Made by a program: the position numbers and the translations under genes. This document shows positions 1 through 31,306 of a stretch of DNA of 31,306 bases, piece after piece (position 1 is the first letter of the stretch; every line of letters starts with the position of its first letter). The notes beneath the pieces were generated by a model, which did no database searches, was not told the origin of the DNA, and saw only the letters and a list, made by a program, of their open reading frames with translations. Origin of the DNA: a virus; IMG/VR virus record IMGVR_UViG_3300031576_000230, positions 1 through 31,306 of that record; one strand, given 5' to 3'.

Positions 1-54
1 GGACGGGTCGAAGCGATCGAAATCAAACCGTTTCCGGCTCGAGTCGGGAGTTAG
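1..54 (+). CDS. C-terminal end of an upstream early phage gene (partial)
   Basis: From base 1 one frame stays open for 17 codons (GRVEAIEIKPFPARVGS) and stops at TAG 52-54. The stop lies five bases before the CII-like start, and the GGGAG that serves that start overlaps the end of this frame. In lambdoid phages the gene before cII is usually a cro-like or other small early regulator, so this may be its tail. That is inference from position only, because 17 residues are too few to identify a family, and a chance open frame of this length is possible. Confidence 0.35.
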   Translation, partial: GRVEAIEIKPFPARVGS

Positions 55-59
55 ATTGG

Positions 60-356
60 ATGGACAACCAGGAAAGATCACGGAAGAACTTGTCGTCGGT
101 ATTGAAAGCACTTGCGAGCGCTGGCCAACGGCGTGTTGCAGAGGCTTTGGGGGTGCACGAATCAACGGTTTCGAAAATGAAATCGGAAGGGGAGTTCGAT
201 CGGTTTTGTCTATTGCTGGCTGAATGCGGCTTGAAAGTTGTTCCCATCGAAATGCGTTGTTACCCCGAAAAAGACTTGGACGCGATATTGACGCTCGCGA
301 AGCGGCAAATTGAACAGATGGACGGTGTTCGTTCCCTTGCATGGGGTGACGACTAG
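60..356 (+). CDS. CII-like phage transcriptional activator
   Basis: The 98-residue protein matches the lambda CII type in length and plan. Residues about 15-45 read as a helix-turn-helix: an AxAGQRRVAEALGVHESTVSKMK segment resembles the TEKTAEAVGVDKSQISRWK helix pair of lambda CII. It is followed by FDRFCLLLAECGLKVV, equivalent to the FSMLLAVLEWGVV stretch of CII. In lambda, CII is a tetramer that activates the promoters for repressor establishment and integrase. The ATG at 60 has GGGAG (46-50) upstream. The gene is followed after 30 bases by the replication gene, the cII-O order of lambdoid phages. The C-terminal tail (EQMDGVRSLAWGDD) differs from the unstable lambda tail. The family call is fairly safe; regulation of specific promoters is inferred. 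Confidence 0.75.
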   Translation: MDNQERSRKNLSSVLKALASAGQRRVAEALGVHESTVSKMKSEGEFDRFCLLLAECGLKVVPIEMRCYPEKDLDAILTLAKRQIEQMDGVRSLAWGDD

Positions 357-386
357 CGCCCGGCACTTTAACTGCCGGGGGGCTAG
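353..386 (+). promoter_or_regulatory. Strong hairpin between the CII-like gene and the replication gene
   Basis: CTAGC (353-357) pairs with GCTAG (382-386), and CCCGGCA (359-365) pairs with TGCCGGG (373-379), around a CTTTAAC loop and a small internal bulge. The stem contains the CII-like stop codon and ends on the base before a possible GTG start at 387. The G-run that would act as ribosome binding site for that GTG is inside the 3' arm. No T-run follows, so it is not a classical intrinsic terminator. It could control translation of the replication gene or RNA stability. Confidence 0.55.
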
Positions 387-461
387 GTGAAAGCCGAATG
401 GTTCCGCACCAACCACGCCCCGCCGGTTTCTATTCTCCCTGGTGCGCGTCGGTGCGGACGA

Positions 462-3002
462 ATGACAACGAAAACAGAAAGTCGGAACTATCTCCGGGAA
501 TTCGGGCGCCGCTTAATAGCAAACGGCTACAACCCGATCCCCATCCGCCCGGGCGACAAACGCCCCGGGATCGATAACTGGACCAGCATCCAAAGCACGT
601 TCGCAGACGTCGACGATTGGGCCGGCAACGGTTTCGCGTCGGCGTCGGTAGGCATCACCACGGGTAAGGTGCGCGGCGTCGATATCGACGTCCGGAACGC
701 TGAAATCACCGAATCGCTTGTCCGCTGGCTAGAACGCCGTTTCCCCGGCGTCGTGTTGCTACGTCGCACCGGCTGTGCGCCAAAAACCATGATCCTGTTC
801 CAATCGGAACCACGGGCCAAACGGCAATCGCCACGTTTTGTTGATCCGAACGGCGTCGAACACCTTGTCGAGTTTTACGGGCAGGGCCAACAGATCGTTG
901 CGTTCGGCCTGCATCCGGACACCGGCAAGGAATACCGCTGGCACGGCCAAACCCCGGCCGACGTTCCGCTATCGAAATTGCCGGTCCTGACTATCGACGC
1001 CGAAACCGAGCTGGTGAAGTTCTTCGAAGGCGTGGTCGCGATGGAACGCGACGACTGGAAATTGAAGTCGAAGGGATCGGCCGGGCTGACCGTCGTCAAG
1101 ACTGATGCCGACCCGGACGTCAAATTCGAAAACTTCGTTCACCCGCTGCGTGACATCGATTTGGACTCCGCTCGAGCGACGTTGGCCAAAGTCGACAACA
1201 CCGGGCCGGGAGTAGGGTACGACGAATGGTTTCAGATCGGCGCGGCCCTCTGGCATCAGTTCGCCGGCGCCGACGAAGCCTTCGAATTGTGGATGGAATT
1301 CTCGGAACGGTCCGACAAGCACGATCAAGAGCTCATGGCCCGAAAGTGGCGTTCGTTCAAGCCGGACTATTCCCGCGCACCGGTAACGTTTGCATCGGTG
1401 ATCAAGCTGGCAAAGCAGCACGCGGAAGACTCGCAGCGCGACACCGTCGACAAGTGGTTCCGGGAAATCGACAGCGCGAAAGACCTTTGGACCTTGAAAG
1501 ACATCGTCGGCCCGGCCATCGCTCGAGAAGACGACATCGAACCGACTATCCGGGAAATGTTGGCACAGCGCATCAAATCGAAATGGAAGTCAGTCACCGG
1601 AACCCCGATGTCCGTTGCCGACGCCCGGAAACTGGTTCGCGGCAAAAGCACGCCGACATCGTTTGAAGACGCACCCGATTGGCTGGCCGGCTGGGTTTAC
1701 GTGACCCAAGGCAATTTCTTTTTCAACGTGGACACGAAACGGGAGCTGGATCCCCAAGCGTTTCGCGCGACCTATGACCGGGAGCTGATTGCGTCGGCGG
1801 CAGACAACGGCACCGATGACGACGGCCCGGATCTGCGAGTCGATGCCTCCCGCCTGGCGGTCACCATCTGGGACGCTGCGACGGTCGACCATGTCGGCTA
1901 CAACCCGAAAGCCGGCCCGATCTTCGATATGCTCAGCAAGCGGTACGCCAACCTTTACGACCCCGACTCCATTCCCGATTCGAAAGACCCCGCCGGCTGG
2001 ACTGCGGGGGAGCGGCGCGCGGTCGCCGTCATCGAACGCCATTTCGAAATCATGTTCCCGCGCGAAGACGAACGCCGGATCGTGCTCGACTTCCTGGCTT
2101 ACTGCGTCCAGAACCCCGGGTCGAAAATCAAATGGGCGCTGTTTGTGCCGTCGGTCGAAGGGGCGGGCAAGGGCGCCATTTTGACGTTACTGGCTGCCGC
2201 TATGGGCCCGCGCAACGTGCAATCGCTATCGCCGCAGGCCTTAACCAAGGAATACAACGGCTGGGCCATTGGGCGCGCGTTTACGGTGCTAAACGAAATC
2301 CGGCTGAAAGGGCACAACCGGCACGACATCATCAACGCTATCAAGCCGATGATCTCCGACGACGAAATCAGCATCCGCCAGATGCAAAAGGACTGGTATC
2401 AGGCGCCGAACTTCACCAATTACATGGCGTTTTCCAATTTCTTCGATGGCATTCCGGAAAGTGAAGGCGGGCGCCGTTGGTGCATGATCGCCGCCGCCTT
2501 CCAAACAGCCAGCCAAATAGAAGGGTTCGAGAAAGCAAACCCGACTTACTTCCAAACCCTTTTCGATACCGTCGAAAACCAAGATTACTGGCCGACCTTT
2601 CGGGGTTGGTTCCTGTCCCGGGAGATCGACCCGGAGTTCAACCCGCGCGGCCGTGCACCGGCAACCCGCGGCACGCTCTTGATGAAAGAGCTGTCCAAAT
2701 CCGATTCGGAATTGGCCTTGGAAGACCTGGTCAGCGATGGCGCCGAAGGCGTCGGAAAGACCGCCCTGTCGTCAGCGCACGTCACCCGGATATTGAAGGC
2801 GAAGGGGGTCGACATCGCGACGACGACGGTCAATTCGTGGTTGCTGAAAGCCGGGTTCCAGCAGTTCAAGGTAGTGAAGTGGCGGGGCCTTTCTTGCCGC
2901 GCTTGGGTAAAGAGCGACCCGGACGATTGGACCGTCGAATCTGTCCGCGCCGCTCTTGATCGGTCTGCTTTGGAAGGGGCGAAGAATGAATTTCTCGACT
3001 GA
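462..3002 (+). CDS. Bifunctional primase-polymerase / D5-like helicase (phage replicase)
   Basis: This 846-residue protein (counted from ATG 462) combines an archaeo-eukaryotic primase (prim-pol) domain with a helicase. Residues 10-180 carry the prim-pol signature: a YNPIPIRPGDKRPG start, the metal-binding DID (D74, D76) and the FYGQGQQIVAFGLHP segment near the third motif. Residues about 230-310 resemble a PriCT-2 linker (GYDEWFQIGAALW, KWRSF). The C-terminal half contains a Walker A loop, EGAGKGA, with GAGKG at 567-571, then a VLNEIR Walker-B-like strand and SDDEISIRQM, as in phage/plasmid D5-like helicases (DUF5906 type). The role would be origin opening, priming and possibly synthesis. 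The frame is open back to GTG 387, but that start sits directly behind a hairpin that hides its Shine-Dalgarno sequence, and the domain begins naturally from ATG 462, so I chose the latter. The iteron-like repeats just downstream fit an initiator role. Confidence 0.85.
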   Translation: MTTKTESRNYLREFGRRLIANGYNPIPIRPGDKRPGIDNWTSIQSTFADVDDWAGNGFASASVGITTGKVRGVDIDVRNAEITESLVRWLERRFPGVVLLRRTGCAPKTMILFQSEPRAKRQSPRFVDPNGVEHLVEFYGQGQQIVAFGLHPDTGKEYRWHGQTPADVPLSKLPVLTIDAETELVKFFEGVVAMERDDWKLKSKGSAGLTVVKTDADPDVKFENFVHPLRDIDLDSARATLAKVDNTGPGVGYDEWFQIGAALWHQFAGADEAFELWMEFSERSDKHDQELMARKWRSFKPDYSRAPVTFASVIKLAKQHAEDSQRDTVDKWFREIDSAKDLWTLKDIVGPAIAREDDIEPTIREMLAQRIKSKWKSVTGTPMSVADARKLVRGKSTPTSFEDAPDWLAGWVYVTQGNFFFNVDTKRELDPQAFRATYDRELIASAADNGTDDDGPDLRVDASRLAVTIWDAATVDHVGYNPKAGPIFDMLSKRYANLYDPDSIPDSKDPAGWTAGERRAVAVIERHFEIMFPREDERRIVLDFLAYCVQNPGSKIKWALFVPSVEGAGKGAILTLLAAAMGPRNVQSLSPQALTKEYNGWAIGRAFTVLNEIRLKGHNRHDIINAIKPMISDDEISIRQMQKDWYQAPNFTNYMAFSNFFDGIPESEGGRRWCMIAAAFQTASQIEGFEKANPTYFQTLFDTVENQDYWPTFRGWFLSREIDPEFNPRGRAPATRGTLLMKELSKSDSELALEDLVSDGAEGVGKTALSSAHVTRILKAKGVDIATTTVNSWLLKAGFQQFKVVKWRGLSCRAWVKSDPDDWTVESVRAALDRSALEGAKNEFLD

Positions 3003-3017
3003 AAATAATTCCCTGAG

Positions 3018-3252
3018 CGCGGTTACAAGTCGCGGTTACAAGTTGGCGATTTGGCCGTCTAAACCGCTATCGTCGTTTGCGAGTATTTTCCGACGTATTT
3101 TCGCCGGAAATTCAATAAATAGCCCGGCGAATTATTCGCGGGTTACAAGTTGGCCGGACAGCACTTGTAACCTACTTGTAACCGCAACTTGTAACCGCGC
3201 TAAGCATTTGTTTCTTCTTCCTTTTTATTTATCGGTTACAAGAGTTACAAGT
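3018..3252. repeat. GGTTACAAGT iterons (eight copies, both orientations)
   Basis: CGCGGTTACAAGT occurs as a perfect 13-bp tandem pair at 3018-3030 and 3031-3043. A third copy on the same strand is at 3141-3150. On the other strand ACTTGTAACC is at 3163-3172, 3174-3183 and 3187-3196, the last two again 13 bp apart, so the two arrays face each other. Single-mismatch copies are at 3234-3243 (GGTTACAAGA) and 3243-3252 (AGTTACAAGT). The constant 13-bp step and opposed arrays suggest ordered loading of a DNA-binding protein. Confidence 0.85.
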
Positions 3253-3393
3253 AGTAAGGGATTAGATCGGAAGAAAAAAGAAAATGGAAAAATAAATCGT
3301 AATAAATACGGTTGTACCCGAATACAAAACATTTTTAAAACGCAGAAAGCGATGGAGGGTTTCACTTGTAACTTGAAACCGGCGAATTATTCG
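3124..3393 (+). repeat. 15-bp direct repeat bracketing the origin core
   Basis: CCGGCGAATTATTCG occurs identically at 3124-3138 and 3379-3393. The first copy is followed by the GGTTACAAGT iteron at 3141. The second is preceded by the degenerate iterons at 3364-3380. The two copies bracket the inverted iteron array and the AT-rich segment, so the origin may have a second class of binding site besides the iterons. Confidence 0.7.
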
Positions 3394-3431
3394 AAATTGC
3401 CGCCGACTTTGTTTTTGGAAGGGGGCGAGCC

Positions 3432-3776
3432 ATGGCTCGCCTGACCCCTGCAATCGCCCGGATGCCGGACGAAGAAGTGTTCAATCCGGACGGGTCGCCC
3501 CGTCTGCCGATGGTGCCGGGTTCGACGATGTCGCTTGCCGCAACCACGTTTGGGAAATTCCCAACAGACGTTCTCGCACTGGCCGCAGAGACAACGGAAT
3601 CGGCAATTCGGCAGGCCGCCCGCCGGCTTGGCATCCGTCGGCGATTAAGTCGCGAAGACCGGTTGTTGGTCCTGGCGTTGCGCAGTGGGGACAAGCCGTT
3701 GCCCTTGCGCGTTGTGGCTGAAAAATTCGATGTTTCGCACCAAACGATCTCGAATATCGAAAAGGCGGGCCGGTGA
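3432..3776 (+). CDS. Small helix-turn-helix DNA-binding protein
   Basis: This 114-residue protein starts at ATG 3432 behind a strong GGAAGGGGG (about 3417-3425). The last 25 residues read as a helix-turn-helix (LRVVAEKFDVSHQTISNIEK), preceded by basic residues (RRLGIRRRLSREDRL). The N-terminal half (VPGSTMSLAATTFGKFP) is not recognised. It lies between the putative origin and the late-regulator gene, whose ATG overlaps its stop codon by one base, so the two are probably translationally coupled. It could bind the adjacent iterons or regulate early transcription; neither is shown by the sequence. Confidence 0.65.
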   Translation: MARLTPAIARMPDEEVFNPDGSPRLPMVPGSTMSLAATTFGKFPTDVLALAAETTESAIRQAARRLGIRRRLSREDRLLVLALRSGDKPLPLRVVAEKFDVSHQTISNIEKAGR

Positions 3777-4198
3777 TGGAAAACAAGCGGGGTTTGACTG
3801 ACGAAAGCGTTTTCGACGGTCTGGACGTCAGTGTTTTGGTGCGATGGGGCAAGGAAGTCGGCGGGGGTGTCGGGACAGGGCTCGGCTACCCAAATGCGTC
3901 TTACGACCCGCGGTCAGACCAAAGCCGTGGTTCTGGCGGGGCCGTTACGATTCAACTGTCCCCGGAAGCGCAAGGCGCCGAAATTGCGGTTATTGCGTTG
4001 CGGCAGAAATACCCGGCAACGGCCAGGGCGCTGATTGACCATTTCGTTTACGGCGAACGGATCGCTCGAATCCGGTATTCGTTGCAGCAGCGGTGCCAGG
4101 TGTCGTCCGAACGGGCTTTGCACGCGATCCGTTTCGGTGCGCAGTACGTGAGCGAGGCTGTCAACTTAGTGACAACCCCCCACCGGGAGTACTGCTAG
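3776..4198 (+). CDS. Putative late-gene regulator (antiterminator Q-like)
   Basis: The product is about 140 residues, with the start at GTG 3773 or ATG 3776 and TGATG coupling to the preceding HTH gene. The N-terminal third is glycine-rich and variable. The C-terminal half (residues about 70-135) looks helical and contains YPATARALIDHFVYGERIA, resembling the core of small phage late regulators such as Q, ArpU or RinA types. The main support is position: it is the last gene of the early operon, just before an intrinsic terminator and the lysis cassette, exactly where lambdoid phages encode Q. I see no direct sequence proof of antitermination. Another DNA-binding late activator is equally possible. 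Confidence 0.45.
   Translation: MENKRGLTDESVFDGLDVSVLVRWGKEVGGGVGTGLGYPNASYDPRSDQSRGSGGAVTIQLSPEAQGAEIAVIALRQKYPATARALIDHFVYGERIARIRYSLQQRCQVSSERALHAIRFGAQYVSEAVNLVTTPHREYC
4159..4175. repeat. 17-bp palindromic site, copy 1
   Basis: TGTCAACTTAGTGACAA has TGTCA/TGACA half-sites around a 6-bp centre. It lies in the 3' end of the Q-like gene and recurs exactly at 14498-14514 in the scaffold gene. The two copies are read in different frames, so protein conservation cannot explain the identity. Confidence 0.6.
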
Positions 4199-4272
4199 TA
4201 TTCCGGCAGGCTTGCGATTCCGACCGCTGGCCTGACTGGCGTTTCTCCTGTGCTTGTGTTGCGTTTCCACCT

Positions 4273-4306
4273 CCCCCCGGTGCCGTATGGCCCGGGGGAT
4301 TTTTTA
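4273..4306 (+). terminator. Intrinsic terminator before the lysis genes (tR'-like)
   Basis: CCCCCGG (4274-4280) and CCGGGGG (4292-4298) form a GC-only stem around TGCCGTATGGC, followed by ATTTTTTATT. It sits directly after the Q-like gene and before the lysis cassette, as the terminator controlled by Q does in lambda. Stretch 4199-4272 between gene and terminator shows no promoter I can defend. Confidence 0.85.
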
Positions 4307-4330
4307 TTGCCTGGAAAACAGGAAACCGGA

Positions 4331-4657
4331 ATGTCTGGACGCGACGAAATGAAACTCGAAGCCCCCCGCGAGTACGGCCTCGAACGTCGTGGGTTCCACG
4401 TAGAGAAAACCGTCAATTTATCGGAAATCTTTTCGGCGCTTTGTTTGCTCGCGTCGGTGTTTTGGCTTGGCGGTCGGCTCGAAGAGCGGATCGGCACCCT
4501 TGAACGGACTCGTGTTGAAGACGTGTCCCGTTACGAGCGCCAGCGCGCGGAAGATTTGACACGTCAGTCGAAAGAACGAGACGAAATTCTCGGTCGCCTG
4601 ACACGGATTGACGAAAAACTCGATAACGCCTTGCAGAGCAGGGATAGGGAACCGTGA
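4331..4657 (+). CDS. Single-TM coiled-coil membrane protein of the lysis cassette (spanin- or holin-like)
   Basis: This 108-residue protein starts at ATG 4331, with AGGAAA upstream. One membrane segment is visible (about residues 30-49, LSEIFSALCLLASVFWLGG), followed by a long charged helix (LEERIGTLERTRVEDVSRYE onward) that should form a coiled coil in the periplasm or cytoplasm. One TM plus a coiled coil is the plan of inner-membrane spanins and of several small phage membrane proteins. Its stop overlaps the muramidase start, so it belongs to the lysis unit. No outer-membrane spanin nested in another frame was identified. The exact role is uncertain. Confidence 0.6.
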   Translation: MSGRDEMKLEAPREYGLERRGFHVEKTVNLSEIFSALCLLASVFWLGGRLEERIGTLERTRVEDVSRYERQRAEDLTRQSKERDEILGRLTRIDEKLDNALQSRDREP

Positions 4658-5157
4658 TGAGTTTCGACCGGGCGTTGGCGTTTGTGTGGCTCCGTGAAGG
4701 CGGCGAGACCGACGACAAAATCGACCCGGGCGGTCACACAAAATACGGCATTTCGGCCAAGGCATTTCCGACGCTCGATATTTCGAAGCTGACTCGCGAA
4801 CAGGCGGTTCAGATTTACCAGACGACCTATTGGGCCGAACCGAAGCTGGATCAGCTGCCGGCCCCTGTGACGTTCCTGTTGTTCGATATGGCCGTCAATC
4901 AGGGTGTTGGCGCGGCAATTCGCACGGCGCAAAAAGCCGGCGGCGTTTTCGTCGACGGCGTGATCGGCCCCTTGACGGTATCGGCGGTGAATGTGCAGTT
5001 CGCACGCGACCCGGTTTCTTTTCTGACTGCGATTTCCGTTGAGCGGGCGCGGCGGTATTTGTCGATCAATACCGACGCCGAAGAGCGTTTCGAATTCGGC
5101 TGGGTTTCGCGCCTGTTGGCCTGTTTGGCCGAAGCCGTCGCGATGGTCAAAAACTAG
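4657..5157 (+). CDS. Endolysin, GH108-family N-acetylmuramidase
   Basis: The 166-residue protein begins with the GH108 signature: a helix ending REGG, with the catalytic glutamate at E14, followed by DPGGHTKYGIS (residues 23-33). The family's usual form is EGGxxxDPxDPGGxTxxGI. Residues about 60-130 (YWAEPKLDQLP, LLFDMAVNQGVGAAI, DGVIGPLTVSAV) match the PG-binding-3 half of these enzymes. It would cleave the glycan backbone of peptidoglycan. No signal peptide or SAR anchor is seen, so export would need a holin, which the neighbour at 5166 may supply. ATG 4657 overlaps the previous stop; an in-frame GTG at 4654 is also possible. Confidence 0.9.
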   Translation: MSFDRALAFVWLREGGETDDKIDPGGHTKYGISAKAFPTLDISKLTREQAVQIYQTTYWAEPKLDQLPAPVTFLLFDMAVNQGVGAAIRTAQKAGGVFVDGVIGPLTVSAVNVQFARDPVSFLTAISVERARRYLSINTDAEERFEFGWVSRLLACLAEAVAMVKN

Positions 5158-5165
5158 GGGTTGTT

Positions 5166-5699
5166 ATGTCCTTCGATTGGAAAAAGACGCTTGCCACGGT
5201 AGCGCCGGGGCTTGCAACCGCTCTTGGCGGCCCGCTTGCCGGCTTGGCCGTGCAAAGCATCAGCACCGCGCTACTCGGCAAGCCGGACGGCACCGACGAC
5301 GAAATCGAGGTCGCCATGCAAACCGGCGGCATGGACTCCCTAGTCAAATTGAAGCAAGTCGAAAATGACTTCGTTGTGAAAATGCGTGAATTGGAAGTCG
5401 ACGTCGAACGCATTCATCAGACTGACCGTGCCAGTGCACGCGATCGCCAGGTGAAGACGGGTGACAAGACCCCAGCGATTCTTGCGGCGGTCATCTTGAT
5501 TGGCTTTTTCGGGATACTCGGCTACATGCTGACGCATGGGATCCCCGAGAATGGCGGTGAAGCGTTGTTGGTGTTGCTCGGTTCCTTGGGCGCGGCCTTT
5601 GGTTCAGTTGTGGCGTATTACTACGGCAGCAGCAAGGGCAGCGCGGACAAAAACGCTTTGTTGTATCGAAGCGCACCGGTCGATAAACAGGGGGGTTAA
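5166..5699 (+). CDS. Holin-like 3TM membrane protein
   Basis: This 177-residue protein follows the endolysin by eight bases. The N-terminus (LATVAPGLATALGGPLAGLAV) is hydrophobic and glycine-rich and may be a weak membrane or amphipathic segment. Residues about 100-122 (AILAAVILIGFFGILGYML) and 133-155 (LLVLLGSLGAAFGSVVAYYY) are clear transmembrane helices. A charged helical middle region lies between. This plan, ending YYYGSSKGSADKN, is that of the 3TM holins found next to endolysins in phages and gene transfer agents. It would form the membrane lesion that releases the endolysin. Confidence 0.75.
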   Translation: MSFDWKKTLATVAPGLATALGGPLAGLAVQSISTALLGKPDGTDDEIEVAMQTGGMDSLVKLKQVENDFVVKMRELEVDVERIHQTDRASARDRQVKTGDKTPAILAAVILIGFFGILGYMLTHGIPENGGEALLVLLGSLGAAFGSVVAYYYGSSKGSADKNALLYRSAPVDKQGG

Positions 5700-5700
5700 A

Positions 5701-6048
5701 ATGGCAAACTGCGAAAGTTTGAAAAAATACAAATTGCAGTCGGCGGCGACTACCAACGCGTCGTTGGTTAAGCCAGGGGATACTACGCTTTACCACCTGG
5801 TCGCCACGAATACGAACGCGGCTGTTCGGTATTTAAAACTGTACGACAAAGCGACCGCGCCGACTGTTGGCACCGACTCCCCGGAAATGACGATTGCGCT
5901 GCCGGCGACATCAACCGTTTCAATTCCGTTTGCCGAAGGTCAGCGCTTTCTACTCGGGCTCGGTTTGGCGACGACTGTAGGCATCGCGGATTCGGATGTC
6001 GCCGCCGTTGGCGCGAACGACGTTAAAGCACGGTTGTCATACGAATAA
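5701..6048 (+). CDS. Beta-rich small phage protein, probable virion surface component
   Basis: The 115-residue protein has its ATG at 5701, one base after the holin stop. The sequence alternates polar and aliphatic residues (TLYHLVATNTNAAVRYLKLY, STVSIPFAEGQRFLLGLGLA) and is poor in charge, typical of a beta-sandwich virion protein. Its stop overlaps the next start (TAATG at 6046-6050), so it is co-translated with the 286-residue protein behind it. I do not recognise a named family with certainty. Head decoration or fibre component is an inference from fold type and location before the packaging genes. Confidence 0.6.
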   Translation: MANCESLKKYKLQSAATTNASLVKPGDTTLYHLVATNTNAAVRYLKLYDKATAPTVGTDSPEMTIALPATSTVSIPFAEGQRFLLGLGLATTVGIADSDVAAVGANDVKARLSYE

Positions 6049-6908
6049 TGCTCCTACTCGACGGCGTTAGCGACAGTATCAGGGTTAAGGCTTCGGCGGC
6101 GGTAGCGTTGGACGTACACGCCTCTTTTGTCGATATGGACTCCGCAGGAACCACGATCACCCCCGGTCGAAAAAACACGTTGATTAGCACGGTATCAACT
6201 ACAGCCGTAGTTGCCGCGCCAGCGGCGTCAACGTTTCGAACGGTTAAAACGATCACCGTTCGGAATCGGCACGCGACGACGGCGAACACGGTCACGGTCG
6301 AACACTTCGACGGCACCAACGCGGCGGAGTTGATCAGCGCCACCTTAGCGGCCGGGGAGGTTTTGCATTATCACGAAAACGCTGGGTTTTGGGTAACCGA
6401 TGCGAGTGGTCAGGCGAAAGTTTCCCAGTATTTAGGACGCGCGCCAGCGGCGCTAAACGCACTAAATTTGGTTGTTCTATCGGCGGACGTGGTCAACAGC
6501 AACGCGACGGCTAACACCATTGCGGACGTGACGGGGTTGTCGTTCCCGGTAACGGCTGGGCTACTGTATTTTTTCCGGTTTAACATTTTCTACAATTCTG
6601 CGGCGACATCAACCGGCTCGCGCTGGGCGATCAACGGGCCGACATCGCCAACAAATCTGGCTTATCGATCGCAGTATGGTTTAACGACTACCAGCGAAAC
6701 CATTAATAACGGTCTAGCCGCTTACGATCTGCCGGCGGCGTCCAACGCTTCGACCCCCGTTGTCGGCAGCAACAACGCCGCGAGGATCGATGGGTTTATC
6801 AGGCCGAGTGCTGACGGCACGGTGATCGCGCGTTTCGCGTCAGAAATTACCAGCAGCGCGATCACGGCGCGCGCTGGGTCGTTTGTTGAATGGTATCAGG
6901 TCGCTTAA
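6048..6908 (+). CDS. Two-domain beta-rich phage structural protein (head fibre or decoration-like)
   Basis: The product has 286 residues. Residues 1-125 form one unit with TPGRKNTLISTVSTTAVV and TITVRNRHATTANTVTVEH, and end in GEVLHYHENAGFWV. I associate this N-terminal type with phage surface proteins. After a GRAP linker, residues about 140-286 look like a TNF/C1q-type jelly roll: evenly spaced beta strands, a FIRPSADGTVIARFASE strand pair, and a final GSFVEWYQV. Such C-terminal domains trimerise on virion fibres and spikes. The gene is coupled to its predecessor and followed without a gap by the repeat protein. No enzymatic motif is seen. Confidence 0.6.
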   Translation: MLLLDGVSDSIRVKASAAVALDVHASFVDMDSAGTTITPGRKNTLISTVSTTAVVAAPAASTFRTVKTITVRNRHATTANTVTVEHFDGTNAAELISATLAAGEVLHYHENAGFWVTDASGQAKVSQYLGRAPAALNALNLVVLSADVVNSNATANTIADVTGLSFPVTAGLLYFFRFNIFYNSAATSTGSRWAINGPTSPTNLAYRSQYGLTTTSETINNGLAAYDLPAASNASTPVVGSNNAARIDGFIRPSADGTVIARFASEITSSAITARAGSFVEWYQVA

Positions 6909-7712
6909 ATGGCGAAGTTAGGGGTGTTCGACTCGAACGCGTTTCCAAAAACGTGGTTTGATCAGACCGCAGTCCCTTCCGGTTGGTTCGCGGACGACAC
7001 GATTGATGTTGTCGGTTCGGGGGCGTCGACAGTTCAACAGGATTCGACGATTCAGTCGTCCGGCGTTATCGCGGTACAGCAAGACGCAGTAATTCAGTCG
7101 TCTGGCGTATCGACCGCGCAACAGGATTCGACGATTCAATCCGACGGGGCCTCGTCGGCGACAGCGGTACAGCAAGACGCAGTAATTCAGTCGTCTGGCG
7201 TATCGACCGCGCAACAGGATTCGACGATTCAGTCTTCGGGTTTGGCAACGGCGCAGCAAGACGCAGTAGTTCAGTCGTCCGGCCCTGGCGTGGTTTTCGC
7301 CGATTTGGATATCCGCGCTAGCGGGGTCTTTCCGGTACAGCAAGACGCGGTAATTCAGTCGTCCGGCGTATCGACCGCACAACAGGATTCGACGATTCAG
7401 TCGTCCGGCGTTGTCAGTGCGCAGCAAGACGCGACTATCCGGTCATCGGGGACTCATTACGTCGACAATGTTGTCGAATTTAAGTTCTCTGCGGTCGCGG
7501 CGGCCCAACAGGATGCGACAGTTTGGTTTGATCTGAATTCGACGATCATCCTGGCGGCGTCTGAAACGATAGTCGCCGACGAAGATATCCGAACTGTCTT
7601 TGCGGTGACAAAAGACGGGCGTGTTTCGGCGCAATCCGAATCACTCTCAGTAGTTTCGAACGAAAATAACCGAGTTCAAGCGCGGGCAGACGCGCGGGCC
7701 ATCGCAGCATAG
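6909..7712 (+). CDS. 14-residue-repeat phage fibre-like protein
   Basis: This 267-residue protein starts immediately after the previous stop. Residues 1-40 carry an aromatic motif (WFDQTAVPSGWFADD) of the kind found at the start of phage fibre or adaptor proteins. From residue 43 to about 213 it is built of 14-residue repeats with consensus QQDAVIQSSGVSTA. About ten copies contain QQD. Two double-length intervals are exactly 28 residues, meaning they hide degenerate copies. One interval is 17. Some copies alternate DAVIQ and DSTIQ, giving an 84-bp higher-order repeat in the DNA. The C-terminal 55 residues continue with weak periodicity and end in ARADARAIAA. The repeats suggest a stacked beta structure; that and the virion location are inference. 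Confidence 0.65.
   Translation: MAKLGVFDSNAFPKTWFDQTAVPSGWFADDTIDVVGSGASTVQQDSTIQSSGVIAVQQDAVIQSSGVSTAQQDSTIQSDGASSATAVQQDAVIQSSGVSTAQQDSTIQSSGLATAQQDAVVQSSGPGVVFADLDIRASGVFPVQQDAVIQSSGVSTAQQDSTIQSSGVVSAQQDATIRSSGTHYVDNVVEFKFSAVAAAQQDATVWFDLNSTIILAASETIVADEDIRTVFAVTKDGRVSAQSESLSVVSNENNRVQARADARAIAA
7035..7511 (+). repeat. 42-bp / 84-bp tandem repeats in the fibre-like gene
   Basis: The repeat unit is 42 bp and alternate units are the most alike, so the effective period is 84 bp. CAACAGGATTCGACGATTCA recurs almost unchanged near 7035, 7119, 7213 and 7379. CAGCAAGACGCAGTAATTCA occurs near 7077 and 7170, with near copies at 7254 and 7338. Near-identity at DNA level implies recent expansion or gene conversion and makes the region prone to copy-number change. 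Confidence 0.8.
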
Positions 7713-7722
7713 GGGCTAGAAA

Positions 7723-8232
7723 ATGCCGATTGCAAATACAGACATTCAATACCGCCTGTCGGGCGGCAGCGCGAATAGCGATGAAGACGCGTCGTTAGGC
7801 GGCGTTAAATCGTCGGTTTCGATTGTGACCGCTACAGCGAACAATTTTTTCGACGCCGCGTCTTCGGCTGAAACCTCGGCCGGCGATGTTGAGTACCGGT
7901 GTTTTTATGTACACAACGATCACGGCTCACTGCCGCTTCAAAACGCCAAGATTTGGCTAACCGCTAACACCGCGTCGGCAGACACGACGATCGATATCGG
8001 CGTCGGTACGGCGGCGATAAACGGCACTGAACAAACGGTCGCTAACGAGTCAACCGCGCCAGCGTCCGTCACATTTTCGTCGCCAGCGACCGAGGGTGCC
8101 GCGTTGTCACTTGGCACTATCCCGGCGGGGCAGCATAAAGCCGTTTGGGTGCGTCGTACCATCAGCGCGGCAGCGGCGGCGTTTACCGATGACGCGGCAA
8201 CGTTCCGGGTCAAAGGCGATACGGCGGCCTAA
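7723..8232 (+). CDS. Beta-rich phage structural protein (hypothetical)
   Basis: The 169-residue protein has its ATG at 7723 behind AGGGGC (7711-7716). The sequence is rich in Ala, Thr and Ser with short beta-like segments: DIQYRLSGGSANSDEDASLG near the start, GDVEYRCFYVHNDHGSLPLQ in the middle, and IPAGQHKAVWVRRTISA near the end. This is the look of an Ig-like or jelly-roll virion protein. I have the impression of having seen relatives next to fibre-tail adaptor genes in other phages but cannot name a family. Its stop overlaps the next start. Confidence 0.6.
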   Translation: MPIANTDIQYRLSGGSANSDEDASLGGVKSSVSIVTATANNFFDAASSAETSAGDVEYRCFYVHNDHGSLPLQNAKIWLTANTASADTTIDIGVGTAAINGTEQTVANESTAPASVTFSSPATEGAALSLGTIPAGQHKAVWVRRTISAAAAAFTDDAATFRVKGDTAA

Positions 8233-8501
8233 TGATGGACGTTAAATTGAAAACCCCAGCGGAAGACAAACGGTTTGAAATGGATTGGTCCGGTCGATTA
8301 GACGCCGGTGAAACCGTGTCGTCGTCGTCGTGGGTGGTCTCATCTGAATTGACCAGTTTGGGGGCGAACATCGCGTCGCCGTTGACTTCGACCAAAATTG
8401 GCGGGGGCGTAGAAGGGAGTCGACATCTGGTTACCAACCAGATCACAACATCGGCGGGTAATACCTTAGAAGAAACCTTCGTCGTATCGGTTGAAAAATG
8501 A
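8232..8501 (+). CDS. Small beta-sandwich protein, fibre-tail-adaptor-like
   Basis: The 89-residue protein starts at ATG 8232 (a second ATG follows at 8235) and overlaps the previous stop. The FEMDWSGRLDAGETVSSSSW segment, a central SLGANIASPLTST and the closing NQITTSAGNTLEETFVVSV follow the pattern of small Ig-like proteins annotated as phage fibre-tail adaptors. No signal peptide or TM helix is seen. It overlaps the small terminase gene by four bases (ATGA), linking the surface-protein block to the packaging genes. The adaptor function is an inference from sequence pattern only. Confidence 0.55.
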   Translation: MMDVKLKTPAEDKRFEMDWSGRLDAGETVSSSSWVVSSELTSLGANIASPLTSTKIGGGVEGSRHLVTNQITTSAGNTLEETFVVSVEK

Positions 8502-9052
8502 CCCCGGCACAATGGGCCGAGGCGCAACGACTTTACGAAGTTGAAGGCCTGCCATTTCGCGACGTCGCCGCTCGGCTCGACAATTGCGTTTCGCATGTTC
8601 ATATCGGGCGTAAAGCCAAAGCCGACGGATGGATAAAAGCACTGCAAAACGAAGTCCGCGCTGCGGCGGTCATGGCGGAATTTGAAAAAGTAGCGAAGAA
8701 ACAAGGCGTCGTGTTGTTCGGCGACGTCGAAGTCGAAGAACGGTCCCGCGTCGTTCGCGAAGCGCAACACCGGGCCTTTTTGGACGTTTTTCGGGATCGA
8801 GTTTTGATCCCGGCATTATCGGATGCGACGCTGAATTCGGCGATTCGTGCCCGCACACTGTCTGCCGCAGTCAAAGACTATTTGGCAATGGACCGTGAAG
8901 CGTGGCAGATGAACGAAAAGATCGCACTGCCTCCGTCCGAGTCTATCGGCGTCGGATTGGTGGCCCCTCAGCAATATGGGTCGGTTGAAGAATGGGAAGC
9001 GCAAGCGCACAACGAAAGCCCTATTACCCTGGAAAACGACTACCTCGACTGA
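8498..9052 (+). CDS. terS: Terminase small subunit
   Basis: The 184-residue protein has an N-terminal helix-turn-helix region (LYEVEGLPFRDVAARLDNCVSHVHIGRKAKADGW), split by the usual short turn, as expected of a DNA-recognition small terminase. Its long helical middle part (EEWEAQ and VREAQHRAFLDVFRD regions) would form the oligomerisation domain. It lies directly before the large terminase, and the two reading frames overlap if the large subunit starts at 8992. In packaging it recognises the phage DNA and loads the motor. The family call rests on the HTH, size and position rather than on a unique motif. Confidence 0.75.
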   Translation: MTPAQWAEAQRLYEVEGLPFRDVAARLDNCVSHVHIGRKAKADGWIKALQNEVRAAAVMAEFEKVAKKQGVVLFGDVEVEERSRVVREAQHRAFLDVFRDRVLIPALSDATLNSAIRARTLSAAVKDYLAMDREAWQMNEKIALPPSESIGVGLVAPQQYGSVEEWEAQAHNESPITLENDYLD

Positions 9053-10437
9053 GCGTTGTTGCCGTGGCGATTCGTCCGCAACCGCGCCAGGCGACGTTAA
9101 TTTCCTGCCCGGTCAACGAAATTCTGTACGGCGGCGCCCGTGGTGGCGGCAAGTCATACGGCGCTTTGCTCGATTGGCTGGCGCACGCGGAAATGTGGGG
9201 CGCAGACGCGAAAGGGATTCTGTTCCGGCGAACTATGCCGGAACTTGAAGACATGATGTCAAAAGCATCAGATATCTTTCCACGTCATGGCGGCGTTTTC
9301 AAAGAACAGAAAAAGACCTGGATTTTTCCGAACGGCGCGCGGTTAAAGCTTCGGTATCTGGAGCGCGACAAACACGCGTCGCGATATCAGGGTCATGAAT
9401 ACACCTGGATTTGTTTTGAAGAGGCCGGACAGTGGCCGTCTTCGAAGCCGCTTGACGCGTTGAAAGCGTGTTTACGTTCGGCGGCTGGGGTGTCTTCGAG
9501 AATGATCCTCACCGCGAATCCGGGCGGTGTCGGCCATAACTGGCTAAAGCGTCGGTTCATCGACCCCGTTCCGCCAATGCGGGCGCAGTATCTAGCCGGC
9601 GGCTGGACTCGCGTGTATATCCCGGCAACGGTGCAAGACAACGTAATTCTGTTGAAGAACGATCCGGGCTATGTCGAACGGATCGCGCAAGCGGCATCGA
9701 ATCCGCAAATGCTCCGCGCCTGGTTGCACGGGGATTGGGACATCGTCGCCGGCGGCATGATCGATGACCTTTGGAATGGCGGGGTTCACGTTCTCGAGCC
9801 GTTCGCGATTCCGTCGTCGTGGCGGGTTTTCCGGGCCTTCGACTGGGGTTCGGCCAAGCCGTTTTCTGTCGGTTGGTGGGCAGTTTCCGACGGCACCGAA
9901 GTGGAAGTCGCCTCGGGCAAGAAACGCACCTTCCCTCGAGGGTCGCATTTCCGGGTAGGCGAGTGGTACGGCGCGAAACCAGACGAAGCCAACGTCGGCT
10001 TGAAGATGACCGCAAAAGAAATCGCGCGGGGGATTCGGGAGCGCGAAACCGGCTTTGCCTGGGGCTCGCGGGTACAGCCAGGGCCGGCGGACTCTTCGAT
10101 CTTCGATGTTGAAAACGGAGTTTGCATCGCCGCCGATATGGAAGCCGCCGGCGTCGCTTGGGAAAGGGCCGATAAGCGCCCCGGCTCCCGGAAAAATGGC
10201 GCTGAAAAAATACGCGAACTATTGAAGGCCGCTACGGTTCATCCGATGGAATCGCCCGGCCTTTTCATTTTTTCAACGTGTCGGTCCTTCATCGCCTTGG
10301 TGCCGATTATCCCTCGCGATGAAAACAATCCGGATGATGTCGACACGAAAGCCGAAGATCACAACTGGGACGAAACGCGATACGCGGTCACCCAACAGGA
10401 CTACACAATGCAGAAAACAAAGGTTGCGGGGGTCTAA
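8992..10437 (+). CDS. terL: Terminase large subunit (ATPase and nuclease)
   Basis: The product has 481 residues from ATG 8992. The ATPase domain shows a Walker A GGARGGGKS (47-55) and a Walker B ICFEEA (140-145), followed by the coupling strand ILTANPGG. The RNase-H-like nuclease domain shows acidic residues in FDWG (D284), GPADSSIFD (D367) and DHNWDE (455-460). Together these are the packaging motor and headful or site cutting activities. The start is uncertain: ATG 8992 lies inside the small subunit gene, while GTG 9064 just after the small subunit stop would give a protein 24 residues shorter with a conventional N-terminus (VAIRPQPRQ). Neither has a strong ribosome binding site. Confidence 0.93.
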   Translation: MGSASAQRKPYYPGKRLPRLSVVAVAIRPQPRQATLISCPVNEILYGGARGGGKSYGALLDWLAHAEMWGADAKGILFRRTMPELEDMMSKASDIFPRHGGVFKEQKKTWIFPNGARLKLRYLERDKHASRYQGHEYTWICFEEAGQWPSSKPLDALKACLRSAAGVSSRMILTANPGGVGHNWLKRRFIDPVPPMRAQYLAGGWTRVYIPATVQDNVILLKNDPGYVERIAQAASNPQMLRAWLHGDWDIVAGGMIDDLWNGGVHVLEPFAIPSSWRVFRAFDWGSAKPFSVGWWAVSDGTEVEVASGKKRTFPRGSHFRVGEWYGAKPDEANVGLKMTAKEIARGIRERETGFAWGSRVQPGPADSSIFDVENGVCIAADMEAAGVAWERADKRPGSRKNGAEKIRELLKAATVHPMESPGLFIFSTCRSFIALVPIIPRDENNPDDVDTKAEDHNWDETRYAVTQQDYTMQKTKVAGV

Positions 10438-11925
10438 ATGGCGGTTAATGAAATTCATCCGGCCGTCATAAATTGGGCCGGCGAGTGGAAGAAATGCCGC
10501 GACGTTGTCCGCGGACAACAGGCCGTTAAGCAATCCGGCGAAAGCTATCTGCCGAAATTGTCCGGGCAAGATGAAAACCAGTACAAGGCCTATAAAGAAC
10601 GAGCGACGTTTTACAACGCCACAGGGCGCACCGTTGACGGCTTGTCGGGCATGGCGTTCCGGAAAGACCCTGTCGTTAAAGTGCCAACCGTCGCAGAGCC
10701 GATAACCAAAGACCTTGATTTGGCTGGTGTAGGCATCGTTCGGTTCGCCGATCTGTGCGTCGAAGAATTGATCATGGTCGGTTTTGGCGGCGTGTTGGTC
10801 GATCACCCTGTCGCGCCTGAAACGCCGGTGTCTCAAGCGGATGTCCAACGGGCGGGACTACGGCCGTATTTGGCGTTTTATTGCGCGGAAACGATCTACA
10901 ACTGGCAATTCGGCCGGGTTAACAATCTGTTTCAACTGACCCGCGTTGTGTTGCGGGAGGATGTTGCGAGCGCGGACCCCGCCGACGAATTCAAAACGAT
11001 TACTACCGAGCAATACCGCGTTTTGGACTTGACCGACACCGGCTATCGCCAGCGGATTTTTCGGAAGGACGGCGCCGGCGTTTTCGTTCAATTCGGGCCT
11101 GACGTGTTCCCGAAGATCAACGGCAAGCCGATTAGTCGAATTCCGTTTTATATTCTGAACCTGTCTGAAGCGGCGGACGGCCCGAGTAAACCGCCGATCA
11201 TGGATTTGGTCGATGTGAACTTGGCCCATTACCGCAACACGGCCGATTTGGAACACGGCGTTCATTATGTTGGTCTGCCGACACCGGTCGTAACCGGGCA
11301 TCGATTGGAAGAAGGTACGTCATTGGCTATCGGCGCCGGCGGTGCGTGGGTTTTCCCGAATGAAAACGCAAAGGCGTTCTTTCTCGAATTTCAAGGGGCT
11401 GGCCTGACCCAGCTTCGAGACGTAATCAAGGACAAACAGGAACAAATGGCCGCGCTCGGTGCGCGCATGTTGTCTCCGGAAAAGAAAGCCGCTGAAACAG
11501 CCGAGACCGCGTCGATTCACCGGTCAGGCGAATCAGCGGTCCTTACCAGCATTTGCGACCGGGTGTCCGAAGTGCTGACCTCGGCAATTGCCTTTTCAGT
11601 CGAATGGCTAGGGGTGACCGGTGAAACGTCGATCACGTTAAACACTGATTTCATGCCGGCCGCTGTCGACCCGGCATTGCTCCGCGAAGTATTCGCGATG
11701 CTGCAAGCTGGCCGAATCTCTTACGAATCGTTTTGGGCAATTCTTCAACGCGGTGAACTGGTCGACGGCCAGAAAACTGCGGAAGAGGAAAAAAGCGACA
11801 TCGAAAATGACGGTCCGCCCCCCTTTGTGGAATCCAGCCCGGCAGTGGGCACGGAGGCCCCTTCCGACGCTGAAACCGACACCGGCGACGATAATCCCGA
11901 CGACGAAGACAATCCGGCCGCATGA
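10438..11925 (+). CDS. Portal protein (DUF4055 type)
   Basis: The 495-residue protein starts immediately after the terminase stop. It opens with WKKCRDVVRGQQAVKQSGESYLPK, split by helix breaks, then RATFYNATGRTVDGLSGMAF near residues 55-75, GGVLVDHP at about 117-124 and ISRIPFYILNL near 235. These features belong to the DUF4055 portal family found between terminase and a Mu-F-like gene. Portals form the dodecameric ring through which DNA enters the head. The last 35 residues are acidic and low-complexity (ETDTGDDNPDDEDNPAA). A four-base ATGA overlap couples it to the minor head gene. Confidence 0.85.
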   Translation: MAVNEIHPAVINWAGEWKKCRDVVRGQQAVKQSGESYLPKLSGQDENQYKAYKERATFYNATGRTVDGLSGMAFRKDPVVKVPTVAEPITKDLDLAGVGIVRFADLCVEELIMVGFGGVLVDHPVAPETPVSQADVQRAGLRPYLAFYCAETIYNWQFGRVNNLFQLTRVVLREDVASADPADEFKTITTEQYRVLDLTDTGYRQRIFRKDGAGVFVQFGPDVFPKINGKPISRIPFYILNLSEAADGPSKPPIMDLVDVNLAHYRNTADLEHGVHYVGLPTPVVTGHRLEEGTSLAIGAGGAWVFPNENAKAFFLEFQGAGLTQLRDVIKDKQEQMAALGARMLSPEKKAAETAETASIHRSGESAVLTSICDRVSEVLTSAIAFSVEWLGVTGETSITLNTDFMPAAVDPALLREVFAMLQAGRISYESFWAILQRGELVDGQKTAEEEKSDIENDGPPPFVESSPAVGTEAPSDAETDTGDDNPDDEDNPAA

Positions 11926-13607
11926 GTCTGACCAACGTCGCTATTCGCCGCGCGCATTACCTGGAAGGCTACAAAGCCGGCGCGGTTCGGGAATACGTCA
12001 GTTTTTTGCTGTCCGCGCGAAACGACATCATCGGTAAGTTGAACGCCTCCGGTGAACTGACAGCATTCAAACGCGATAGGCTGGAAACCTTGTTGGCTTC
12101 GATAGACGCCAGGGTCGATAAGGCCTATTCCCGGGCCAGCGCCGGGCTACTCAAGAACCTGTCCGACTTGGCCGGGCTGGAATCCGAATTCGAAGGGGAA
12201 TCGCTGTCGGATGTGCTTCCGGCGCGGCTTAACGTCAAGGTTCCACCGGCTACGCAAGTCGCGGCCGCCGTGTTTGCGCGACCTTTCCAAAACAAACTGT
12301 TAAAAGACTATGCGAGCGAGTTAGGGAAAGCGAAAGCGACCGAGATCGCCAATGCTATCCGGACCGGGTATTTTGAGGGCCTGACGAACGCGGAAATCGT
12401 TCGTCGATTGACTGAAAATGAATTCGCCGGGTCAGTCCGACAAGCCGAAGCGGTCGTTCGGACGGCGATTGGCCACACCGCGAACACCGCCCGAAACGCT
12501 GTTTGGCAGGCAAACGCCGATATCGTTTCTGGGGTTGAATGGGTCGCGGCACTGGATTCTCGGACAACGGCCACTTGCCGCGGCCGGGATGGCCAGGTGT
12601 ACCCAGTCGATTCGGGCCCGAGGCCTCCGGCACACTGGAATTGCCGGTCGACAACGGTTGCAGTTCTGAAAGACGACAAAGATCAAGACCCGGGGACACG
12701 GGCCAGCAAAGACGGCCCTGTCGCTGGCGACCTCGATTATTCAGGCTGGCTCAAAACGCAGCCGAAAGACTTTGTCGTCGATATGCTTGGCAAGGACAAA
12801 GCCGAACTGTTTTTGAAGGGTGGGCTTCATTTAGCGAAATTCATCGACAAGGCCGGCAATGAACTGACCCTGCCTCAATTGAAGGCGAAGTATAAAGCAG
12901 CGTGGGGCAAGGCTTTCGGGAAGCCACCGACGACAGCAAAAAAGGCGGCGCCGGCGACAAAACCGGACAAGGCGGGGGGTGTCTTCGCCGATTTGGAATC
13001 CAAATCGCTGGCGTATGTCGTAACCAACGGGGAGAAAGGGAATCGCGAATTCGCTTCCTTGTTGCTGGCAGATGGTTCGGAATTGTTGCGTCGCAAGGGC
13101 GGCAAGCATTCGGTTTCGTTCAATCCGCTTGAGCTGGCGCAAATGAAAGGCGGACGGCTTTACCACAACCACCCCGGAGGGGCCAGCCTATCCCCCGCGG
13201 ACCTGGGCCTATTGGTTCGTTTTGAGCTGGACGAAATGGTCGCCATCGGAAATACGAACCGCACGATTTACCGAGCGCGATTACCGGCGAAAGCGATGTC
13301 GACGGCAGAGAAACGACAAGCGGTCGCGACCGGGATCCGTCAGGTTTGGACCCCGACTTATAACGACCTGTCGTCGTATTTGTTGAAGAACGCGGCGAGC
13401 TGGCGCGGGAAACTGACGGCAGACGAGGCCCGTATTTTGGCAACGCATGCCGCGAACGTTGTTGTTTCGAATGCCGGATTTTTCCGGTACAGCGTCGAAC
13501 GGCTCCCGGTCGCGGTAGCGGAATACACGAAACGGCCGGAATGGGTCTCGCTAATGGCCGACCTGACCGATAAAGCCAAATGGATATCTAGTTGGAATCA
13601 GCCATGA
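11922..13607 (+). CDS. Mu F-like minor head protein with C-terminal JAB/MPN-like domain
   Basis: The product has 561 residues. Residues 1-250 are a head morphogenesis protein of the Mu gpF / SPP1 gp7 type: helical N-terminus, an EIVRRLTE and AVVRTAIGHTANTARN core, then a TTATCRGRDGQVYP and PPAHWNCRS pair with the conserved Cys and His residues. This family sits on or inside the portal vertex. Residues about 345-561 are an extra domain with LYHNHPGGASLSPADL; H415, H417 and D427 match the H-x-H...D metal-binding motif of JAB/JAMM (MPN) peptidases, with E376 a candidate for the catalytic glutamate. Such extensions on minor head proteins may be injected effectors or virion proteases. Activity is inferred, not shown. 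Confidence 0.8.
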   Translation: MSLTNVAIRRAHYLEGYKAGAVREYVSFLLSARNDIIGKLNASGELTAFKRDRLETLLASIDARVDKAYSRASAGLLKNLSDLAGLESEFEGESLSDVLPARLNVKVPPATQVAAAVFARPFQNKLLKDYASELGKAKATEIANAIRTGYFEGLTNAEIVRRLTENEFAGSVRQAEAVVRTAIGHTANTARNAVWQANADIVSGVEWVAALDSRTTATCRGRDGQVYPVDSGPRPPAHWNCRSTTVAVLKDDKDQDPGTRASKDGPVAGDLDYSGWLKTQPKDFVVDMLGKDKAELFLKGGLHLAKFIDKAGNELTLPQLKAKYKAAWGKAFGKPPTTAKKAAPATKPDKAGGVFADLESKSLAYVVTNGEKGNREFASLLLADGSELLRRKGGKHSVSFNPLELAQMKGGRLYHNHPGGASLSPADLGLLVRFELDEMVAIGNTNRTIYRARLPAKAMSTAEKRQAVATGIRQVWTPTYNDLSSYLLKNAASWRGKLTADEARILATHAANVVVSNAGFFRYSVERLPVAVAEYTKRPEWVSLMADLTDKAKWISSWNQP

Positions 13608-13777
13608 CGAAAGAAGTGTTAGTCGATCCACCGGTTTCCGCGTTCTCTACCGAAGCGGAGATCCTGGCATGGATCGAAGAAATTCGCGGCACGGATTGGC
13701 CGGACGACGTCAAGTCCAGCGAGATAGCCGACGCACAGGCTTTGCTGTCATTGGTTCGCGAAATTGGCAAAGCCTGA
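13604..13777 (+). CDS. Small hypothetical phage protein
   Basis: The product has 57 residues from ATG 13604, which overlaps the previous stop as ATGA; an in-frame ATG at 13592 is a less likely start. It is acidic and helical (FSTEAEILAWIEEIRGTDW, SSEIADAQALLSLVREIGKA) with no recognisable domain. The tight coupling to the minor head gene and the normal coding pattern support a real gene. Function is unknown. Confidence 0.55.
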   Translation: MTKEVLVDPPVSAFSTEAEILAWIEEIRGTDWPDDVKSSEIADAQALLSLVREIGKA

Positions 13778-14021
13778 GAATTTGGTTCTCTTCAAATGTC
13801 CGCTTTGCCCTCCGGGGCAAAGGGGCTCCCGTTTTTTGGTTGAATACGAAGCGGAGCAACAGCCCGCGGGCGGCATTGACTTGCGGCGTGGCTACAAGAC
13901 GGGGGCCGTCTTTTGCAAATTTTGCTTGATCGCCGGTCGGGTCGGTCTCCGGAAGGAAATCGGCTTGATCGCTGAACGCGACGGGCAGGACCGATGGCGG
14001 TTCTTGTCTGTTGTTAACTGA
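13764..14021 (+). CDS. Small zinc-ribbon-like protein
   Basis: An 85-residue frame opens at TTG 13764 (another TTG is at 13782) and overlaps the preceding small gene. There is no ATG or GTG at a suitable place and no clear ribosome binding site, so the start is weak. The protein has two CxxC pairs, CPLC (12-15) and CKFC (51-54), which would bind one zinc ion. The spacer carries GSRFLVEYEAEQQ, and the end reads GQDRWRFLSVVN. The gene fills the space up to the terminator at 14021 exactly, in a genome with almost no waste, which argues that it is coding. The role is unknown. Confidence 0.5.
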   Translation: MAKPENLVLFKCPLCPPGQRGSRFLVEYEAEQQPAGGIDLRRGYKTGAVFCKFCLIAGRVGLRKEIGLIAERDGQDRWRFLSVVN

Positions 14022-14045
14022 ACCCGGCAATGCCGGGTTTTTTTA
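14021..14045 (+). terminator. Intrinsic terminator before the scaffold gene
   Basis: AACCCGG (14021-14027) pairs with CCGGGTT (14033-14039), CAATG forms the loop, and a run of Ts follows. The tail TTTTTTATTGCCTG is identical to the tail after the terminator at 4273. Confidence 0.85.
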
Positions 14046-14071
14046 TTGCCTGAAACCCAAGGGGTGAAATT

Positions 14072-14743
14072 ATGTCGTTCCAATTTGATTTTGATAGCGA
14101 AGCCTTCAAAAAAGACCCGAAAGCATCGGTTACCGCCGCAGTCGCAGAGCACGTCACCGGATTGGTCGCTAAACGCGACGAACTGTTGGGCAAAAACAAG
14201 ACCTTGCAAACCGAACGCGACACGTTGAAAGCTCAGGTTACGGAGCTCGAACAGTTCAAGACCGAAGCTGAAGACAAGGGCGTTGGCAAGAATCCGGAGC
14301 TTGAAGCGCAGATCAAACGTCTGGAACGCGAGCTGGCAAAATCGAACAAGGAACGGGACGACGCTACCGGTGGCGCGACGAAGTTCCGAACCGAAGTCGA
14401 GTTGAACAAGGCGCTTGACGCTATTGGCGTTTTGCCCGAACTGCGCGAAGCCGTGTCGGCCCTGTTCGCGGGGCAAATCAAAGTCGGCCCGGATGGTTGT
14501 CAACTTAGTGACAAGCCGGTCAGTGAATTTATGCAAGAATGGTCTAAATCGGACAAGGGTCGGGTTTTCGTGAAGGCTGCCGACAACGGCGGCGGCGGCG
14601 GAAACGGCGGCCGGAATTCGAACGCGGGTGTCGTCAACCCCTGGGCCAAAGAAACCCTGAACCTGACCAAACAAGCGGAAATGTTGAAGACAAGTCCGCA
14701 ACTCGCTGCGCAACTCGAAGCGGCGGCCGCTCCCAAGGCCTAA
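14072..14743 (+). CDS. Capsid scaffolding protein
   Basis: The product has 223 residues from ATG 14072, with AAGGGG upstream. Residues about 30-110 form a long charged coiled coil (KRDELLGKNKTLQTERDTLK, LEAQIKRLERELAKSNKERD). A conserved-looking helical block follows (ELNKALDAIGVLPELREAV), then a glycine-rich linker (GGGGGNGGRN at about 171-180) and a final helix region starting NPWAKETLNLTKQAEML. That plan and the place directly before the major capsid gene mark an HK97-type scaffold that guides procapsid assembly and leaves or is cleaved before packaging. The 17-bp palindrome described at 4159 recurs inside this gene. Confidence 0.82.
   Translation: MSFQFDFDSEAFKKDPKASVTAAVAEHVTGLVAKRDELLGKNKTLQTERDTLKAQVTELEQFKTEAEDKGVGKNPELEAQIKRLERELAKSNKERDDATGGATKFRTEVELNKALDAIGVLPELREAVSALFAGQIKVGPDGCQLSDKPVSEFMQEWSKSDKGRVFVKAADNGGGGGNGGRNSNAGVVNPWAKETLNLTKQAEMLKTSPQLAAQLEAAAAPKA
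14498..14514. repeat. 17-bp palindromic site, copy 2
   Basis: This is an exact second copy of TGTCAACTTAGTGACAA. Here the half-sites extend to six bases (TTGTCA/TGACAA) around ACTTAG. It lies within the scaffold coding sequence in another reading frame than the first copy. Confidence 0.6.
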
Positions 14744-14788
14744 AGGGCCGGGACGTAGAAAACCCCAACCCTTTATGGAGCGCCTAAA

Positions 14789-15739
14789 ATGGCCAAGACT
14801 CAAATTGCTGACATTATTGTCCCCTCAATTTTCAACAAGTACATGATTGAAAACGCCCCGAACAAAATTGCCATTCTGGCTTGCGGCATCGCGTCCACCG
14901 TTGGTGGCGTCCAGGTCGGGGAGGGCGGCCAAACGGTTAACATGCCGTTTTTCCAAGACTTGGCCGGCAGCGATGACTTGCTGTCCGACTCGGTCGCTCT
15001 GGTCCCGGGCAAAATTTCGGCGTTAGCCGACGTGGCAATTGTGTTTCGTCGCGGCAAAGCTTGGTCGGTCAATGACCTCGCTGCCGATCTGGCTGGATCG
15101 GACCCGATGCGCGCCGTTGCCGATTTGGTTTTGGGCTTCTGGGACCGCAAATTCCAAACGGCCTTGATCAACGTGTTGTCCGGCGCGATGGGTACCGCAA
15201 ACATGACAGCCAACGTCTTGGACATTTCGGGGCTGACCGGCGGCGCGGAAATCATCAGCGGCTCGGCTTTTGTCGATGCAACTCAAAAACTTGGTGATAG
15301 CAAGTCCAAAATTTCGGGCGTTTTGATGCATTCCGCGACCGAAGCTAAGTTGGCAAAACTGGATCTAATCACCTATGAAAAAACGACCGACAAGAGCGTC
15401 GAAGTCCCCTTCTACCTGGGCAAGCGGGTTTTCGTCGATGACGAATGCCCGGTTTCTAGCGGTACATACACGACCTACCTGTTCGGCCAAGGGGCTATCG
15501 GCCTGAATTTTGGTAGCGCCAAAGTCCCGACCGAGACCGACCGCGATTCGCTGGCCGGTGACGATATTTTGATTAACCGGCAAGTGTTCACCATGCACCC
15601 GCGCGGTGTGAAATGGCAGGGCGGCACGATGGCGGGTTCCTCGCCGACGAACGCCGAAGCCGCCACCATCGGCAACTGGACTCGGGTGTACGATCCGAAG
15701 AATATCCGGATTGTGCAGTTCAAACACAAGATCGCTTAA
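14789..15739 (+). CDS. Major capsid protein
   Basis: The product has 316 residues from ATG 14789, with GGAGCG upstream. The start (IADIIVPSIFNKYMIENAP), the early VNMPFF segment, the mid LISVL-like helix (FQTALINVLSGAMG), ISGVLMHSATEAKLAKLDLI and the closing RQVFTMHPRGVKWQG are typical of the gp13-like major capsid family with an HK97-type fold. The position after a scaffold and before connector genes agrees. It forms the icosahedral shell. A strong terminator follows directly, fitting a gene that needs separate high expression. No cleaved prodomain is apparent, consistent with a separate scaffold gene. Confidence 0.88.
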   Translation: MAKTQIADIIVPSIFNKYMIENAPNKIAILACGIASTVGGVQVGEGGQTVNMPFFQDLAGSDDLLSDSVALVPGKISALADVAIVFRRGKAWSVNDLAADLAGSDPMRAVADLVLGFWDRKFQTALINVLSGAMGTANMTANVLDISGLTGGAEIISGSAFVDATQKLGDSKSKISGVLMHSATEAKLAKLDLITYEKTTDKSVEVPFYLGKRVFVDDECPVSSGTYTTYLFGQGAIGLNFGSAKVPTETDRDSLAGDDILINRQVFTMHPRGVKWQGGTMAGSSPTNAEAATIGNWTRVYDPKNIRIVQFKHKIA

Positions 15740-15753
15740 TCGGCGGTCGAATG

Positions 15754-15778
15754 AAAACGGGGCTTCGACCCCGTTTTT
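15754..15778 (+). terminator. Intrinsic terminator after the major capsid gene
   Basis: AAAACGGGG (15754-15762) and CCCCGTTTT (15769-15777) pair perfectly around a CTTCGA loop, and further Ts follow. The stem also works on the other strand. Confidence 0.85.
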
Positions 15779-15803
15779 GTTTTCACTGAAAAGGGGTGAC
15801 CAG

Positions 15804-16028
15804 ATGGGCGCAGCAGCTTTCCGAATGGCGCGAGAGCGTCAAGAAAAAGTCGAGACAGAGGCCCCGGCAAAAGCGCAGAAACCGGAAACCAAGGCCGAAC
15901 GCAAAGCACGCGAAAAAGCTGAAACCCAATCGAGGGTCGATGAAACCGATTCGACGGAAGAAACCGACGAAACCGACGAAACCGACGAAACCGAATCGAA
16001 AGATAAAGCCGACGGCGAAGATTACTGA
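15804..16028 (+). CDS. Small charged low-complexity phage protein
   Basis: The product has 74 residues from ATG 15804, behind AAGGGGTGA. The first half is basic and helical (MARERQEKVETEAPAKAQKP, ERKAREKAE). The second half is acidic with a TDE triplet repeat. Both halves look disordered or helical. Short Lys/Glu-rich proteins are common between capsid and connector genes in this type of head module. Function is unknown; the ribosome binding site, the location and the near-abutting next start support coding. Confidence 0.65.
   Translation: MGAAAFRMARERQEKVETEAPAKAQKPETKAERKAREKAETQSRVDETDSTEETDETDETDETESKDKADGEDY
15960..15995 (+). repeat. 9-bp tandem repeat (GAAACCGAC, about four copies)
   Basis: Three exact GAAACCGAC units at 15960-15986 and a fourth ending in A (15987-15995) encode the ETD repeat of the small acidic protein. 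Replication slippage here would change length by three residues without a frameshift. Confidence 0.8.
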
Positions 16029-16030
16029 CC

Positions 16031-16522
16031 GTGATTGACGCGACTGTCGGCGGCGCGACCGCAAATTCGTTCGTTACGCTCGCAGAGGCAGAGGCGTATC
16101 ACGCCGCTCGCTTGCATAACGACATTTGGGTTTCAACTGGAAACACCGCGAAAGAGCGCACCCTGATTTGGGCGACGCGCATGCTTTCCGGTTTGTCTTT
16201 TCGGGGTTCGGTTGTTTCGACCGATCAGAAATTACCCTGGCCGCGATCCGGTTTGCTGGATCCAGACGGTCGCGTCGTGTCTGCTCAAGCGATTCCGGAC
16301 GCCGTGAAGGAAGCGGCGTCCGAACTCGCTTTCTTGCTTTTGGAAGGGGACCGAACGAAGAAATCCGGACCCGAAGGTCTTCGCCGGGTGAAGCTTGGCG
16401 ACTTAGAAATCGAGGCGGACCCGATAACGGAACCGTCGATGATTCCCGAGGCCGTTCGTCAACCGCTCCGGCATTACCTGAGCAGTTCGACGTCTTCGTC
16501 GTTCTCGCTGGTGCGGGTATGA
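16031..16522 (+). CDS. DnaT-like (DnaT_2) head-tail connector protein
   Basis: The product has 163 residues from GTG 16031. The start GGATANSFVTLAEAEAYHAA and the later KERTLIWATRMLSGL, LPWPRSGL and AIPDAVKEAASELAFLLL are the hallmark order of the phage family annotated as DnaT-like ssDNA-binding. The W-P-R element and its position just after the capsid gene make a head-completion or adaptor role more likely than DNA binding. It overlaps the next gene by four bases. Confidence 0.75.
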   Translation: MIDATVGGATANSFVTLAEAEAYHAARLHNDIWVSTGNTAKERTLIWATRMLSGLSFRGSVVSTDQKLPWPRSGLLDPDGRVVSAQAIPDAVKEAASELAFLLLEGDRTKKSGPEGLRRVKLGDLEIEADPITEPSMIPEAVRQPLRHYLSSSTSSSFSLVRV

Positions 16523-16881
16523 GTTTGGCGCAAGCCTTCAAAAACGCGGCAGCAAGCGCGTTCAAAGCGACCGAGGGTGTTGAAACTCTGGTCACTTTCA
16601 AGCGTCGGGTTCCGGGAGTTTATAACCCGGAAACTGGCACCCGGGACACCACAGAAACAACGTTCAAGGCTTCCGGACGGGTTTCCGATTGGAAGGTGAC
16701 CGCAGTCAACGCGAACACCGTTCGGGAAGGCGATTTGAAGTGTCTTTTCCTGGGCGCGGATTTTTCAACACTGCCAGACCTGGCGGACCAAGCCGGTGTA
16801 AACGGGGTTGAATACGGGATTATTCGAGTTATGAAAGACGCGGTCGGCGCGGTAGTAACTCTGCAACTGCGAGCAAAGTGA
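16519..16881 (+). CDS. Putative head-closure (stopper) protein
   Basis: The product has 120 residues from ATG 16519 (ATGA overlap). The open frame extends upstream, but only this start fits the gene packing. The sequence is beta-rich (VTFKRRVPGVYNPETGTRDT, YGIIRVMKDAVGAVVTLQLR), with a conserved-looking EGDLKCLFLGADF segment in the middle. Genes of this size and pattern between the DnaT-like adaptor and the HK97-gp10-like gene usually encode head-closure proteins. The call is mainly contextual. Confidence 0.65.
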   Translation: MSLAQAFKNAAASAFKATEGVETLVTFKRRVPGVYNPETGTRDTTETTFKASGRVSDWKVTAVNANTVREGDLKCLFLGADFSTLPDLADQAGVNGVEYGIIRVMKDAVGAVVTLQLRAK

Positions 16882-17243
16882 TGGCCGGACGGAAGGACCA
16901 GATCAAGAAAATCACCGCGGGGATTTTCACTCTGGTTCCGCAAACGGCGCGAAAAGTGTTGTTGGATATCGACCGACGTGTCGTAAAGCGGACACCTGTC
17001 GATACAGGCCGCGCCCGTGGAAACTGGCTCCCGGCGGCAGAGAACCCCGACCGGCGAACATTGGAAGTCGGAGAGTCGCGCGATACAGACCCGGCGTCGA
17101 TGGCGATCGATTCCAAGTTTCCGGTGTTGTATCTGTCGAACAATCTCCCCTATATCGAGAAGTTGGAAAACGGACATTCCAGCCAAGTTCCGATTGGGTT
17201 TGTGAAACTGTCCGTTGCGGAAGTGGCGAAGAAATACAAATGA
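16881..17243 (+). CDS. HK97 gp10-like neck / tail-completion protein
   Basis: The product has 120 residues from ATG 16881 (GTG 16878 is possible). The motif KRTPVDTGRARGNW near residues 36-49 is the signature of the HK97 gp10-like family, and the closing LSNNLPYIEKLENGHSSQVP fits the family's Y-x-LE-G element. These proteins join head and tail or complete the tail. It overlaps the tail terminator gene by four bases. Confidence 0.85.
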   Translation: MAGRKDQIKKITAGIFTLVPQTARKVLLDIDRRVVKRTPVDTGRARGNWLPAAENPDRRTLEVGESRDTDPASMAIDSKFPVLYLSNNLPYIEKLENGHSSQVPIGFVKLSVAEVAKKYK

Positions 17244-17632
17244 GCTTCCAAACCGTTCGAAAAAGCATCGAAGCGCATTTTGCGGGCCAATTTACTGCCG
17301 CGGCTACCCTTTACGAAAACGATTCTGGTGACCGTCCGAGCGGGGCGCCGTGGGTTCGGCTGACTGTGCAGTCGACCGAAGAGGAAAGAAACGAACTCGG
17401 GGACCAGTCGACGTACAACGTCGCCGGGTTCGTCGTTGTTCAAGTGTTCGTGCCCAAAGGGAACGGCGCAACAGCAGCGGATGGCATTGTCGACACGGTG
17501 TCGGCGGTCTTTCGCGAAAAGCAAATCGGCAACCTTCACACCGGCACCCCGACGCGGCTTCCGCAAGGCGAACACGACGGTTGGTATCAAGTGAACGTAT
17601 CCGTCCCATTCGAAGGCGATTTCACTTTTTGA
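17240..17632 (+). CDS. Tail terminator protein (DUF4128-like)
   Basis: The product has 130 residues from ATG 17240. The early GAPWVRLTVQSTEEERNELG and the later YNVAGFVVVQVFVPKGNG match the tail-terminator-like family, and the C-terminal WYQVNVSVPFEGDF strand is characteristic. The protein caps the tail tube and docks it to the head. Position between the gp10-like gene and the tail tube gene agrees. Confidence 0.8.
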   Translation: MSFQTVRKSIEAHFAGQFTAAATLYENDSGDRPSGAPWVRLTVQSTEEERNELGDQSTYNVAGFVVVQVFVPKGNGATAADGIVDTVSAVFREKQIGNLHTGTPTRLPQGEHDGWYQVNVSVPFEGDFTF

Positions 17633-17642
17633 GGATTAGATC

Positions 17643-18584
17643 ATGCCGCAAGCTCAAGGCGATAGTTTACAAATCCACATTTTGGCGGAATCGACGTACG
17701 GAACGACCCCGATCAATTCTGTACTTTGGAAGGGCCAGCGGATTACCGGCGATGACCTGACGTTCGAGCCGGTTATCGAACAATCGGAAGAAATTGCCGG
17801 AGTCACCCGGGGGGTTTCCGACTTGATTTCGGTCGGTCAAAACGTATCCGGAGGGTATGGTTTTGAACTATCTGTCGGCAATATGGATGATGTCATGCAA
17901 GCCCTTTTGGGGGGTACTTGGTCGACGGACATCCTGGTCCCGGGTTCTACTTTTCGGTCGTTCACGATTGAAAAATACTATTCCGATATTGCCCGGTATT
18001 TGGCTTTTAAAGGCATGGTACCGAATGCCTTGTCGTTGGATTTTCAGCCTCGGACAAAAATCACCGGCATCTGCGGTTTTACTGGCGCGTCGGCAGTTTC
18101 TTCCGCGGCGTCGCTAGTCGGTACCGGCACGGTCACGGCCGCAAACACCAACGCGGTTATGAGAACCGGGGCGGGCATCACGGCATTAAAATTCGACGGC
18201 GTCGCTGCGGCAACGGTTGGGATCCGGGTTCGGTCAATTCAACTGACTGTTGAACAGGAAGTGTCGCCAGACTATGTTGTTGACGCTGACGCCCCGTCCG
18301 GAGTAGCAGCGGGGAATTTCAAAGTTACCGCCGCGCTAGAAACCTATTTCGATTCAGCCGTCGCGTTGGATTGGGTTTTGGGCAACACGACAAAAGCCAT
18401 CGAATGGACCGCCAACAGCGGGACAAAATCATACAAATTTGAATTGCCGAAAGTGTCATTTTCCGGTGGCGCCCCGGCGGGCGCTCAAAAAGGTGCGGGG
18501 ATATTGCTCCCCCTAGCCGCAACCGCGCTGATTGATACCGGTGGCGTCGGACAATGTATCCGGATCACCCGCGATCTAACCTAA
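17643..18584 (+). CDS. Major tail tube protein
   Basis: The product has 313 residues, ATG 17643, with GAGGATTAG upstream. The start (ESTYGTTPINSVLWKGQRIT), the GYGFELSVGNMDDVMQALLG block at about residues 77-96 and the FTIEKYYSDIARYLAFKGM segment are typical of Phage_tube_2-type tail tube proteins. Much of the C-terminal half is Ala/Gly/Val-rich beta sequence ending TGGVGQCIRITRDL. It forms the hexameric rings of the tail tube. A terminator follows, as after the capsid gene. Confidence 0.85.
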   Translation: MPQAQGDSLQIHILAESTYGTTPINSVLWKGQRITGDDLTFEPVIEQSEEIAGVTRGVSDLISVGQNVSGGYGFELSVGNMDDVMQALLGGTWSTDILVPGSTFRSFTIEKYYSDIARYLAFKGMVPNALSLDFQPRTKITGICGFTGASAVSSAASLVGTGTVTAANTNAVMRTGAGITALKFDGVAAATVGIRVRSIQLTVEQEVSPDYVVDADAPSGVAAGNFKVTAALETYFDSAVALDWVLGNTTKAIEWTANSGTKSYKFELPKVSFSGGAPAGAQKGAGILLPLAATALIDTGGVGQCIRITRDLT

Positions 18585-18596
18585 GTCTGGTCAACC

Positions 18597-18627
18597 CCGG
18601 CGGGCTAAGCTCGCCGGATTTCTTTTT
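18597..18627 (+). terminator. Intrinsic terminator after the tail tube gene
   Basis: CCGGCG (18597-18602) pairs with CGCCGG (18612-18617) around GGCTAAGCT, which can pair further, followed by ATTTCTTTTT. It separates the highly expressed tube gene from the tail chaperone gene. Confidence 0.75.
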
Positions 18628-18649
18628 GCTTTCGCCAAAGGTGAAAACG

Positions 18650-19045
18650 ATGTTTTCAATTCTCACGTTTGCCGACGACCTGAACAAAAAGCGGGACGGC
18701 GTCAAAATAAAGCTGGCAGGTAATTCGTCGATCACTGTCGCCGCGCATGGAACCCCCGCATTTTTTGAAGCGTTCCGCAAGTCGCGCGCCCGCTTGGTTG
18801 GTGATGAAGCGCCGACACCTGAACAACTGCAACAGATCGCGGCAGAAGCTTATTCCGAGACGATTTTAATCGGATGGGAAAATCTTTCTGACCTCGACGG
18901 CGATCCGCTTGTCTACTCCAAAGCGAAGGCGGCCGAAGTCCTAGCCGATCCTCGCCTTGAACGATTCTTCGAATTGGTTGACACCGAATCAAAGAGAGTG
19001 GCCAACTTTCGGTTGGCGGCGCATGAAAGCGAAAAAAAGCGTTAG
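18650..19045 (+). CDS. Tail assembly chaperone G-like protein (zero-frame product)
   Basis: The product has 131 residues from ATG 18650, with AAAGGTGAAA upstream. It is mostly helical and charged, with AAHGTPAFFEAFRKSRARLV early and IAAEAYSETILIGWENLSDL around residues 62-81, the usual core of phage tail assembly chaperones. It ends EKKR-stop at TAG 19043-19045, two codons after a slippery sequence. The G product binds the tape measure during tail assembly. Length and place between tail tube and tape measure genes match lambda gpG. Confidence 0.85.
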   Translation: MFSILTFADDLNKKRDGVKIKLAGNSSITVAAHGTPAFFEAFRKSRARLVGDEAPTPEQLQQIAAEAYSETILIGWENLSDLDGDPLVYSKAKAAEVLADPRLERFFELVDTESKRVANFRLAAHESEKKR

Positions 19046-19395
19046 CCGATTACGTCGCCAACTCGCTGCGGTGGGTTCACCGGTACGGGGCCGGCGGCGC
19101 GGTCGATCTGAAATTTTATTTTGACATTTGGGACGATACCGGAAAAAAGCCCGCGGCGCTTCGAGAACGGCCGGAATTGCCGGAATATCTGAACTGGTAT
19201 GTCCGTGCGTTTTTCCGGTTGTCACGCCGCCGCGTGGAAGGCAAGCCGATTCCGATGGTGGAAATCGCGGCGTTGCTGTCTGTTTCCCCTGGGTTGGACC
19301 CGGATTTTTTCTTGGGTGTCGTCGATGCAATGGACGACGCTTTCCTAAACTGGCAAGTAGAAAGGGCGGCAGATGACCGAACGGATCGGGATTGA
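18650..19395 (+). CDS. Tail assembly chaperone GT fusion made by -1 frameshift
   Basis: Ribosomes slipping back one base at 19033-19039 would read 18650-19039 and then continue from base 19039, giving 130 residues of G plus 118 residues of T (about 248 in total). The T part starts ALADYVANSLRWVHRYG, contains KFYFDIWDD and LPEYLNWYVRAFF, and stops at TGA 19393-19395, overlapping the tape measure start by 23 bases. The T frame has no good start codon of its own near the junction (only a TTG at 19177), so the frameshift is needed to express it. This is the conserved G/GT arrangement of long-tailed phages. Confidence 0.85.
19033..19039 (+). promoter_or_regulatory. Programmed -1 ribosomal frameshift site A_AAA_AAG
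   Basis: The zero frame reads GAA AAA AAG CGT TAG. The heptamer A_AAA_AAG is the most efficient bacterial -1 slippery sequence, the same as in E. coli dnaX. The zero-frame stop follows two codons later, and the -1 frame is open for 118 codons. A small hairpin, CGGTG (19069-19073) with CACCG (19078-19082), lies about 30 bases downstream; it may or may not stimulate slipping. Confidence 0.85.
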
Positions 19396-22132
19396 CGTAG
19401 TCGTCAATGCCAAAGGTGCAGAGACTGGCGCGAAACAAGCTGTTTCTAGCCTTAACGCCCTCGATTCCGCAGCCACCAAAACCGAAGCCAAATTCAAGAG
19501 TTTGAACGGGCTTGCTGCGACACTCGGCACAACCTTGGCCGGTGTGGCGAGCGTTGTCGCGGTCCGTTCCGCGTTGGATTTGGCCGACCGGTATTCGGGC
19601 CTTGAACAGCGGGTCAAACAGGCAACGGCCGCAACTGGCGATTTCGCCAGGGTCAACGAAGGTTTGTTTGCGATCGCGCAACGGACCGGGTCAGCGTTTT
19701 CTGACACTGTCGACGTGTTCCAACGGCTCGGGTTCGCCGCCGAAAGCCTTGGTGCCAGCAACAACGACATTCTCCGGCTTGTTCAAACCGTTCAGCAGCT
19801 AGGCGTTATTTCTGGCGCGTCGACTACCGCTATGTCCGCGGGCCTAATGCAATTCTCTCAGGCGCTGGGGTCTGGCGTTGTTCGGGCGGAAGAATTTAAT
19901 TCCATTCTTGAAAATCTCCCGGCCGTTGCGGACAAAATCGCGAAAGGGTTCGGTTCAACCGTCGCCGAAGTGCGAAAAGCGGTCAACGAAGGCAAAGTCC
20001 TTTCGAAAGACGTATTCGAAATCCTGTTGTCCCAATCCGAAGATGTTGCCGAGCAATTCGAATCCATGCCCGATTCGCTATCTCGGGCAAGTCAGTCCTT
20101 CAAAAACTCCCTCGGCGCTGCGTTCTCTGATCTTGACCAGAAGCTAGGCGCCACCAAAGCGCTGTCCGGTTTGGTCCGGGAAGCCGGCACCGCGTTTGAG
20201 GAATTCGCGGCCGATAGTGAGCGGGTAAGCGAAACCCTCGACACTCTCGGCACCGCTGCCGTGTTTGCGGGGTCTGTCTTCACCACCCGCCTGGCGGTTT
20301 CGGCGTATTCGGCGGCTGCGGCATTCGTCGCGACCAATGTTGCTGGTCTTACGACCCGGAACGTTCTGATCACTCTGGCTGGGGTATCTCAAGGCGCGGC
20401 GGCGGGCTTCACCAACGCCGCGTTGGCAAGTCGGGCCCTGTCGGCGTCTTTGGCCTTCCTGGCCGGCCCTGTCGGCATTATCGCAGCGGCTACCGCGCTG
20501 ACCTATTTCATCACGCAGGCAGATGAAAGCGAGGAAGCGACTAAGAAGCTCAAGCAGGAAACCGATAATTATCGCGCGTCCGTTGCGTTGTTGGCCGAAG
20601 AGCAAGCGCGGGCGGACATGGACCGGTTCACGCGCGGGCAAGCCGAACAACTGGCGCTGGTCGGAAAACTGGAAAAGCAGATTGCAGACAAATTCAAGCA
20701 ACTGACTGACGCCCAGAAAATTGGCGGCGAGCGAAGCGAAGCAATCGAACGGACCTACCTTCGCCAATTGGACCAGCTTCAAACCCAGTTGGATGGCGCA
20801 AAAACCGCGATGGGGGAATTCGGGAAACAAGCCGTTTTGACGTTCGATCGGCTACTCGCGTTGAAAGACATCACCGAAGAAACTGGCGGCGCCGTTGTCA
20901 CCCTTGCGACCAATCCGTTTGAAAAGATGATCGCTTCGCTGAACGAACAAGCGGCCACCTTCGGTAAGACCGAGGAATTCGCGCGGCGCTATTCCGCTGA
21001 AATAGCGATTCAGGAAGAGGTCGCGCGGCTTGGCGCGAACGCTACCAACGAACAAAAGACAGCGGTCAAAGCTTACGGCTCCGCGTTGCTCGCCGCGGCG
21101 GACGCTGTTAACGCTCTAACCCAAGCGGAAAGGGACCGCGAAGACGCAGCAAACGCGTCGGAGGCGGTGAAAGGCTTTCGAGAATCAGGGGCTGACGTCT
21201 CCCACGCGGCCGACGCGGCGGTCAATTCCGGTTTGCAGCGGGAAGCCCGCACTGCGATAGAAGACGGTACAAGCCTGGACGGACCGGCGGAGGCGAATTT
21301 TGAAACCGCGCGCGCGGGCCTTCGCGACCTGTTCGCGTTACAAAACGACGAAGCCGCCGCAGCGTTTGAAGACCAAACCGCCAGAAGAGAAGAAGAATTC
21401 GAAGCCGCGATGGAACAGGTCGTCGGTTTTGAAGAACAGGAAGCAGAACTAAGGGCGTTATTCGATGCGGACAAGGAAAATCAGAAACGCGAACACGAAG
21501 CCCGGTTGACTGGTATCCAGGCCGAATTTGTCGACAAGCGAAAAGCCCTTGACGACGCCGAAACTCAAATGAAATTGAGTGCGGCGAAATTCATGCTCGG
21601 TCAGCTTGAGGGGTTGATGTCTTCGCGGTCGCGAAAACTGTTCGAAATCGGCAAAGCGGCGGCAGTCGCGAACGCGCTGGTTAAAACTTATGAAGCGGGG
21701 TCCGATGCCTATGCGTACGGGGCGAAGATCGGGGGCCCATATGTTGGCGCGGCTTTCGCGGCGGTCGCGGTTTTAGCGCAATTGCAGAACGTACAGCGGA
21801 TTAAAAACACGTCGTTCGGATCCAGTGGTGGCGGGGGCAGCCCCGGGGGCGGCGCGTCGCCATCGGTTGGGGCGTCCGATGCTCCGCTACCTTCCCAAGC
21901 TCCGCAGCAAGTCACGAACTCCCAAACCCTTAATGCGGGGGGTGGGTCGACGATTACTGTCGAAATCGGCACAATAAACGGCGGGGTTGCGTCGACGTCC
22001 GAATTGACTTCACAATTCAGGACCGTGCTCAGGGAAGAGATCGCCCCCGTTCTCGGAGAGCTTTTCGACCGCGACGTGGTTGTGATACGCTCAACGACTC
22101 GGCAAGGGGCCGAATTGGCTGGCAACCGATAA
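19373..22132 (+). CDS. Tail tape measure protein
   Basis: The product has 919 residues from ATG 19373, with AAAGGG at 19361-19366. Residues 1-220 form the tape measure N-terminal domain: IDVVVNAKGAETGAKQAV start, FAIAQRTGSAFSDTVDVFQR, GVVRAEEFNSILENLPAVAD and LSKDVFEILLSQSEDVAEQF. Hydrophobic membrane-like stretches lie around residues 300-385 (FVATNVAGLTTRNVLITLAG, LAFLAGPVGIIAAATALTYF). Long coiled-coil regions follow to about residue 760, with a Gly/Ser/Pro-rich segment near 820-845. The length sets the tail length; at the usual 0.15 nm per residue this predicts about 135-140 nm, hence a long flexible-tailed phage. The hydrophobic parts may insert in the host membrane during DNA entry. Confidence 0.92.
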   Translation: MTERIGIDVVVNAKGAETGAKQAVSSLNALDSAATKTEAKFKSLNGLAATLGTTLAGVASVVAVRSALDLADRYSGLEQRVKQATAATGDFARVNEGLFAIAQRTGSAFSDTVDVFQRLGFAAESLGASNNDILRLVQTVQQLGVISGASTTAMSAGLMQFSQALGSGVVRAEEFNSILENLPAVADKIAKGFGSTVAEVRKAVNEGKVLSKDVFEILLSQSEDVAEQFESMPDSLSRASQSFKNSLGAAFSDLDQKLGATKALSGLVREAGTAFEEFAADSERVSETLDTLGTAAVFAGSVFTTRLAVSAYSAAAAFVATNVAGLTTRNVLITLAGVSQGAAAGFTNAALASRALSASLAFLAGPVGIIAAATALTYFITQADESEEATKKLKQETDNYRASVALLAEEQARADMDRFTRGQAEQLALVGKLEKQIADKFKQLTDAQKIGGERSEAIERTYLRQLDQLQTQLDGAKTAMGEFGKQAVLTFDRLLALKDITEETGGAVVTLATNPFEKMIASLNEQAATFGKTEEFARRYSAEIAIQEEVARLGANATNEQKTAVKAYGSALLAAADAVNALTQAERDREDAANASEAVKGFRESGADVSHAADAAVNSGLQREARTAIEDGTSLDGPAEANFETARAGLRDLFALQNDEAAAAFEDQTARREEEFEAAMEQVVGFEEQEAELRALFDADKENQKREHEARLTGIQAEFVDKRKALDDAETQMKLSAAKFMLGQLEGLMSSRSRKLFEIGKAAAVANALVKTYEAGSDAYAYGAKIGGPYVGAAFAAVAVLAQLQNVQRIKNTSFGSSGGGGSPGGGASPSVGASDAPLPSQAPQQVTNSQTLNAGGGSTITVEIGTINGGVASTSELTSQFRTVLREEIAPVLGELFDRDVVVIRSTTRQGAELAGNR

Positions 22133-22142
22133 GGGGCGCGTC

Positions 22143-22421
22143 GTGAAAGTTCTGATTTTAATTCTCCTTGTGTTCTTATCCGGGTGTATGACCCGACAAG
22201 TTCCGCAATGGACTTGTTGGCGCTCCGGCGAGGAACACAAGGCCCTTAATTTTCGATGTCAAGAAATGGGCGAGGCGGGGTGCCGACTTTGGCGGAAAGG
22301 GCTCTTCGCAAAGCTGAAGAAGGCCGAATGTAATTCCGAAATGATTGACGTCCCTGTCCTGCCGGGACGAACGTGTTCGTTTCCATCGGTCAATGGCCGA
22401 ACTTATACGGTTTGTACTTAA
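22143..22421 (+). CDS. Cysteine-rich phage lipoprotein
   Basis: The product has 92 residues from GTG 22143, with AAGGGGCG in front. MKVLILILLVFLSGC is a textbook lipoprotein signal with the lipobox LSGC and the lipidated cysteine at C15. The mature part has six more cysteines, enough for three disulfides, and is basic in the middle (RLWRKGLFAKLKKAEC). A lipoprotein encoded inside a tail operon, after the tape measure, is unusual. Known phage lipoproteins include the superinfection-exclusion proteins Llp (T5) and Cor (N15, HK022), and o-spanins. This one is not close to either by eye. It has its own terminator after it. Confidence 0.75.
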   Translation: MKVLILILLVFLSGCMTRQVPQWTCWRSGEEHKALNFRCQEMGEAGCRLWRKGLFAKLKKAECNSEMIDVPVLPGRTCSFPSVNGRTYTVCT

Positions 22422-22440
22422 CACCTCAACGAGTAGCAGG

Positions 22441-22464
22441 AACCCCGCTTCAGCGGGGTTTTTC
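22441..22464 (+). terminator. Intrinsic terminator after the lipoprotein gene
   Basis: AACCCCGC (22441-22448) and GCGGGGTT (22453-22460) form a perfect stem with a TTCA loop, followed by TTTC and a further run of Ts at 22466-22470. Confidence 0.88.
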
Positions 22465-22480
22465 ATTTTTAGGGGGTTGA

Positions 22481-24139
22481 ATGTCTGTTGTCACGTTCAC
22501 AGCGAAGGCCGCACTTCCGGCGGGGTTCATGTACGGCCAAAGCTATTCACTCTCTTTTGCCCGGAAAGATTATGACGGCCAAATCGATCTTATCGGTGAT
22601 GAATCTATATCAATTTCGGGGGCCCGCGAAACCGTCGTATATCATCGTCGCCAAACCTGGGACGTAACGACCGGGTTTCTTTCGGGGTCCCAAGCTGCCG
22701 CGTTCGGGTGTTTTCTTGCTAGCGTAGCGGACGGGTCGTCGTTCCAATATGACCGGGACGCGACGACCGTCGGAACTGCGATCCGTCCGCTTGATTGTGA
22801 ATTGTTGGACGACTCGGTCAAATGGAAGCGGATTTCCCGGTCGGGGTTCTTTTCGTTCGTGTTTCGGTTTCGAGAGATCGAACAATCGTCGAATTTGCTA
22901 TTTGGCGAAGACTATTATTTCGATTTTGATTTGGCCTTGTTGACGGCCGGGATCAATCTGTCAACAAACCCGGACGTCCTTCCGGGGTTTACGTACACGC
23001 GAACGGGCGACCGGTACGCACTTCGCGACGACGGGATTTTCCATTCGTTTGGCCCAGACGTGTTGATTTCACAGTGGGACGCTGTAAACCAACGGGAACT
23101 TGGCCCTTGGATCGGTTCGCCAGTCAATAACGTTTTGCTTTATTCGTCTGATATTTCCAACGCGGCCTGGGTCGTTTCGGGCGTAACAAAAAACGCAGCA
23201 ACCGGGTCCGTTATCGAAGGCGGAATCGCCAGAAAAATCACTTGCACGACATCAAGCGGCCATATTCGGCAATCGCTCGGAACCTTCGACACAAATCCAG
23301 CCACAGCATACGCGATTGTAGAAAAGGGGGACACCGACGTTGCCGTCGTCATTTTGTGGAACTCGACAAGTAGCGCAGCGGTCACCCAGGCGTCGCTGAC
23401 CTTTTCAACCGGCGTTGTCACTCTGACCGATGGTGCAGGCACGGTTCGCGGATATAAATTACTGAACACGGGCCCGAACGGCGGCCCGGTTTGGTTGGTG
23501 GCCGTTACAGGCACCGGAACGAACGGAAATTCGCGTACAGTGAATGTCTATCCCGCCGGGGTCGTGACGACAACGGGGTTTGGATTCGTCCATCACGTCC
23601 AGCTACAAACAACGGCCGGTACAGCGTCTTATCTCTCGCCGCCTATTGTAACGACGACCGTCGCGGTTACGACGGGCGCGGACGTGCTGAAATGTTCGGT
23701 CTTGCCCTACTGGTTTCGAACCAGCGAATATACTTTGGCCGCAGACCTGTATTCGGTAGAATCCGCGTCACAACCAGGAACGTGGGCGCTGGCCGTTTCG
23801 GACGGCACCGCGACGAATTATGCAGCCTTGTTGCATTCGACGTTATCCGCGAACGCGAGAGCGGACTCCGCGGGGGTTACTGCTTTTTCACAGGCGGCAA
23901 CGGTAACCCTTCCCGGGCGGTATAAATACGCGGCCCGGTATAAATCAAATGATTTCGCGGTTTCGGTAAACGGCGCGTCGGTGCTGACCGATGCTGTCGG
24001 CGCGATGCCGATCACCCCGAACAAAATCAATATCGGGTCTGCGTACAACGACACGACACAAAGCGGCCGATACCTTGCTCGCATCGTTATCGCCCCCTCT
24101 GCTTGGTCGAATGCCGACCTTCAATCATGGTCAACCTAG
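22481..24139 (+). CDS. Distal-tail-like protein with lectin-type C-terminal domains
   Basis: The product has 552 residues from ATG 22481, with AGGGGG upstream. Residues 1-140 resemble a distal tail (Dit) ring domain: YSLSFARKDYDGQIDLIGDE, WDVTTGFLSGSQAAAFGCFL and FFSFVFRFREIEQ. Residues about 215-385 (NNVLLYSSDISNAAWVVSG, an SGHIRQSL segment, FGFVHHVQLQTT) match carbohydrate-binding-like domains common in phage spikes. Residues about 400-552 (YTLAADLYSV, YKYAARYKSNDFAVSVNG, INIGSAYNDTTQSGRYLARI) look like a concanavalin-A-type lectin domain. It probably forms the tail tip ring with evolved sugar-binding modules for cell contact. Confidence 0.7.
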   Translation: MSVVTFTAKAALPAGFMYGQSYSLSFARKDYDGQIDLIGDESISISGARETVVYHRRQTWDVTTGFLSGSQAAAFGCFLASVADGSSFQYDRDATTVGTAIRPLDCELLDDSVKWKRISRSGFFSFVFRFREIEQSSNLLFGEDYYFDFDLALLTAGINLSTNPDVLPGFTYTRTGDRYALRDDGIFHSFGPDVLISQWDAVNQRELGPWIGSPVNNVLLYSSDISNAAWVVSGVTKNAATGSVIEGGIARKITCTTSSGHIRQSLGTFDTNPATAYAIVEKGDTDVAVVILWNSTSSAAVTQASLTFSTGVVTLTDGAGTVRGYKLLNTGPNGGPVWLVAVTGTGTNGNSRTVNVYPAGVVTTTGFGFVHHVQLQTTAGTASYLSPPIVTTTVAVTTGADVLKCSVLPYWFRTSEYTLAADLYSVESASQPGTWALAVSDGTATNYAALLHSTLSANARADSAGVTAFSQAATVTLPGRYKYAARYKSNDFAVSVNGASVLTDAVGAMPITPNKINIGSAYNDTTQSGRYLARIVIAPSAWSNADLQSWST

Positions 24140-24153
24140 CGGGAGTGTGAGCG

Positions 24154-27100
24154 ATGCGGACGGATGCAACAGCGAACTATGTCGCGGCGAATAGCGAAGA
24201 CGTTCGCGAACTTCGTATGGTTATTTCGCTTAATTTTGGAACGCCGGGTGCCCCTGATTTGGTTTATTTCACGTCGCATTCAGACATCCTCATCGCGGGG
24301 GCTACGGTCTATCCTGGCGTAATCGAAGACGCGTCAAGCATCACCCAAAAAATAAACCCCTTGGAAGGGCGCTCGGAAATCGGGGCGGTATCCTTCGAAC
24401 TGGTCGACCAAGACGAAACAATCACAACTTTAATTCAAAACAAGCAAAACGCGGGGTTTGGTCTGCGGGGTAAAGACGTCAAAGTTTTTTCAGGGTTTCG
24501 AAACCTTGCGTGGGCTGATTACCGGTTGGAACAGACCCAGCAGATCGCGAAGGCGTATTCTTATGACGCTGGGAAATACAAATTCCAGTGCCAGGATCGG
24601 CAGCGTGAACAACGAAAAGACATTTTCGTCTTAGCAAAAACTCGGCTTTCCGGCGCGGTTGGCCTAATTGCAAAGGACGGTAACGGCGAAGCGATTACCG
24701 CGTCGATCTCTGTTTACGATACCAGCGGTTTCAAACCAAATTGGCACGGCCCTAGCTATTCTTTACAGTCTTTCACGATGCCAGTTGGTTCGCTTGTGGC
24801 CCCGCGTGGTTTGTATATTTTCAAAATTCGGTATCAAAACGGGTGGGAAATTTGTGCGGCGACAGAAAAAACGGCAACGACGTTTACCGGTGTTTATCGG
24901 GGGCTTTTTGGCACCAAGATCGCGGCGCATTCAATTGATGGATCGGCGTCGCCTGACAACGGGCCAGAAGTCGAGGAAGTGGCGTATTTAGAATTGCCAG
25001 TTTTAAAGGCAATATACGCGATTTTAACCGGCAAGCTGATCGGCCAGCCACACACGCTGGACGCGTCAAGCGGAACCTACAAAGACGAATTGCCGCCAGG
25101 GTGGCAACTCGGGATCGACCCGGCGTATGTTGACCTGGATGCCTTTGTCAGTACGCCCGGCGTCGGGCGGGAAGATTTGACCGACTTGTATTTGTCAACG
25201 GACGATACCGGCTTCGTTGTCCGATTCGACAACAACGTCAAGACCGACGGCAAGCAATTCGTCGAAAAAGAACTTTGTCTATTGGCCGGGGTTACCCAAC
25301 TAATTCGCGCGACCGGTCAGATTGGTTTAAAGCGGATGGCCGGGGTAGTGTCTTCGGCGTCTTATGTCGACGCGCTGGACGAAACCAACGTTTTGGACGC
25401 GGGCGGTTTGACGCACGACCTAGATGGCTTGGTGAATTCTTTCGCTATAAATTGGGCGTGGCTCGAACTTCCGGAAGCCAAGCAATTTTACCGGGTCCAT
25501 AAGTTGACCGATACGGCGTCTATCGAAATACACGGAACCGCTAAACTGACCGAATTGAGTTTTAAAGGCTTGCACGCCGGCCGGCACACGGAAAACACGA
25601 TCCGTTCAGCATTTAACGCTTTGCGGGACCGGCATTCTGGACCCCCTGAAAAAATCACTCTTAAACTTTTACCCAGTAAAAACGCCATCGAAGTTGGCGA
25701 CATCGTGCGGGTTAAGTTGGCCAATGTGCGGACGCCTAACGGAACGTTACGTCGCCTTGATCGATCAATGGAAGTCCAGAATATCAGCGTTAATTTGAAA
25801 ACGCAGTCGACAACGGTGCAACTTTTCGGTAGTTCGCGCAAGGCGTCGCCAATATCCTACATTTCGACCGCCGTACTGCCCGACGGTTGGTATCCGGCCG
25901 GTGCGACGGCGTGGCCGCAAGCAACGTCCGGCGGAATTAGCACCGCAACGGCAAACGTTTCAGCGGGCACGTATTATTTTGCTGGCGATCTGACGATAAA
26001 TCACAACGTGACGATCAACGGGTCCGTTTTTTTGCGTGTGCGTGGCACGTTGACGATCAACGCGTTGATCGATGGCAAGGGCCGATCCGGGGCTACCGGC
26101 GCTGCATATTTTGGCGACGCCGAATCGACCGGGGAAGTTTACTGGTATCTATCGCATGGATCGCGAAAAGTGATAAGCACGCGATCGGTTCTGACGAAGG
26201 GCCAAACGTCAAAAGTTCCCGCGTTAAACATCGGCAATGATGCCGGCGTGCTGACTGGCGTCCCGGTTGCGCTCAACGGCACCAAAGGCACGACCGGGGG
26301 CGCGGGTAAACATAAGGTAACGGGCAACGCGTTAAACACGGTGAGCGGCGGTTTGGCAGGTAATGCCGGCGCGGGCTTTGGTGTCGTCGCGCGCGGGCTT
26401 GTGTTCGGCGCGGGCGGGTACATTGACACAAGCGGCAACGACGGATCGCCCGGCCAAATGGGGTCCGCGGTTGTTTGGTCTGGCTCAGGCGCGGGGGGGT
26501 GTCCCGGTGCGATTTTGGTTATGTTCGACGGCAAACCGGGAGTCATACCGATATTTGAGGGTCGGATCATTGCGAACCGGGGCGCTTGCGTTTTGCAAGG
26601 TGTTCGACCGACAGCGGCGGTGATCAAATATCAGAGCAGCGGCAAACCCGCGTGGCGATCATACTACGAAGGAATGCAGGCCGAAGACATGGCCGGAGCG
26701 GCGTTTGAGTGGGGCTATGTCCCTGAATCAAAAAACCCATATCCAGATTATTCACTGATCGATCCGACTAGCGGCGCGCTGGTTTTCCAACAAAACACGA
26801 TGCCGGTCAATGCAGACGCGCTGGCAGTCGGCAAGCGCAATCTGGCGACAGGCGATCTCTGGTACGACACCACCGACGGTCAACGCGCCTACCGTCACAA
26901 CGGATCGGCGTGGATTATCGCCGCGCCGACCAGTCTCTACGCAGTTGACGCACGGAGCGCCGCCATCGTTGAAACCCGGACCGACGGGGTGTTGTTTTCA
27001 GAGACGTTCAGTGACCCCAACAGCATTGCCCAGTGGGAAGCGTACGCCGGCAACGACAGCGGCGAGCTATCTATCGGTACCGATAGCGAGATGACCACCG

Positions 27101-29010
27101 GTGGCAAGTGCCTGTTTATTGGCAACAACACCGATAACGATGAAGTCTGGCGCACGCACCAGGCACTGATCCCGATTCAGAATGGCGTGCTGTATCGCAT
27201 CCGCGCACGGGTCAGGCGAACGGCCGGCAGCGGCACGTTTTATCTGGGCGTTGAGGGTATCGCCGCCGATGGCGTGACCCGAGTCAACATCACTGGCGCC
27301 GCCAGCCGGAGCAGCCAGCATTATTTTGGCGCGGCGGCCGCGGTGCCTGGCGCAGCCTATACGGAGTTTGTCGGCTATTTCAAAGGCTTCGCTGCCAGTG
27401 GTGGCGGGGCATCACCCATCTGGGCGTCACCCGGTGCTCTGCATACCAACGTGCGGTCGGTTCGGCCGATGTTCATTGCCAATTATGACAATGCTACTGG
27501 TGGCATGCACCTCGATTACATCAAGATCGAAGAAGTGCCGTTGGATTCGCTGGGCCGCCCGACTGAGTTGTTCAGCGGCGACACTAACGCGACACTAGGC
27601 GCACGGTTGGGCGTCAACATGCTGGATGAGGCGGGCGCATCGCTGACCGATTCAGACGTGATGAGCAACACGCACACCGGGGCGGGGCTGACTGTTCTAA
27701 ACCCTGTCGGCGGCGCTTATACCGGGGGAGGCGCAGTCACTGGTGCGATCAAAATAACGTTGCCGCAATCGTGGACCAACACGATGCTAAAATTCGTGGT
27801 TGACATTTACGAGTACGGTGCCAGGAAATCGATCTTGGTCCATGTTGGCGGATATAACTATGAAGCGGGTTCAAATTGGATCAACGCAACGGCCAGAATT
27901 ATTGGCGAGGATATAACAGAGTGGCCGGTTCGCTTCGGTCACGATGGTACGAAATGTTGCATTTGGATCGGCGAGACGACAACCGTGTGGCAATACCCGC
28001 AAATTCGTGTCCGAAGTTTTCAAGCCGGATATAGCAACTTTGCGAAAGCGCAATGGGCGACGGGCTGGACCGTGACGTTCGCAACTTCATTCGGGACAAT
28101 CACGGCGACTGAAACCGAAACGCTACCCGGCTCAAACTTCACGCGCTCAACCAGACGCTGGGGGTCGCATTTGTCGCGAAACAGCGGCGATAGCACACCG
28201 ATGGAAACTATCGTTCAGCGAGTCAACAACAGCGGTCGCGCGAATGATTCGCGGCTGATGCGTGCTTGTGATTCGTACCTGAATCAAGTCACAAAATCGA
28301 GTTACACCACGGTCACAAGCGTTGACGCGGGAACAACGGCGACGATCAATATCGCTGCGTGGACGGCATATTATAACTACGGTTCGTATTCGTACCCGTC
28401 CGGCGCGTTAACCGGAAAAACGTTCGGCACTGCGTACTATGTCTATATGGTCGACCCAAACGGCGACGGTACCAGCGTCACATACGCAACGACGACGACA
28501 TTCACCGACACTTCATCGGCTCCGGATCGCGCCTATATTGGCAAAATTACAACCGTCAACGATGGCGGCGGAGGTGGCGTGCCGCCAAATGAATGCGTCG
28601 CGGTCGATATGTGGACAAGCGCGGTTAAACAGGCCGGCACGGTGACACCAGGTGATCCAGTAATTGCGCTTTACAACAGCGGCTCACAGTTCGGGTTGTA
28701 CCAATGCAAAGCAAACCGCGTCAGCGATCAGGAATGCGTGCGAATTGAAACGGTCAGCGGGTGCGCGGTTGTGTGCTCGATTGACACCCCCGTCACGCTG
28801 CGCAGCGGCTCAACAACGCTCGCGCCGAATGTGGCGACTTGCTGCGTCGCGGTGCTGGATCGCGGCGTCATGCGTTGGGAATTTGTCGCGCGTGTTGATT
28901 ACGTCGGCATTCGGTCAGTTGCGCATATCTCAATCGACGACGGCACGTATGCCGCCGGAGAAGTGCCAGATCGATACGTTTTCACGCACAATGCAAACCA
29001 AAAACCATAG
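24154..29010 (+). CDS. Tail-tip host-specificity protein (J-like) with C-terminal Hint-like domain
   Basis: The product has 1618 residues, ATG 24154 with GGGAG at 24141-24145. Residues 1-590 look like a tail hub (DUF2163-like start LRMVISLNFG, VKVFSGFRNLAW, LTHDLDGLVNSFAINWAW, LKLLPSKNAIEVGDIVRVKL). Residues about 600-800 are glycine-rich with beta-helix-like repeats (LTINHNVTINGSVFLRV, GTKGTTGGAG). GDLWYDTTDGQRAY near 907-920 is a common linker in J proteins. Residues about 945-1130 resemble a carbohydrate-binding module (FSETFSDPNSIAQWEAYAG). Residues 1481-1613 look like a Hint fold starting NECVAVD and ending YVFTHN, followed by only five residues. The protein would bind the receptor. Around 26800-27640 leucine codons shift from TTG/TTA to CTG, suggesting an acquired module. 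Confidence 0.82.
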   Translation: MRTDATANYVAANSEDVRELRMVISLNFGTPGAPDLVYFTSHSDILIAGATVYPGVIEDASSITQKINPLEGRSEIGAVSFELVDQDETITTLIQNKQNAGFGLRGKDVKVFSGFRNLAWADYRLEQTQQIAKAYSYDAGKYKFQCQDRQREQRKDIFVLAKTRLSGAVGLIAKDGNGEAITASISVYDTSGFKPNWHGPSYSLQSFTMPVGSLVAPRGLYIFKIRYQNGWEICAATEKTATTFTGVYRGLFGTKIAAHSIDGSASPDNGPEVEEVAYLELPVLKAIYAILTGKLIGQPHTLDASSGTYKDELPPGWQLGIDPAYVDLDAFVSTPGVGREDLTDLYLSTDDTGFVVRFDNNVKTDGKQFVEKELCLLAGVTQLIRATGQIGLKRMAGVVSSASYVDALDETNVLDAGGLTHDLDGLVNSFAINWAWLELPEAKQFYRVHKLTDTASIEIHGTAKLTELSFKGLHAGRHTENTIRSAFNALRDRHSGPPEKITLKLLPSKNAIEVGDIVRVKLANVRTPNGTLRRLDRSMEVQNISVNLKTQSTTVQLFGSSRKASPISYISTAVLPDGWYPAGATAWPQATSGGISTATANVSAGTYYFAGDLTINHNVTINGSVFLRVRGTLTINALIDGKGRSGATGAAYFGDAESTGEVYWYLSHGSRKVISTRSVLTKGQTSKVPALNIGNDAGVLTGVPVALNGTKGTTGGAGKHKVTGNALNTVSGGLAGNAGAGFGVVARGLVFGAGGYIDTSGNDGSPGQMGSAVVWSGSGAGGCPGAILVMFDGKPGVIPIFEGRIIANRGACVLQGVRPTAAVIKYQSSGKPAWRSYYEGMQAEDMAGAAFEWGYVPESKNPYPDYSLIDPTSGALVFQQNTMPVNADALAVGKRNLATGDLWYDTTDGQRAYRHNGSAWIIAAPTSLYAVDARSAAIVETRTDGVLFSETFSDPNSIAQWEAYAGNDSGELSIGTDSEMTTGGKCLFIGNNTDNDEVWRTHQALIPIQNGVLYRIRARVRRTAGSGTFYLGVEGIAADGVTRVNITGAASRSSQHYFGAAAAVPGAAYTEFVGYFKGFAASGGGASPIWASPGALHTNVRSVRPMFIANYDNATGGMHLDYIKIEEVPLDSLGRPTELFSGDTNATLGARLGVNMLDEAGASLTDSDVMSNTHTGAGLTVLNPVGGAYTGGGAVTGAIKITLPQSWTNTMLKFVVDIYEYGARKSILVHVGGYNYEAGSNWINATARIIGEDITEWPVRFGHDGTKCCIWIGETTTVWQYPQIRVRSFQAGYSNFAKAQWATGWTVTFATSFGTITATETETLPGSNFTRSTRRWGSHLSRNSGDSTPMETIVQRVNNSGRANDSRLMRACDSYLNQVTKSSYTTVTSVDAGTTATINIAAWTAYYNYGSYSYPSGALTGKTFGTAYYVYMVDPNGDGTSVTYATTTTFTDTSSAPDRAYIGKITTVNDGGGGGVPPNECVAVDMWTSAVKQAGTVTPGDPVIALYNSGSQFGLYQCKANRVSDQECVRIETVSGCAVVCSIDTPVTLRSGSTTLAPNVATCCVAVLDRGVMRWEFVARVDYVGIRSVAHISIDDGTYAAGEVPDRYVFTHNANQKP

Positions 29011-29018
29011 GGGCTGAT

Positions 29019-29414
29019 ATGTGGCAAAGATTCGACGTGGCAGAGTTGCCAGCTAGTGATCAGGTTTTTACCGACGGAGCGGGGCGCTACATTAAAACCC
29101 GGATCGTTCGGGTTGACGACAGTGGCCACCCGGCAGACATTCGGGCAAAAAACATCTTCCTTCACGTCAGCGGCAGCGCGTGTGATTCGCTCGGGTGGGC
29201 GTTGCCGGACGGCGAGGGCGGCCACTGCATCGCACCCGAAAAGTCAATCACGCTTTCAATCGCTGAAATGCAGGCGGCGGCGATAGAAAGCGGACTAGGG
29301 CTGGCGGCGACGTTCGAGCAACGCTGCGACGCGCTCCGGCTTGATTGCTGCGAAGCCAGCGTGGGCATTGACGAAGCAATCGCGCTCAAGATGGCAATCC
29401 CGATAAAGGGTTAA
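29019..29414 (+). CDS. Hypothetical protein downstream of the tail-tip gene
   Basis: The product has 131 residues from ATG 29019, with AGGGGCTGAT in front, eight bases after the tail-tip stop. It starts MWQRFDVAELPASDQVFTDG, has an IFLHVSGSACDSLGWALPDG segment and five cysteines (CDALRLDCCEA near the end). Small genes in this place often encode tail-fibre-associated or chaperone proteins, but I recognise no family. It is the last phage gene visible. Confidence 0.6.
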   Translation: MWQRFDVAELPASDQVFTDGAGRYIKTRIVRVDDSGHPADIRAKNIFLHVSGSACDSLGWALPDGEGGHCIAPEKSITLSIAEMQAAAIESGLGLAATFEQRCDALRLDCCEASVGIDEAIALKMAIPIKG

Positions 29415-29688
29415 CGTCGGATTATGTTTCCGAAAACAAACAGGACAACCCCGTAAAACGCGGGCAAAACCCCGTTCAAATTAGCGGGGAGTATTCGGAA
29501 AAAATCACACAAACACTTGATTCTAGGTAATTTGTCGTTGGATGGGCGCACAGGCGTGGCGGTTGCGTGGTTTCATGGCCTGTCTCCGTTTCATTGCCTG
29601 TTTTTGTTTCAGGGCCGGACGCGGCCACCATGGCCTGCGTCGGAGTGCGATTGTGCGGTGAAAGAATGGCGACTGCAAGCGCATTGAG
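29415..29688. other. Phage/host junction, non-coding; attR expected here
   Basis: These 274 bases separate the last phage gene (+) from the host transporter gene (-). They hold an inverted repeat TTTCCGAA (29427-29434) / TTCGGAAA (29494-29501). Inside it, CCCCG (29470-29474) and CGGGG (29485-29489) form a hairpin which, on the - strand, is followed by TTTT and could terminate the transporter transcript. An imperfect 18-bp tandem repeat lies at 29570-29618. The prophage end must be in or near this interval because gene content and strand change here, but the att core cannot be found without the left end. Confidence 0.5.
29570..29618 (+). repeat. Imperfect 18-bp tandem repeat
   Basis: GTTTCATGGCCTGTCTCC (29570-29587) and GTTTCATTGCCTGTTTTT (29588-29605) are followed by a partial third unit GTTTCAGGGCCGG (29606-29618). 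It lies in the phage/host junction, about 70 bases from the stop of the transporter gene. Confidence 0.6.
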
Positions 29689-30606
29689 TCAGGTGATTTT
29701 TTCTTGCCGCCAGTTTCGCCACCACGTCAGGATCATGCCGGTTGCAGTCAAGCCCGCAATCACAATCAACAGGGCACCGAGCAACGAGAGGGGATGTATC
29801 GGCTCGCGCCACAGCAGCCAACCCAACGCAAAGGCGAATACCACTTGGGTGTAGCCCCAGGCGCCGATGCGGCTGGGTGGCGCCAGCATGAAGGCGCGGG
29901 TCATCAACATTTGGCCGAGCGCAGCGGTGACACCCAGGCCAAGCAAAGCAGGCCAGTCGCCGGCAACGATCGGTTGCCATTGCAGCAAGGCGGGACCAGC
30001 GGTAATGACGGTACTAATCAAGCTGAAATAGAACACGATCATATGCGCAGTTTCGTTGTCCGACATTCTCCGGATGGTCACTTTGGAACCGGCCGCGAGC
30101 ATCGCACCGAGCAAACCGAGCAGAAACGCGGGTGAAAACGTTTCTGCATCCGGCCGGATAACCAGCACGACGCCGGCAAGGCCAATCAATCCAGAAAATA
30201 GATAGCGTTTTTTGAATTCATCACCGAGCCAGAAATAGGCAATGACCGGAATCCAGATGGGTGCGGTCTGCGCCAGTAGTGTGACTTCTCCTAGTGGCAG
30301 TACGCCGAGGCAGTAGAAGTACAGATACATGGAGATGATGCCGGTTGTCGACCGGAGCAGGTGAAAGCGCAACTTGTCGCGCCAGAGATTTTCGCTAGTG
30401 AAGCTGAATTTACCGCGAGCGAATAAGTAGGGCAGTAACAGTAGCAAGGCGAACAGATTGCGAAAAAAAACGATTTGGGCATTGCTGTAATGCGGCGCCA
30501 AATGTTTGACCAGCGCGCCGAGCAGCGTGAAAACGAGTTCGGACAGCAGCAAGAGCAGGGTGCCCCGGGCAATCAATGAACTGCCCGAGCGAGGCGTGAG
30601 CGACAT
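29689..30606 (-). CDS. DMT-family transporter (EamA type), host gene
   Basis: The product has 305 residues; the ATG complement is at 30604-30606. It has two EamA repeats with about ten transmembrane helices, starting GTLLLLLSELVFTLLGALVK and ending LLGALLIVIAGLTATGMIL. Internal marks of the family include YFYCLGVLPLGEVTLLAQTAP and the second-repeat ARAFMLAPPSRIGAWGYTQV-type loop. These inner-membrane proteins export metabolites or amino acids; the substrate cannot be told from sequence. It is the first gene outside the prophage and is intact, so integration did not interrupt it. It is encoded opposite to the phage operon and convergent with it. Confidence 0.9.
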   Translation of the reverse strand: MSLTPRSGSSLIARGTLLLLLSELVFTLLGALVKHLAPHYSNAQIVFFRNLFALLLLLPYLFARGKFSFTSENLWRDKLRFHLLRSTTGIISMYLYFYCLGVLPLGEVTLLAQTAPIWIPVIAYFWLGDEFKKRYLFSGLIGLAGVVLVIRPDAETFSPAFLLGLLGAMLAAGSKVTIRRMSDNETAHMIVFYFSLISTVITAGPALLQWQPIVAGDWPALLGLGVTAALGQMLMTRAFMLAPPSRIGAWGYTQVVFAFALGWLLWREPIHPLSLLGALLIVIAGLTATGMILTWWRNWRQEKIT

Positions 30607-30754
30607 GAGGAAACCGGTAAAACGGCGAAGATCCGTCGCGGATTATACGCTGTTGGCCAAAGGCTCGTTCGATCGCAGCAACGACCAGGGCATGCTGACA
30701 TTCAACGCCGCGTTGTGGCGAGTGTGAACAGGCACTGGTAGAACAAATCCATCT

Positions 30755-31306
30755 TTACTCCATGGCGCGGGCTATCGGCCGTGAAGGATCGGTAATCCAC
30801 TCACTCCATGAACCTGGGTAAAGACGCGCCGGCTTCAGGCCCGCGAGCGCCATGGTAAAGATACTGTGACAGGCGGAGACGCCGGAGCCGCAATAGCTGA
30901 CCGCATTGTCGCCCACCGCAGCGTAGCGTTGCTGCAACTGTTCGGGGGGTAAGAAATGGTTGTTGTGGTCCAGGTTGCCAGAAAATGGCAGGTTGATCGC
31001 ACCCGGAATATGGCCGGCGACCGGATCGATGGGTTCTTCTTTGCCTTGATACCGCGCCGGACCGCGTACATCAAAAATAACGCGACCGAGGTCCGCCGCC
31101 AGCAAATCGTCTGCTTCCACAGTCAGATCCGCTTGAAGCTCACCGATAAAGGGCTGTGCCTGCACGGCAACGTCCCCTGGTTCGGTCGGATATCCGGCCG
31201 CTTGCCAGGCCGGATATCCGCCATCGAGCAACTGGCAGTTATCGTGGCCAAGCCAGCGTAGCAGCCACCAAAGTCTGCTCGCATAAACGCCGCCCGCGTC
31301 GTCGTA
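30755..31306 (-). CDS. sseA: 3-mercaptopyruvate / thiosulfate sulfurtransferase (partial, N-terminus outside window)
   Basis: The frame is open from the window edge for 183 residues to TAA (30755-30757 on the complement). It covers the end of the first rhodanese domain (YDDAGGVYASRLWWLLRWLG, LLDGGYPAW) and the whole second one (FDVRGPARYQGKEEPIDPV, AGHIPGAINLPF). The active-site loop reads YCGSGVSA; CGSGV(T/S)A is typical of mercaptopyruvate sulfurtransferases, while thiosulfate enzymes usually have CRKGVT. It transfers sulfur from 3-mercaptopyruvate to thiophilic acceptors in the cytoplasm. The 148-base gap to the transporter on the same strand shows no clear terminator or promoter by eye. 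The symbol is by family; substrate is inferred. Confidence 0.85.
   Translation of the reverse strand, partial: YDDAGGVYASRLWWLLRWLGHDNCQLLDGGYPAWQAAGYPTEPGDVAVQAQPFIGELQADLTVEADDLLAADLGRVIFDVRGPARYQGKEEPIDPVAGHIPGAINLPFSGNLDHNNHFLPPEQLQQRYAAVGDNAVSYCGSGVSACHSIFTMALAGLKPARLYPGSWSEWITDPSRPIARAME

Follow-up and report, generated by a model that had tools for sequence, protein, structure and literature searches.

A repeated decamer behind a Prim-Pol/DUF5906 gene is a probable phage replication origin whose word varies with the winged helix of the replication protein

A viral DNA sequence of 31,306 nucleotides (IMG/VR record IMGVR_UViG_3300031576_000230, positions 1 to 31,306; hereafter the window) harbours, between the gene for a large replication protein and the gene for an HTH protein (3432-3776), many copies of the 10-mer GGTTACAAGT in both orientations. 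What purpose do these repeats serve, and which protein reads them? A sequence-only reading had taken them for an iteron-type replication origin. This proposal gained support from the conservation of the repeats beside homologous genes and from a recurring layout around an AT-rich segment, and the array at 3021-3380 is in our judgement very probably the replication origin of the phage, read by the Prim-Pol/DUF5906 protein encoded upstream through its C-terminal winged helix.

The window also contains a CII-like gene (60-356, Pfam/PHROG matches) and a frame (6909-7712) whose translation repeats peptide units of the VQQDxxIQSSG type. Genes that by eye look bacterial (EamA-type transporter, sulfurtransferase) were found at 29689-31306 and point to a prophage whose right border is near 29.4-29.7 kb and whose left border falls outside the record.

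Searched without bias for its most repeated 10-mer, the DNA behind the replication gene returned GGTTACAAGT, with a score of 8.4 against a shuffle maximum of 2.8. Exactly ten matches are present in the 31-kb window, six exact and four with one mismatch, as had been claimed, and all of them are located at 3021-3380; the expectation for the whole 31 kb is 1.13 (sd 0.97, maximum 4 in 100 shuffles). The copies lie on both strands, in agreement with the opposed orientations described earlier. Block A' consists of two exact iterons on the plus strand at 3021 and 3034 (3021-3043), followed by a single exact plus-strand iteron (3141-3150). Block A holds three exact iterons on the minus strand at 3163, 3174 and 3187 (3163-3196), block B two one-mismatch iterons on the plus strand at 3234 and 3243 (3234-3252), starting 47 b past the start of the last block A copy, and block C two one-mismatch iterons on the minus strand at 3364 and 3371 (3364-3380). 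The step of 13 bp ascribed to the arrays holds for A' and for one step in A, whereas the within-block steps in order are 13, 11, 13, 9 and 7. The interval between the inverted blocks B and C (3253-3363) is 67% AT, and most 30-bp windows of 3200-3335 reach 70-83% AT against about 43% window-wide, so that the AT-rich segment pointed out previously is real. Treating the array as non-coding is reasonable but unproven, as a 162-aa frame with a TTG start (2956-3444) spans it.

The second repeat, the 15-mer CCGGCGAATTATTCG, is exact in both copies on the plus strand (3124-3138 and 3379-3393), as reported before. The copies flank most of the array, the second abuts block C, and the 15-mer occurs nowhere else in the window. 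Both copies contain the near-palindrome CGAATtATTCG, and the 15-mer is possibly a second binding site; as a component of the origin it was not recovered in the conserved design of the relatives.

Since A' and A are inverted, the window strand can form a long hairpin. The inverted repeat (3013-3204) has 34-nt arms at 3013-3046 and 3171-3204 that are 91% complementary, and as single-stranded DNA the array region folds far better than shuffled sequences (z -6.25). None of the 21 relatives compared has a stem of this quality; their inverted arms are mostly iteron pairs of 9-20 nt in varying positions, and often pair B with C around a loop that holds the AT-rich segment. Neither a sigma-70-like promoter nor a terminator was found in the array, and a change in GC skew, which had been suggested as a mark of the origin, did not appear as a change of sign there. 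The DnaA box TTATNCACA, allowing one mismatch, had no match within 4 kb of the array, and a DnaA-dependent origin of the iteron plasmid kind was rejected on the lack of a DnaA box beside the iterons.

The gene upstream of the array (462-3002, plus strand) encodes a protein of 846 aa, the proposed initiator, with Pfam/PHROG matches to Prim-Pol (PF09250), PriCT_2 (PF08707) and the DUF5906 helicase (PF19263), followed by a C-terminal winged helix (about residues 746-825, encoded at 2697-2936 on the plus strand). The protein thus combines a helicase core, by its DUF5906 match, with a C-terminal DNA-binding domain, by the winged-helix model, and its primase is of the archaeo-eukaryotic Prim-Pol type, not of the Toprim/DnaG type. 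A solved-structure match was the 'Primase' 6k9e/6k9c (E 0.0013), which we take to be NrS-1 polymerase. An AlphaFold2 model of residues 700-846, built from 27 aligned sequences, displayed a winged helix with a mean pLDDT of 89 and values of 94-97 over the domain; in it the recognition helix spans about residues 787-796 and the wing strands residues 800-807 and 810-816. The structural matches to this model were nearly all winged-helix DNA-binding proteins or regulators, with modest Z scores up to 6.1; they support the predicted fold, not a function. A profile search with the C-terminal part against PDB sequences gave nothing credible, and the structure of the P4 origin-binding domain was not among the structural matches listed.

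When 2.9 million viral contigs were scanned, with no protein information, for pairs of decamers within 14 b of each other, 19 contigs were returned. Ten of these, from about eight distinct phages, carried the array beside a gene homologous to that of the replication protein, at 24-35% identity, and in an eleventh (L009) the array begins directly behind a D5-type primase-helicase gene. The remaining contigs were mainly matches in coding sequences; the decamer pairs of L006, L007, L013 and L023, inside large coding frames, were set aside as chance. A scan of genome contigs with pattern A3 gave two loci. Conversely, 80 DUF5906 relatives were fetched by protein and the most repeated 10-mer was sought behind each gene. 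A significant array was detected downstream of 38 of the 52 non-redundant DUF5906 genes, against 10 of 104 control windows drawn from the same loci, where the arrays were mostly weaker; 14 of the 52 genes were without one. The occurrence of repeats beside prim-pol genes of related phages, offered earlier as a check on the origin proposal, was therefore observed even in distant relatives. As a positive control, the same search recovered the known type I iteron GGTGAACAGT of phage P4.

The word itself varies between lineages (AGGTTACAAG, AGGTAACAAG, AGGTTCGAGG, AGGTGCGCGA, AGGCCCCGAA, AGGGGAACAG and others; AGGTCCGAAT in the Burkholderia phages AH2 and BcepNazgul), with GGTTA shared between the words. 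Two DUF5906 helicases (L012 and L014) had the same decamer as the window, while their N-terminal half is dissimilar and gave no detectable Prim-Pol domain; L009 likewise had the same decamer and no detectable Prim-Pol domain. The position of the array can also differ: it lies upstream of the replication gene in L021/L110 and is displaced to about 1.4 kb downstream of the DUF5906 gene in L104/L105. Second repeat classes were noticed in two loci, with nine copies of AGCGTTGATG directly behind the DUF5906 gene of L105 and eight copies of AAATCAACA beside the iterons of L010. In Bordetella phage BPP-1 (L114), where a stem-loop has been proposed at the replication gene bbp29 (PMC4234260), AACGAGGCAA was seen in four exact copies, arranged as two inverted pairs, 467-570 b past the end of bbp29, in the intergenic stretch behind the gene that follows it.

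The arrangement of the words recurs from locus to locus: a block A, about 47 b, an inverted block B, an AT-rich interval of about 85-130 b, and a block C. With AGG taken as the beginning of each word, divergent pairs (a minus-strand copy followed by a plus-strand copy, the A-B type) were never closer than 20 b, and 19 fell at 45-49 b against a strand-shuffled mean of 6.1 (maximum 13 of 500). Convergent pairs (the B-C type) were concentrated at 95-125 b, with 18 at 110-114 b against a shuffled mean of 5.0 (maximum 11). The distance from A to B was 44-50 b in most loci and otherwise 54-61 b, about one helical turn longer, and that from B to C was 86-129 b; the window has 47 and 121 b, and L166, a held-out phage of the L009 type, 48 and 120 b. 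The AT content was 71% in A-B intervals and 66% in B-C intervals compared with 49% in genes, and the B-C interval was more AT-rich than the gene in 29 of 31 loci. Of the 38 loci with a significant array, 20, only about half, have the full module (strand-shuffle mean 3.7, maximum 10); among the 21 held-out loci it occurs in 7 (null mean 1.2, maximum 5 of 1000). Because related loci are counted separately, these layout counts overstate independence.

The divergence of the word was compared with that of the parts of the protein. Among 36 loci, the distance between words correlated with the distance between winged helices (r 0.485; partial value 0.415 with the helicase accounted for; permutation p 0.003, the floor of the test), whereas the helicase given the winged helix added no signal (partial -0.05). 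Divergence of the Prim-Pol domain was weakly related to that of the word (r 0.19; partial 0.11 given the winged helix, p 0.06). Measured by these sequence distances, word divergence follows the winged helix and not the helicase or the primase, and the C-terminal domain is the part that appears to specify the iteron.

Within the winged helix, one position stood out. Residue 788, the second residue of the recognition helix and a Thr in the window protein, was first linked to the word by eye in the alignment; when all 765 alignment columns were scanned afterwards, it ranked first in separating CG-type from ACA-type words (MI 1.0; next column 0.784). In the first set, all 17 loci with Ser, Asn or Thr at 788 had a word without CG and 13 of 15 with Lys or Arg had a word with CG. 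As the word classes had been defined after seeing data, new loci were fetched as a held-out set, in which 4/4 and 9/11 loci followed the same pattern (total 13/15, Fisher p 0.011), with CG counted inside the 10-mer alone, a restriction that was likewise set after seeing data. A count that included the bases flanking the 10-mer was discarded; it made the window and L095 false exceptions. The exceptions were L026 and L032 in the first set, L120 in the held-out set, and L124, which has TGCA instead of CG in its word. On a helicase tree, from which the winged helix was left out, about six independent pairs changed residue 788 and word together and none oppositely (sign test p about 0.03). L176, a genome locus added later, has, by eye, Lys at 788 and the word TATCCGGCGA. 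Contacts between Lys or Arg and guanine are common in DNA recognition, which makes the rule chemically plausible. The wing residue R813 was tried as a determinant and rejected: it split the first set 14/14 versus 1/14, but the held-out Ser/Asn loci lacked Arg there.

From these observations we infer the following course of initiation. The Prim-Pol/DUF5906 protein encoded upstream would use its C-terminal winged helix to bind the decamers. Ring helicases would be loaded in opposite orientations at A and B, which are inverted and separated by about 4.5 helical turns. Melting would follow in the AT-rich stretch of 85-130 b that lies between B and the inverted C, a candidate unwinding segment by its composition and flanks, and the Prim-Pol domain would then prime on the strands thus exposed.

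Short repeated sites in both orientations are also compatible with a repressor, and the window encodes two candidates for one: the CII-like regulator, and the HTH protein, whose gene begins 52 b past the last iteron. The repeats could then be operators through which either protein controls downstream genes, and the HTH protein had been named, next to the primase-helicase, as a candidate for binding this DNA. It has, however, no homologue in any fetched relative or in the phage collection, and neither it nor the CII-like protein has a detectable relative in the fetched loci, although these loci conserve the decamer. In L035, L022, L050 and L059 a gene of another kind follows the array, the array lacks a recognisable sigma-70-like promoter, and the word co-varies with the replication protein; we therefore regard control by these regulators as improbable. 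Regulation by the replication protein itself is harder to set apart, as co-variation, not initiation, is what the sequence evidence documents, and an autoregulatory operator of that protein would lead one to expect it equally. In P4, one protein uses two iteron regions, ori and crr, the latter behind the alpha gene, and the array might correspondingly consist of non-initiating autoregulatory or incompatibility sites, with the true origin elsewhere. That is unlikely in our estimation: no further iteron cluster was found in the 31-kb window, though the left end of the record appears incomplete, and the AT-rich B-C interval with its inverted flanks is what an origin needs.

The strong fold of the region and its 34-nt inverted repeat recall the stem-loop proposed for proteins with a primase, SF3 helicase and winged helix (PMC4234260), and the protein might recognise a hairpin, as in pRN1, instead of a repeated word. 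What the relatives conserve is nevertheless the word and its spacing, not a stem of the window's quality, and a hairpin origin is very improbable here. There is still less to be said for the decamers being template start sites for synthesis by the Prim-Pol domain. NrS-1 polymerase does start at a specific sequence, TTTGGTTA (PMC8718748), and the words have GGTTA in common; but TTTGGTTA with up to one mismatch is unmatched inside the array, the same decamer accompanies proteins in which Prim-Pol is not detected (L012, L014 and L009), and the word follows Prim-Pol divergence weakly. We consider such priming sites extremely improbable.

An origin read by the C-terminal domain of its own replication protein has precedents. 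According to PMC7581432, SaPI Rep and SCCmec Cch2 are staphylococcal self-loading initiator helicases whose C-terminal domains bind iterons directly downstream of their own genes, with binding as two hexamers proposed, and the principle of a self-reading initiator is thereby already known. As in the SaPI Rep-ori system of that account, the window has short repeats arrayed immediately behind the gene of the putative initiator, a helicase with a putative C-terminal iteron reader (SaPI5 Rep also has a primase) and, in the B-C interval, an AT-rich segment flanked by iterons. The staphylococcal systems differ in their hosts and in helicases described there as of DUF927 or D5_N/Primase_Cterm type, and neither a three-block spacing nor a residue-word correspondence was found in the passages of PMC7581432 consulted.

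P4 alpha (L113) similarly unites primase, helicase and C-terminal origin binding in one protein; the inverted type I iterons of P4 likewise begin with GGT, and an inverted step of 45 b is present in its ori (9351 to 9396). It differs in its DnaG/Toprim-type primase (PMC4234260), in a C-terminal sequence without simple alignment in the recognition helix, and in having a separate crr behind the alpha gene with ori elsewhere, compared with the one cluster of the window, which comes from a record whose left end seems to be missing. ORF904 of pRN1 has Prim-Pol, SF3 helicase and winged helix in one protein and an origin just downstream of the replication gene (PMC4234260). The pRN1 origin is described as a stem-loop without iterons (PMC4234260), unlike the repeated word with recurring spacing conserved here; we suggest that this stem-loop might be readable as such a pair of inverted sites. 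NrS-1 shares a Prim-Pol with a distantly related helicase domain and sequence-specific initiation (PMC8718748, PMC7102993), although its known site is a single-strand priming site with no occurrence in the window array.

In the open-access literature we found no mapped origin for the phages examined, and no description of the decamer in a phage origin, of an A-B-C spacing conserved across words that have turned over, or of the residue-788 rule. The novelty of the spacing and of the rule is provisional, the search having covered open-access literature only.

A wider proposition may be true or false with about equal probability, judged from the loci compared: that a single origin module is common to DUF5906 phages, several Casjensviridae among them, in which A and an inverted B are separated by about 47 or 57 b and followed by an AT-rich interval and a block C, and that its word has been replaced many times as the recognition helix changed with it, Lys/Arg788 going with a CG word and Ser/Asn/Thr788 with a CG-free word, so that the origin and aspects of its word would be predictable from the protein. 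If true, the origins of dozens to hundreds of such phages would become locatable from sequence, and the phages would provide a natural series of initiator/origin pairs in which specificity has changed and spacing has not. The two A-B distances (about 47 and 57 b), which differ by one helical turn, would bear on structures of double-ring loading. For related primase-helicase replicons, to which a stem-loop has been ascribed, an origin built on iterons would become an alternative.
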